Shown: piece by piece, positions 1 to 64,000 of the stretch
Layout of the letters: every line of letters begins with the position of its first letter
Numbering within the stretch: position 1 is the first letter of the stretch
From: Lineus longissimus
Taxonomy: Eukaryota; Nemertea; Pilidiophora; Heteronemertea; Lineidae
Assembly: GCF_910592395.1 (NCBI RefSeq)
Contig: NC_088309.1
Location: 16,620,599 to 16,684,598 of the forward strand
Reading direction: 5' to 3'
Length of the DNA stretch: 64,000 nucleotides
Made by a program: the position numbers and the translations under genes
Notes under the pieces: generated by a model
Database searches by the model: none
Seen by the model: only the letters and a program-made list of their open reading frames with translations
What the model was told of the DNA's origin: nothing

Positions 1-232
1 ATTTTCAAATCACGTTTTTTCATGGTTTTAGCGCCCGTGCAAAAACGTGATCGATGTTATTCATGTGAAATCATGGTAGGAAAACCATGTTTTACAGTGG
101 TATTATTAAACCACGTTTTTTCAAGATCCCAGCTACCATGCAAAAATGTGATCGATGTATTTCATGTGAAATCATGGTAGGAATACCATGTTTTACAGTG
201 GTATTATTAAACCACGTTTTTTCAAGATCCCC
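1..232. repeat. ~102-bp tandem repeat, about 2.3 copies
   Basis: A unit of about 102 bp, with shared core gtgatcgatgt...catgtgaaatcatggtagg...ccatgttttacagtgg, occurs twice in full plus a partial copy that runs off the left edge. The copies differ by a few point changes. The unit contains short inverted pairs (catgg/ccatg). It ends just before a probable RPA-like exon. Reading frames through it are by-products of the repeat. Confidence 0.85.
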
Positions 233-256
233 GGACTGTATTAATCCAGACACTGA

Positions 257-877
257 CATCATCATAGCTGGGTACACCTCCAAGAAAAGTCACCTATGCA
301 CTACAGCAACCACGAAAAATATACCGAACCAGAAAGGTCAACGACCTACCTGCCAGTATCCTTCAAGATGCAAGAGACATCATAAACCCTCCACCTCCAC
401 CAACGATATCCATTACAGAGGCAAAGCAATCGCCCCTGAAGACCTTGGTCTCTATAACAGGGACCATTGAGCAGGTATGTCCTTTGATAATACTTCACCA
501 CCTATGTTAAAAGACTCATGTCGCTAATCAATCAAATTTGCGTAAAAAATTCCAGCAAACAAAAACTCATCAGTCTTTCATTTCATCATGAATACTACAC
601 TACACCAATGAACTTACTGGTAACAACACCCCATAAAACAAAATCCCTCGTTCACAACGTTTACTTCACACCCTTTTTACAGGACGACGCTCCACGTACA
701 GTGCCAGTCCGGGGCACACCAACAAAGATCCGAACCATAACCCTCAAGGATGATGAAGGCAAAATTAAGTGCTCCTTATGGAGGGACCAAGCCGAAGCAC
801 CGATCATCGCTGGGAACTTCGTCACAATGGCGAATATGGCTGTGTCCACATACTTCAACCAGACACAGCTGTTTTAG
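257..877 (+). CDS. RPA-like single-strand DNA-binding (OB-fold) protein, two exons, partial
   Basis: Two exons are visible: about 257-474 (ends CAG before gtatgt) and 683-877 (after tttttacag), ending at a TAG. They join in phase. The first exon carries a proline run and then a strand-like segment (LVSITGTIEQ). The second has the pattern RTITLKDDEGKIKCSLW, a common OB-fold strand pattern in replication protein A large-subunit homologues. Animal Helitrons often encode RPA-like proteins next to their Rep/helicase, and a Helitron helicase C-terminus lies downstream on the same strand at 10.8-11.3 kb, so this may belong to that element. The 5' part and true start are not visible. It could also be an isolated duplicated fragment. 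The OB-fold call rests on pattern recognition only. Confidence 0.5.
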
Positions 878-953
878 CTAAGCCTAAACATGACATCGAA
901 ATAAACCATTCTGCCTACTAGCCTGCTGCCCAACGATTGGTCCATGCGAAAAG

Positions 954-1572
954 GTAACCGGAAAAACGCCGACCGACCGACCTACTCGCCGACTCTGACA
1001 ACCTCACTTACGGCATCCCATTCGCGCCTCATAGCCCGGTAACCGGAAAAACGCCGACCGACCGACCGACTGACCTGCCAACCTACCGTCATAGTGCAGT
1101 ATCCCTTTCGCTTCTCTATAGCACATGTATCTGTGTAGTGCCCAGCGCAATGGACGTGATGGAGTCCGACGTGTCTGACAGCAGCATCTCCAGTCAATTA
1201 TACCGGGAAAACGAGTTCACGCGGTAAGGAACTGATAACGATACTCTAAAGATATGCTTTGTCTACATGGTCGGTGGATATAAAAACATGATTTGGGCCT
1301 AATCTATGCACTGTAGTTTTTCTACTCGAGTGTCTCGACCGATGCAATGCATGAACTGCAACGCGCAACATGCATTTGTTGTCATTTGACCAGCGCACGT
1401 GAGCTTGTTTACAATTTCATTTCACGTGACCTGCTATCGTGGATTGGATATATCACATTGACTTATGAGACCTGTGACTCAACTACGAAACTCCTTGGGT
1501 TGGTAGGTTGGAAGGTCGGTCGGTCAGTCGGTTGGTCGGTCGGTCGGCGTTTTTCCGGTTACCATGCGAAAA
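954..1572. mobile_element. MITE-like element with (CGAC)-rich inverted repeats
   Basis: The motif ggtaaccggaaaaacgccga followed by (ccga)n occurs at about 954 and 1,038 and again in reverse complement at about 1,500-1,563. The 1,038 and 1,563 ends also share the inner block ccaacctacc, giving inverted repeats of about 50 bp around a ~430-bp centre. The extra direct copy at 954 may be a second nested end. No coding capacity is convincing. Target duplications were not resolved. Confidence 0.6.
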
Positions 1573-2796
1573 ACCTGTTAACCGCTATGTAAACATTGTC
1601 GCCAATACACATCTCACACATTATCGCAATACCCATTCAGCCAAAGGGTTAATGCATTGGCATCGTTCAAACATCAGCGCGCTTCTGTACACGTGCTCGA
1701 ATTAGATACGACGGTTTTCATTGGCTCATAAGTTGTGTCACATGACCATTCACCCGGCTTGAAAATTTCATGAAATTTGGACCAAAATTAACGAAACAGT
1801 GGCGATTTCCATGCTTTTTATCGATTTTTCGACAAGTTACAGATTTCGGAATTCTTCAAGACTAGATAGCCAGGTAGGCATAATATCATATATCATAAAT
1901 ACCCCGGCTGTTTTGCATAACTCATTTCAGTTTCGTACAGAATCGTGCGTTTATTCTGAAATTTCTCAAACTTTGATCTGCTCAAATTCAAAATGGCCGA
2001 CTTGCAGACGGAGATTGAGATGGGGTGCCAAGTTCATCGTACAACATCGAATTCCCTTGATCATTATTTAGCAAAACGAGTTACTTCCAGTATTCATTTA
2101 AATCTTTACTTTTAAAATATACATCTATTTTATGTTAGTTTGCTGTATATTCATGCAGAAAATGCATTTGAAAAACAAATGTCTAAAAATAGTTGAGTTT
2201 TGAAGTTCGATGGTCGGATCTATTTTGGTGAAAGGGGTACAGCATGGGTAATAGTACAATAATAAGTCATGATCGTGCTTATGAACAAGCCATGAGTTAG
2301 CATATACCATAGTTTATGTTGAAAATATCTTTACAGATGTAATTGATAAATATAGTCTTAAGAATTCGCCAAATATAGAAAAGTTCTTGGTATATTATCC
2401 ACCTGTAAGCAAAATGAACTCGCCCATTGACCCACATTCCAGTTTGTTGTGGTATTTTTGTACAGGGTGATGCCAAAATAGTGCCTTTTGTTGACTGGTA
2501 AACATTCCTTCAGTTACTAAAATGCCTTTTTCTTTAATTTCAGCTGGTTGCATGGTGTGTACTGCAGATAATTTCTCGACTTAATCCGGCTGATGTGATG
2601 CTTTAGTTGATTCGAGAGGCTACATGTATATAGGCCCAGTATGTCGACATCATTGATCCGGCAGTGAACAAGATAAGTGGTAAGTTAAGCGATGTTTCCC
2701 TTCATCTATGTATTCACAAACAGATGATTGAAATCATTATACTGTATTCCCGTAGGCTTTGTATGCATGTATTCTATTCTAATAAATTACTCTTTA
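1573..2796. other. No recognisable gene
   Basis: AT-rich intergenic sequence with only short stop-rich frames. A possible splice donor (gtaagtt) lies at about 2,680, upstream of the weak exon described next. No repeat structure or RNA gene seen. Confidence 0.5.
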
Positions 2797-2802
2797 TTTC
2801 AG

Positions 2803-3068
2803 GTTCAGCCTCCAAGATGTGTCACCAGAAATGCATACAAGAGGACATATGCCTGTGTCAGGGATTCTGAACTTCACAGATGAAGTTGTTGTATTCCAAT
2901 CATGCCCTTCGCACTACTGCAAATCTAGGCAATTTGAAGAAGAGCGAGAGAACTTGCAAGAAAGTCTTGGAAACTGGCAAGGAATGTCCTGGTCGTCTAA
3001 AAAAGTGTCCTGCTAACAACAATGAAAGGATGTGTCAGAGCTGCTTCAAGCATTTGTTCACCAAGTAA
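2803..3068 (+). CDS. Possible terminal exon of a small Cys-rich protein
   Basis: After a good acceptor (tttatttcag) there is an open stretch whose last part, about 2,880-3,068, encodes a Lys/Cys-rich tail with CPGRLKKCP and MCQSCFKHLF before a TAA. AATAAA-like signals follow at about 3,220. The reading frame upstream needs a one-base shift to join the exon start, so this is either a decayed exon or chance. No family recognised. Confidence 0.25.
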
Positions 3069-3494
3069 ACTCCCCTTGCTTTAATTAGGAGTACTGCGCA
3101 TGATTTTCGACTCTGACTGACTCTGGCTGGCACATACATACTTTGTGTATTGTTCATTTCCCTTTTGTTTGATTATTTACTGTAGATTTAGTTTCTAGTC
3201 TAATCTTGAACTGTGATTTTAATAAATTGAGCTCACAGTTCCACAATTTGACAACAAAATTCGTGTATACTTTTAGTAAGAAGAATTGTTCATGTGTCTG
3301 TCACTTTTATCAAAAGAAAGTTAAAGTTGAAACTTCTATAGCAAGGCATATGAAGATGTGAACTTTGTATTATTATTTTTTGAATGTATGAGTCTATTGA
3401 ATATAAATTAAATGTATATTGTGAATAATTAATAATAATTATATTGTGTACATTGAAATCATGACTTTTTCATTTTTGTGTACTGGTACTGCCT

Positions 3495-4035
3495 TGATAT
3501 GTTGTCCTCTGTGACTGTTGTCTCATCTCTCTTGATAACAAGGCCTCAAGCGGGATGAGACACCTACATCCCCTGCATATAAAAGATAGGTTGTGACATA
3601 ATGTCCTCTGTGACTGTTGTCTCATCTCTCTTGATAACAAGGCCTCAAGCGGGATGAGACAACTACATCCCTTGCCTATGATAATAAAGGTTGTAACATA
3701 TAATGTCCTCTGTGACTTTTGTCTCATCTCTCGGAATAACAAGGCCTCAAGCGGGATGAGACAACTACATCCCTTGCCTATGATAATAAAGGTTGTGACA
3801 TGTCCTTGGTGACTGTTGTCTCAACTTCACTTCCGGAATTACAAGACCCCAAGCTGGATGAGACACCCGTTGTCCTGCCTATGATATCATAGGTTGTGAC
3901 CTGTCGATTTTTGCAACTAACTGTCTCATCATGGTAGGCCTACAATAGGACACATTTGTCCTGCCTATATATACTATAGGTTAAGACCTGTTCTTTGCGA
4001 CTATTTGTCTCATTTGTGTACAACAGGGCACCAAT
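3495..4035. repeat. ~100-bp tandem repeat with palindromic arms, six copies
   Basis: Six copies start near 3,511, 3,610, 3,712, 3,809, 3,912 and 3,998 (spacing 86-103 bp). The first four carry gtctcatc on the left and gatgaga(c) on the right of a ~30-bp spacer, so each can fold into a hairpin. A second conserved part is cctatgata...aggttgtgac. The last two copies have decayed most. Reverse-strand frames through the array code for a repeated REMRQQSQRT peptide, which looks like a shadow of the repeat. Confidence 0.85.
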
Positions 4036-4060
4036 CTTTCATACCACAACATAAGTAATG

Positions 4061-4870
4061 GGCATGGCATTTTCAAATGACGATCATTCTTCACAACGAA
4101 TAACGAAGTAGGCCCTTTTAAAATGCCTTTTATTTGTCTTTGCCTGAGTGTAAACCTAATCTAATCACAGCCATACAAAGCTATGTTATATGCAGAATAT
4201 TAAAATGCTTTTTACAGAAGAATTGGTGTCTATGCTGAAACATAATAAAGGTGCAAACAATCATCAATATTTTTACAGAAAAACTCCATCAAAGTCATCT
4301 TTTATACACTACACAGTGCAGGCCCAAGCCTATCCAAGATGGCAGCCGGAATATAATACACAAAGCTTGGTTCAGGTCAAGTTGGTTCTAATAAACGCAT
4401 GCAATCTTTTTTACTAACACAATTAAGGGGCATACATGGGTGGATTCAGGCCTTTTATGTAATCCTAAAGCGGTTGGGGTGAGGAACTGGGTTGTTTATT
4501 GGGGTAGCAATTAACACCTTCATGCCAGCACCTCCCTAAAAAGCGGCGTCTGGTGCCGTCTGATTAAACTTGCGTTTCTATTCTAGCTGAAACAGCTGTG
4601 CAGACTATCCTGGCAAGCACAGAATTCGCCAGTATAAGTGTGAGTATACATGTATGGTCCATAGTAAACATCATCATCCATGACAAGATCTCCATGAACC
4701 TAGCTAAATCCTCCCAGAACCAGGGCAAAATGAGCAACACCACAACCTGGCAGGTGCATTATCACACTTGATTTTATTGTATTGTCACCAGCCCCATTAA
4801 GTGCCAACAACTCAGATTGGGTAAAATGACCCTTTCGAACATGGCAACTAATGATACTTAACATCCCTCA
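4061..4870. other. No recognisable gene
   Basis: Stop-rich, moderately AT-rich sequence. Short open stretches (for example 4,190-4,417) show no domain-like composition or splice support. Confidence 0.45.
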
Positions 4871-4927
4871 ATGACTCCCATCACTAACTTTAACACCAAT
4901 TCAGACATATTTAAACGCTTTTTCCAG

Positions 4928-5212
4928 GTGAACACCCCACCCCCAACAACGTTCGATGCCCTCATTGAGGGGTTCGAAATTGAGGACAATGACAATGACA
5001 TAACTCTCTGCACTACAATCTCGACAGCAGACGACATTCGTGAGCTCAAGATAACCAACGACATCCTTGCAACGTTCCTTCTTGACAATGCCATTCAGCA
5101 AGGAGACGAGACCTTTGAAGAGTGCCTCCTACGTATCGTACCCATCGAATTCCATTTCACAACTCTGGAAAGCCGTGGAGAGTTCACCGTCACTGACATT
5201 TCCTTTGTCTAA
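4928..5212 (+). CDS. Terminal exon, possibly of an RPA-like protein
   Basis: A good acceptor (cgctttttccag) precedes an open stretch of about 95 codons ending in TAA. The protein is acidic and hydrophobic in alternation (DALIEGFEIEDNDNDITLC, then DILATFLLDN and EECLLRIVPIEFHFTTLE). This resembles the C-terminal oligonucleotide-binding segment of transposon-encoded RPA-like proteins, and it lies on the same strand as the OB-fold exons at 257-877. The similarity is only suggestive. The last 43 nt of the exon are the first copy of the tandem repeat that follows, so the present C-terminus may have been created or altered by that repeat. Confidence 0.4.
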   Translation: MNTPPPTTFDALIEGFEIEDNDNDITLCTTISTADDIRELKITNDILATFLLDNAIQQGDETFEECLLRIVPIEFHFTTLESRGEFTVTDISFV

Positions 5213-5299
5213 AATGCCGTGGAGAGTTCAGCGTCACTGACATTTCCTCTGTCTAAAATGCCGTGGAGAGTTCGGCGTCACTGAAATTCCTGTCTAACT
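5169..5299. repeat. 43-bp tandem repeat, three copies
   Basis: Three copies of a 43-bp unit beginning gccgtggagagttc and ending catttcctctgtct. The first copy forms the last codons of the upstream exon and the other two follow the stop codon. The third copy is slightly truncated. Confidence 0.85.
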
Positions 5300-6790
5300 G
5301 CATAATCTGAGCAATCATGAACAATCAATGACCTAATGAAAAACTTTCAAGGAGAATCCTTATATTTTTAATGCTCGCTCTGACATTTTGCATTTTCATA
5401 CCATTTCCATCAGATACATCAAAATGTTGATGGTCGCTGACAATGCCTCGTACATTGACATTTTGCATATGAAAAGATTTACAGCACATTTAAACATTTC
5501 AAAGTACTTATATTTTTCATATTTGCTCTTACAATTCACATTTGTATATGATTTCAACCACATACCGGTACATATACGTTGGTATATTGTGTCTTTTGAA
5601 TACTTCCGGCCAAAATGTTGATTGTAACTAACATTGCCTCTGTCGAAATGTATGACTAGTCTTAGCCACTTTAAAACAATTGTTGACATCATCATCGACT
5701 ACCAAATGATTTATACTCCAAGGCCAATTTCTTAACGTTTGACATATCATACACAGTATGTAGCTATACCACACTCTTCAGAAAACGCATCGGATTACAA
5801 TGTACGCACGGTTACGTACATCGCGACGTTACGTCGTGCCCGGCAACATCGTTAGCTGATCGGCAGTTTGGTACATCATACCACACTTCCTATTTCCGCA
5901 AGAGGGAACTCGCGGTACATCTTAATATTTTGATATTTTTTGACCAATCAGAGGAAGCTATCCGCTTCACCCCGCACCACGAACTTCCGGAAACAGAGAA
6001 TAATCAAGTGAGTATCAACTTCGTCAATTTGACGTTTACAAAGTCCGATTTCAGCCAATCTACGACCAAAAACGCTCAGAAAAGCTTGCGGTTAGTTATT
6101 TAAAAGTGTTAAGAATACAATGAATTCAGTGATATAAAATTATTTTGCCGTTTGATACGAAAAAACGACCGTCAAAGTTGGAAGGTACAGGCCGCTTCAA
6201 ATGCAAAACAGATTCGGCGAATCCAAGTAGCGTACTCTCCCGCATTAATTATTGGGATTAGTCACGTGACCCCATTGGCCGTTGTGATTGGTCAGTTTGC
6301 GGGACTGTTCCATTTTACTTCCTGGTTCGGGTGGAGTAGGTTGTTTTTCCATGAATTTCCTGGAATCTTTAATTTAAATCTTATTTTGCACTGAAACTTA
6401 TAGTTATAGGTTATTTTTTTAATTCAAAGCTTAATGCATTGTCAGATGTAACCCCCTCGAATAAATTGTTAGGGTCCATGATTGAATTTCAGATGTCTTG
6501 GAACTGAAAGTACACTGAATCAAGAGTAGACTATTAATACAGGACTGAATAAAGTAGGCTATCATATAAGACCACACCAAGATCAGATATGGGAACACGG
6601 AGTTGGACAGAAAACAACAAAGAGATCTAAAATGAAACATTTGCTTTATTCTAGACTAGGAAAGAATATTTTGGGGAATATTAAAGTATTCCCTTACCGT
6701 ACATGTTCCCTTCAGGTATATACATACATGTACTCTGGCCTTATGTTGTAATCTTATTTTTCAGCAGTACACGTCAAAGAAAACTTACAA
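5300..6790. other. No recognisable gene
   Basis: AT-rich sequence with stop-rich frames. Two short segments repeat a gacattttgcat core (5,381-5,470). A splice acceptor (tatttttcag) lies at about 6,763, just before the orphan ORF. Confidence 0.45.
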
Positions 6791-6791
6791 G

Positions 6792-7328
6792 ATGTCAAAG
6801 AAAAGGTACAAGGGTGGAAAAGCGAACATTGGCCTTGGCCCCTATGCTTCTGAGGCAGGGATCACGGAGGAAGCATTGCTCAATCATGACTTGGATAAGG
6901 TTCAAGATCTTCAGAATGGTGTAGTGTTTGACATTTATAGATATATACTAAACAAGGCACGAGTAAAAAAACCAATTCAGGATACAGTATGGGCAGGATG
7001 GTTTAGAACAATTGCCGATATTCCTATATCATTTTCAACAAATGATATCATTCAGTGTATAACGGAACTTCATGCCCATAGATCTTGTTTAAATCACCAT
7101 AGGAAGGAAAAAGAAAAGTATGAATTAGATTGTGCTGTCTTTAGGGTCAACTCGAGCAATGGGACTGGTGTCATTCAAGAAAACAGGACTAATAATATTC
7201 TTGCTGCTGACGTACAGGCATTAGAGGAACAGTTGAGTCTTCTGAGACAGGAAGTTGCTACCATTAAGATTCTGAAAGAAGAAACAAAAGTAAGTCATGA
7301 TAAATTGTGGGATCAGTTGAAGAACTAG
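6792..7328 (+). CDS. Orphan ORF, 178 aa, coiled-coil C-terminus
   Basis: An intact frame with a first ATG at 6,792 and a TAG at 7,326. A splice acceptor lies about 25 bp upstream, so this may be a last exon whose first codons are partly non-coding. The N-terminus is basic and glycine-rich (MSKKRYKGGKANIGLG). The middle is mixed helical with one Trp-rich spot (WAGWFRTIADI). Residues about 135-178 form heptad-like Leu/Ile/Glu repeats (ALEEQLSLLRQEVATIK), a probable coiled coil. No known domain recognised. A MITE-like inverted repeat begins 17 bp after the stop, so the 3' end may lie within a mobile element. Confidence is for being a real coding unit. Confidence 0.55.
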   Translation: MSKKRYKGGKANIGLGPYASEAGITEEALLNHDLDKVQDLQNGVVFDIYRYILNKARVKKPIQDTVWAGWFRTIADIPISFSTNDIIQCITELHAHRSCLNHHRKEKEKYELDCAVFRVNSSNGTGVIQENRTNNILAADVQALEEQLSLLRQEVATIKILKEETKVSHDKLWDQLKN

Positions 7329-7344
7329 TATTGGGCAATTCGCC

Positions 7345-7931
7345 TAACAGCAAATTGCAGACCATATCCCTGGTGAAAGTATTTTGTCATGTTGAGAAAT
7401 TAGGTTTGCACCAGGATATAACCAGATAAATCAGAGGCAAATAACCCTGAATAACCAGCTGAATTAGGTTGTGACAGTAGGTGCATCATAAATACTAGAA
7501 TTAGCGATGGTTCTGGGACTGCAACAACTCAGCATATGGATGGTCAGAATCCAGCAGACAACAAGCAAATGTAATCTGAATCTCAACATCTTTCGTATCT
7601 TTTGATGAGTTTTCTGGTCGAGTGAGGGAAACCAGTTGGCCATCTGATATGGCTGGTGGGGATGAAAGCTCCCAATGTTGGGACGACCAATAATACATTG
7701 CGTCTCCACAGTATTTATATTATAATACCTCCCTCCATGCACACATGGTTCTGCTGCCAATTTTTTCTTCAAATGATCTAGGTGTCAATCATGCACTTGT
7801 GGGTACTGGCACCACGTAGGTAACTTCTGATCTGATCTTAAGTGGCAGGTTTTTGGTGCTTTGTCCTGGTGCTCATTTTTAAGATGACAAAACACTATCA
7901 CCAGGGATATGGTCTGCAATTGCTGTTAGGA
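7345..7931. mobile_element. MITE with ~65-bp inverted repeats
   Basis: The left end, from 7,345 (cctaacagcaaattgcagac...catatccctggtg...), matches the reverse complement of 7,866-7,931, which reads cctaacagcaattgcagacc from the right edge, with few differences over about 65 bp including caccagg at the inner end. The ~460-bp centre has no convincing coding capacity. No clear target duplication is visible. The inner motif agaccatatcc recurs in a perfect hairpin at 9,514. Confidence 0.75.
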
Positions 7932-9405
7932 AAGTCACAACCTGGGGACAAAAAATAAATGTGATTTAGACTTCGCATTCCTTTGAAGTGTAGGTTGCAA
8001 CATCCCAGGCCATTGATGCATGCATGGTCACAACATAGGGGCAACGGGAATCATGGCAAGGATTTTTACAACCATTCTTTTGAGGTGTAGATTGTGATGT
8101 GAGGGAAGTGTCTTGATCTCTACATAAAATTCCTTCGACATGGTGCAACAAACCAGTCCAGTAGATATATACATGGTCATAGCATACGGCATCGAGACAA
8201 CCAGTATGCAAGGACGGTTACGGCCAGGCCCAAGGGGTATGACCGATCAGCACTAAGAGTAAAAACGTAAAATGCAATAATACCTTTTTAAACTAACTGC
8301 CACAGTAGGTTTATTTATTCAGTCTTTTTGAAGTAAAAGTATTACAGTGAAAAGAACGAAATACGGCTGGAATATTATACTGGTTTGTCTTCGGACTGCA
8401 AATTCAGCACTGCACCGATGTCAAGGTTAAGACGGTTATACGACTTTGCCTCATCAGCTCCTCCTGGTCAAGGCTCCTATATCCGTGACTGATGCGGTCG
8501 CAGAACAGAACAGATGCTGATCATCCCCGTCACTGCGTCAGGCTGTAAAACAGAGCGAGGAAATATTTTAACTTCACCAGAAGTTTTATCATTCATTATT
8601 CAGACCAACAGACACTGACTACCTGCTAATAGTCTATGAATTTCATTGTCATAATTCAGAACAAACACTTATCACCTTTGCTGACAATATTTTCAGAAGG
8701 TGTGTACATTCGTGTGTCCATTTACACTGCACGTGTATACGTGCTTTACTGTACATTTCTACAGGAGTGAGCAGGATGTACAGAAAAACGATCTCCAAAA
8801 CTGTTGCTTTCAGCACTCGCGACACGTTAAGCGAGGTTTTAGCAATTATTTTCAGTGAAGGTATATCTCATGTGTGGAGTCTGGGTGATTTTGAGACATT
8901 CTTAGGTGTTTAAGGCGCACAGTTTGATGAAACTTGCCCGAATTCGTAATTTTTTTGATGAATGTATATCCGCCATTGCGGGGATCTGGAAACTTTTGGA
9001 TGACAAGCTTGCCTCAAAAGATGGACGTGCTCCCTATAATCACCCAAACTAACAGCGAATATATATTCTTAAGATCCTTTTCTTGACCTCTGATGAGTTA
9101 ATTTTGTCTGATGCAGTGTTTCAACACAAATTTGAGGGCGATTACAATCACGAAAAATTCACACTCACCCAGTCTAGAATGCGTAGACGAAATGTCTGTT
9201 GGCTCTTCCATGTAGCGGGTATCCTCCCACCTGTTCAGGTCAGGACAGATCAACGTTGAGCAACTTGCCTAATCGGTAAAAACGCGGGAGGCAGTGCTAT
9301 TACCGGAACGGTTCAGAACCGGCGATTTTCATCAAAAATCACCCGAAAACTAAAAAAGTAAGCAACGGCTGCAAAAATAAAGTACACGTTGTTCGTTAGC
9401 AGGTT
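7932..9405. other. No recognisable gene
   Basis: Stop-rich sequence without repeats, splice-supported exons or RNA genes that I can recognise. Confidence 0.45.
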
Positions 9406-10529
9406 ATGAAACGTAACCTAACCAAATTTCAGGTCGTTCCGTGCGGCAGTTTCGGAGATACGTGTCGAAAACCACATCCCTCGGGTCCTGGCGATCGGCT
9501 CAGTAAAAACAATAGACCATATCCACGGAGTTGTGGATATGGTCTAATGACCAAACACATCCGAGGACATCTTCGCAGAAGGTGCTCAGCAGACAATATC
9601 AGCATGAGTAATAGTACTACACCCTTGCCTATGTATGTGAGCTTTCCAAAATTCCATATTCTCTCATTTTCCCTTTTCAGTTCCATCATCACCAGTTTTC
9701 ACCCATTATTCAACACCATCAGCCACCTACTTCACTATTATCTACCATAGTAAGTATCAATGACCTGACACAAGTCGGGACACCTTCGCAGGATGAACTT
9801 CTCTTCCAACAAATTAGTGCTATCATCTCAAACATTGTGCCTAACCATGACCAGTATCATACGATTCAGTACAACAAGAAGCATTCAAAACTATTCATAC
9901 AATTTGCAAAAATGTCCTCCGAGCCTGCCATTTTAATCTACTATTATGTGCTTTTACCACACACTAGCCTAGCTTTACACAATAGCCTCTTTCCTTTACA
10001 GATGACTTCACACGCAGCACAGGCCGTTTTAAACCAACTGAAGGACTTGGAGGAAATGACAAATGAGAAGTTGTCCTATGCCCAGGTAATTCTGCTCGAA
10101 AAAAAAGAACCATTGGCAGCTGCTAAAATTGCCGCTGCACGCCACACCCCGACCAATCGTATACAGACTGTCACTGCTAAAGCAGTACACCTCAAGTGCT
10201 TGATTACCAACCAGCCTAAACCAGTAACAATTTCAAAACCAAGTCCAAATAAACGCCCAGCACTGACTCTACCGCCAACAACGCCATCCCCCAAGAAAGT
10301 CCCTCTTCAACTGAAAGCGTCGACACCATCAAAAGTTACTGTCGAGTCATCCACTAAAGAGAAAACCCCTCCTGCCACTGACAACCTATTCGATGACGCC
10401 TTGGATGATTCAACGCTGTCACAGATCAGCATGGACAGCTCAGAAACAGATTTTCCCCTAACAGCCACACAACCCAAAGATGACTCGGCTGATGATGATA
10501 AGACAAAGTTAAAATCCCTCTTGGAGTAG
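9406..10529 (+). CDS. Hypothetical multi-exon protein, possibly Helitron accessory
   Basis: Open segments on the + strand suggest a spliced gene. The first, from ATG 9,406 to about 9,632, contains a Cys/His cluster (SCGYGLMTKHIRGHLRRRC) that could bind zinc. The second, from about 9,681 to 9,905, is His/Gln/Pro-rich and then helical (DELLFQQISAII). The last, from 10,002 (after cctttacag) to TAG 10,529, begins with a helical part (QAVLNQLKDLEEMTNEKL). It continues as a Pro/Lys/Thr-rich linker and ends in an acidic Ser/Asp tail with FDDALDDSTLSQISMDSS. The helicase exon starts 280 bp downstream on the same strand. I recognise no family. It may be an extra ORF of the Helitron or an independent remnant. 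Exon borders are inferred. Confidence 0.35.
9514..9545. other. Perfect 13-bp hairpin
   Basis: agaccatatccac at 9,514-9,526 pairs fully with gtggatatggtct at 9,533-9,545 around a 6-nt loop. It lies inside the first exon of the hypothetical gene above. The stem shares agaccatatcc with the terminal repeats of the MITE at 7,345-7,931. Confidence 0.8.
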
Positions 10530-10807
10530 AAAGCAAGGGTGTACATTGATTGCACCCCAACAGTGTTACTCTGAACACTTACTGACTGCTGCTGATTAAA
10601 TACTGCTGATTATATTGCCAGTGCTTCATGTTAACAGGTCGTCACTGTGCCAACAACAATCCTCCTGGACTTTTAACCTTTCGTACTAGGCTTACCTTCT
10701 CCACGACCCATCTGCTGTACAGACAATCACTATTTTGTATAAAAATAGGTAAATAAACATTGTTTTAGTCAACATAATTAGTATTTCTTCTCTTTCTTTT
10801 CCTTCAG

Positions 10808-11306
10808 TCCTGCCCTCAACTTCCCCACGGAATTCCTCAACACCCTTGATGTTTCAGGCCTTCCACCACACAAACTCCTCCTCAAAGTAGGCTGCCCAAT
10901 CATTATACTTCGCTCACTAAACCCGCCTCACATCACCAATGGCACTCGATGCACACTATTGAAACCACACCGAAATGTCCAAGAAGTATGAATATCGAAC
11001 GGTCAATCAGCAGGAAGAACAGCTCTCATACCACGGATACCCCTGGCACCCTCAGACAGTGACCTCCCATTCAAATTCAAAAGGCTGCAGTTTCCCATTC
11101 GTCCCTGTTTTGCGATGACCATTAACAAGTCCCAAGGGCAAACCTTCAAACACATCGGCATCGACTTGAGCACACCCGTCTTCTCGCATGGAATGTTATA
11201 CGTTGCCATGTCAAGAGTTGGCAGTGCCAAGAACTTGGTCATCAACACCCCCAACACCCAAACCAGAAACGTCGTCTACCCAGAGGTTCTTCAGCACCAA
11301 CAATAA
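10808..11306 (+). pseudogene. Helitron (PIF1-family) helicase, C-terminal exon
   Basis: After an acceptor (ttttccttcag) the frame reads EFLNTLDVSGLPPHKLLLKV, GCPIIILRSLNPP and NGTRC. This is the signature of PIF1-like helicases in Helitrons just after the hydrolysis core. It continues to FAMTINKSQGQTF (helicase motif V/Va) and GMLYVAMSRVGS (motif VI), and stops at a TAA at 11,304-11,306. A TGA at 10,989-10,991 interrupts the frame between the two halves, at a place where an arginine or similar residue would fit, so the gene is probably inactive. The Rep/HUH nuclease domain and helicase motifs I-IV are not present next to this exon. The Helitron 3' terminus lies 242 bp beyond the stop codon. 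Confidence 0.88.
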
Positions 11307-11483
11307 CATCCATAACAATCGGTCACCAATATAATTCCTCCTCCTCCTCAACCAAATGCCTTCACTTCCTCTTCATCAAACAAGAGTGCCTTTAGGCAGT
11401 TTCATTATGTACTGTCATAGCAACATATTCAAATGGTATTATTGTAATTTTTTTGCATTTGTGCTATGTATTGTATATATTTT

Positions 11484-11541
11484 CTGTTTCTGTAAATAAA
11501 TTTCATTTCATTTCATTTCAATTCTGTTCCATTTCATTTCA
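11484..11541. repeat. (TTTCA)n microsatellite
   Basis: Pentamer array tttcatttcatttcattt, interrupted once (aattctgttcc), lying immediately upstream of the Helitron terminal hairpin and after an aataaa signal at about 11,495. Confidence 0.8.
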
Positions 11542-11547
11542 ACAACA

Positions 11548-11572
11548 TACCCACGACTGGGTACTTTGCTAG
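11548..11572 (+). mobile_element. Helitron 3' terminus (hairpin + CTAG)
   Basis: tacccacgactgggta (11,548-11,563) forms a perfect 6-bp stem with loop cgac. It is followed after 5 nt (ctttg) by CTAG at 11,569-11,572, and the next base is T. Rolling-circle Helitrons end in a short GC-rich hairpin a few bases before CTRR and insert between A and T. Its position downstream of a Helitron helicase C-terminus on the same strand fits exactly. Confidence 0.75.
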
Positions 11573-13560
11573 TGTACTTATAAATCGATTGCAATATCTC
11601 TCATGTCAAACAAGTCATTATGTTTCAAAAAAACAGTTTTGATGTGATTTTTAAAAAAGAACTCAGTGACCGAAGCAAGATTCGCCCTGTCCGATACAAA
11701 ACCCGTCCCGACCGGTGATACAAGAATTCGACCGATACTCGATGAACTGCACTGCGGGCGGAAAAATAATGACACCCCCTAAAATCTTCAACGGACATAT
11801 ATGGTTGAGGCGTGATTACGTAGATAATGACGTCAGGAGTTCCACCAGTCCAGTTTTCTGTCGGGAAAGCCCCTGGGCGGCTGGAAAATTACCGCAAACG
11901 CTTTAGGTGACCGATGCTCGATGCAATTACCCTACTTAAATTTGTATTCATCTTTTTTCTTTTGAGAAGGGTAAGACCCTTTTCTCTGGACACCAGAGTT
12001 TGAGGGGAGAGGATTCCAGCGATAGAAATAATTTTGAGAGTGAACCAATAGAATGCCAGGCAAATCATGAAAAATGATGTGCAGAAAAGTCCAACTAATT
12101 CAATACATAAAATTAAGCCAGTGTACAACCTGGGTCAAAACTTATACAAAATAGGCCAAAGTCAGCCTTGTTCTGGATTGACCTAGTTTGTGCACTATCT
12201 AGTGCATTCCAGTTTCAATGCACTATGATCTCAGATAGTGCATTGATAGCTGGGGTCATTATTTGAAATGTCTCTGACACAGCCCAAATCTTTTTTTACC
12301 TCAATAAACATGCTTAATATTGTTAAATACATACCACACTACAATCCTAATGCAACATGCCCTCAAAAATGCATTTCATGGTGAGTACTGTCCAACACAC
12401 ACCCCAACCCCAACTTCTAATTGGGATAGAAAAAGTTTCTATGTCTAAAACAAGAGACCATTGATGGCAGACCTTTGATTGACATCTTGGCTGTGGAATT
12501 CAACCACTTTTCTCAATGAATATGCACACCCCTTGATGTATGAGGCTTGTGAATGGCTGGAGTCCACCAAGCACAGCCCTCTCCCCCTCAACTAAACTGT
12601 CAATAACATTCTTGGTGGTCAACTTGTGTATGGTATCATGATACAGCCTGGTACAGTGACCTTTCTGCTTGATTAATTACACACATTTGGGTTAATTTGT
12701 TTATAGACCTGTCTGCTATAATCTCTCAAACTCAGCAAGCTGCTTGTTTGCAAGGTGGCATATTCCTTTGATCTTGTAATAGGGATAGATTTTGTTTCCG
12801 ATACTTCAAGTGCAGAAGGTCAATTCCATGGTGTTGAACATGTCTTGCTGTAATGAATGAGTACAATTTACACCCTTTATGGTCATCAACGAAGTGGCTA
12901 TCACATTTTTGATGTTGCTTGTCCAGCTCATTATCAGCCGCTCATTAGCATATTGGCCTTGTAACCATGATGAAACACATGGTGGTGAAGATCAAGTGCT
13001 TCCTGCCTTATCAATTTTGTTACATCTTTCCTGGTTCTATCAGTTCTTCTGAACAGGTTAAACTTGTTTTGTTGTTCATTTGGTGGATTTTATTCTTACT
13101 TCTTTTGGATTATTAATGTTTCACACGTGTAGGCCTATATTCATTCAGTGACCCTTACTTTGATTTATATTTTTCGACAATAAAGGAATATGGAATGAAA
13201 TAATTGTTTGGATATTCAATGGATTAGGGATGTTGGGAGGGTGATTTTCAGGGGCTGTGAATGTAGGTACTGGATATCAAAATGATTGGTGGTACTTTCA
13301 AACCATATGACGCACTATTGACATGCAATTGGACAGATAGTCGCCTGCCAGTTATGGAAATTTTCAATGATCACACCATCGGTGGCATTTATCTCCACAT
13401 TAATTTGTTCGTTGCAACCATTTTTTTCATTGTGAACGTGTCTAAAGCCAAAGGGGATAATTCTGATGACCAGTCATTAAAAGCAACTACCGATCAGACA
13501 AATAATGGAGATGAGAGGTATACTAGAAAACGAAGAAGTCTAGAAATGCAAGCCTCGGTA
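11573..13560. other. No recognisable gene
   Basis: Intergenic sequence. Inverted and direct copies of a short block (agtgcat/atgcact) at 12,185-12,245 form possible hairpins. An open frame at 13,282-13,680 overlaps the start of a repeat and has no domain-like features. Confidence 0.45.
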
Positions 13561-13572
13561 GATAAACATGAA

Positions 13573-14305
13573 ACGGCCAGGGGCCATTGTGCTCACCGTA
13601 TACATCTTTTAGTAGGCAGGATCATGCTTAGTTTAGAGGTGAATATGGTGAACACAATCAGGCATGAAGACTTTTTTTAGATGTGTATTGATGTCAAGTA
13701 ATAAGACGGGGCAGTATATATAAGTTTATGATCCAACCAATAATTGTCTATGACATCAACAAGATCAATATCGTGTGATTGCTAGGAGTCCCTGCAATAA
13801 AAATTCATCGAAAAAAAGTCATTAATAAGCGAGATATTGCACGTCCTACTTTTTCAGTTTTGACCCCCTGGTGGCCAAATCAAGTATCAGATCAGGCCAA
13901 AATTCGGCGTCAGAGATTATCTGATGTAGGGGGTTACATGTACCAACTTTCAAGTTCAAAGCTTCAGCAGTTAAGAAACGTGCCATAGTTACACTCTAAT
14001 GACCAATTTACGCCATTTGACCTCTGTGACCTAGAAAAGGAGGTCAAATCCAAAAATTGTAGGACATGTGGTGTATTGCACTTCTTCCTTTTTCCATTAT
14101 GGCCCCCTGGTGGCCGAATAAAGAATCAGATCAGGCCAAAATTCGGCATTAAAGGTTATCTGATGTAGGGGGTTATATGCACCAAGTTTCAAGTTCATAG
14201 CCCTAGCGGTTAAGCAACGTGCCACTGTTTTTGAAATAGGATACGACGACGACGACGGACGACAGACACTGCGGTATTACATAGACTCCCCTACGGTGAG
14301 CCAAA
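13573..14305. mobile_element. Copy of the GGCCAGGG/GGTGAGC repeat family
   Basis: Begins with ggccaggggccattgtgctc and ends with tacggtgagcc. Inside are two units sharing ccccctggtggcc, atcagatcaggccaaaattc, ttaagaaacgtgccatagtt and tgacctctgtgacc. A short cgacgacgacggacgac stretch precedes the right end. The same layout occurs at 57,945-59,125, so this is a dispersed non-coding element with internal ~300-bp tandem units. Confidence 0.7.
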
Positions 14306-14401
14306 AAGGAAGGGGACCAGGGTCCACCAAGCAAGAAACCAGGACCGAAGTCCCAGCTGCATGATGGAGGCAAATGTACTCCATGTTCTGTTTGGATAGC
14401 C

Positions 14402-14680
14402 TTGGGGGAGAAAGAGGAGTTTTTATCTTCACACAGTATGTCTACAAAACGCCGGAACGCAGGAGACAAATTATCTTCCTTTAATATGTTCCTAAGTAGG
14501 AGGAACCAAGTTTTTAACTTGAGCAAGGACAGCTGCCTCTGTAATGCGTGTAACACTGATGGAATAAATAAAGACTTTAGTGGTGATCCTAGATGGGTCA
14601 AAATTCATCTGAAAGGAATGTATGGACTAAAACAAGAGGCCCAAGGGCCTGGCGCTCAGCAAGATGACCTAATAACATAG
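14402..14680 (+). other. Weak open stretch with CxxC and a palindromic repeat module
   Basis: An open frame with DSCLCNACNTDG and GDPRWVKIHLKG runs into the repeat module gaggcccaagggcctggcgc at 14,637. The N-terminal part has protein-like composition, but no splice sites or homology are recognised. It may be an exon fragment captured beside a repeat. Confidence 0.25.
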
Positions 14681-14689
14681 GACTGAGAG

Positions 14690-16080
14690 TGTAAAGTAGT
14701 AAATATCGGCTTTATACTACTGTTTGAAGGTCAACAGAACACGTTATACCACTAAAATTTCCAATGCAGAGCTGCCAGCTGGATGAAATATGATTGAACT
14801 AATCAGCCATGGTATGTAAATATTACAGGAGGCAACGGAATATATCCCTAGTTCAGTATGTTGTATCGGTAGCTTTACAGAAAAGAAGTGTCAGAGAGGA
14901 TGAGACTTCTCCATGGACAACTGTGGTATGTCCAGGCTGGGTTGTACAGCACAAGGACACAAAATGCTGTCTGTAATTGAGAGGTATCCTGATTGAACAG
15001 AGGTCAAAATAAATAGAAATGACCAGTTTGGGACTAACACCACGGTCTTTTTTTTAATAATGTGAGGAATAACATCCTGACATATCAGGTCATTCACTCG
15101 ATACATACGTACTTCCTCATGCGCAAGAAGGAGTTATGTTGTAGGCCCTGTTTGCAAGATGATGGGAGAACAGTGACTATGATCATGTCCATGGATAAGG
15201 GATCGGCGAAATTCGAGTACATTACACGCGCTGTGTATTTTGGACAGCTTCCATTTCACCGCGAATCAGTCTCGCATCTCGACTCATCTATCTCATTGTA
15301 AACTTATGTAAGGCTAAGAACAGATCGTCTCCAACCTTGAGTAGGTTTTGGTTGCCCCGTTTCTTAATTCTTATGTCGCTGACAAGCCTTTGCGCAGGAG
15401 AAATCATACATTTAATTGGTAAAAATCGCGATCTTTTCTATCGCGCCCGCCATGTTTTCTTTCGGCGGCTTTTCAATTTCAGTGATCTGCCGTATTTCTT
15501 AGGCGTTATACTGGCCAATATGTCTATAAAACTTCTACCTTACTTGTCATAATCCTTATTCCTCGGCATCTTACTAATATACCCATAATTAATCCCGTCC
15601 CTCTTCTCATTTAAATACACAATATGATCTTTTCTTAGCCATGTTTTCATGTCAAGTTTTCCACTTGCGATCAATGCAATGGTGTATGACGTCACTTGCC
15701 GCATGGGCCGGGCTACGCCACACCGTCGGTGACGTTAGCCTATCATGACACACCTCCGTTTAGCCCGACCAATTGCGTCGCGGATCCGAATCTTACGTTG
15801 CGTCACGGAATGATACAATGTTGCGGCATGCGAGAATATATATCAAAACACATCGAAAAACGAGGAGAGAGCCGAGAAAAACTGTGTGATTAAATACGAT
15901 AATTCTGACTTTATAGAGATATTACGAAGATGAGCAGCACTAGGTAACTTTGACATTTTCGAATTCCGAATTTGACTTAGACTCTATCCATCATTATGTA
16001 TGCCAACTTGTCGTTTCCTTGGTCCCGCCCTCGTTTGAATGTTCCTGTACGCCGCGCTGTTTAGCGCAAGGTTGGACTCT
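14690..16080. other. No recognisable gene
   Basis: Stop-rich sequence. Short open stretches (15,062-15,301, 15,337-15,552, 15,696-15,893) have no recognisable motif. Confidence 0.4.
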
Positions 16081-16475
16081 GAATAATTTTGACGTCGTGC
16101 TTGGACTCTGATCGATTTTGACGCTGACGCTGGACTTTGATGAATTTCCACGTCGGGGCCGGACTTACACACGAATTTAGATGTTGATACGGGACTCTGA
16201 CGTTTTGAGATGTGCCTTAACTTGGATGTCCGACTTTAATGAACATAGATGTTAATACGCTACCCTGACGTTTTGAGATGTGCCTTAACTTGGATGTCCG
16301 ACTTTAATGAACATAGATGTTAATACGCTACCCTGACGTTTTGAGATGTGCTTTAACTTAGATGCCCGACTTTGATGAACATAGATGTTAACACGGTACC
16401 CTAAAAGACTGAGAGATGCGCATTAATTTAGATGTCCGGCTCTGGCAAACATACAGATGTTAATGCGACTCTGAC
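16080..16475. repeat. 68-bp satellite, about five copies
   Basis: Unit core cgttttgagatgtgccttaa followed by gatgtccgactttaatgaac and atagatgttaatacgctacc. Near-identical copies start at 16,201, 16,269 and 16,337, exactly 68 bp apart, with degenerate copies on both sides (gactctgat/gactttgat variants). Confidence 0.85.
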
Positions 16476-16479
16476 AAAT

Positions 16480-17900
16480 TTGAAACAATAGACGAATATA
16501 CATAGGCTCGATGTCGGACTCTGATGAGTGTATTACTTAATAATGTCTAACTTGGTTAATTTAAGACGCTCAAGTGTCTGAACTCCGCCCCCTTTCTTAG
16601 ATGTTAGATGTTCCTCGACTCTCCAACCTTTCCAACTTAATACCGTAGATGCAATTCCTGATAGCGGGTAAGACTTGAAGTATCCGCTCTCCGTGGGTTC
16701 ATGTTTCCCCCTTGTTGTTGTGCCGTATCTTTAGATGAGCACTGTAACCCGAGCGTGACGGTATATGAAGAGTGTACATTGTGTAAATATATCAGGAATC
16801 ATGAGTGAAACAAAGTTATAAAAGAAAACGCTGTTGTTGTAATTACTTATTATTCAATTTGGTATCCGGACGTTGTTTGACTAATTCTGTGGTATCTCCG
16901 TGTATCTCTGTTACTCCTCATCTCCAAGTGTATAGCACTTGACTCTCCGGTATTATCATCACGAAGGAGGGAGGAAACCTGCCTAAGACGCGTGGCCGCC
17001 ACAATAAGGTAAAGATTACAGGAGTCAACAAAATTAATTTTATTGAGAGAAATTGACCTGTCCTGCAGGTGGTTGGAATTCACAATACAAAGGGTCATGA
17101 CATTGTGCTCTACTGCATATCCCTAGTGAGTCGATCTATCCTTGGCGCAGACAGGTTCAAATTGGCTACATCTTGAATAGATTGAATTGCGATGAAAATC
17201 TAATGCAATAAAGGAGCAATATCGAAGAGACAAATTAATCAAACCAATTGTCCACAGACTCGGACCCTGAAATGGCGTGATGTATGCGTGCATATAAAAG
17301 TATATCAATTGGTCCGATAAAGATGATGAGGCAATGTCAATATGCCTTGTTCCTTAGTCAGCAATATGCCCCTTTTTATACGGAGAAGAAGGAGAACCCA
17401 GATAGGCCTTCACATGTCGGCTTCCAAATGGCTCAAACCAACTGTACTATCACTGCTATAAATTTAAAATGCGTGCTCCTCCTACATGTAGCAATGTCTC
17501 GGCCAAAAAGGCACTTAGTCGACAGGCAAGCTAGAAGTTCAGCACCGTGAGGAGCTCCTTGGTAAGGCCATGTCAGGTTCCGCACACCTCTTCATATACA
17601 TCAAGTATTGAAAGCTGTGGTGAGCACATAAAAAGACCATGGTCACCTTAATTTGAAAATCCCTGCATAATCAAGGGCTACCTCTGACTAAAACAGCACC
17701 CATAAACAATTGACCACCAATTTGACATACATGTAGTATAAGTAAACATTGCACATGTCGAACCTGTTTTTGTCGAATAATCGCCTTGTTATCAAAGTTC
17801 TCGATTTCCGAGAGACAAATCACCAATACAAAAAAGAATAACGTCTCTGTTTGATCTGGTGATAATCATCTCACATTGGCTAAATTTGCGCTACTCTTTT
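16480..17900. other. No recognisable gene
   Basis: Intergenic or intronic sequence with short stop-rich frames only. Confidence 0.4.
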
Positions 17901-17915
17901 TTTGGTGTCTTTCAG

Positions 17916-18675
17916 GGATTGAATGCTTGGAGTCTCATAGTCATGGTGATGAGGAAGATCTAGACATGAGCCTTAATAAAAGTGCTCTGGAGGAATTAGA
18001 TGCCGAAATGTTAGGTATGACACACTGTCTTTACGTCCAGAACTGTAGTACTGCCTTCATGAACCTTTTTTTTGGAATTCACATGCATGAATTGAAAAGT
18101 GAAAGTTATGCATTGACATTGTATCAAATTATTTTACAGGTATCGAAGGCCTTGACCAACTCCTCCTTAGTGGTGGTCCCCAGAAGACTGATGCGGTGAT
18201 CCACCTAGATGATAATACTGTGGTACGTCTGACAATCAAATTTGAGCTGAGTGGGTAACATCCCCTCCCCCTTTGCGGCTTTACAGTTACATTGTCTCCC
18301 TCAGAATTAAACAGTTGTTTTTCTGTATCCTGACATGTCTATACTAGATTACATCCTTCCTTCACTTGGAATTTCATTACTTTTCAGGACATCAGACCAG
18401 ATCTATTCTTTGCATTTTATTATTCGCGCAAACCCTATATTGGGAAGGTGGTGAAGATGAAGGAGGATGGGTCAGCTGATATGGACTATCTAGAACAGAG
18501 AGGAGCCAATGGGTTTGTTTGGCCTATCACAAAGGATTTAGAGACTGTTGCTGAAGGCTGGCGAATCTTTTATGGGCCCATACAATTCTCCGGTCATCAC
18601 GTATTGTCAGTAGCTGAAGATGTCATGAAGGAGATAACGAGGAAACATGCCATTCTGAAGAAAGAACATCATTAG
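17916..18675 (+). CDS. C-terminal exons of a transposon-like gene with tudor-like module
   Basis: Three exons are well supported: 17,916-18,014 (after tctttcag, before gtatga), 18,140-18,222 (after tttacag, before gtacgt) and 18,388-18,675 (after cttttcag, ending TAG). The first two encode acidic linkers (GDEEDLDMSLNKS, HLDDNTV). The last has FFAFYYSRKPYIGKVVKM, then an aromatic/Trp-Pro strand (GFVWPITKD) and a helical end. This fold pattern (YpGkV...fmE...WP...) resembles tudor/chromo-barrel modules and recurs at 20.4 and 60.7 kb, where it ends related genes. The catalytic part of this gene is absent upstream, so it is a fragment, or its 5' exons lie beyond long introns. Function is inferred only as a chromatin- or peptide-binding tail. 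Confidence 0.5.
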
Positions 18676-19856
18676 GGACATACATGTAATACTAAATAGA
18701 CATGATAGACTAGCATCGTTGTATTTTAGAAGAGAACACCAAAACTGCATTCTCCTGTTCATTGTATGTAAAATGTAATGTCATAACTATTGCCAACACC
18801 TGTGTTCTTCATGGTTTTCAAAGGATTGTGCTAAAACAGGTTCCCACTTTGTCTCAGACAGTAGAAGTTCTTAATAATGACAAAGTTTGTGACTTTTCCC
18901 TCAAGTTTGTGACATACGTGAACACAAGTTGGTCAATAATGACATACGTGAACTTTAGTTGATAATGTGCTCTAGTGACCACAGTGAATGTTGCTTGTGG
19001 CTTATTTCTTACTTGAGTTAATGTCACATTCCCCTTGTTAGAAAATAGTGGCAGTTGCTGTAAATAAGTGTGAGGTTCATGTCCTTTGATCAAATTGTAA
19101 GAATTTCTCAAGTAGACCAGTTTGTGGCATGTGCCGGTTCTGTTATTTTCTAGTTAATGTTCATGAATTTTAAACTTGTTACATATTACAAACTATGTTT
19201 TTGGTTATATAAGTTACTTGTTTGAATAAAACACCCCTATTTTGTGGTAATTTTTGGAGTTTTTCTTCTGATATTTCTGTCAATTATGACATACGTGAAT
19301 CTCCACCTTAGTGAAGTTGCACCCGAATATCTCGTCAACCCTGAATGACAGTGATTAGAACAACACTTATTATTGAAGTTGATTTTATTTACCTTTAAAA
19401 AAACTGATACAGCATGTTCTGCAATGGGTTTGGAAATTTACCCTACCAGTCACATATATGTATCACATTAGCAAATTGTGACTCATATATAGAACGACTA
19501 AAGAAGAAATGAAGGTCACTGACAATCTGTAAATAGTGTAAAAAGTTAAATTTTTTGTTTCTTCCCACTGTGTTAAACCCGCATGCGTATTAAATGAAGA
19601 AGTGCAGATGTTTATGTATGATAGAGGCAAAGACCATTTATGGGCCAAGATGCCGCTATGACGGTAACGGTAACGGTAACGAAACTGCAAAGAGAAGATA
19701 ACATTGGTAAGTATTTTTAATGTCATCTCAAATCTGAAAGTCCCATGGAGGAAAAGTTAGGTACAATTACACTGTACAAATATACTTAGTATGAGAGTGG
19801 ATGCCAAGAAAGAATGATTATTCAGGATAATACCAGAAATGCTCCTACCTTTCCAG

Positions 19857-20694
19857 GTTCTGCAGAAGAAGCAACTCAAGATGCGCTGCCTGACACGGAC
19901 AACCCTGATGACGAAGAACCCATTCGAGATGCACTGCCTTCTGTGACTGACAGACCTGATGATGCTGAAGTGGTAACAGAATTTGAAAGTGACGCCGAGT
20001 TCGACTTGGATCCTGTTGACGACAGTGACTCAGAGTCAGTTCCAGAGACGAGTTCCAGTGAGGATGATGTTGATGACGTCTCAGGTTTGTTTTTTGATAT
20101 CATTAGGACGGAACAATGAAGGTGGAAAACATACACAACACACAAATGGACATGATATTCTTGCTCAAACTTTCTTGAGTTTATACAATACACATTGAGC
20201 TACTGTAGAATTACTAAAGTACCCATCTATGTCAGTCATGATGATGTGTCCTTAATTGTTTACCATTGTTTACTTAATTCTCAGTCTGAATGAGTAGGTG
20301 TTTTTTCTCTTCAGCTGAACGCCAGACGGGGAAGTCAACTTCCACCCCTGCAGATCCGGATGCAGACGACAAACTTGGAACGTTCTCCTTCAATAATCAA
20401 GGGACACAAGTGGCTGTCTACTATGATGATGGTGGTACTGGTGTCGAATGTGCCATTGGTGAGGTTGTCCAAGTTCGTTCAGATGACAAAGGAGTGGTGA
20501 ACTTTATGGAACGTTGCAGGGCATGAAAGAACGTCTATCGATGGCCTGATTCGCTCTACATCGACACGATTGATCGTCAATTTATTATTGACTGGGAATT
20601 CGAAATGACCACTTCTACTGGAAGACTCTGGAGTGTCAAAAATCCGATAGAGCTTGCTTCCCTATGCAGGCTCTATCTTGAAAGATACACATAG
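19857..20694 (+). pseudogene. Second C-terminal fragment with acidic linker and tudor-like module
   Basis: Exon 19,857-20,084 (after tttccag, before gtttgt) encodes a strongly acidic Asp/Glu/Ser region. Exon 20,315-20,694 (after ctcttcag) encodes QVAVYYDDGGTGVECAIGEV, then VVNFMERCRA, and, past an in-frame TGA at 20,524-20,526, NVYRWPDSLYIDTIDRQFII and a C-terminal helix before TAG. The downstream part clearly continues the same domain, so the TGA is most simply a mutation. The acidic-linker plus barrel layout matches the genes at 17.9-18.7 and 56.7-60.9 kb. Confidence 0.55.
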
Positions 20695-20699
20695 GTGTA

Positions 20700-21250
20700 T
20701 CAAGTGAAACTGTAAATAACGTGTCTACTGGTAGACCCCTACACTTGCCAAATGTTGAAAATATGCCATGCCGACTAACCGGCGGTTCATATTGATCCTA
20801 AAGTCTTCTCATTACACCGCCGACATCAACGGGCGAGAAAGTGGTCAAGTGCACATTCATAAACGAATAAATCAAATTGCTCGAAACAAAGTAATTGAAC
20901 GAGGTCCTGAATTGATATAGCCATCCTCGCTTAATGATCAGGTTACTCTACTTCTATATAACACGCACAGTGCATTTGTGTCGGGTCAGCGGCCTGGAAT
21001 TGCGAATGCAATAACCACTATCACAATTGAACCCTGGTCAATTATAGCTTTTAGCCCGTGTCTCTTGCAACTCTTACAAGTGTAATAATAGTGTTGGCGC
21101 GATACAGACTTGTGGGGATGGAAGGGAATGCTCTGAGACAACAAATAATGTTGTAACTGACGGCCTTGCAGGGGCCTTGTTATCGGCGTAGAAGTATGGA
21201 TATACGCACTACGACGGTGGATCGGCATGAAAATATGCCAAACTGTCTTA
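20700..21250. other. No recognisable gene
   Basis: Stop-rich sequence following the fragment above. Confidence 0.4.
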
Positions 21251-21252
21251 AT

Positions 21253-21645
21253 ATTCCCGATTTGGCATTTTTTCAAAATTCCACATTTTTGACCCACCCC
21301 TAGAGGGAAAATGATTTAATTTAGCTCAAAATGAATGATTCCAATGGTTTCAGGAGGTCAAATACCTTCAGAATATCAAATCACAACCTCTTGCTGTGAA
21401 AAACAAGCATTCTGTGGAATGTTGGAAATGGGCCAAAGCGGCCAATTTGCCCGATTTTGGCATTTTTCCAAAATTCCACATTTTTGACCCACTCTTAAAA
21501 GAAAAACGATTTGAGGTAGCTCAAAAGTGATGGTTCCAATGGATTAAGGAGGTAAAATACCTTCAGAATCTGAAATAACAACCGCTTGCTGTGAAAAATA
21601 AGTTTTCTATGGAATGTTGAAAATAGGCCATTATGGGTGTTTTTT
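21253..21645. repeat. ~200-bp direct duplication
   Basis: Two diverged tandem copies of a ~200-bp unit that starts ccgattttggcattttttcc and contains attccacatttttgaccca, taccttcagaat and cttgctgtgaaaaa. They differ by many substitutions, so the duplication is old. A related AT-rich segment follows to about 21,900. Confidence 0.75.
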
Positions 21646-22163
21646 CACTTTTTTTTGCCGTTTGTCCCACTGGCCAAAGTTGGCTCGGAAGCGTTTTTGG
21701 AGTAGAATATCTCCAAAATTATTGAGTTTGAGCCCTTGAAAAAAAAAGGGTAGTAGTCTCCACCACTCTATGCAAGGAAAATGTGTTTTGGGGGTGTCTG
21801 GAAGCTTTAATAAAAAATTATGAGGGTCTAAAAATGCAATTTTATCAATTTTTGGCTCGGAAATTGCCGCGAAAGCTGCCTAAGTTCCATTTTTAAACCC
21901 TGATTATTTAAAAAATAAGCCTCCTACAGCTCTGATCTTTTATATCTGTTTTTTATGGGGAAGGATTGATGAGAAAATAACAATAAACTGATCTCCATGT
22001 ATTTAAATTTTGATTTATTCTTCCTTAAAAACCCTACTTTTTTTCAAAACGAGGCCCCCCCGGAGGTACCCGTACCCCGGTTTCTCAAAAACCGTTCAAT
22101 ATTTTGCCACGAAACTTTCTGTGCTTCTTTTTGGTCCCAAGATCAAAAGAAATAACCCCCTAA

Positions 22164-23531
22164 ATGACCCATACTGTGAATTTGAATTTTTGGCTGCCGG
22201 TACCTACTCTAAGTGGGAAGGATGATAATTATCAACTGAGACAACAGGGTAAAAGTGATGACGACTACAACAGATGGAGCCAGATGTCTCACCGACCAGT
22301 CGATGAAGATAGGATCCAAGATAATCATCACCAGGCCAAACTGATAACTCCAGCAAGCCACGATCAGAGACCCTTCACTGCAATTAGATGGGATGAACCG
22401 CTGATGCCAGCCTTCCAGATGTCTCGCGGACACACAGAAGAAGATATCAGCCATGATGAACCCAGACAGATACGACAGATAACTCCAACCGGTCAAGACT
22501 CAGATCAGAGACCCTATACTAGGAGAAGATGTGATGATCCGCCATCGCCATATGTCGGGGCGACCCACTGCAGAAATGCTTCAGGAAATACATATCATGT
22601 GGAACTGGTTTCTACAATAGCTGCGGATGGTGGACCTTGGAGCCAGTATACCATGGTGGAACAGCTTTACAATCACAGACCCCCCTCAGCAGTATAATAG
22701 ACCACAAGGCTTGCCGAAAATACAGCTGGATAAATTTGGAGGAGATATGGCTGAATACCGGGCATGGAGAGCCGCCTTTAATACAGCAATCGACCGTACC
22801 ACAATGGCAGACGAAGAAAACATGCTGCGACTAAGAAGTGTCTTGACGGGAAACCAACAACCATGATAAATGACTTAAAGGAGTCACTGAATAGCATCAA
22901 CACAGCAATATCTTTCATGGAAACAGCTGGGAGGCAGGGAGAACTAGGCGATGCGATGATGTTTACCATCGTGAAAAGTAAAATACCAGAAACAGAACTT
23001 TTCCTGTTCGCACAATGGCAACATCAAGGCAAAAAAGAAGACGGTCTCTTTAATATCCAGACATGGCTTGAGGAATTGGTTGATATGAAAACAAGAGTCA
23101 AGGAAGCAGTTGTTGGAGTGGAACAACAGAAGAAAACTTGGGAAAGGACAGACAAAGAAGTGAAACCTTGGAAGAAGAACAGAACATTTGCTGTTGTAGA
23201 AAGTCGATGTCCAGTTTGCAGCGAGAGTCATGATGTCGAATCCTGTCCGAAGTTTAAAGTGCTATCGCTGAGTAACCGTTGGAGGACAGTAAAGCAATGA
23301 GGCTTATGCAAGGTTTGTCTTGCCCACGGACACATGGCTGTGGACTGCATCAAGGGGACTTCAAAAGATGGCGAGAGAAAGCCTAATCATAGACTTCTAC
23401 AGCGCGACTTCCAGAATGCCAGCAAGGGAGGCACGGCGCCTATGTCAACACCAGCAAAGACAGGGAGTTCAGCGGCGCTCCCGATAACGTCACCGATGGC
23501 GGCGAAAGGTTTACATGATCAACTGTTGTGA
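22164..23531 (+). pseudogene. BEL/Pao LTR retrotransposon gag, decayed
   Basis: The N-terminal part (22,164-22,697) is a low-complexity Arg/Asp/Gln-rich region. From about 22,700, in another frame, LPKIQLDKFGGDMAEYRAW starts the DUF1759-type capsid region found in BEL/Pao gag proteins. It is cut at 22,862 and resumes in a third frame with helices (ETAGRQGELGDAMMFTIV) to 23,300. A zinc-knuckle region follows (CPVCSESHDVESCP, then CKVCLAHGHMAVDC), interrupted by a TGA at 23,298-23,300. No protease, reverse transcriptase or LTR is seen next to it. At least two frameshifts and one stop make it inactive. It differs from the gag at 29.7 kb, so it is a separate family. Confidence 0.8.
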
Positions 23532-23534
23532 TGA

Positions 23535-25700
23535 GTTTTCAAATCATTGTTTTTCAGTTTCGATGTCCGTAAAAAAACATTTAAAATAAATGAATATGTT
23601 ATTTATTGCTTATTGTTGTTAATTTTGTGGATGTTGATCAAATATTTCGGCAGTATTTGTGAAGGCAATTGATTATTTACCGATCCAGAATGTTATTCAG
23701 CGGGTAGACGACACTTCACACATGGTGAAATCCCCTCATTATTGAAGCGGTTGCTAATTGGCTATCCCCGCATGAGCCATATCATTATGACCGGGAATTC
23801 CTAAAAATTTCCATATAACCTGCCGAAATATTAACATATAATCAACCTCGGGAGCAAAAGTCCAAATCCGAAGTCTATACAGGATTGACGCGGCGCCATG
23901 TGTGCGGGTTTACACTGGAAACGAGGTTGAAAATGGCGGCTGCCAGGAATCGTTTTGGAAGGTAAGAAATCGGTCACCTACGTTCGCCTATTCGGCATAG
24001 ACAATAGGAAACATGAATACGTATAGATTTAGTCGACTAACATGCCTTTTTATGAATATTAGCAGAACACCGACAAATTGCAAGGTTTTCTAGGAACATC
24101 TTGACATTATTTTCAAAACATTTAAAAATGGCGTCGATCGAAACGGTCACCCAGCCCGACTCGATTCATCGGCAAATTCTGCGTTAATATCGACCTGAAT
24201 GAGGTCCAAATACCTACCCGACTTCACAAAAGTTTATTTACTTTCTGATTAGCCTAATGATAAGGGTAACTAAGTTTTTATGGGCTGAAATTCAGGCAAA
24301 ATATCACAAAAATGCCGGTCGTTGGGCGTAGAATTAATTGACGGAAGAGCCTGTTAGCGGGAATTCCCAACTGTCCGTGCTGTTCAATTTGCGATCTGCG
24401 CCTGCGCAGTTGGCTTCTCTGCGTTGCTTTCAGTTTCTTGCACCCCCGCCGTGAGTAATTAGCTTGAAATTGTTAACCCTTTGTTGTTCAATATTTGCAC
24501 TCCTAACAACTCTTTTGGTTCTCTTTTCAGTTCAACAATTACCAGCACTATGAATGGTTTCGCAGAATCCTCAATATGCTGATATAATTGGAGGTAACCT
24601 TTGAATAATGGCATTAATGCCGATGGAGATCAATACAATTAACATTAACAATAACATAAAGCCTTGAACTAATGGTACTAGGCTTAGGCCTATAATGCCT
24701 CTTGTCAGTTGCTAGCTTTCCATTCCAAAACTGAAGTGGAATTGAAAACAGAACACCCTCTTGTGAGAAATACCCCAATCCTGAGCTTTGAGAAATACTG
24801 CTGTAGTATGAGCTGTTTTTCAAAGACCAGGATGGTGTATTAGTATTGTAATTTATTTGCGCCAGTTTACATGATGTATGGCCGTGAAGGGCCTAGAATA
24901 TCTTACACAACCAGAAATGTGAAGTTCTAAATGGAAAGCTCTAAATAAATGGATGAATTAACACACATCTAATGTACTTCAGCTCCCTCCACCCTGATGC
25001 TATCTTGTTGTTCACTGTCACCACAATGCCACGCCGCACACTTACCAGGTAAGTTACTCCGGGATCAATACTGAATCAGCATTAATGAAACTAGTTTTTT
25101 TTCTTCATTTTAACAAGATTCTACATGTACAGTGGTATCATGGAGGAATTATTAAGAAGGAGAGAGAAGGGCCTAATTTACCTCAGAATTAATCCCCTAC
25201 TAATCCCCGGCTTGCATTGTTTGCCCCATTGTTCTCCAATACACATTCCTCGCGGCAGCGCTCTTTGAGTACGATCATCCCTTCCAACAGCGAACCGAAC
25301 TGCAGCACCCTCTATAACATTCGACCCATGGTCGAAAGTTTTATTCTCGTGCTTCGCGCTTTGGTGTTTTTGATTTAGTAATGGCCGCGAGTTCTTTGAA
25401 TTTGTGACAGAATTCTCGAAAAAAAGAGAAAAATATCGCAAAAATCGGTTGATAGATTCCAGATGCACAATAGATTTAGGTTTTGTACTATACTTACTTT
25501 CAAATTAAGAATTTAAGTGTTTCTAAAACTTTCTGGAAGGAACGATTTTGACCAATAAATAGATGAAGGTTTGAATGATTGTGTACATATTGTCAAATGC
25601 ATGCGCACTGATGCGAACATTTAGAATTTTGTTTCTGAAGATCACCGTTTTCTGGAAAAGCAGTATGGCCACACCCCTCTCTCTAGCTACTTTCTATGGT
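23535..25700. other. No recognisable gene
   Basis: Intergenic sequence. No open stretch carries recognisable motifs on either strand; (GATGAT)n is present shortly after its right edge. Confidence 0.4.
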
Positions 25701-25913
25701 TGTTGCTATCATCTGGAGTACCTCCATGCTGTTTAAAAGGCAGGATGACTATGATATATGCCTACCATCCATTCCATGATCATGTCCGTCATCATGTCAT
25801 CACTATCAGTCAGTCACGATATGATGATGATGATGATGTGAATATGATGACACTTGACAGGATAGTCACATTCAAATACCGGCTAATTGTATTCATTTCT
25901 TTTCTTTCTCAGA

Positions 25914-27713
25914 TGAATCTGCATGATGTGTGTCGTCTCTGTGGCTCAGAAAACATACAAAAGAATAGCCATCACCGGCATCAGCCCTGCCAAAAGGAGA
26001 AGTTCAAAGTCGCTATAGAGAGAGCTCTCGGGTTTGACGTGTGCATGGATCATGAGAATTATCCCCCATACATCTGTGAAGCTTGCAAGAGGAAACTGGA
26101 AAGATGGTGGCGGAGTGGACACTTCCACGTTGTTTTGACGTTCCTGGAGAAAGTTTGTGGAATATCAATGAAGCCAAAGCCATAGGTACTGAATGCGGAT
26201 ATACTTTAGTGGAAAAACAGACTGGATTGTTGTTTCTGCTAATGGGGGAAAACGGTTTCCCTGAGAAATGTTTTAAAATGAAAAGTGACAGGACTTGGGA
26301 AATGTACATATATGGACATTTGATAACAGACCCAGTGCTGGATATCTCTTCAGCCCATGTCTTAGATTCTAAGGAGGACCTTAGCAAGCTTCTCAATTTC
26401 CTGAGTGACTGTCGTCCTTGCCCTGGACTTGGCGGATTTTCTGACTTGTGCCGCGACCTTTCCCCAAATGGACTGGCTATATTCCGGCGACCAGATGGAA
26501 CCCTTGAAGCAAAGGAAGACGGGCAACATACAGGCAGTAGTTCAATAGTCTGCCACTTAAAGTGTGAACTTTATGCCCCTCAAAATGTTGTTCGTTGCTC
26601 AGTCTGCACCCAATACAGGCCCATCTTATGTGCAAAACAAGCTGCATTTTCCCAGAGAACCAGGCTTACTCCACGTGACCACATCCTTTCCTCCCACACC
26701 AGAAATGATAGGCTCTCATCTGGAGCAATGAAATGTAAACTGACGGCCTTACAAAAGGAGAGACATTATTTGAAACGGCATGTGAAAAGCTTGAAGGAAA
26801 AAGTTCAAGACTTGTTGAAAAAGGGAGATGTGCAGGTGGCAGATTCACTTAACAAGTCCCTACTGCAAGTGATGGAAGACAATACCAGTCAAGTTCTCCA
26901 AAGTTTTGAGGCTGGTTCTCCCATGGAACTGCTCTGGGAACAGCAGCTTTTAGCAGCAAGAAAACCTAGCAAACAGATGAGATGGCATCCTGCTCTTATA
27001 CGGTGGTGCATAGCACTCCATTCAAAGTCGCCTGCTGCATACCGGATGATTGATGGACCGAAGTAAATTTCTATGTTTACCACATGAAACCACTATCAGG
27101 GATTATACTTCTTTCACCAAGTCATCAAGCGGTTTCAATAACGATGAGCTAGAAAGGATAGTGAAGGACCACCTATCAGACATGCCTGATTTCAAGTTTA
27201 ATGTTAGCTTGCTCTTTGATGAAATGAAGATAAAATCGGGACTAGTGTACTCTGCAGCTACTGACGAACTGCTAGGATTCTGCGACCTTGGTGACATTAA
27301 TGATGAGATAGCACAGTTGGTACGGCAGTGTGATGAAAGGGATGATACTCCTACTGTGGCTACACATGTTATAGCCTTCATGGTCCGAGGCCTATTCAGC
27401 AATATGGAGGAGACATTTGCTCATTTCCCCTGTACTGGTTTCAGCAGCCATCAGTTGTACTGGGTAGTATGGGAGGCTGTTGGTCGACTGGAAAGTGTTG
27501 GATTCTACGTCAGAGCATTTATATCAGATGGAGTATCTCCAAATAGAAGATTTTACCGCCTACATGGAAATGACGCACCAACTTACCACACAACAAACCC
27601 ATATGATCCTTCTCAGAAGATTTACTTCATTTATGATCCTCCACACTTGATGAAAACCACAAGAAATAATTGGGAGAATAGTGCATTCCACAACAAAACA
27701 AGAAATCTGATGG
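25914..27713 (+). pseudogene. P-element-like transposase, three frames
   Basis: The first part, after tttctcag, starts MNLHDVCRLCGSEN and has a second Cys pair (YICEACKRKLERW), a treble-clef/ZAD-like zinc-binding pattern rather than a THAP domain. The frame changes near 26,100. The long middle part to 27,066 has CxxC pairs, a coiled coil (KRHVKSLKEKVQDLLKK) and the helical block HPALIRWCIALHSKSP. After a second shift near 27,055 comes the P-superfamily catalytic core: LPHETTIRDYT, LLFDEMKIKSG with the first Asp, GFSSHQLYWVVWEAVGRL, FISDGVSPNRRF and YFIYDPPHLMKTTRNNW. Open sequence ends at 27,713 before gtatgt. The C-terminal third of a P transposase (with the last acidic residue) is missing, so the copy is truncated as well as frameshifted. 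The nearest relative in this window is the minus-strand gene at 42.1-45.3 kb. Confidence 0.88.
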
Positions 27714-27732
27714 TATGTATCCATGGTATCCG

Positions 27733-27815
27733 ACCATTTCGCTACATGCCAGTTCGCTACATGCCAGTTCGCTACATAGTTCGGTCGTTTCGCTACATGT
27801 TCGGTCGTTTCGCTA
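27733..27815. repeat. Short TTCGCTACATG repeat
   Basis: ttcgctacat recurs five times with spacers of 4-12 bp, immediately after the last exon of the transposase fragment. Confidence 0.7.
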
Positions 27816-28574
27816 TGGTTAACTATCGCTTATATATCATGAATTAATATTTTTTTTACCTTTTTATTGGTCATCCATTGCAGGACCAAATTCTTTCGTA
27901 GCCTATGTCTAATATCATGACATGTGAAATAATATTGGCAGTGCAAAGCAGAGAGCGTCGTCGGAATTTGGATCAGTCCATTGAGCGAAATGAAAGGGTT
28001 GTAGGTATTGTGTCAGAACTTGCCCATCACTATCAGCTTCATTTATGTGTTATTGGTAATTAATATCATTTTATAGATGTATTATTCTCATTATTTTATC
28101 ATCATCATCATCATCATCATTAAGACGTCATGGTCTGTTGGCCTTTTGAAATCTTACTATAATAAACTTAATAATCAATAGTAACGATGTATGTAGACAT
28201 CTATATTGCATAATTATTGATTGTGACCGTCTGTAGCTCTAATAGGGCATGCAAATTTGCAATAATATGGGGACACTGAAATAATCCCCAATACTATTTT
28301 TTGTTAACTCTTTTTTCTCAGTCAGTATGTCTCAAAATTGCATGTGTGCTATACAACTTGGTGTTGGATGTAACCCCCGAATGTAACTCAGTCTGACATT
28401 TGCACCATTCTGCACACCTACCGTGTCTTCCTGGATTTGTCTTCCCCCTCTATCCTTTCTTGTGTATGGACCCGCGGCCGCCTGGTATAAAATACATTGC
28501 CTGAAATGTTGCCCACAATAAAGGGACCATGACAAGAGTATGGTGATAGTGGTGATAGAAATGGCGACAGTGTG

Positions 28575-28868
28575 GTGATGCAATTAGGAGATAAATAGAA
28601 CAGTACAATTAAACTGATGATATCATCACCACTTAGTGTCATGGCACCTCGGACTGCTCCTAATTGCAATTGGGAGATAAATAGAACTGACGATATCATC
28701 ACCACTTAGTGTCATGGCACCTCTGACTCCTAATTGCAATTGGGAGATAAATAGAACTGACGATATCATCACCACTTAGTGTCATGGCACCTCTGACTCC
28801 TCCTAATTGCAATTGGGAGATAAATAGAACTGACGATATCATCACCACTTAGTGTCATGGCACCTCTT
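28575..28868. repeat. ~72-bp tandem repeat, four copies
   Basis: Unit taattgcaattgggagataa atagaactga followed by cgatatcatcaccacttagtgtcatggcacctc. Copies begin near 28,575 (degenerate), 28,661, 28,731 and 28,804. The aattgcaatt palindrome and a gatatc site are conserved in the later three. Confidence 0.85.
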
Positions 28869-29393
28869 GTCGTGTCGTTTTGGTCTGGACGGTTCCTGGA
28901 CGTCTTTGGTCTGGACCGCTCCTGGGCGACTTTACAGTAGCGTCTTATTTTTCTTCTCGTGTTTTTCACTCCCCACGCTATTTTGGAGTCATCAAGACGT
29001 TGCTTTGCGGATTGCCGTAAAGTTCAACTTATTTGTGCTTTAAGAACGGTGTGTCATCTTTATTTTGACATGAGGGTTTAACGTTATGTAAGTTCTATGT
29101 CTTGTACAAATATCATGTTATTGTGAACCTTAGTTGTGGCGAAATCAAGCCCTAAATGCAGCAATGTCGACTAACTTTGAATGCTGCGCCATATTCATAC
29201 AGTTTCAAGGCCCGCTTAGATTTGGGCGCAGAACTATTGCAATCAGTGGCAAGAGTATGGTTAAATATCTTTAGATACATCCTAAGACAATAAGCTACCT
29301 TTCTAATGGTTTTAGGGACAGTATTAGGCTAGCAGTCATGCCCAATTTTCCACTGAAGTTATGTATGGTGATTGCCACAGGTAATTTAGTTTA

Positions 29394-29640
29394 TGTCTGT
29401 AAGCCCAGGCGGCAGCACCTGCTGGAAGACAATTTTGATTTCGTCTTCAAGGTGGATGCGACTAGTTTGATTTCATCTTCAAGGTGGATGTGACAATCTT
29501 TTAGAGTCTTATATTTGTTCTTATTCTGTCTTTGCAGTTGAACCACACCCGTACACATGTTTTGGAATTAAAGACTTTATGCTGGTACAAATCGTTGTCA
29601 CTCGTGTTGATTTCGGTTAGATGAGACGACATAGTTCAAA
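29394..29640 (+). repeat. Possible BEL/Pao 5' LTR remnant
   Basis: Between a tgtctgtaagcc start near 29,394 and the gag start at 29,653 there is gcggcagcacctgctggaag and an attaaagactttatg polyadenylation-like block. The LTR at 56,426 has a similar order (gtggcagcaccat..., then attaaagacg). A directly repeated tcttcaaggtggatg lies inside. The borders and a primer-binding site could not be fixed. Confidence 0.3.
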
Positions 29641-29652
29641 TAACGCAACAAG

Positions 29653-32059
29653 ATGGATCGTACTGGACTTGATCTTTTGTCGGATGCGACGATAAAATGG
29701 CTGGAAGCAGAAATCAGCAGTACTCAAGAACAAATCGATTCGATCTTGGAACAGAGAAGACATAGCACGCCAGGGGAACATCTTCAGCCAGGAGGTGCCA
29801 ACGCGGTCTTGAATCTTCCAAGCCCCATAGAGACAGTCACGACATTACCTGCTGTGTCTAGAACAGGAGGTAGGACTGTGAGATTTGCGACGGGGGCTGA
29901 ATGTGCTACAGGCTCGCCGGTCCACGCCCCTGTATTCGAGCGTGAACAGTCACAAGGTGTAGGCAACTCGATGGCTTACACTTCCAGGCCACAACCACGT
30001 AGGGATGTGGTCAAACCAGGACCTGTGTACCCTGTTGGTGGCGGTACACCTGTGGTCGAACCAGGACCTGTGTACCCTGTTGGTGGCGGTACACCTGTAC
30101 TCATTGGTGGACAAGTTTACTATCCTGCAGCAAGTAGTTATGGGATGCAACCCGGAGCTCCTATTACCTACTGCCCGGCCATTAGCCCTACTCCTGGTGG
30201 CCTTTGTGGTTCGTACACACCTAGACCAAGCATTCCAATGGAAACGTCGGTGATCGGTCAACACATGGGAAAGGTTGCTGAGAGCTTGGAAAGGCTTGCC
30301 GTTAAGAACAGTCTTCCGCCCATGGAGATAGTAAAGTTCTCCGGTGAGCCATGCGAGTACCTAAGGTTTAGGTCTCGCTTCGGACAAATGGTGACCGCCT
30401 ACGATTTGTCTGAGGAGCAACAGATGTCGAGGCTGCTCCAGTTTGTGGACGGGAAGGCTAAGACGGCTATAAAAGGATTCGAAGGTGTACCAGGGGGTTT
30501 AAAGAAATCCCTTGAACTGTTGGAGCAGCGGTTTGGCAGACCACACATGATTTCACAATCCTGTGTGGACTTCCTGACACTGGGACCAGCTTTTGCGACC
30601 AACGACAAGCAAGGCTTGAGAGACTTTGCCGACAAGGCGCGGATGACCTTTGAAACTTTGCATTCATTGTCAGCAATGAGTGAGATGAACATGTCGAATC
30701 TTAGTTTAATAGTGAAGAGACTTCCCCTTCGATTGAGGGGCCAGTTTCAGGACAAGGCCGAAAGGATACGGCAAAGGGGCGATAGCCCTGGCCTGAAACA
30801 CATAGTTGAGTTCATCGAGACTGCAGCCCAAGCAAGTAACGACCCTGTGTTTGGCTTTGTGGGGGAACACCCAAAGGCAAACACCAACAGCAGCAGGCCT
30901 AACCCAAGTAAAAAGGGAAATGCACCGAGACCTCAGGAGGGGGCCTCCACCTTCGCGACACAGGTTGCAGCAGACCGGTCAAGGACGATGAAATGTTGGG
31001 ATTGTGGCGCCGACCAATATCTGATTAACTGTCCGAGCTTCAAGACCAAAAGCCAGAAGCAGCGACATGCCCTGGTGCGATCAAAGGGTTTGTGCTTTAA
31101 TTGTCTGCGCAAGAATCATGGTGTTGGTGATTGCGGCAGCGAGCAGAGATGTCTGGTGTGCAAAGGGAAACACCACAGCCTTTTGAACAGAGATGATGAT
31201 GGAGGCCAGCACCAAGAAGATCGGTGCTCAGTATGAAGTCGGAATGGTTTGGCGAGACAAGGAGGTGCAGCTACCTGATAACAGACCCGTAAGCTACCTG
31301 ATAACAGTCACTCAAGCGTAAGTTCCTGGATCCAAGGTACGAACAGAAATATCGTAAATTCATGGAGATGTTGATCAGTAGAGGGTTTGCTCGGAAGCTG
31401 ACTGAAGAGGAGGCTAAGACAAGAGGACCAAGAACATGGTACCTACCACACCATGGTGTCACACATCCCCAAAAGCCTGATAAGGTGCGTGTGGTCTTTG
31501 ATGCGGCTGCGAAATATCAGGATGTTTCATTGAACAATCAACTTATGCAAGGACCTGACCTCACTAACAGTTTGCTGGGTGTACTGCTTAGGTTTCGCCA
31601 AGGACCAGTTGCGCTTGTTGGAGACATTGAGAAGATGTTCTTGATGGTGAAGGTCTCTGAGCAAGATGATGCCGACTCGTTACGCTACCTATGGTGGGAG
31701 AACAGTGGTGATGAGGAACCGGCTGAGTATCAGATGTTGAGACACATCTTTGGGGCAGCTGATTCCCCAAGCTGTTGCAACTACATCCTCAAGAGGACTG
31801 CTGAGGACTGCCGTGGCGATTTTGCTGAGGAAGCGATTGATGCAGTGCAGCAAGAGTGTTATGTGGATGACTTCCTACAGTCATTGCCTGACACTGATAA
31901 GGCGATCGAGATGAGACGGGATGTGACCTCAGTGGTGGCCACAGGAGGGTTTCATCTGACAGGCTGGATGAGCAATAACCGTGAAGTTTTGGCCAGCATA
32001 CCAGAGAGTGAGCGAGCGAACCCCTCCCTTGACCTAGATTTGGATAATCTACTCTCTTA
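29653..32059 (+). pseudogene. BEL/Pao gag plus reverse transcriptase, internally deleted
   Basis: The gag frame (29,653-31,236, 527 aa) has a short coiled N-terminus, a Pro/Gly/Tyr-rich linker with one exact internal duplication (PGPVYPVGGGTPV), and a DUF1759-type capsid block from PPMEIVKFSGEPCEYLRFRS. It ends with CCHC-type zinc knuckles (CWDCGADQYLINC, CFNCLRKNHGVGDC). The aspartic-protease region is missing: sequence jumps from the last knuckle to EVGMVWRDKEVQLPDNRP, the segment just before reverse transcriptase. A frame change follows. From 31,362 the RT palm reads [20 protein letters not shown] and YVDDFLQSL, the BEL/Pao catalytic YVDD box. The RT ends at 32,060; thumb, RNase H and integrase are absent. 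The element is therefore non-functional here. Confidence 0.9.
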
Positions 32060-32295
32060 ATTCCAGGGTGTCATATTTTAGGCTCCATTATGGTGTCAAA
32101 TTTTTTTGACTCCATATCGATTCACATTTGACTCTAAAAGAGTCAATCAAAGTCTCTCTGATCCTCCATGGTGTCATTTATCTTTTGCACTGTAGCGGTG
32201 TCATTTATTTAGACACCACATGGAGTAAGCTGCCCAACGGGGTGTTACACTGTGACACCGTAGCGGTGTCAGACGGTACCCCAAAGTGGTAAACA
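32060..32295. other. GGTGTCA-rich block
   Basis: ggtgtca or its complement tgacacc occurs about seven times in 230 bp, together with ggctcca/tggagt blocks and a ctctaaaagag palindrome. It starts exactly where the reverse transcriptase stops, so it could be the end of an inserted non-coding element. No coding sequence. Confidence 0.45.
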
Positions 32296-32299
32296 ACTT

Positions 32300-33970
32300 T
32301 CCCGCCGTTTCGATCAGATGACCTCCAGCCTTTTGTTTTAGCCATTTGCAGCTGCAGTTCTGCATGTCATCTGCTTGATTTTTGGCCTCATATCTCATAA
32401 AATGGACGATCCAACCCGAAATTTCCTACAACAAAATGGGCTGGATGAGCAGACAATTGCTCATTTCGAAGGTAATGTATTGATTTTGTAATAATTTTGC
32501 TATAATCTTTCTGTTTCAGGCATTTTTTGCCCGTTTTTTTCCATTCCTTTGAAATTGCATTGCATGCATGCTCATCATGTGTGTGTCTGTGTGCATGTGT
32601 GCAGCCTGTCTTTTCAAACATGAAACAAGGCAGGTTTTTCAAATATCCCGCCCTCATAAAGTCCAAGCACTGGCTGTTCATTTGTTCTTGACTTATAACC
32701 CTTGGTACTTGATGTAGCTAGCTATGTACGAATTTACAAGACACTTCGATTTTGAACTTAGACCAGGTTGCTTTTCGGGGTGTTTGTTTTTGCGTTTTTG
32801 AGCGGATTGAGGGTTAGGCCGATTGTTTCTTCAAAATTCGGCATAATCATAAACATCATCATGCTTCAAAGTCAGTGAAAACGAAGCATTTGCCTGTTTT
32901 GATTGTTCCTAGACAAAGTAAAGTGAAGTGTCTCGACAATACCTGGGAGTACATGTACTGGCATTAGCATTAGTGCCATAGTGGCAGTGACCAGTGTTGA
33001 ATGTACAAACCATTCTACAATGCATTGTAGGCCTAGCCTACCTACCTGTCCATGTACTTAGTAGGCTCCTCCTATGGCTATGGAAGTGTCTGGTATATCA
33101 TGTAAGGTAGGTTGCTTAGTTTTGACCCGTCTATACAAAGTGTTAACCCAGGCCATGGTGCGTTCCAATTTAAGCGGTTGGGGCTAGGCATGTCATTTTC
33201 GCCTCCTGAGTGCTGTCCGCAATATCGAACAAAGGCCTATGTTTTTCTTGTAATAGCGCCTATAATATATATACATAGTGCAAAAGGCTATAGTAAGTTA
33301 TTGTGTTGTGTGATGGGGAGCAAATCAGCCCCGTTGGCGTTATGATCGGAATCGGATTGGCGATAGACGCCAGACTTCATTCTATTCACCAGCTTGCGTC
33401 GCATTGGTATTGTTGCATAGAATTCCAGTTAATTACTATTTATTTCATCAAAGACGTCGTTGAATTTAATAGTGAAACAACCAAATATTGCTTTGTTTTG
33501 TTCTGACGCAGGAAGTGTTTCTTGCTACGTCATGCACCCTATTTTAATGCCGCATTTAGACAGCTTGGATTTAAATGGATGTTTTAAATACTTTCGTTGA
33601 AAAGGGCCAACTCTTTTACACATCATCTGTCATAAATCATAGAAAAATCTATTAATTTTGAGTGTCGCTAGTGACATTGCAGTGTGCAACAAGGGTGGCA
33701 GAAGAAATAGATAACTGTGCAAAAGGGGTTGCAAATTTACTAGAATTTGCACTAGGCGTACACATTCTGAAATGCCCCAGACACTCAAGGCAGGCGTTAG
33801 GCTGGAACGCACATGGGTTTACACATTGTATAGAGTGACCCCCCCCCCCCCCCCCCCCCCCCCGGGCTCCTTATACATGCCTTCTAAATAGATACAGGTT
33901 TTTAGCTCTCTTACAAAATTTTAAAAAGTAACACCTTTTGGTGCAATTTGTATCATTTCAGACTAAGTGT
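32300..33970. other. No recognisable gene; 25-nt poly-C run
   Basis: Stop-rich sequence. A homopolymer of 25 C lies at 33,839-33,863, just before cgggctcc. Lengths of such runs are often unreliable in assemblies. Confidence 0.5.
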
Positions 33971-34019
33971 TCAAGTGTAGTGGTACTGGTAGCATGGGTG
34001 ACTCAGATCAGTGATAATC

Positions 34020-35010
34020 ATGGGTTACGTATGCACACTTTGTCCTCGCGTATCCAAATCGGTTAAAGACTTTGGGCGTCATCTTCGTGCATGGAATTTA
34101 TGGCAATGGAAGCAAAAGACCAATCATATGTGCCCAAGAAGGTTGCTGCAAAACCTTCACCTTGATAAACTCGTATCTAGGTCATTTGCGAAAAAAGCAC
34201 CCTTGTATTGATGATGAACTAGAAAATGAAGTAGACGAGGATGGTGGTCATGACTTCGAGGGAAATGATAATCCTTTACATGATGATGACGTACCTGTGC
34301 TGGCTATAGGTGATGACATGAGTGATGCTGGGGGATATGACGAATACTTGGATGATATTAGTGTTGAGGACCTTTCAAAAATTACAGCCTCGTTCATTGT
34401 CAATCTCAGAAGCTCATCATCAGTCACAGAATCTATAGTGAAGTCTGTTATTAACGGAACAATGACAATTTATAGCACAGCCTTGTCAAGTCTACAGAAA
34501 GACGTGGTTCCGTTGTGTGACTTGCACAATATTCCCAAGGATGATGATTCTCTCCGGGCATTGATGCTTAAATTTGAAAGGTTTTCCTACCCATTTACTG
34601 GCCTTGAAACTTCAGCACAGCAATCTAGATTTATGAAAAATAACATGTCATTAGTCGAACCAATTGCAAAATCACTAGGTGTTCGTTTTGATCAATCTAT
34701 GAACAAGATAACTGGACAGTATTCTCAAAAGTTAGTCACAGAAACATTTCAATATGTTCCTATCATTGAAGTTCTAAAGCCGATTCTGAACAACCCCGAT
34801 GTAAGGAACTTTGTTGCCAATGAAAAGTGCATGGAGAAGGTAATTGTCAGTTACAGGGATGGACACCAATACTCCAATCATAAACTTTTCAAAATTTTCC
34901 CAATGCCCTAAGATTTCAATTATACTACGATGATGTAGAAGTTGTTAATCCAATTGGAAGCAAGGCAAAAGTCCACATCTCTTTAAAAGTTCATTGTTGG
35001 TGTGAAACAC
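34020..35010 (+). pseudogene. C2H2 zinc-finger protein of a repeated transposon-like family
   Basis: The N-terminal zinc finger is visible in one frame (GYVCTLCPRVSKS...FGRHLR, from 34,020). After a shift near 34,090 the next finger follows (ICAQEGCCKTFTLINSYLGH). Then come an acidic Asp-rich linker and helical blocks ending with KVIVSYRDGHQYSNHKLF. A third shift at about 34,905 leads to LRFQLYYDDVEVVNPIGSKA, which continues the same protein to about 35,000. From memory, fish and invertebrate genomes carry many such uncharacterised C2H2-led proteins with this order and a YYDDxExxNPxGSK block, behaving like transposon genes. Function unknown. The two frame changes suggest a dead copy. Confidence 0.6.
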
Positions 35011-35304
35011 ATTTGAGACTTTGTTGATACCACACTTTTGTGGCAAATTTTATTTTTAGAAGGAACATGAAACTGTCATATTGTTAAAGGGGCAGGCTGC
35101 CTAAGAAATGTTTGAACTGCTGAATATGCATTTAATTTTTAACTTTCGTTTTTGGCATTGCTACTATGTGTTGTGTGCATAGTCCGGCTGAGTAGGCCTA
35201 CCGTTTGGTCAATTATGACTTGATTTTGCTGTTAGTTTTTATAATGGGTTAATTCGTTATGTTATTGTCAGATTTTGTTTTATCTAAATAAAGAAAACAT
35301 GTTT

Positions 35305-35411
35305 GACTTCATTATTTACCCTTATGTCTCTTCCATTATCTCTCCATGGTCTTTACCATTATGTCTCCTCCATTATCTCTACAGAGCATGGTCTTTACAA
35401 TCATGTCTCTT
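35305..35411. repeat. TCTTTACCATTATGTCTC tandem array, left part
   Basis: Degenerate ~40-bp units (atgtctcttccattatctct, catggtctttaccattatg) end at the insertion point of the giant element. The array continues right after it (52,351-52,425) and again after a second insertion (53,320-53,460). The last 7 bases, gtctctt at 35,405-35,411, form the left target duplication. Confidence 0.8.
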
Positions 35412-35742
35412 CACAGGAAGTTGTACCTAGGGGGGCCGGAGGCCCCCTGGGGCTTGGGGGGCCGAAGGCCCGAAGGATGGAAACACTTTTTATGTCATGT
35501 TGAAAATGCACTACCGTATACGAAGCAGATTTTCGCAAAACACGACCTCACAAAAACACTCCATTTAGGACACAAGATCAAACTTTCTCGCACATAAATC
35601 ATACTCTACACGATCTATGAACACAGAGCATTAGTATGCCACACTGATTTTGTAAAAAATCTTTCCTCTTCACTCCGAAATTGGAGCATTTATCAGAAAA
35701 TCGAGGCGCGACTTGCAGCTTTCAAAAAGTCAAGTTGTAATC
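35412..35742 (+). repeat. Left terminal inverted repeat of giant element
   Basis: 331 bp from cacaggaagttgtacctagg to caagttgtaatc. It contains a GC-rich stem region (ggggggccggaggcccc at about 35,431). The matching copy is 52,027-52,350. Similarity stops sharply after gtaatc on both sides. Confidence 0.92.
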
Positions 35743-35891
35743 GTGGGGAAAACCTTATTCGTCTATAAATAAAATGAATGTGATTGGCTGTTGCTTGAAA
35801 GACGAAATCCCCGTGTGATTCCCTCGACACGTGATCGGCACGTGTGGATAAAAATGCGCCAACATTTTAAATCGAAGCAAGTGCTGTAAAA

Positions 35892-38800
35892 ATGTCCGAA
35901 TTGAATGCAGAACAGCTCCATGCTATGGAAATAGCAAGAACTGGTCACAGTCTGTTGCTTACAGGTCAATGTGGAACCGGCAAGACATTTTTAATGCAGT
36001 AAATATCAATGAACAATGACATGGTACTTACATGACTTAGGAAAATGTGATTCCAGGCAAGTTGATCACCAGCTCAGCACTATAATTCCTCTACCTTCAC
36101 TTCCATCAATGCATAATACTAGTATACGTTCCTGGGGTAATATAATGTACATTTACTTGAAAGAGGCTTTAATTATATCAATTTATCAACTCCAGAATAT
36201 ACAAATGAGTCACTATGACCATGGAGGTATTATAAAGACTCATTCTCCTGTCTGGAAGGGTTTGTGGACCTACACCACAGCAAGCAACAACCTATCCACC
36301 AAAGTTCCCGGCTATGTTTAAGATATATAGTACATATAGACACACCATTAGTTTCATGATGCACAGCAGGTCACATTAGAGGAACACAATTTAGACCAGC
36401 GCTCAAAGTTCGCGCCTAAATGGTCGCATATGCGACAAGAAATTTCATAATGCGACCAGAAATGTCCCCGTACTCGCACACCTGCGAATTGATTTCTTAC
36501 AGTTTTTGCGAATTGTTTTGACAACATGCGACTGAACTCCCAAATCACCCATTTTACAAGTCTGCGAGTGATTCAAACAATAGCGATCGTATTCCGTAGA
36601 TTGCGAACATATTATTGAAAATGGTGTGGCGCGCGATCGTTTTTGATTTTGGATTGTAGACCCCACATCACTCGCTTCCCGCTCAATCCGATCATCGTCG
36701 ATAACGCCCAAGACGGAGCACGCAGCACTACAGCGCCACGGCACGGAATTGAAAGGTAACATAACTCATTAACATAATTCATCCACTCCCTGAGGCTGTC
36801 AACACAATGGCCACTGGTGACGATCGCCAGCGCAAGCCCCAGCAGCGAAAGCTTTCATTTTTGCCATGGTTAGTGTGCAACAGTAGTAGCATTTACCCTA
36901 AGTATTTCTTGATTAGTCATCCATTTATCTCTTGTATTGCATGCCCATCTGATATGTGACGTGAGCTGGACTACAACTGAGCAGAGTCGAGTTGCACTGA
37001 GATGACCCCGTCCCGTCATTGATTGACGTAATGTTTTTGAATCGTCGGCGCATCAATCTCAGCTTCTCCCGGGTCCCTTCCAAACATGTATTCCTTGAAT
37101 TAGGCCTACATTGCCTAGAACATATGATATTAACTATGCAGATAAAATTGGCCTAGTAGAGTTTGATTTGTCACATGGAAAGATGTCACCAGGGCGTGGT
37201 AGCACGTGGTCGTCAGGATTTCCCGCCGAAATGTTTTACACTGAACTTACCCGCAACGGGCCGGCGTTTGTTTCACTTACTCCTATTACTTCTCTACTGA
37301 GGGCAAATAAAAATGATTAGTCTCGTTTGAAAAATAAGGCAGACTTTTAATACTTGCTGATGCTGTTAAAGGGAGACTCCACTCATTGAAAAAATTTGAA
37401 TTTTTGTTCGCTGATGTAAAAAAAATCTGACGCCTAATATTGCAGATATCAATTAATTTGAATGTATTAAGGATATTTCTAAATTTCCAAATGAGTGAAG
37501 TGTCCCTTTAGGGCAGAGGCTACCTGGCTGTTTTAACCATGTCGGCTTGTCACAATTAAAGAGGGCGCCACTAGGTCCGACATCCTTAAAAAAAAAATTT
37601 TAATTTAATTTTTTTTTTAAATTGTGGATAAGGACGTACGTTCTGAGTGACTGTTATGTCACCATCAGAACGCAAAATATGCCTGGGGCCCCAGAGAACG
37701 GAAAAAGGGGTCAGAATGCCTTAATTTGAAGCAAAAAAAACCATTTTTTTTTTTTTTTTAATTTTGCCGCGCGCGCACCCAAGCGAAAATCCGACATGGT
37801 TGTTCATTGAAATCCCAGGGAAGACCCTGTAGTACAGCTGCTGTAGTACAGTACAGTTGAACCTTCCTTGCATAGTGTAATCTATCGTTGTTATGTCCAG
37901 GGGATGTCTCAGCTGATTTTGATCCTGAGAAAAACACAATTTGTTTTAGTAGAATTCACTGGCTACCGGTGCGATAATGCTGTCTTTTTTGTTTTCTTAT
38001 ACAGTACTAGACCAGCAAGAGCTGTAGGTCAAGTAAGCCTACCTGATGGCATACCACACAAAGATATCGTCATCGATTATTTGGAGGAGGATGGGTCAGA
38101 CTCCGAGACCATTACAGATGAGAGGGAAATGGTCCCCCAGCCCCGCCCGCCCAGGCCTCCACCAGATGCCAATGACAATGAACCAGCCCTTAAAAAACCG
38201 AAGACTAAAGTCAACTACGATAGTAAATTCAGAAAGGAGTGGCTGAAGGAATTCCCGTGGCTCCAGTGGGAACCAGACAAGGGGACGGACGGTCTAATGT
38301 TTTGCAAGGACTGTCGTGCTAATCCAGCGCTTGCCAGGTCTAACCTTGGGTCCACTGCCGGATGCGACACCCATAAGCATGATACCTTGGCCAAGCATAA
38401 GATAAGTCGTGCTCATATTTTGTGCAGAGATGCATGTCTGAAAAAGACATCCAAAGCTGCGTTGCCACAAGTTTTCAATCGTCAGGTCACCAACAATCAG
38501 CTGGAAGTTGAAAAACAACTAGAGGTTAAGTTCAACATTGCCTACAACATTGCAAAAGAGGAAATACCCTTCACTAAGTTTAAGCCATGGCTGTTTTGTC
38601 ATAAGAAATGTGGGCTCCCGATTAACCCAACATATGATAATGATATCAAATGCGCTGAATTTGTGGGGGCTATAGCAGACCACATGAGAGAAATTCTCAA
38701 TGACCAGTTGAAGAAGGTTAGGTACCTCTCGATTATCATTGATGGTGAAACAGATGTCAGCAACAAGGAATGTGAAATTGTCTATGCCCGCATCCTGGAG

Positions 38801-41800
38801 TTGGGATGGCCTGTAAATCGACTGGTCGGGCAGCAGGAGGTTGAGGATGCCCATGCAACAGGTAAGTTAAGTTACCATACTAGGTGATCGATTACACTAG
38901 GTCACCCATTCGTAAACACAAGCAATGAAACTTATGTCTCCTCAGTCACTAGGTGCACGCAGTTGTAAAACAAACGAAGTTACTAATTTCTCTTCACTCA
39001 ATCTGTCTACATCTAGGCCTATACAATATTCGAAACTAACAATATTAGCCCAACTCAATGATTATTTTTGTTATAGTGAAATTTCAACTCATGTTCACAG
39101 GTGTTCTAGAGGCAGCAGACAAGACTTTTCAAGACCTAGCCAGTTATGAAGACAACGCCCAACCTAATGTTGATTGGAAGGAAAAGTTGGTGTGCATGGG
39201 CTCAGATGGAGCATCGGTGAACCTTGGACACCGGAATGGTGTGATAGAAAAGCTGAGGCAACAGGCAGGACAGCATGTCATCCCATTTCACTGTATGGCG
39301 CACAGAAATGGTTTGTTAAATCAACTGTTCAGCACTGACTGTGAAGTCTTCTCTGCTGTATCAAAATACTCCTTGCTCAAATTACCTTTTCAATTTCAGG
39401 TTAGAATTGGCTGTCCTGGTCTTGCAGCGAGACGTCCCGATGGTGAGGGATATCTACGACACACTCTTCCTGGTATGGAAAACTTACCATTATAGCACAA
39501 AATCTCAGAGAGATTTGGAAAAGCTTGGCAAAGAGCTTGGGGTTAAAGTCTTGAAGGTACAGTACTTGTCTTTAAATGACTTTTTAGCACACATGTAGGA
39601 TTCGTCAGTTGCTCTCCCTGATGTTCATATTATTTAACATATTGATTTCAATTCATTTTTCAGGTGTCAAATGTTAAGGGCACAAGGTGGCTGCCCCATG
39701 TTCAACGTGCACTTGATGTGTTCATGATGAAGGAGTCGGGCACAACTGGCCAGTTCAATGCAACGTATGTGCACATGGAACATCTGGCAGCCACTCATCC
39801 AAAAGCGGACATTTCTGGCAGGGCAAAGAAGGCAAGTTATACTGGTGTGGCAGTAATATTCGGTGAGATTATATTAATAGCTTCTTGTGCCAAAAGTATT
39901 AAGGTATCTTTAGTTTATTTCTTTCAGCTTCTCAAGACAATGGTAAGCCTGGACTTCGTGTTTTTCGGCCATTTCCTTGCTGATGTTTTTGCGATCATTT
40001 CCTCTCTAAGCTTATTGCTGCAGAGAAATGATCTCATTCTTCAGCAAGCGATAATGGCGGTAAAACACATGATCCAGCAATTAGAGGACCTAAGGACCAC
40101 CCCAAAAAGGAGGGGGAACATGGAAAGATTCCTGAATGATGACGCCACTCAGCAGGGAGAATTCCAGGTATGAACACGGTCAGATAATCGAAAATACTTT
40201 TGTTGGTATAATTTCTATTCCTTGACATGTGATTAAAGATATTAATTATTTTGAAAATGACATACAAAATAATTGATATTCAATCATCTTCTTCAATCAA
40301 CTTCATATTTCTTCAGGGAATCAAGTTGAAGGGTGACATTGCTCTACTGATCGAGGAAGGTTTTGGACATCAAAGGCTGGCAGCTGGGGTTCGAAATACC
40401 ATCGACATAGCTCTGCGGGAGATCAGGAATCGCTTCTCTGCCCTGTTAGGGGAGCCTCTTGGCGACAACATCACTGATGAGTCAGCAGCTGCTGTCAGAT
40501 GTCTCAACATGGTATTCAACCATGATACATGGCCATCAGCTGTCAATGACCTAGAAAGCTATGGATATGAGGAGATGGAATTCCTGCTACGCTACTTTGT
40601 TGATTTGCTGCAAAGGTAAGCTCCATACTGCACCACTACGGTACTACTAAATCAAATTGGTGTCATTCTGTCTCTGAAGGGATCACTGACATTGTGCCAA
40701 GAAAATGTTCTTATTCAAAGTGATCATTGCATTACACATCTCTTTTTACTTTTCAGGAACGGTTGCCAGGTAGACGAGGTCCAGGGTGAATATTCAAGGG
40801 TTAAAACATTGGTTAATGGCCAGTTCATAGACAAAGGTGTCAGTGCCCTCTGGCACATGATGCTGATAAAGGAACCCTACCAGGGAGATTTCAAGGTACA
40901 TATAGCTGCCCTCACATACATAGCACTTACTGTTTCACTAAGCATATCCAAATGAAAAAATTAACCTGCAGGTGGCAGAACTCAGGCTATTTGCAATTTA
41001 TAAGAAACGTTTAACAGAACAATTCCATTTGTAAATCAGAATAATTTTAGGGGCTTAAATCAATCCCTGACTATTCTTACACAAGATAACCAGAATGCCA
41101 TCAGTAGGACTGGATGTTCCAATCGGCATTGACATTTGATTTTCCAAGTCTCTTCTATTTTTACTAATAGATATTTCTTTTCATGTATTTTAGAACATGT
41201 TGCATTTGGTGGAGATAATGCTGGTTATTCCTATATCCAGTGCACAGTGTGAAAGGGGATTCTCTGCACAGAGGAGGATTAAATCGGATGACAGAGCTGG
41301 CCTACATGTTTCAACCACATCTGATCTAATCCGTATAAGTTTTGAGGGGTGCAGCCTGGCTGACTTCAATCCCAAGCCTGTCATCAGAAAATGGTTTAAC
41401 AGCGGACAGGGGCCGCGTAGGCCAAATCTGTACCGCAGCTGGCCAGCAATAGTTTGCGTTGGTGAAGACACTAACATTGCTGTATCAGATGATTGAACTG
41501 TTAATCTTGATTGACTGGGTTCATGGTGTCCACTCTGGTTAGGATAATCATCTGGAAATCAGATAATAAGAAAGACAGTAAACAGTATGAGAGAAGAAAC
41601 ATACATGTATATAAACATTATCAGAATTTTTAAGATTTCACAATTTAACCTGTTGACTGCCTTGAATCTGAAATCTGTAAAAGGTGTAAGTTAGTAAATT
41701 ACAAGAAATTTGAATAGTGACCTTAAGTCCAAGGTTTGACCTGTTTTATTGTACAACTTGTTTCTTTGGTGAGTTCATTTTATCCGATTTGCCTCTTTCA

Positions 41801-44800
41801 CAGTTATTGGAATGTGAAAAGGAACTTGAATCAGTCTTACTCTGGAATACAGAATGAGATGAATAAATACAGTTATTTTCATATATTTGGTCTTGTTCTT
41901 CATCTGTTATATGTTCAACTAACATCATGGCAAGACTTACCTCATATGCATATTAGTTGACGTTTCTTTTCGAGGCCCAGGTATTACGCCAGGCAGTAAA
42001 AAAAATCGGCTCCTAAATATTGCAACTCAGCTCCTAAAAGTTGGAGGTAAGGAGCTGAAAATTCAGATCCTAATATTGCAACTCAGCTCCTAAAATTTGG
42101 AGGTAAGGAGCTGTGTGCTCCTAAGTAAAAATTGCCAGCTTCTTGCTTTTCCAGGTTTGGTTGAGAGGACAGGGTGTTGTGGCGTTAAACGGAAGAGCTC
42201 GTGCTCCGCCAGCATTTGACTTTCTCGATACAGTGACGTGGCCAAGGACGATGGTATTGATACCCGGGCCATACTGTCTAATCGTGGGGTTTGTGTTTAA
42301 TCCGTTGAGAATGCCCCTTTGCTGGCAAAAGATATTCTCGACCACATCAGAATTGAAGTAACCGGGGACGATTGACACTCCCAAGCGTGGTATGACTCTG
42401 CGACACAGTCCTGTGAATCCTGTGATGGCTGAAATAACATCCTCTCTCGTCTGGACAGTCATGGCATTCTTCTTACAGCAGAGAAGTTTGGTTGATGCTA
42501 TATCCGCCTCCCACGTTTTGAAGAAGGTCGCCACATCATCTAGGATATTAAGTCTTGGGTCAGTCACATCCCTGATTGGCCGATTGACGTCCGTAAATAT
42601 TTCTACCACTTTAGACCTCTGTTTCAGTAGGTTGATGGTTCCACTGACATCAATTTCATTTTCCCCTTTTGACTGTGCTTTAGCCATCTGATAACGCTCC
42701 ATCAGATGGAGCATATTCTTATCTAGTACGTCACATGCTAGTTTATTGCGCATCTTTGAAGCTGGTGTTATTTCCACGTGTTCCTTAGTGCGAGCCTTGT
42801 GATATTTAAGCCCACTGTGAACATTGAACTTAAATGCCGCTTCAAAATGTTCCCAGACGATTTCCTTTCCTCCGAGAACCAAGTAACGTCCAGGTGATCC
42901 CCTGTGTTTTGCCTTCGATGACTCAATGTTGTTGCGAACTTTCTTGATGACATGTTTGATATCCTGCATGATGCTGATGTATCCTTCAGACTTAAAAATA
43001 TTCCGTATGGTAAATTCAGCGGCTATCTGGTCAACACCACCAAATAAGATGTTAGCGAAAGACCTGTTAGTTGAAGCTCCATCCATGAGAGTGTACTCGA
43101 CTGAAAACCCATACTCGTCTAATATATCCACTGCCTCCAAGAATATTTCGTATGCGTTTGCCGTATCTGTTGCAAAGTATGCGATTGGCCAACGGAAGCC
43201 ATGAAATCCTTGAAACACTAACTGCAGGGCATGTGTTGCCATTTTTATCTCCATTTTGCCATTGACGATCGTCCTTATATCATCATTAACTTCTCCCACG
43301 TTGATGGCACCGACGAGCTGAAGTTGCGAACCTCTTCTAACAAACTGATATAAAAATGTATCATGTATATAACGAGGCAAATAAAAGTTCAGTGGAATGT
43401 AACTTTTAGGACGAAATGGACATCATTTCCAATACTTCAGGCTCTAGTATTTTAGAGAAGACCATGGCTCCAGGATTTTGGCTAGAATTGGGAATCCTAA
43501 AGCAAGCTCAAAAACCTTTATTTCTAAGAGTACAAGCATGTTCCAATTATGGAAAAATTACAACCATTCATGATGTCGTCTTCATAATGCTGTCTTAGGT
43601 TGATTGTTTTATTTACCTGTAAGTCATCTTGAATCTGCATCTCATCGAGAATGAGACCCCCATGCAAGCAATTCCGGATGCACCTGGAAAGGAAAGAAAT
43701 GGGTGTATCATCTGAAGCAAGTTACTAAAAGGCCTATATCGATTTGGATTTGTATCTTAACATTTTTCAGAGAGCACAGTAACTGTACTTAAGTTAATTT
43801 CATCTCATTCAAACTAAGTAGCCTAAGACATAATGCTGAAGACAACTCCTGTATTTGGGGAACTTCACAATGTACATCTCTTCTTGATGAAGACCTCCAG
43901 TTGGACCACAGTGCGAGTTGGACCCACGAACATTCATCAAAAATTAATTCAGTATTTACCCTGTCTTTTGGCTTCTTTTTGCATCCATTGTAAGTGTTGT
44001 TTGTTGAAGCCAGCTTCCTGTGTGATGGTATTTTTGTAATAACGGAGAAGACGCTGTGAGGGAAGGACCAACATCTCACTCCCCTTCAACTGGGAATATC
44101 CACGATTCGACGAGCAATATAAACCGAGCATGACAATTATCAGGTTTGGGTCCCATCGTCTTGTTCTCGGGTCTTTATTGTTACAGTTATTTGCCTGGGA
44201 CTGAAGTAGAACATTTAGTTTTGAGGGAGCGTGGGGCATTACAGTTTCGAGGATGGCCTTCATGTCCATGCTGTCCTCTTCTGTTAGTTCAATAGTTGGA
44301 TTGAACACATAATCCTGCTCACGCGGCTCCGGGACTGCAAAGGCTTCAGTCTCTATTGCGTTGATGTTTCGAAAAACTTCCTCTAGACCTGGTGCTGGTG
44401 GTAAGTTTTCTTTCCCGCTTTCGAGCATCTTTTCCCGCCAGACCCTTGAACTCTTCAACTTTCGGCAAGAAAGGCACACATCCGATGTTGATAAAACAGA
44501 AAGAATCTCCTTACAATTGACCGAGCTTCTTGATGTGCACAAACGTTGCGTCGACAATAAATAGCCTAAGCACAGTAAATTTGCATCGGAATAGGGAAGT
44601 AAACAATCAATCTCTAAATCGGCCGCCTGTAACTGTTTGCCCCTACAAAAAAAGTTCCAGCCGGTTTCTCCATAGGAGATGTCGCAGTTGTCGGGACCCA
44701 CTTGACATCTCAAGCTCCTCTTTTCCACCACGGCACAATCCTTTTCTTTGACACGTTTTTCAATTCCGTAATAAATGTACACACTCCCTTGCGACTTTCT

Positions 44801-47800
44801 TTTAACCTTCATCTTTGGAAAGATTCGAGACACCATCTTCGCGAAGACAAGCTTGCTGTGCCGAAACGAGGACTTTTGAGAATGGTGCTGCAATCGTAAT
44901 AATAATAATAATAATAATTGGAATAGTTGACAATATCAAATATGTGTACAAATACTAGTATGTAAAACAAGGTAGTCTCTTTAAGGTAATCGATAGGGAC
45001 TACCTTGTGGGTTCTCAAGAGTACATTCAGATTACGTTACGATGAGCACCACCTCATACCGGTGATCTTACTTCCTTCACAAGAGCAGTGAGGTGCTTTT
45101 TGTGTTTTTGCCTTAAGCAAAAGCTCATTGAGTTTTTGCCTTAAGTCAAGTTTACACCTTTCTTATAGTCAGGAAATATCGGAATCATGTTAACTATATC
45201 GTAGGCAGTTTTTAAAAGCTAACCTGTTCGTAATCCGTGTACATGTCCGAAAAGTATATGTGACTGTCGTCAGTTTCTTCGCAAGCCTTGTAGTTGACCA
45301 CAATCCTGAAAAATAATAACAATAAATCATACGTTTACAACGTGATGGCATGTGTTACAGAAAATCGAACGTATGGAACGACGCCAGCAAATTTGTGGTT
45401 GTGACATTGTCCTCAGAAGACATATATGTGACCAAGGATATCCTTGATGTGACCTGTTTGGTCCAAAAACAATTGATGAAATTAGCTAATCCACTTATTC
45501 ACTTGCTGAAATGCAAATATTTGAGGCGTCGGCTACTTATATTTGTACCAATATTTAATCTTTCCAGGAAGATTGCCGAGGTGTTGCGTGATAGCGGAAA
45601 AAGGGTTGCCATTACAACGTCGAGTGGTATGGCGGCATCTAATTTTCGGGATGCAATGACAATTCATAGGTGGACAGCCATCAATGACGGACGATTCACA
45701 AAGCCCGAGATCGTCCAGAATATGGCAACTAAAGATGGGTTTCTGGATGCCAGGAACAGAATTAAAGAAACTGATGTGTTACTGATCGACGAGGTTGGCA
45801 TGCTGTCAAGAAATATCCTGGAGACAGTCGAGTTTCTATGCCGAAAGGTAATTAGTGCTATCATCGTCACCATTCGAGAAACCATTGAACATTGATTCAT
45901 TAACTTGGCGTTAATTCTAAGGGCTTTACTGAAGGTAGATAACGCCAAGTTAAGAGTACACCCAGTGTTAGCGACCAAATTTGTTTTGAACAACCAGGCC
46001 CTGGTTATAATTCAATTGAAATTATCTTCCAGGTTAGAGGAACTGACGTGGTCTTCGGTGGGATGCAAATCATAGCCAGTGGTGACTTCAAGCAGCTTGC
46101 TCCTGTCCCCAATATGCTTGTTGACGACGATGGCAGTTATTGTTTGTCTTCTTCTATATTCGAACAAATGTTCCCCCACAAGATTAATCTTAACCAGGTA
46201 AGGATTTTTCTCATAATGTGTGATGGTTCAAAGAGTGTTCTTCATGTGAAGTAAATTTCAGGATGTGCAAGTTACCATACTATAACATTGTTGGCGAACA
46301 TTGTTTTCTGTCCTGCCGTAACATACTAGTATTACTCTATGGATGGGCTATATAAGAAGTCACAACACACCCACCAGCAGAACTTTTATAGCTGTCCATT
46401 GTCGCTTTTACAATGCTCAAGAGCTAATTTGCTTCGTATTTTCTTTAATAAAGGTGGTGCGACAAAACGAGCCCGATCTGATCAAGGCTGTAAACGAACT
46501 TTGTGACGGCCAGCCATCAGCTGAGACTGAGGAGCTTCTGAAGGAGCTTGGGAGACCGCTCTCAAAAGAGCCTGTTAAACTATTCGGCACAAGGAGTGAG
46601 GTGGAATTTAACAACATGCGTGGTTTAGAAAAGATGAGAGGAGAAATGAAGTTATATCGAGCGAGGGACTGTGGTGAGTATATTATCATTTAGAACTAAT
46701 GATATGGCCCATGATATGGCCAAGTTATCACTTCAAGTGTCTCACATTGATTGTAATAATCTTGAGTCTTGCCCGAAGACCGCTAATAACGGAAGGTATT
46801 TGATATTCAAAATCATTATAATGTAGTAATCCGGTTGTGACTATGTCCTCGAATCGGACGAGCAATAAGCCAAGTCAATCGGAACATACATCCTGCATGC
46901 TGGATACCACTATTGATATTGAATTCTGTCAGTGTCAGATCTTACCCGTTCATTAAAAGCATCTTACCCACATTCCCAAAAAATGCTAATTTAAATTAAT
47001 CATACAATAATGATTATGATAATTTTCTTTAACAGGAGAAACACGTCTTCTTAAAAAATCACGAGCGGCAAAATTGCTGTATCTCAAGGTTGGAGCCCCT
47101 GTCATCATCATTCGGAATATCAAAGGTGAGCGGAATCACATGAAAATATAACTTAGCTTGCGTTGTAAAGGCCGACACGAAATGACGACTGTGAGTTTTG
47201 CGAGATCAACGTTTACTGAAGGTGTTCACACATTGACGATTTGGAAAGCTCACCGCAATCCCCAACGCAGGTTTATTTGTAGTACCGTACACCCAACACT
47301 GTCATTTATTTAATTCCTTACTGTCATTTATTTAATTCCTTACAGGTGGTATAACCAATGAAACAAGAGGCATCATCAAGAGATTAGATGAAGATGGACC
47401 CATCGTAGACATTCAAGGCAGGCTTATTCATTTGGAGCAGGAGATGTTTGACTTCTACGACAGGAGAGAGGGAAAGTCACGGGCTGTACGGTGGCAGTAT
47501 CCGTTGCTTTTGGCCTTTGCGGTCACTGTACACCGGGCACAAGGCTTGACTCTTCCTGTCGTGGAAGTCGACTGCTCCGGGTTTTTTTACGGCCGGACAG
47601 TTAGGGGTTGCCATCGGACGTTCCGTCACAAAGACTGGTTTGAGAATAATAAATTACAATAGCAGGTACGGGACCCTTCGTCATAAACCAGAAGTATATG
47701 AATACTACGCCGAAATCAAAAACATGCAGCCAAGACAAGACCTGGAATGCTGTAGGCAGACAATCGAAGACGACCCCCTTGATAACGACACAGTTCGCCG

Positions 47801-49441
47801 TGGAAGGTGAGATTGAATTATCATTATCAATCACATTAACTAATCACAAAACTGAAATCACTAATTTTGATGAACATAAAGACACTAAAAAAACACGATT
47901 ATAGATTGATTTCCTTTCCTATGGTGAAATTGCATGCTCTTTTGATTATACCAAGCACACTAAGTAACCCATTATCTTATTATATTTCTATATGAATTCC
48001 GCCCATCTAAAACATTGTATTATGATAATTCATATATCTTATGCTCATTTGCAGCTACGAATGGACGCCTCCGGAGAGACCAACCGGGCACGTTGCTGCC
48101 GAGACAATCGAGTCTCCCTACAATCTAGATGAATTCGTAACTACTTTGGATCGGCCAGCACTATCGGAAACGGCTGCTATCATCATGGAAGCTAACAGTG
48201 AGGCCCTGCATGGTTTTACCGCTACATGCTACTCTAAATGTGCCGAAATCATCAGAGGATCGATGCGACGATGCGACGATGCGACGAAAGCGTGGACAGA
48301 CACATTGGCTTTTTGTTCATCGTCTGAGTTTGTTGAACTCGTTGAGACTTTATTCTCATCGGGTGAAGAGGAGTCGCGAAAGGATGCGATAATGAAGTTT
48401 TCAAGTAAACTTTTACTGTGGTTGTTCAAACAAAGCATCAAGTCAAAAGCAGAAAGAGTTGTAGCTGGAGGTGCAGCACCGTCTGTGGAGAACATTACCA
48501 TTTTGAGCAAAGAAGCAAAAAGTAAAATCCGATATATTGGAGGCGCAACACTCTGGCGAACAACACAGTGCGCACGAAGATTATCAGCGACGGGTGATAA
48601 GATTTCGTAGTTAAAGAACTTTAACTACCTGAAGGGCAAGACTTTAGACGCGCTGAGAGTGACTGAGGAGGACGTGCACAATGATACAATGGACGATGAC
48701 ACTCTAGAATTCATAGATTTTAAGCAACAGGCCAGCCATGGGCTATTCCACATGGGAGACAAACTTTTCGCCTTTTTCTGTGACTTACACCTTCGACTCC
48801 TGCCCTTCCTAAACAAAGCAGCTCTTGATAAACACAGTACGAACCTTCACCAGGTAATAGACAATACTATAGCTGCAGACGACAATCATTTGGTGGCCTG
48901 GTTTGATGTATTTTCTGGTGTGGACCTACCCCTTCAGGTGACGGAACTTGAAGACGACATTGTAACCACTATTCAGCTGGACATCTTCAATGCGGTTGTG
49001 AGCCATTACACGAAAGTTTGCCTACATGATGCTGCCCAGATCATTAAAGAGGCTATTCCCAGAACAAAGAAGTTAGCCCTTAGGAACAAAGTTGCGGCCC
49101 AAACGGAGGGTAAGACGTGTAAAAGGAAAGGAGACCAGGAAGAGGAGGATGTGCAACCATCTATGTCTTCAAAACCTAAGAAGCCACTAATGGATGACAG
49201 CTCATTCAAATGCCCAATCTGCCACAAGGCATGTTTGGATGAATCTGACGTTTTGAAGGACTCGGATAACAGCATCGGCTGTGATATGTGTAACAGATGG
49301 TTTCACTGGGGTTGTGAATCTATATGCGGACAAGAACCTTTCCTCAAGTCACAGAACACGTTTTGGTCATGCTTGATCTGTAAAACAAGCAAAGGGAAGG
49401 GAAAGGGGAAGGGGAAGGGGAAAGGGAAGAAATTAAGGTAG
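35892..49441 (+). CDS. PIF1-family helicase fused to a PHD finger, multi-exon, damaged
   Basis: Exon 1 is 35,892-35,998: MSELNAEQLHAMEIARTG, then Walker A GQCGTGKTFLM, cut by gtaaat. Exon 2 (45,568-45,847) joins in phase and gives ITTSSGMAASNF and the Walker B LLIDEVGMLS. Exon 3 (46,033-46,197) has ASGDFKQLAPVP (motif III). Exon 4 is 46,454-46,673 with VVRQNEPDLI. Exon 5 is 47,036-47,125 with KVGAPVIIIRNIKG. Exon 6 is 47,346-47,808 with AFAVTVHRAQGLTLP (motif V). Near 47,590, at a run of seven T, the frame shifts; motif VI (GVAIGRSVTKTG) then follows in the other frame. Exon 7 from 48,053 adds ~430 aa, broken by a TAG at 48,608, and ends with a C4HC3 PHD finger (CPIC...CDMCNRWFHWGC...WSCLIC) and a (KG)n tail. 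Role: ATP-driven 5'-3' DNA unwinding; the PHD finger may read histone tails. The frameshift sits in a homopolymer and could be an assembly error; the stop suggests decay. Confidence 0.85.
36001..36806. other. Intron 1 sequence; probable left end of nested hAT
   Basis: From about 36,397 (cagcgctcaaagttcgcgcc) there are repeated tgcgac/gtcgca and tgcgaatt blocks to about 36,600, typical of hAT subterminal repeats, upstream of the hAT first exon. A clear 8-bp target duplication was not found. Confidence 0.45.
36807..41496 (+). CDS. hAT-superfamily transposase (ZNF862-like), nine or so exons
   Basis: Exon 1 (36,807-36,868) has the usual short basic start MATGDDRQRKPQQRKLSFLP. Exon 2 (38,005-38,861) holds an acidic linker and a TTF/BED-like zinc domain (WLQWEPDKG, MFCKDCRANP, CDTHKHDTLAKHKIS), then LSIIIDGETDVSNKE with the first catalytic Asp. 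Exon 3 (from 39,101) has VCMGSDGASVNLGHRNGV, the second Asp, and FHCMAHRNGL. Exons 39,400-39,556, 39,664-39,831, 39,928-40,167, 40,317-40,615 and 40,757-40,895 follow, with RWLPHVQRAL. The last exon (41,194-41,496) has the hAT dimerisation block IPISSAQCERGFSAQRRIKS. One intron (39,832-39,927) uses a GC donor. The exon 3/4 border does not join in phase with an obvious donor. It otherwise looks nearly intact, and it lies within intron 1 of the helicase gene. Confidence 0.88.
41985..42120. repeat. Subterminal repeats, probable right end of nested hAT
   Basis: ggctcctaaatattgcaactcagctcctaaaa and gcaactcagctcctaaaatt ggaggtaaggagctg occur as two near-copies with inverted ggagc/gctcc blocks, ending gtgctcctaagtaaaaa at 42,130. 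This is typical of hAT 3' ends. It touches the stop codon of the minus-strand P-like transposase, so the hAT may have inserted into or next to that gene. Confidence 0.45.
42121..45306 (-). CDS. P-superfamily transposase inside helicase intron
   Basis: Read on the minus strand. Exon 45,306-45,223 (after tttttcag) reads IVVNYKACEETDDSHIYF. Exon 44,880-43,960 (after gattgcag) has CxxC-type zinc pairs (DVCLSCRKLKSSRVW), an acidic linker, then RRWDPNLIIVMLGLYCSSNR and LLRYYKNTITQEAGF. A 68-bp exon (43,684-43,617) gives GGLILDEMQIQDD with the first catalytic Asp. Exon 43,336-42,121 has GFRWPIAYFATD, VEYTLMDGASTNRSF (second Asp), MQDIKHVIKKVRNNI, and near the C-terminus VVENIFCQQRGILNG with the P-type Glu. 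All parts match P/THAP9-type transposases in order. Joins at the small exon are not clean in phase, so one or two small indels are possible. No THAP domain is seen; upstream exons may be missing. It is divergent from the copy at 25.9-27.7 kb. Confidence 0.85.
44896..44921. repeat. (TAA)n microsatellite
   Basis: cgtaataataataataataa just upstream of the large transposase exon, inside its intron on the minus strand. Confidence 0.9.
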
Positions 49442-49565
49442 AGTGTGCGTGTGTGTGTGCGTGTGTGGGGGGGGGGTGCAGCATCGAATAGAATCGGAGG
49501 AACATATTATGTGCTTTGAATATCTGAGTTATTTGTGGACGTGGCTTCTCTAGGACGTTTTTATT

Positions 49566-49650
49566 AGGTTTTCGTTTTTCTCAAAAAACGAAAACCTATT
49601 GCTTTCCTTCCTTCCTTCCTTCCTTCCTTCCTTCCTTCCTTCCTTCCTAC
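49566..49650. repeat. AGGTTTTCG hairpin and (CTTC)n microsatellite
   Basis: aggttttcgttttt at 49,566 pairs with aaaaacgaaaacct ending at 49,597 around a 4-base loop. It is followed by a ~45-bp run of cttc repeats. Downstream to about 50,370 there is no recognisable gene. Confidence 0.8.
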
Positions 49651-50376
49651 GGATTTTTGTGCAGAGCAAATCTCAGAGATGGTGATAGCTGTAGATGTGG
49701 AACTTATTTCATATGATAGGCCCAAGTCTGAAGTTGATCCTCCTTGCCCTAATTACGAAATTCATTGAGGGGGTCGGCCGCTAGGGGGCGCTAAGTGAAA
49801 ATCTAATAATGGCTTTTTCTCCATAATGCGCACTCCGATTTGAACGAAACTGCTTTCAACTGATGCAGAATCTTGTTGCGCATAAAATATTTAGGGTGGC
49901 AAAATTTGTCAACGATAGATGGCGCTGACTGAAAAAAGGGGGCAAACACCAAAATGGTAAAATATCGGCACTGCGAGCCTTTGAGTTTATTCTAGTGGCA
50001 TAGAACAATGCCTCCTTATGATGCCCAGAGAATATATAGGTTTTGGTTGCGATCAGATATTCAATATGGCCTCCAGACCAGCCATCTTGTTTTTCTTACA
50101 AGAGCTATAACTTCCGAATGCGAGAACATCTTCTTCAAAATAAAAAGTCAACAAGTCAAATCGAAAGCATCAAGAGATTCATGGTTTTATTCATGAGATA
50201 ATTATACATAAATACTGTGGGTATGTGACAGTTGCCTTTTTAGACGTAATACATTAGACGCATCATCCCAACTGTTCTTTGGCCAACTTTTTACTCTTAG
50301 CACAGTCAGAATTCACTCTGCTCATTCGAAATCCTGTTAATTGACCTCAAGCACAACAAAATGACGGTTTAAAGGG

Positions 50377-50688
50377 GCACTGCATTCAATCGCGAATCGG
50401 TTTCAGCACGACCACCATAGAGGGAGGCGCCTATCGGCTAGGAATGAAACTTATTGCCATTGTTACCTGTATTAAGTCTATTAAACTTTCTTCAGGAAAG
50501 CATAATATCACATTAGAATGTTTGAAGAAGCTGTGTGGAAGCTTTGACGGCAATACATCACTGAACAAACTGCATTGCTGGGTATTTTAGATACGTTTCC
50601 TGTAGTTCCATCATTTTACCGATGGGCACCTCCCTCTACGGTGGTCGTGCTGAAACCGATTCGCGATTGAATACAGTGACATTTCATA
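50377..50688. mobile_element. ~310-bp MITE with ~60-bp TIRs
   Basis: cactgcattcaatcgcgaat followed by cggtttcagcacgaccacca at the left end is mirrored by the reverse complement of about 50,622-50,688, with three or four differences over ~60 bp. The centre is AT-rich and non-coding. Target duplication unclear. It is nested in the 3' part of the giant element. Confidence 0.85.
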
Positions 50689-51009
50689 TTTTGACATGCA
50701 GACAAAACGCACGTGTTTACAACACTACGTAGATCGCTTTTTCTCCTATATGCTACATCCGATTGAAATGGGATTGGTTTCATCATGGAGGATGCAGAAA
50801 TAAGAAGGCGCACAAAACATACTGGTCTGTGTCGCACTGAGCTCCGAAAGCCAAATTTATTGAGCAATAGCCCACTGGGTTCTGGTGTGAACATCAATCT
50901 CTCCATTCTCCTCTGACATGTTACATCATGTGACCTCCAGGTGCCAATACCAGTTTCCCCAAACGAAAACCGTCGATCTGGCTTTGCCAGTTCTAGTCTT
51001 TATACACTA

Positions 51010-51187
51010 CAGTAGAACCTCTCTAAGCGGACACCTCTCTAATAAGGACAACCTCTCTATTAAGGACACTAGTTTTGGTCCCAAATTGGTTATTTCCATT
51101 CAATTTGACCTCTCTGATCAGGACACCTCTCTATTAAGGACAGCACTTGTCAGTCCCGAGGGTACCCTTAATAGAGAGGTTCTACTG
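51010..51187. mobile_element. pogo/Tigger-like MITE, 178 bp
   Basis: Starts cagtagaacctctct and ends agagaggttctactg, with TA on each side (51,008-51,009 and 51,188-51,189). Internal ctctctaataaggaca blocks repeat several times. The CAGTNGAACCTCT terminus and TA duplication are the hallmark of pogo/Tigger elements of the Tc1/mariner superfamily. Confidence 0.85.
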
Positions 51188-52026
51188 TATTACCGGACAC
51201 TTTTTTCCTGTTTCACAACCGACTGGGATACAGATCTGAAACACAGTGTTAGAACTAACGTTACATGTACTTCGTAACTTCTTCTTACTGACGAGTCAAA
51301 GGAGAGGATCGTTCTGCCGCATATCTAACGTCAAATATCACCCGTGCAACGTAAGTGCATTACATAAAAAACATTTTATGTATGAACACATGTATGAATG
51401 CATGGCGTCACAACTAATACGTCTAGTGGATCAGGTCGTCACTGATAGTGTTAGATTCAGCACTCAATGTATACTAAATATATATATATATATTCGTACG
51501 AGGATAAATTAGGCACAAATTGATATTGCATGCCTATAGCTGCTACCAAACACTCTCTTTAAGTTTGAGGGGCTGAGGGTTTGGATGAAACCACTTATAT
51601 TTCCAGCCTGACAAGCCTTGTCAGGACATACCACAACCCTGTAAATCGAAATGGGTTTGTGGTTCAAAGCAAACTCTAAGTTGCATAGCATGCTTGACAC
51701 GCAACTTTGATGCGTAAAACATGTTTATATGTGAGATTTACCAGCCACATGCGTCCGATATCACGTCCATTGTAAATACTAAGGATAACACTACTTGTAG
51801 CACCGCGTGGCAATATCCCGCATTATTTAAATTTCCCGCAACATTCAACTTCAGGAACAAACTCGTATCCAGGTTATAATTTGTCAGACAATCAAATACT
51901 AGTGTGTGGTGAGATGAATACCTGGAGTCGAGATAACCCGTTTAAAATTGATATCCAATTATTTTCTTTCGCTGGCTCATGTGACTGAATGACGTCACGA
52001 TGTATTAATAGAATAAGGTCTTTCAT

Positions 52027-52350
52027 GATTACAACTTGACTTTTTGAAAGTTGCAGGTCGCGCCTCGATTTTCTGATAAAAGCTCCAATTTCGGAGCGAA
52101 GAGGAAAGATTTTTTACAAAATCAGTGTGGCATACTAATGCTCTGTGTTCATAGATCGTGTAGAGTATGATTTATGTGCGAGAAAGTTTGATCTTGTGTC
52201 CTAAATGGGGTGTTTTTGTGAGGTCGTGTTTTGCGAAAATCTGCTTCGTATACGGTAGTGCATTTTCAACATGACATAAAAAGTGTTTCCATCCTTCAGG
52301 CCTCCGGCCCTTGAGGGGGCCTTCGGCCCCCCTAGGTACAACTTCCTGTG
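52027..52350 (-). repeat. Right terminal inverted repeat of giant element
   Basis: Reverse complement of the left TIR from gattacaacttgac to ggtacaacttcctgtg. It differs from the left copy at scattered single bases and in the GC-rich patch near its outer end. The right target duplication gtctctt follows at 52,351. Confidence 0.92.
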
Positions 52351-52428
52351 GTCTCTTCCATTATCTCTCCAGAGCAAGGTTTTCAAATTTATGTGCCCTC
52401 CATTATCTCTACAGAGCATATGCCGTGG
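52351..52428. repeat. Target tandem array, middle part
   Basis: gtctcttccattatctctcc, agagcaaggt and ccattatctctacagagcat continue the array seen at 35,305-35,411, then it is interrupted by a second insertion. Array units resume at 53,320. Confidence 0.8.
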
Positions 52429-52429
52429 T

Positions 52430-53318
52430 CACACTGGGGTTTTAACACGAATTGAATTCGAATTAAAACGTTGATACGTATTGGGGCGTCACACTCAATT
52501 CGGTTCATACCGATCTCAATCCGCTTTAACCAACACGGTTCTTAAACCGAATTGAATGCGAATCAGCTAATCCGAATCAACGAAACCGTATTGAGATTTC
52601 AAGTGTGACGCGCTTGATACGAATTAAGGTTTTCGATCGCACTGCGCATGCGCCCGGCGCATGGAAAGTGACCTTTGACCGCGGGAACTAGTGCTCCGAA
52701 CTAGTTAACTGATGTATTTAAATGATCTCATTAACTCAAATCGTTTTTCGTTATGCCATAGTATAGGGAAAAATCAACTCCCTTGCACGTGACTTAAATT
52801 TCCATTTCCTGGCAAGGTATGTTGCCGCCGGTTCGTTGGTCAAAGGTACGCTGGTCAGCAACATCGTCGCGGCGGGGTTTTCCCCGGTTTTGGCCTCGTT
52901 TTCGAGGGCGAGGCCGGGATTCTCCGCTAATAGCGACGGTGGTGTTGACTCGCTGAGGACACTCCTCTTTGACCCGAACTTTGGCAATAGGCATGGCCGG
53001 GAGATGGAAATGGTCAAGCACCTTACGCGATTTTAACTTGTTAATAATGACTGTGTGATACTGTGATATTATATACTTATATGTGTTGTACTCGTAAATT
53101 TTATTCTCCCATATGGGAGGTTAATAAATAATAATAATAATAATAATAGATGGCGCGTCGTTAGTATGCATTGAGTGTGGCACGTTTTAAACCAATTTGA
53201 ATGCGTATTCCGGCCAGTGTGACGCGACCGTTCTGAAACTGGATTAATCAATTCGTATTCCGGAGAGCGCTCTACGGAATTCGGTTTCAATTCGCATCCA
53301 GTGTGAACACACCATAAG
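52430..53318. mobile_element. Non-coding insertion with CAGTGTGA-type inverted ends
   Basis: Left end gtggtcacactggggttt followed by aattgaattcgaattaaaac mirrors the right end, which reads ggtgtgttcacactggatgc then gaattgaaaccgaattc on the other strand. Several internal copies of aattgaatgcg/cgtattccgg are present near both ends. The centre holds a weak open stretch (52,790-53,036) without recognisable motifs and a (TAA)n run at 53,128. It interrupts the tandem array, which continues on both sides. Confidence 0.6.
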
Positions 53319-53319
53319 T

Positions 53320-53460
53320 CTTTACAATTATGTCTCTTCCCAAATCTTTTTAGAGCATGGTCTTTACCATTATGTCTTAACCATTATCACTTCAAAGAAT
53401 GGTCTTTACCATTACGTCTTTACCATTACGTGATTAACGGTAAAGACCCTGCCCTAAAAT
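53320..53460. repeat. Target tandem array, right part
   Basis: Units of tctttaccattatgtctt/accattacgtctttacc, last copies partly inverted (taacggtaaagacc at about 53,437). Same family as 35,305-35,411. Confidence 0.75.
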
Positions 53461-53638
53461 TCAGATCAAATTTTTGAAAAAACTATTCAGGATCTAGTGT
53501 TGCTAGTGGAATATCAACCTTTATGGGTTGAAACGTACCCAAGACAGCAATTTGGGACGAATTTTGCATGAAAAATGAAATTTGTTGTCTTTACCATTAT
53601 TTGTACATTTTCCTGAAAATGGCCCCTATGTAGCCAAC

Positions 53639-55444
53639 CGAGAAGGAGAGATACAGGAAAGGACCAGTACTGACCAATGGAGACATACCAACCAAACTAA
53701 ACCCAGCAGACATATCATCTAGAGGTATGGCAGTGGAGGAATTGGCTATATCACAACTCTGGTGGGAGGATCCAAGTTTCCTGAAGGAGTCAGAGAGCAG
53801 CTGGCCAGAGAAAAGGATAGCTGTACCAGATGAGACCACCGGTATTGAGAAAACCTCAACATTTGCTGTACAGGAAGCCCAACCAGAACAAAACGAGACA
53901 ATGATGTTCCCCCTACATCCCAGTAGATGGAGTGACATGGGAAGACTAACAAGGAGAATAGGATTCGTGTGACGTATCATGATGTGGCTGCTTAAGCGAC
54001 CCTTACCCCCGGGAGCCAAGACCTGGATAGATGAGTTGTCCCCCGAAGAGTACAGGCAGGCTGAGGATTGCCTTTCACGCCAAGCCCAGAAAGCTGTATT
54101 TGGCAGAGAGCTCAAAGATTTGATGGCAGGAAAAAGCTTACAGAAGACAAGCAACCTGATACCCCTGTCACCATACCTTGGTAAGGAGAGGTGACTTCTT
54201 CGCATCAAGTCCCGTCTTGAAAGAATAGACTACATCTCAGAAGAAGAGAAACACCCCATCATCATGCCAAGAAAGCATCCAGTTTCTCAGTTGCTTGTCA
54301 AGAGAGCACATGATGCTGAGGAACACCCCGTAGGAAGAGATGCTACCATGGTCGAGTTGAGGAGGAAGTTTTGGGTGATATGCACTAGAGAAGCTGTCCG
54401 CTCCTGGGAAATGATATGCAGTCGATGTGTATTGAAGAAATCAAAACCAGCTAGTCAACAGATGGCCCCCATTCCTCAATTTAGATTCAGCCAACCAACC
54501 AGAGCCTTTGGAAAGTGTGGAATGGACTTCGCGGGTCCATTTCTAACCAAGCAGGGTTGAGGAAAAATCAGAAACAAGAGATACTTAGCTGTTTTCACCC
54601 GGCTACAGACGAGAGCTGTTCATCTAGAACCCATTTACCAGATGGATACTGACAGCTTCTTAATGGCTTTCTCGAGAATGACCAGCCGGCGATCCGTCCC
54701 CGAGGAGGTGTTGACAGATAACGGGAGTAACTTTGTCGCTGGAAAGAGGGAGCTCCGAGAGTTAGTGAATGCCTTCGATTGGACCAACGTGCAACAGAAA
54801 ACGGTGGGCTACCAAAATACCAGAGGCGTTACATGGCACTTCAACCCCCCCCCCCCCCCCCAGGATCTCCACACTTCGGGGGCGTCTTTGAGATTATCGT
54901 AAAAGCAGCAACGCGAGCCCTCAAGATAACCATTGGTAATGCTGACATCAACGACGAGGAGTTCCATACATTTGTGGTGGATGCCGAAGGACTCCTGAAC
55001 TCAAGGCCATTGACTCCTCCCAGCTCCGATCCCGAGGACCAGTTGCCACTAACGCCAAACCACTTCCTGCATGGTCAACTGGGTGGACAACTGGCTCCTC
55101 CGTCGACTGATGAACTACGATTCAACACTAAAAGAAGATGGCGAAGAATACAGGACATACTGAAGCAGTTTTGGCAGCAATGGCAGCAAGAACTGTTACC
55201 CCAGCTACACAACCGTAAGAAGTGGCTGTTCCCAAGTCACAATCTCCAACCTGATGATATCCTACTGGTGATTGAGGAAAGACTACCTAGAGGACAATGG
55301 AAGATGGGTCGAGTCCTGGTCTTACCCGGTGAAGATGGATTGGTGCGAACAGCCAAGGTGAAGACGTCAAATGGGGAATATGTCCGGCCCGTGAACTGTC
55401 TCTCCCCAGTCGAGTTTCCGGAGATGACGACTTCCGTCGGGTAA
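53639..55444 (+). pseudogene. BEL/Pao pol C-terminal part: RNase H end, integrase, DUF5641
   Basis: Starts inside the region after RNase H (TKLNPADISSRGM). It continues through the integrase zinc domain (HDAEEHPVGRDATMVELRR, CSRCVLKK), the catalytic core (FGKCGMDFAGPF first Asp; LTDNGSNFVAGKRELREL second Asp; SPHFGGVFEIIVKAATRAL with the Glu) and the C-terminal DUF5641 segment (DDILLVIEERLPRGQWKMGR). In the first frame three TGA codons occur (53,970; 54,192; 54,558), each where this family usually has arginine. A run of 17 C at 54,845-54,861 shifts the frame inside the core. gag and reverse transcriptase are missing upstream, so this is a 5'-truncated dead copy. Confidence 0.9.
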
Positions 55445-56411
55445 CGCTCAGATGAACGTCTGGTAATGCTGAGATGAACGTCTGGTTATGCCGAGATGAA
55501 TCCAGCCAAGCAGTTACAACCGTGGGTGATGATATCCGTCTATAACCGTTAAAAGTTGACATTTGACATTGTGTGGTGAAATTACATTGAGTAAAAAGTT
55601 AGTGTTGGTCAGTGTACTCATTGTCTGGTGATTTGCTAATTTTCTGATCGGGATTTCCTTGGCATTTTCAATTGCCTGTGTTTTTTTGGGAAAAAACTTT
55701 GTTTGGGTTTCACCACCTGATATACACTGATCAATTCATTTCTTTGAAGTGAACTCCAGGACACTTAATGACTCGGTGCGAGTTTTGAACATTGATTGAA
55801 AAGTGAGAACACTCAATGGAGTGTCAGTATCCGAACTTTCTACAGTGCGAAAAATATCGGAATTGAGATAGAGACTAGCGGGTATCAGTAAAGGGAGAAA
55901 ACTTTAAGCTTCTGTTACATTATTTTGAGCCATGTTTTTAAGCAATGTAGACCCCAGGGGGTTAAAAATTTGGATCTCCTTTGGAGGAGAAGTTTACTCC
56001 AGTTTCCAGTGGGGAAACAATTTAAGTTTAGTAGGTTTTCTCATTTACCATCCCTAAAGAGTTGATTCTTGATTGAGAATTATTCTGCACTTATGATGAT
56101 AGAGACTTTCGAATGATGAGAACATTGAGGAATTCATGAGCAACTTGGATTACTTGAGCTCAAATTCAGTGGGGGTTAGATTCAGATTGGATTGTAAAAT
56201 CTAAAAGAGTGCTAGTAATTTACTACAGGAGTGACATATTTCAGTTAATAGTGTTCACCTATTCTTATCTTCAATGTGTTCTTTTGGTGAACTATTGTGT
56301 ATTCTAAACTGTCTTTGCATTTGATCAATGGGGTCTTTGAGGGGCCATCTTCCATTATTGTTAGTTGGAAGATTTGCCAAGATTGTTTAAAAATAGTTTG
56401 ACAGGTTCCGT
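55445..56411. other. 3' non-coding part of BEL/Pao element
   Basis: Long stop-rich stretch between the pol stop and the polypurine tract. A 9-10 bp block (agatgaacgtctggt) is repeated twice at 55,450-55,490. No additional ORF such as env is recognisable. Confidence 0.5.
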
Positions 56412-56412
56412 C

Positions 56413-56425
56413 AAGAGGAGGGGAA
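56413..56425 (+). other. Polypurine tract
   Basis: aagaggaggggaa directly precedes the tgttgagaag LTR start, as expected for the plus-strand primer of an LTR retrotransposon. Confidence 0.75.
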
Positions 56426-56715
56426 TGTTGAGAAGTAGGGTGAAGACATGACGTTTAGGTCATTATCCTATAACCAGGTGGCAGCACCATACGGTGTCTG
56501 GGTATTATTACTGTGTCAACTTCTGTTTGAGGGTTTAATTTTATTGGTAAAAAAACCTAACTAATTGTACATATTTTTAGGGGAATTTGCTAAGAATTGT
56601 TACTTTCTGTTGAGATGATTTGTAAATTTGCTGCGGTCCTCGCTCGGGACGACGTCGCGACGATCTTGAAGACCTGAAAATATTAAAGACGAAATCTAAC
56701 TCGATTTGTGAACTT
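56426..56715 (+). repeat. BEL/Pao 3' LTR
   Basis: Begins TGTTGAGAAG right after the polypurine tract and contains aggtggcagcaccatacggt, an attaaagacg polyadenylation-like block at about 56,680 and no coding sequence. The right border is approximate because the 5' LTR is not in the window for comparison. Confidence 0.6.
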
Positions 56716-58961
56716 TCCCATCCTTTCTTAACACCAGGCATCGCCACCAAACTCGAGGAGTGCAAGAGCAGAGAAAGTAAGGCGTCATCGAGAAAGATTG
56801 AGACAGGATCCAGAGAGATGGAAAAAACACAAAGAGAATGAAGCAGCCAGAATGAGGGAGAGAAGGACGAGACGAAACAAGAAGCAACAAGATAGAGACA
56901 ACGAAACAGGTAGAATTAGACAACGGAGGCACTATGAGAGACACAAACATGACACGTCCGGTAATGAGTCAATTTGCAGTTCAGGTGGGAAGCCTAAGAG
57001 AATGCAGACGAGAAAGTCAAGTGAGGCTCAACGCGATAAGTGGAAAAATATCAAAAGGAAACAGCGAGCGAATTTAGGTCCACAGAAAAAAAGGAGGACT
57101 AAGGAGAAAGACGCCATGCGGAAACGTTTGAGTCGTGAAGAGAAAAGAGAGCAGTCTCGACCCGTTGCTGCGACCCCGTCTAGCAATCAGACATCACCAG
57201 GAGGGTTTGCAACTGATGGGGCCAAGTGAAAAGCTGTTAGTAGGGCTCAGAAAAGTTTACCCTCCGACCCTGCCAAGTGTAGACGAGTTCTTGAGTATCT
57301 TGTGAAAAAGGATGGTATACAGGGACTGTGCTCATCCAAGTGTGAATTCTACCAGGCTTCTTTCCAGAAAGTTACCAAAGTGATTGCACAGCTGAAACGG
57401 TATGCAAAGGATGTGGCAAAACGTGACTGCCGACTTCTTGTGAGCAGTCTAATGGTGTCGAGAAAATACCACAAGACATTGTCTAATGAATTAGAAGTAT
57501 CGCTAGACAGGGCATTCAGTCTCTTCAATCAAGGAGAAACATCCTACGGTAACAGTGGGGAGGTCAGCCTTTTGCGAGAACCGTCCAAAGAATGTGTACC
57601 TGCAGCGGAGGACCCCAAGTATCCAGTGCCTCTGTGAATACTGCACCGACATGATGCTCAAGCTGAGGGCTTTAAACTCTATACTGATGTAAGCAGAACT
57701 TGAAGGATCAGAAGATCAAGGACAAGTATAGCCTGGTAGCACTGACACTTTGTGATAGTCAGGGTTCTCACCCACACCTGAAATGTGTGAACAGGAGCTG
57801 TTCAGAGTGTGGAACATCTGCTATAAGCCAACTGCTATCTCGTGTTGATCAAACAGAGAAGATCACGTGGTTAAAGTGGGAGACAAAAACGTACGTGCAT
57901 TTGAAATCAGAAGAGGAAAAAAATGAAATGGCCAGGGCCATTGTGCTCACCTCATGTGGAGGAAAGATGGATAAAGAGCATGGTATTGTGTCATGTAGTG
58001 TTAGGTTTGATGTAGGTCCAAGCAATTACAATTTCCCCAAAATGGCCAATTTACAGTACATTCGACCTCTATGACCTTGAAAAGTAGGTCAAATCAAAGA
58101 AGACCCGGGTGACACATTGAATGGTTGTTAGAATTAGATGTACCTATGATATAAAATTGGTGCCAATCGGGCAAGTCATTACTAGGAATAATGGCATTTT
58201 GAAGAATTTAGGATTTGGCCCCCTCCCTGGAGGCCAAACGGCAAATCAGATCGCACCAAACTTCGGTACCTGAGATCACCTGACCAAGGGGTACAAGTGT
58301 ACTTAATTTGTGATCAATAGTCATTGCAGTTAAGAAACGTGCCATAGTTACGGCCTGACGGCGAATTTACGCCATTTGACCTCTGTGACCTTGACAAGAA
58401 GGTCAAATTAAAAACCTGTGTGACATATACTGTATGGTGGTTAGATGTACCCATGATATCAAATTGGTGGCAATCGGGCAAGAAGTTAAGGAATAATCAC
58501 ATTTTTAAGGTTTTTGGATTTTGCCCCCTGGTGGTCAAGTGGTGAATCATATTGGACCAAACTTCGGTCCCTAAAATCACCTGACTAAGGGGTAAATGTG
58601 TACCAAATTTGGTATCAATAGTCATTGCAGTTTAGAAACGTGCCATCGTTACATCCTAACGGCCAATTTACACCATTTGACCTCTGTGACCTTGAAAAGG
58701 AGGTCAAATCAAAAACCCGGAGGATATATGATGCACCTTTCCTAGAAGTACCTACCATATTTTTTTCAAAATTTCCCGACTACTATTAAGGGAGATATTG
58801 CATATTTTCACTTTTAACGTTTGGCCCCCTGGTGGCCAAACCATGAAACGAATCGGACCGAAACTTGGTCTCCAAGGTGTCACTACATAAGGGTACATGT
58901 GTACCAAGTTTCAACTCAGTAGCTCTAACAGTTACGAAACGTGCCCTGCTAACGGACGACG

Positions 58962-58973
58962 GACGACGACGGA

Positions 58974-59066
<93 letters not shown>

Positions 59067-59090
59067 ACGACGGACGACGGACGCCACGGT
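58962..59090. repeat. (GAC)n microsatellite, ~130 bp
   Basis: cgacgacgac repeats with gga variants at both ends. It creates long poly-Asp, poly-Thr, poly-Ser and poly-Val frames on the two strands, none of which is a real gene. Confidence 0.97.
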
Positions 59091-59099
59091 ATGGGATAA

Positions 59100-59123
59100 G
59101 CTCACCTCTGCTGAGAGGTGAGC
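59100..59123. other. Terminal hairpin of inserted repeat
   Basis: gctcacctct at 59,100-59,109 pairs perfectly with agaggtgagc at 59,114-59,123 around gctg. The outer part gtgctcacct also occurs at the left end (57,965), so the hairpin may mark the element boundary. Confidence 0.8.
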
Positions 59124-60939
59124 TAAAAACAAAAAAGTCCAAGAAAGTATGTGCCACCAAGGTTGACTCGTTTCAAGTCTTCCTTGAAGAACTCATTACT
59201 GAGACAAACTTTCTGGCTGGACATCTGTTTGTTGCAAAATGGCAACAAGACATGTTCACCAGGATTACCAAATCAGTGCCTGAGAAATGGGTTGTTGCTG
59301 TCCTTGACTTTGCTGAAAACTACTGCTGCGACTCGCAAGATGGAATCAAGAGTGCACACTGGGCGGTGGATCAAGTTACCATCCATCCTATTGACATACG
59401 ACACAGGAGGCACTGGTTTTCATATCAGACGACCTACGTCATGACTGGCATGCTGTGCAGCATTTCAGTTCAATAGCCTACAAGTACCTGAAAGACCAAC
59501 ATGGACTGGACATTGTTAAAGTGATCCAGTTTACAGATGGCTGCGGAATGCAGTATAAGTCCGAAGGAGCCTTTGCTGACCTTCCCTTCTCTCAGACTGA
59601 CCATGGCTTAGAAACTGAAAGGCATTTCTTTGGGTCGCGTCATGGAAAGGGCCCATCAGACGGTGTTTCTGGTCTGGTAAAATCTCAAGTTAGACAGGCA
59701 GTCAGATCAAGACAGGCTAGGATAAGCAATGCAACTGAATTCTTCCAGTTCTGCCAGAGATTCCTAACCAAGACAGATCCTTGTGACAAGATGAAACAGA
59801 AGCGCACATTTTTCTATGTGGAACATTCAAGCATCAACCGAGCTCGACCAGATAGGGAAGTGACAACAGCAGTTCCAGGTACTAGGACCTTCCATGCTGT
59901 CCGGGGAGTTGTAGCAGGGGCAATTGGATGTCGCCAGTTGACCTGCTTCTGCACAAGTTGCATTGCGGGTGACATTGGAAACTGTCAGAACCCAGCTCAT
60001 GTACAGCCATACCTTACCACTGAAGCTGAAAGTACAACCGAGTGAAGATGCCATGCCAGAGAGAGAAAAAGACCTTCCTCCACAACCTCTCACCGAGGAC
60101 TACCAGTACCAGCTTGGTGAGTAATGTACTTAGTCATTTAAGTTTCCTTCTTTGATAACAAATTTTCACATAAAGCGTCAAATTTTCTTACCTGCTTTTC
60201 CCACTTGTATTTTCAGATGAAGTCTCAGACCCTATTGGTATCTTTGACATGGACATGGACTTGACAGATGGGAACTTCAGCGATCTTTCTGATGACTCTC
60301 TGGTGGATCTGACAAAAGGTGAGATGATTATTATCATTAACTTCAGGACAAAAATGTTTAACAATAAATACAGAGTGAACTATTTTTTAAACTTCATATC
60401 ATTGGTGACACTGTATTATTGTTCTTTTCTTTTTCAAATGTCTTCAGATCTAGACAATGCAACAGACGACGCCAGAACAACCCAGCACATACCCGATATC
60501 AGCTCACAGTGTATCCTTAAAAAACATACAATTTTACAATGCCTATTACTCAGTGTAGTTATTAAGTTTTGAAGTATCATTGGAGATACTAGTATGCACC
60601 CCTTTTTATATTGTAAGGTGTACATGTTTTCATATTATCTATGAGTATATTCCTAAACTACCAGTACCTGTTGGCAGCTGAATTGCTCCGATCTACGATG
60701 ATAAATGGTGGCCTGGGGTTGTTGATGAGATCATGCCCGATACTGGGACTGTGGCTGATTCATTCATGAAACCTGTAGCACCTAACAGATTTATCTGGCA
60801 ACATGACAAGAATGGCAAATGCCTGGATACTGACACTATTCCCACCAACGAGATCCTCACTGTTCCCTCAAGTCATCGTCATTTGTCATTTTCCACTGCC
60901 TGTGCAAAGAGACTGGACTTGCTTCTGAAAACAGTTTGA

Positions 60940-62100
60940 AGACTTGCACAGAGACTGGACTTGCTTCTAAAAACAGTTTGAAGAGTCAATGATGAATGAA
61001 ATGGGCTCATAGTTTGTTATGCAATGTACAGTACGATACACTATTTTTGATGTGCCTGGCCATTGTATGTTCAGATTTTTTACAAGTTTCTGCGTTGGAA
61101 CATTTGTTCTGAAAATGGTTGTTTTGGATTTACTGCTGTGGTGGTGACTTTTATCACACTTTTTCTGGTGTTTACATTCTTTTTAAATTGTATCAATCAT
61201 GTAGTAGGATACTCACCTGAATTCCTTAGAATAGAGATGATCCAAATGACCTCCATCCAAATCTAGACTTATTATGTCCGTCCGCCTAATGTACGTAACC
61301 ACCGTCAAGGATATTTTTAGAGTACCATTTATTTGAATGTTGTTGTATTGTTGGGTTTTTTGATATTTTACATTAAAAGTGTTGTTCTTATAAAATATGC
61401 AGAGGCATTACTTTTATTCTTTCGGACAGCCTTTGGTCTTACAGCATCATTGGTAGGAAGGATGATTCCAGTGCATGAGTGACATCGACATTGAAATAGT
61501 GAACTGACTGCAGGTTATGGTGCAAATGATTCTGAAACTTCTCAAACCTGTGTGGAGTTACTAACTTAATGAAACTAACACACAGAAATATTGAATCTAG
61601 GGACACATGATGTCTTTTTTGTGCTCCAATGTCTGTCCACCTAACGTACGTTACCTGATGGGGGACAACCGAAACAAATTCGTTTTTTTTTTACAGAATT
61701 TATGAAAATATTATCTCAAAATGGTTTCATTATTACACTCTGGTGATGGTACTAACTTGTCCAGGTCAAAACAAAGATGTCTTATAAACTTCATATTTTA
61801 CCTATCAAGTAACAATGTATTACTCATTAGCATGGACTGACCCTTATATTACCACTACCTATGTGTGCTGATTTGGCTTACAAAACATAGGAAAAACACG
61901 AAAATACCCTGAAATACATGTATTCATCAAAACCATGGACAGTGCACCAGAGCCCGACTTTTACAAGATATTACATCATGTTACTGCAGTCTCAAGCTTT
62001 CAAGCCAGAGAAAATAATCTTATGCGATCTGGTGACTCAGATCAGCCACTCTTACATTTTTCTTATTCAGCATCATTGATGGACACTATATTATATTTCC
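60940..62100. other. No recognisable gene
   Basis: A 40-bp direct duplication (agagactggacttgcttcta/g...aacagtttgaag) spans the stop of the preceding gene (60,908-60,983). Otherwise AT-rich, stop-rich sequence. Confidence 0.45.
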
Positions 62101-62104
62101 AGGA

Positions 62105-62634
62105 TTCTACCTGCTGTGATGCATTTTAATGAAAACAGCCAGCGCCAGCAGTCGAAACGGAAAGATGGAACAGAGCAGTGGTCTGTCTCCTACATGAAGT
62201 ATGGGAAGGGGCAGCCAATTGGAAAAGAAATCAAGACGCCTGTCACATACGGTAAGGGAATTCTGAGCAGTAAGTTGTTGTCAATTATTGAAACTGTAGT
62301 TTGAATAAAGAATGCATTGGTCCATCCATGAGCTCGATATTGGTTAACAGGTCTGCCTATACAAGTATGTTCAATATGGCAACATCTTTAGGTATGTTTT
62401 TGACCCATGATAACAAGTACAAATTTGTTTGCAATTGCAGGCTACGTCGAAGAATGTTTGGAGGAAGTGCTCAAACTAAGGGATGCCGTACCTTCAATCA
62501 CAAAAGCTGCTGCCCAACTGAAGCAACAGCCTGCTCCACCACTGAATATCACAGATACATTCGAGAGGCAGGACAAAGAAGCAGTTATTGCTGCACGGAG
62601 GAGCAGATTCAGGAATCTGAACTTTTCAGCATGA
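62105..62634 (+). CDS. C-terminal exons of a transposase-like family gene
   Basis: Exon about 62,105-62,251 (after tatttccag, before gtaagg) encodes AVMHFNENSQRQQSKRKDG and YGKGQPIGKEIKTPV. Exon 62,441-62,634 (after attgcag) encodes GYVEECLEEVLKLRDAVPSI and a C-terminal Arg-rich helix before TGA. This HFNEN/xxYVEE order is, from memory, the conserved tail of uncharacterised multi-copy genes in invertebrates, probably of the same broad kind as the gene at 56.7-60.9 kb. The catalytic part is not in the preceding kilobase, so it is a fragment or belongs to that gene after its tudor-like exon. Confidence 0.5.
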
Positions 62635-62639
62635 AGGTA

Positions 62640-63118
62640 TTGTGAACTGAATAAAATCTCCACGCTTTCTTCTGTATTGGACAGAGGGTAATATCTGATT
62701 TTCCAACCTTTCTGAATAAGGGAGTTGCCTTAGTACTGTGATAAGCTTTGTTGCTTTCCTTTGGATCTTTTCGAAACTGATCCTGTGCTCCTTCTTCTTC
62801 CTAAGACCTAGAGCCTGGCTACAGTATTCAAGGTGTGGCCTCACTAATGCTATTTATAGTTTCTTGATTACACTTACAGATGGTGATCTGGAGGAAATTG
62901 ACCTTTTAATCAACCCACAGCACTTTTCAGCCTCTGAGGTTTCTAATGGAGATGCTGTATCTTGAGCTGCAAGATTGTACCGGAAATCTTGGTTATTGCT
63001 ACCGGTATGCATGACTTTACTCTTTTTGGTGTTTGGTGGCATCAGCCATTTATCACACCAATCTGCAATGTTGTTTATATCCCTCTTTAGAGTCAATGAT
63101 TCCTCACTCTTCTCTTAG
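62640..63118 (-). pseudogene. LINE (CR1-like) reverse transcriptase C-terminal fragment
   Basis: On the minus strand: LKRDINNIADWCDKWLMPPN and KSKVMHTGSNNQ (the segment after the RT palm in CR1/Jockey-type LINEs), then a shift near 62,850, then VRPHLEYCSQALGLRKKKE, KIQRKATKLITVLRQLPYSE and RRKRGDFIQ. The order is that of the C-terminal domain of these polymerases. Endonuclease and palm are missing. One frame change and several lost residues show decay. Confidence 0.85.
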
Positions 63119-63462
63119 CATCTTAGGGTCATCAGCTAACATATATGAAGGTGAATTGATACTCCCTGGGATGTCGTAAACGTAGGATAGGACTAAGGTT
63201 GGGCTGGTGAAAAACCATTCAGTTGTCGGACTCTCTTGGTGTATCCATACTGGAGAGAAACCATTAAGGTTTGTCAGTATGTTTGACAGTATAAGTCAAT
63301 GGGTATTTTGGAGTGTAAAGGATAGAAGACAAAAAAACTTGGTTACTTCTCACAGCATTTAAATATTGTTGAAATAAGTTATACATCAATGTCAAATGTC
63401 CGTCTCACTGAGGTGATGTAAATATAATGTGTGTGTATATATATATTATTATAATCTGTTAT

Positions 63463-63945
63463 CTAGTGCAATCAACTGTCATATCAAGACTGGATCATTG
63501 TAACAGCCTGCTCGTTGGTGCCGATGAAAATGTACTTGATAAGCTACAAAAGGTTCAGAATCACGCAGCTCGAGTAATCACAGCGACGCGTAAACGTGAA
63601 CATTTTACCCCCGTGCTGAGAAGTCTACATTGGCTTCCAATCCGTGAACGTATAGAGTTCAAGACAATGCTCCTCATATACAAAGCAAGAAACGGACTTG
63701 TCCCTGCTTACATATCCGAGCTCCTCCCATCCTGTGATTCCGGGCGATCCCTGAGGTCCGAAGACAAATGTCTCCTGAGGATCCCCAGGTATCGCCTGGA
63801 GACGTACGGTGGCAGGAGCTTCCTTGTACAGGCGGCCAGACTTTGGAATGAGCTCAGCATTGAGATTGAAAAGGCTAAGACTGTTGCTATTTTCAGGTGA
63901 GGGCTAAAAACCCATCTGTTCAGACGATATTTTGAAACACCGCAT
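63463..63945 (+). pseudogene. LINE (Jockey/CR1-group) reverse transcriptase tail
   Basis: VISRLDHCNSLLVGADENVL, LQKVQNHAARVI, LRSLHWLPIRERIEFKTMLL and YGGRSFLVQAARLWNELS are hallmark C-terminal blocks of Jockey/CR1/Rex-type LINE polymerases. A TGA at 63,898 precedes the final KTHLFRRYFE-type block, so the last residues are in frame but beyond the stop. The 5' part is truncated, as is usual for LINE insertions. It is a different subfamily from the minus-strand fragment. Confidence 0.88.
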
Positions 63946-63967
63946 TAGAGCAAAATTTGGATTTTGC

Positions 63968-64000
63968 GGTAAATAAATGTAAATTTCAATTCAATTCAAT
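63968..64000 (+). repeat. LINE 3' tail, (TTCAA)n
   Basis: aaataaatgtaaatttcaattcaattcaat follows the LINE tail and runs off the window. Short tandem repeats are typical 3' ends for these non-LTR elements. Confidence 0.7.

Follow-up and report, generated by a model that had tools for sequence, protein, structure and literature searches.

Within 64,000 nucleotides of contig NC_088309.1 of the nemertean Lineus longissimus (hereafter the window), positions 35412-52350 are occupied by a transposable element with the termini CACAGG...CCTGTG, whose features and further copies are collected in Table 1. It has ends of about 350 bp and 7-bp target duplications, and it carries two genes. The helicase gene is read on the plus strand in seven exons, exon 1 just inside the left end and exons 2-7 in the right half. 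The transposase gene, of the P type with an RNase H core, runs antisense in helicase intron 1 and has four exons by inference; the folds of both products are predicted.

Table 1. Features of the window element (window positions) and other copies in the genome (contig positions)
Feature	Position	Strand	Remarks
Target-site duplication, left	35405..35411	.	GTCTCTT
Left terminal inverted repeat	35412..35760	+	begins CACAGGAAGTTGTACCTAGGGGGG
Helicase exon 1	35892..35998	+	Walker A GQCGTGKT; donor at 35999
Nested insertion, hAT-like	36397..42131	.	~5.7 kb; absent from 4 other long copies
P-like transposase, last exon	42121..43344	-	DGAST, D(2)H motif, E; 3' end runs into insertion
P-like transposase, third exon	43617..43683	-	first catalytic D (DEM); approximate bounds
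P-like transposase, second exon	43960..44887	-	most of RFX-like domain, HTH region
P-like transposase, first exon	45224..45244	-	MYTDYEQ, start of RFX-like domain; inferred splice
Helicase exon 2	45568..45847	+	
Helicase exon 3	46033..46197	+	
Helicase exon 4	46454..46673	+	
Helicase exon 5	47036..47125	+	
Helicase exon 6	47346..47806	+	1-nt insertion in window copy vs L009
Helicase exon 7	48055..49441	+	middle domain, C-terminal PHD finger; one premature stop in window copy
Second nested insertion	49565..51180	.	~1.6 kb; absent from 4 other long copies
Right terminal inverted repeat	52011..52350	-	ends CCTGTG
Target-site duplication, right	52351..52357	.	GTCTCTT
Copy L009	C16:8908073-8917757		two ends, 9,685 bp
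Copy L010	C17:2402394-2412062		two ends, 9,669 bp
Copy L011	C17:2497666-2507302		two ends, 9,637 bp
Copy L012	C7		two ends, 1.1 kb
Copy L013	C16		two ends, 1.1 kb
Copy L014	C6		long copy; one end in stretch retrieved
Copy	C20:8112962		single end

Ends, size and gene products of the element

An earlier note on this DNA had described two long, nearly identical inverted repeats. Their existence is borne out, the arms at 35459-35745 and 52024-52310 being 97% complementary with a spacing of 16,278 nt, but over the whole ends identity is 93.4% with gaps (1-349 versus 1-340), so that "nearly identical" does not hold. The matching 7-bp flanks that it had pointed out are present on both sides of 35412-52350. 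It had also claimed that excision restores a continuous tandem array. We found the same: when the element is removed and the flanks are joined, a 42-bp array is restored, and Tandem Repeats Finder gives the joined junction a score of 185 (period 42), whereas the left flank by itself scores 125 and the right flank by itself yields no tandem repeat.

The description of the element as giant had to be abandoned. The window copy aligns with four other long copies over 35412-36396, 42132-49564 and 51181-52350, and the apparent size of 17 kb is due to two nested insertions missing from all four; at each, the host element lost a few bases. The larger insertion lies inside helicase intron 1 and takes the place of the 3' end of the transposase gene. 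Its label as hAT-like goes back to a Pfam match to a C17orf113-type zinc finger that is below the cut-off. Since it is missing from the four other long copies, the hAT is a later guest in the window element. Minus both insertions the window copy measures about 9.59 kb, and the three other long copies with two ends measure 9.6-9.7 kb.

Among the five long copies, only L009 is free of lesions in both genes, which are open there with GT-AG introns and encode a helicase of 904 aa and a transposase of 751 aa. Compared with L009, the window helicase has one stop, one 1-nt insertion and 6 nt deleted; the window transposase has 20 nt deleted in total, and its third exon lacks 1 nt. Values of pN/pS among the five long copies range from 0.42 to 2.79 with 1 to 10 synonymous changes per pair; because these changes are few and the values scattered, they neither support nor exclude selection. 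The spliced L009 helicase matches PIF1 at 9.9e-29 and the Pif1 2B domain at 7.3e-7, while the best single exon piece reaches 8.2e-10 for PIF1. The stronger match after splicing favours the intron model, also for the intron in which the transposase lies. In L010, the family member scanned by exon, the PHD finger is weak (E 0.02, 15.3 bits, Pfam cut-off 24).

The P-like transposase on the opposite strand, as proposed earlier, was confirmed by a PF21787 match of the spliced L009 protein at 1.3e-18. The catalytic D, D, E and the D(2)H motif are present (DEM, DGAST, QDIKH, SDVVEN), the catalytic positions of the homolog profile line up with 6p5a, and residues 293-748 of a modelled homolog align with the same structure. 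The GTP-binding insertion domain PF21788 is matched in 4 of 20 homologs and not in the element's own protein. THAP was not matched in residues 1-339 at E up to 10, nor in the full 751 residues at 0.01. Three further P-type transposases of the genome that were scanned likewise lack a THAP match, and two of the three have zf-AD matches under the cut-off. THAP is usual in described members of the P superfamily; we do not treat it as a defining feature, because membership is decided by the catalytic core.

The N-terminus appears to carry a different domain. Residues 1-82 of the modelled homolog P0001 superpose on 8zjr and 1dp7 (RFX5/RFX1) over 75 residues at 1.8-2.0 A, so the model of the homolog has an RFX-type winged helix. 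For the element itself such a domain, in place of THAP, is likely: the Pfam RFX model gives 24.6 bits on its own 57-aa piece (cut-off 27) and 18.3 bits, also under the cut-off, on the full 751 aa. RFX is listed for none of the 20 proteins of the homolog alignment A1, and the N-termini of the modelled homolog and of the element are only about 15% identical (alignment A4). The RFX-type domain and the position of the transposase in helicase intron 1 were both absent from the earlier note.

Other copies in the Lineus genome

Searching the genome (391 Mb, 30 contigs) with the window left end gave 24 places. Six copies, the window included, have two ends, four of them long and two of 1.1 kb, and further copies have one end. 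The transposase and helicase exons co-occur in all four other long copies (L009, L010, L011 and L014), and the hAT insertion is absent from all of them, a point that the earlier note had proposed to check. At five places on C13 where the end matches in part, the 9.9 kb examined at each yielded neither a transposase nor a helicase match with an E value below 0.7.

The 7-bp duplications recur as well. Five of the six two-ended copies have perfect ones, at five distinct sites (GTCTCTT, GTGACAG, CATAGAG, GCCCAAC, CTTCAAA). The exception is L011, a rearranged segmental duplicate of L010: the two have a common left flank (98.4% over 2.8 kb), and on the right L011 continues with an inverted copy of its left flank (822 bp in the stretch retrieved) before the right flank of L010 resumes. 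The shared left and rearranged right flanks suggest that L010 and L011 probably represent one insertion, later duplicated and rearranged.

Copies without the genes, which had been named beforehand as a finding that would speak against the proposed element, do occur: L012 and L013 consist of about 0.45 kb of left end and about 0.65 kb of right end. They are gene-less internal-deletion derivatives with the same ends.

The same architecture in diverged families, and homologs in molluscs

Two further families of the genome, on C3 and C20, show the same order of helicase exon 1, antisense transposase and helicase, and a third place, on C12, has exon 1 (H1) and transposase; the 6.1 kb downstream gave no match to the helicase. 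The transposases at the three places are mostly 34-48% identical to that of the window, reaching 67% in one stretch of 42-43 residues. Helicase exon 1 stands beside each of them at 47-56% identity, always antisense to the transposase gene and on its 3' side. The C3 copy has the complete set (H1, antisense transposase and H2-H7 with PHD, 25-52% identity); there H2 to H6 follow one another almost without gaps, the introns of the window family being absent. It has its own inverted ends (322 bp, 98.8%; the end starts CACAGGCCCTTGAG). No target duplication was seen at this copy, one end of which is shortened, and two short relatives of it on C11 and C19, read at their ends only, have the 7-bp duplications ATCAAAC and GTCAAGG. 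On C20, where ends were sought and none identified, the transposase is followed by a long frame, which we take to resemble a DIRS-type element, and 7.4 kb further on by a helicase piece at 46%. The C3 and C20 copies are both damaged, with the frames of C3 broken in places. C13:15831196 has H2-H7, and the 5.4 kb upstream of them contain neither H1 nor transposase.

It could be argued that a P element inserted by chance into an intron of an unrelated helicase element, which would own the long ends. The transposase gene does lie wholly inside intron 1, and nested insertions are common in the window element. However, the recurrence of the same order at C3 and C20, and of H1 with a transposase at C12, beside transposases so far diverged, largely refutes such an origin. 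Moreover, inverted pairs of at least 40 nt occur in L009-L011 at the outer ends alone, and both 1.1-kb derivatives retain the outer ends only. We therefore consider chance nesting very improbable.

The helicase was also rejected as a stray neighbour. As a control, we compared 19 P-type RNase H places (20 were listed, and one of two adjacent places on C8 was omitted) with PIF1 places taken from the 100 of 291 candidates that were scored, so that some PIF1 places may be missing from the comparison. All seven places of the clade (five near-identical copies plus C20 and C3, hence three families) have a PIF1 match no more than 7.5 kb away, whereas 11 of the 12 other P-type places are more than 20 kb from one. 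The twelfth is in the window near 27125, 8.8 kb from exon 1 of the element and outside its ends.

Helitrons are not known to have inverted ends or to make target duplications. The window family has long inverted ends, 7-bp duplications and a complete P-type transposase. That its helicase marks a rolling-circle element of Helitron type that gained inverted ends is hence hardly credible, even though PIF1-like helicases are reported to be typical of Helitrons (PMC4067079, PMC4289320). In addition, where PIF1 places of the genome sit in frames of at least 1000 aa, their identity to the N-terminal part of the helicase is only 25-35% (100 of 291 candidates scored), though two of them reach 42% over 79 residues close to the end of the query.

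In a tree of 28 transposases (the C3 and C20 rows being incomplete and P0030 a long branch) two clans are split at 100/100. The first holds seven other P-type transposases of the genome and three database proteins; in the second (n=18), proteins from molluscs or metagenomes stand together with the window family, C3 and C20. Within the second clan, C20 groups with C3 (95/62), and the window family falls with 13 of the proteins from molluscs or metagenomes (82/88). As the window family groups with these relatives and not with C3 and C20, the association with the helicase probably predates the splits inside this clan, the inner supports being moderate.

Outside the genome, where the best 8000 candidates were scored, 45 transposase homologs were found at E up to 0.001, many of them metagenomic. 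They include homologs at 33-50% identity from Pinctada, Haliotis, Tegillarca, Sinanodonta, Mytilus, Mizuhopecten and Mercenaria. Viral and prokaryotic contigs scanned with the transposase alignment gave 45 and 62 pattern matches, respectively, of which none was confirmed. Sixteen helicase relatives were found at 1e-15 among the best 8000 candidates. One of these, P0047 of Saccostrea cucullata (894 aa), matches at 35% over 99%, with PIF1, 2B and PHD above the cut-off. Among five helicase relatives scanned for the PHD finger, it is above the cut-off in P0047, P0050 and P0051, below it in P0048 and absent from P0049, one of the shorter mollusc gene models without PHD. Together with the PIF1 match of L009, these homologs uphold the earlier reading of a PIF1 helicase with a C-terminal PHD finger. 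Haliotis rufescens has both a transposase homolog (P0017) and a helicase relative (P0049); for each the longest contig given measures 8,980,177 bases, and the two probably share that contig.

Judging from the other families of the clade with the same gene order, the pairing of transposase and helicase is old. Since these distant relatives are built alike, transposase and helicase probably cooperate in moving the element. DNA transposons capture genes, and the helicase might have been captured once and carried along without a role, its predicted function being derived from its domains. We regard such a passenger as unlikely, because the 904-aa frame is open in one copy, recognisable collinear homologs occur across deeply separated families of the clade, and the tree, with its moderate support of 82/88, makes the pairing seem older than the splits.

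A probable two-gene transposon and its known relatives

Overall, our data are best explained if the window element derives from an autonomous cut-and-paste transposon of the P superfamily with two genes, one for an RFX-type transposase and one for a dedicated PIF1-PHD accessory, and has since decayed, a reading to which we assign a probability of about 0.85. The RFX-type domain of the transposase would grip the long ends, and by analogy with P-element biology the enzyme would cut the element out and join it to target DNA across 7 bp. In P transposition, 17-nt single-stranded overhangs are formed, and the donor break is repaired by host pathways with the Bloom helicase (PMC7776569, in the part available). 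The PIF1-PHD protein, to judge by its domains, would be a dedicated accessory acting on DNA. Most likely it would help to open up or reshape the ends once these are cut or joined, and would promote repair of the donor gap by copying, while the PHD finger may tether it to chromatin. We offer this particular role tentatively; some role in transposition is better supported.

On balance, we lean slightly towards a separate, ancient lineage of the P superfamily, present in molluscs and in at least this genome, in which an RFX-type domain takes the place of THAP and PIF1-PHD is a fixed and needed partner. If so, end unwinding or donor-gap copying would be run by the element and not borrowed from the host. 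A P-type element with its own PIF1-PHD helicase would allow the contribution of a helicase to cut-and-paste transposition, and the promotion of copying repair at the donor gap, to be asked about directly. The exchange of THAP for an RFX-type domain would mean that the module with which these transposases grip the ends can be exchanged, and may point to a link between transposases and RFX-type domains. RFX1 and RFX5, whose winged-helix DNA-binding fold the modelled domain resembles, are transcription factors and not transposases.

The earlier note knew of no P-superfamily element with a PIF1-PHD helicase and such long ends. Long ends are not new in the superfamily, being known in Galileo together with 7-bp duplications (PMC4168063, PMC3688188, as far as the available text goes). 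Among the open-licence PMC papers listed in literature searches, no title or abstract brings a P-type transposase together with either a PIF1 helicase or an RFX domain, and a record in Repbase or Repbase Reports may exist. In the pearl-oyster genome, PIF1-like helicase domains are listed among transposon-related ones, and the available part of that paper makes no link to P (PMC9646362).

The Drosophila P element and THAP9 resemble the window family in their P-type RNase H transposase with D, D, E and D(2)H, their inverted ends and their internally deleted derivatives (PMC7776569, in the part available). In contrast, the P element has 31-bp ends, 8-bp duplications and THAP, and the same text mentions no need of a helicase of its own; here, we found ends of about 350 bp, 7-bp duplications, an RFX-type domain by modelling and a PIF1-PHD helicase. 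Inverted ends with duplications of 7 or 8 bp are a feature of the superfamily, and five of the six two-ended copies have 7 bp. Galileo of Drosophila, also of the P superfamily, comes closer in its long inverted ends of 0.5-1.2 kb and its mostly 7-bp duplications. However, it has THAP and prefers GTANTAC-like sites, neither of which applies to the window family with its five duplications, and the available parts of its descriptions mention no helicase (PMC3688188, PMC4168063). AcademH and KolobokH are, like the window element, DNA transposons that carry a helicase, but in the passages available they belong to other transposase superfamilies (PMC10045372, PMC9587614), and AcademH makes duplications of 9-10 bp (PMC10045372), unlike the 7 bp of the window family.

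Sequences in and beside the element

An ordinary P-type transposase lies about 8 kb to the left of the element and is separate from it. Close to the ends of the element there are short GC-rich palindromes of the GGGGGGCCGGAGGCCCCC type, which differ from one copy of the element to another. The 1.6-kb second insertion, nested in the element, carries an internal inverted pair, and the tandem array of 42-bp repeats is broken a second time to the right of the element, with array-like units returning beyond this break.

Features of the window in and near the element
Feature	Position	Strand	Detail
P-type transposase, RNase H part	27125-27562	+	265-aa frame
GC-rich palindromes	35430-35475		
Inverted pair	50378-50678		60 bp, 93%
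Second break in array	52420-53310		about 0.9 kb of other sequence

Partial and related ends in the genome

Five places on one chromosome (L018-L022, C13:11.3-13.0 Mb) match positions 68-287 of the element's end at 86-88%, with part 294-340 of the end inverted; the 9.9 kb retrieved per place showed no clear transposase or helicase of the element's type. The end of the C3 element, from a diverged family with helicase and transposase, has paired matches of 71-74% at a spacing of about 660 bp at C2:16728533, C9:10313224, C9:5612610, C6:8515155 and other sites. The single end that was read begins CATAGGCCCCTGAAT. These pairs probably represent a related family of short elements.

Other P-type transposases and the C17 copies

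Two other P-type transposases of this genome (L042 and L043) show weak N-terminal zf-AD matches, under the cut-off, in place of THAP, suggesting that the DNA-binding module may have been exchanged repeatedly within the P superfamily.

On C17, a segmental duplication (L052, L053, L054 and L055; 98%) contains the long two-ended copies L010 and L011, about 95 kb apart. On its right side L011 bears its own left flank again in inverted form, 822 bp of it within the sequence retrieved, an arrangement reminiscent of aberrant P-type end reactions.
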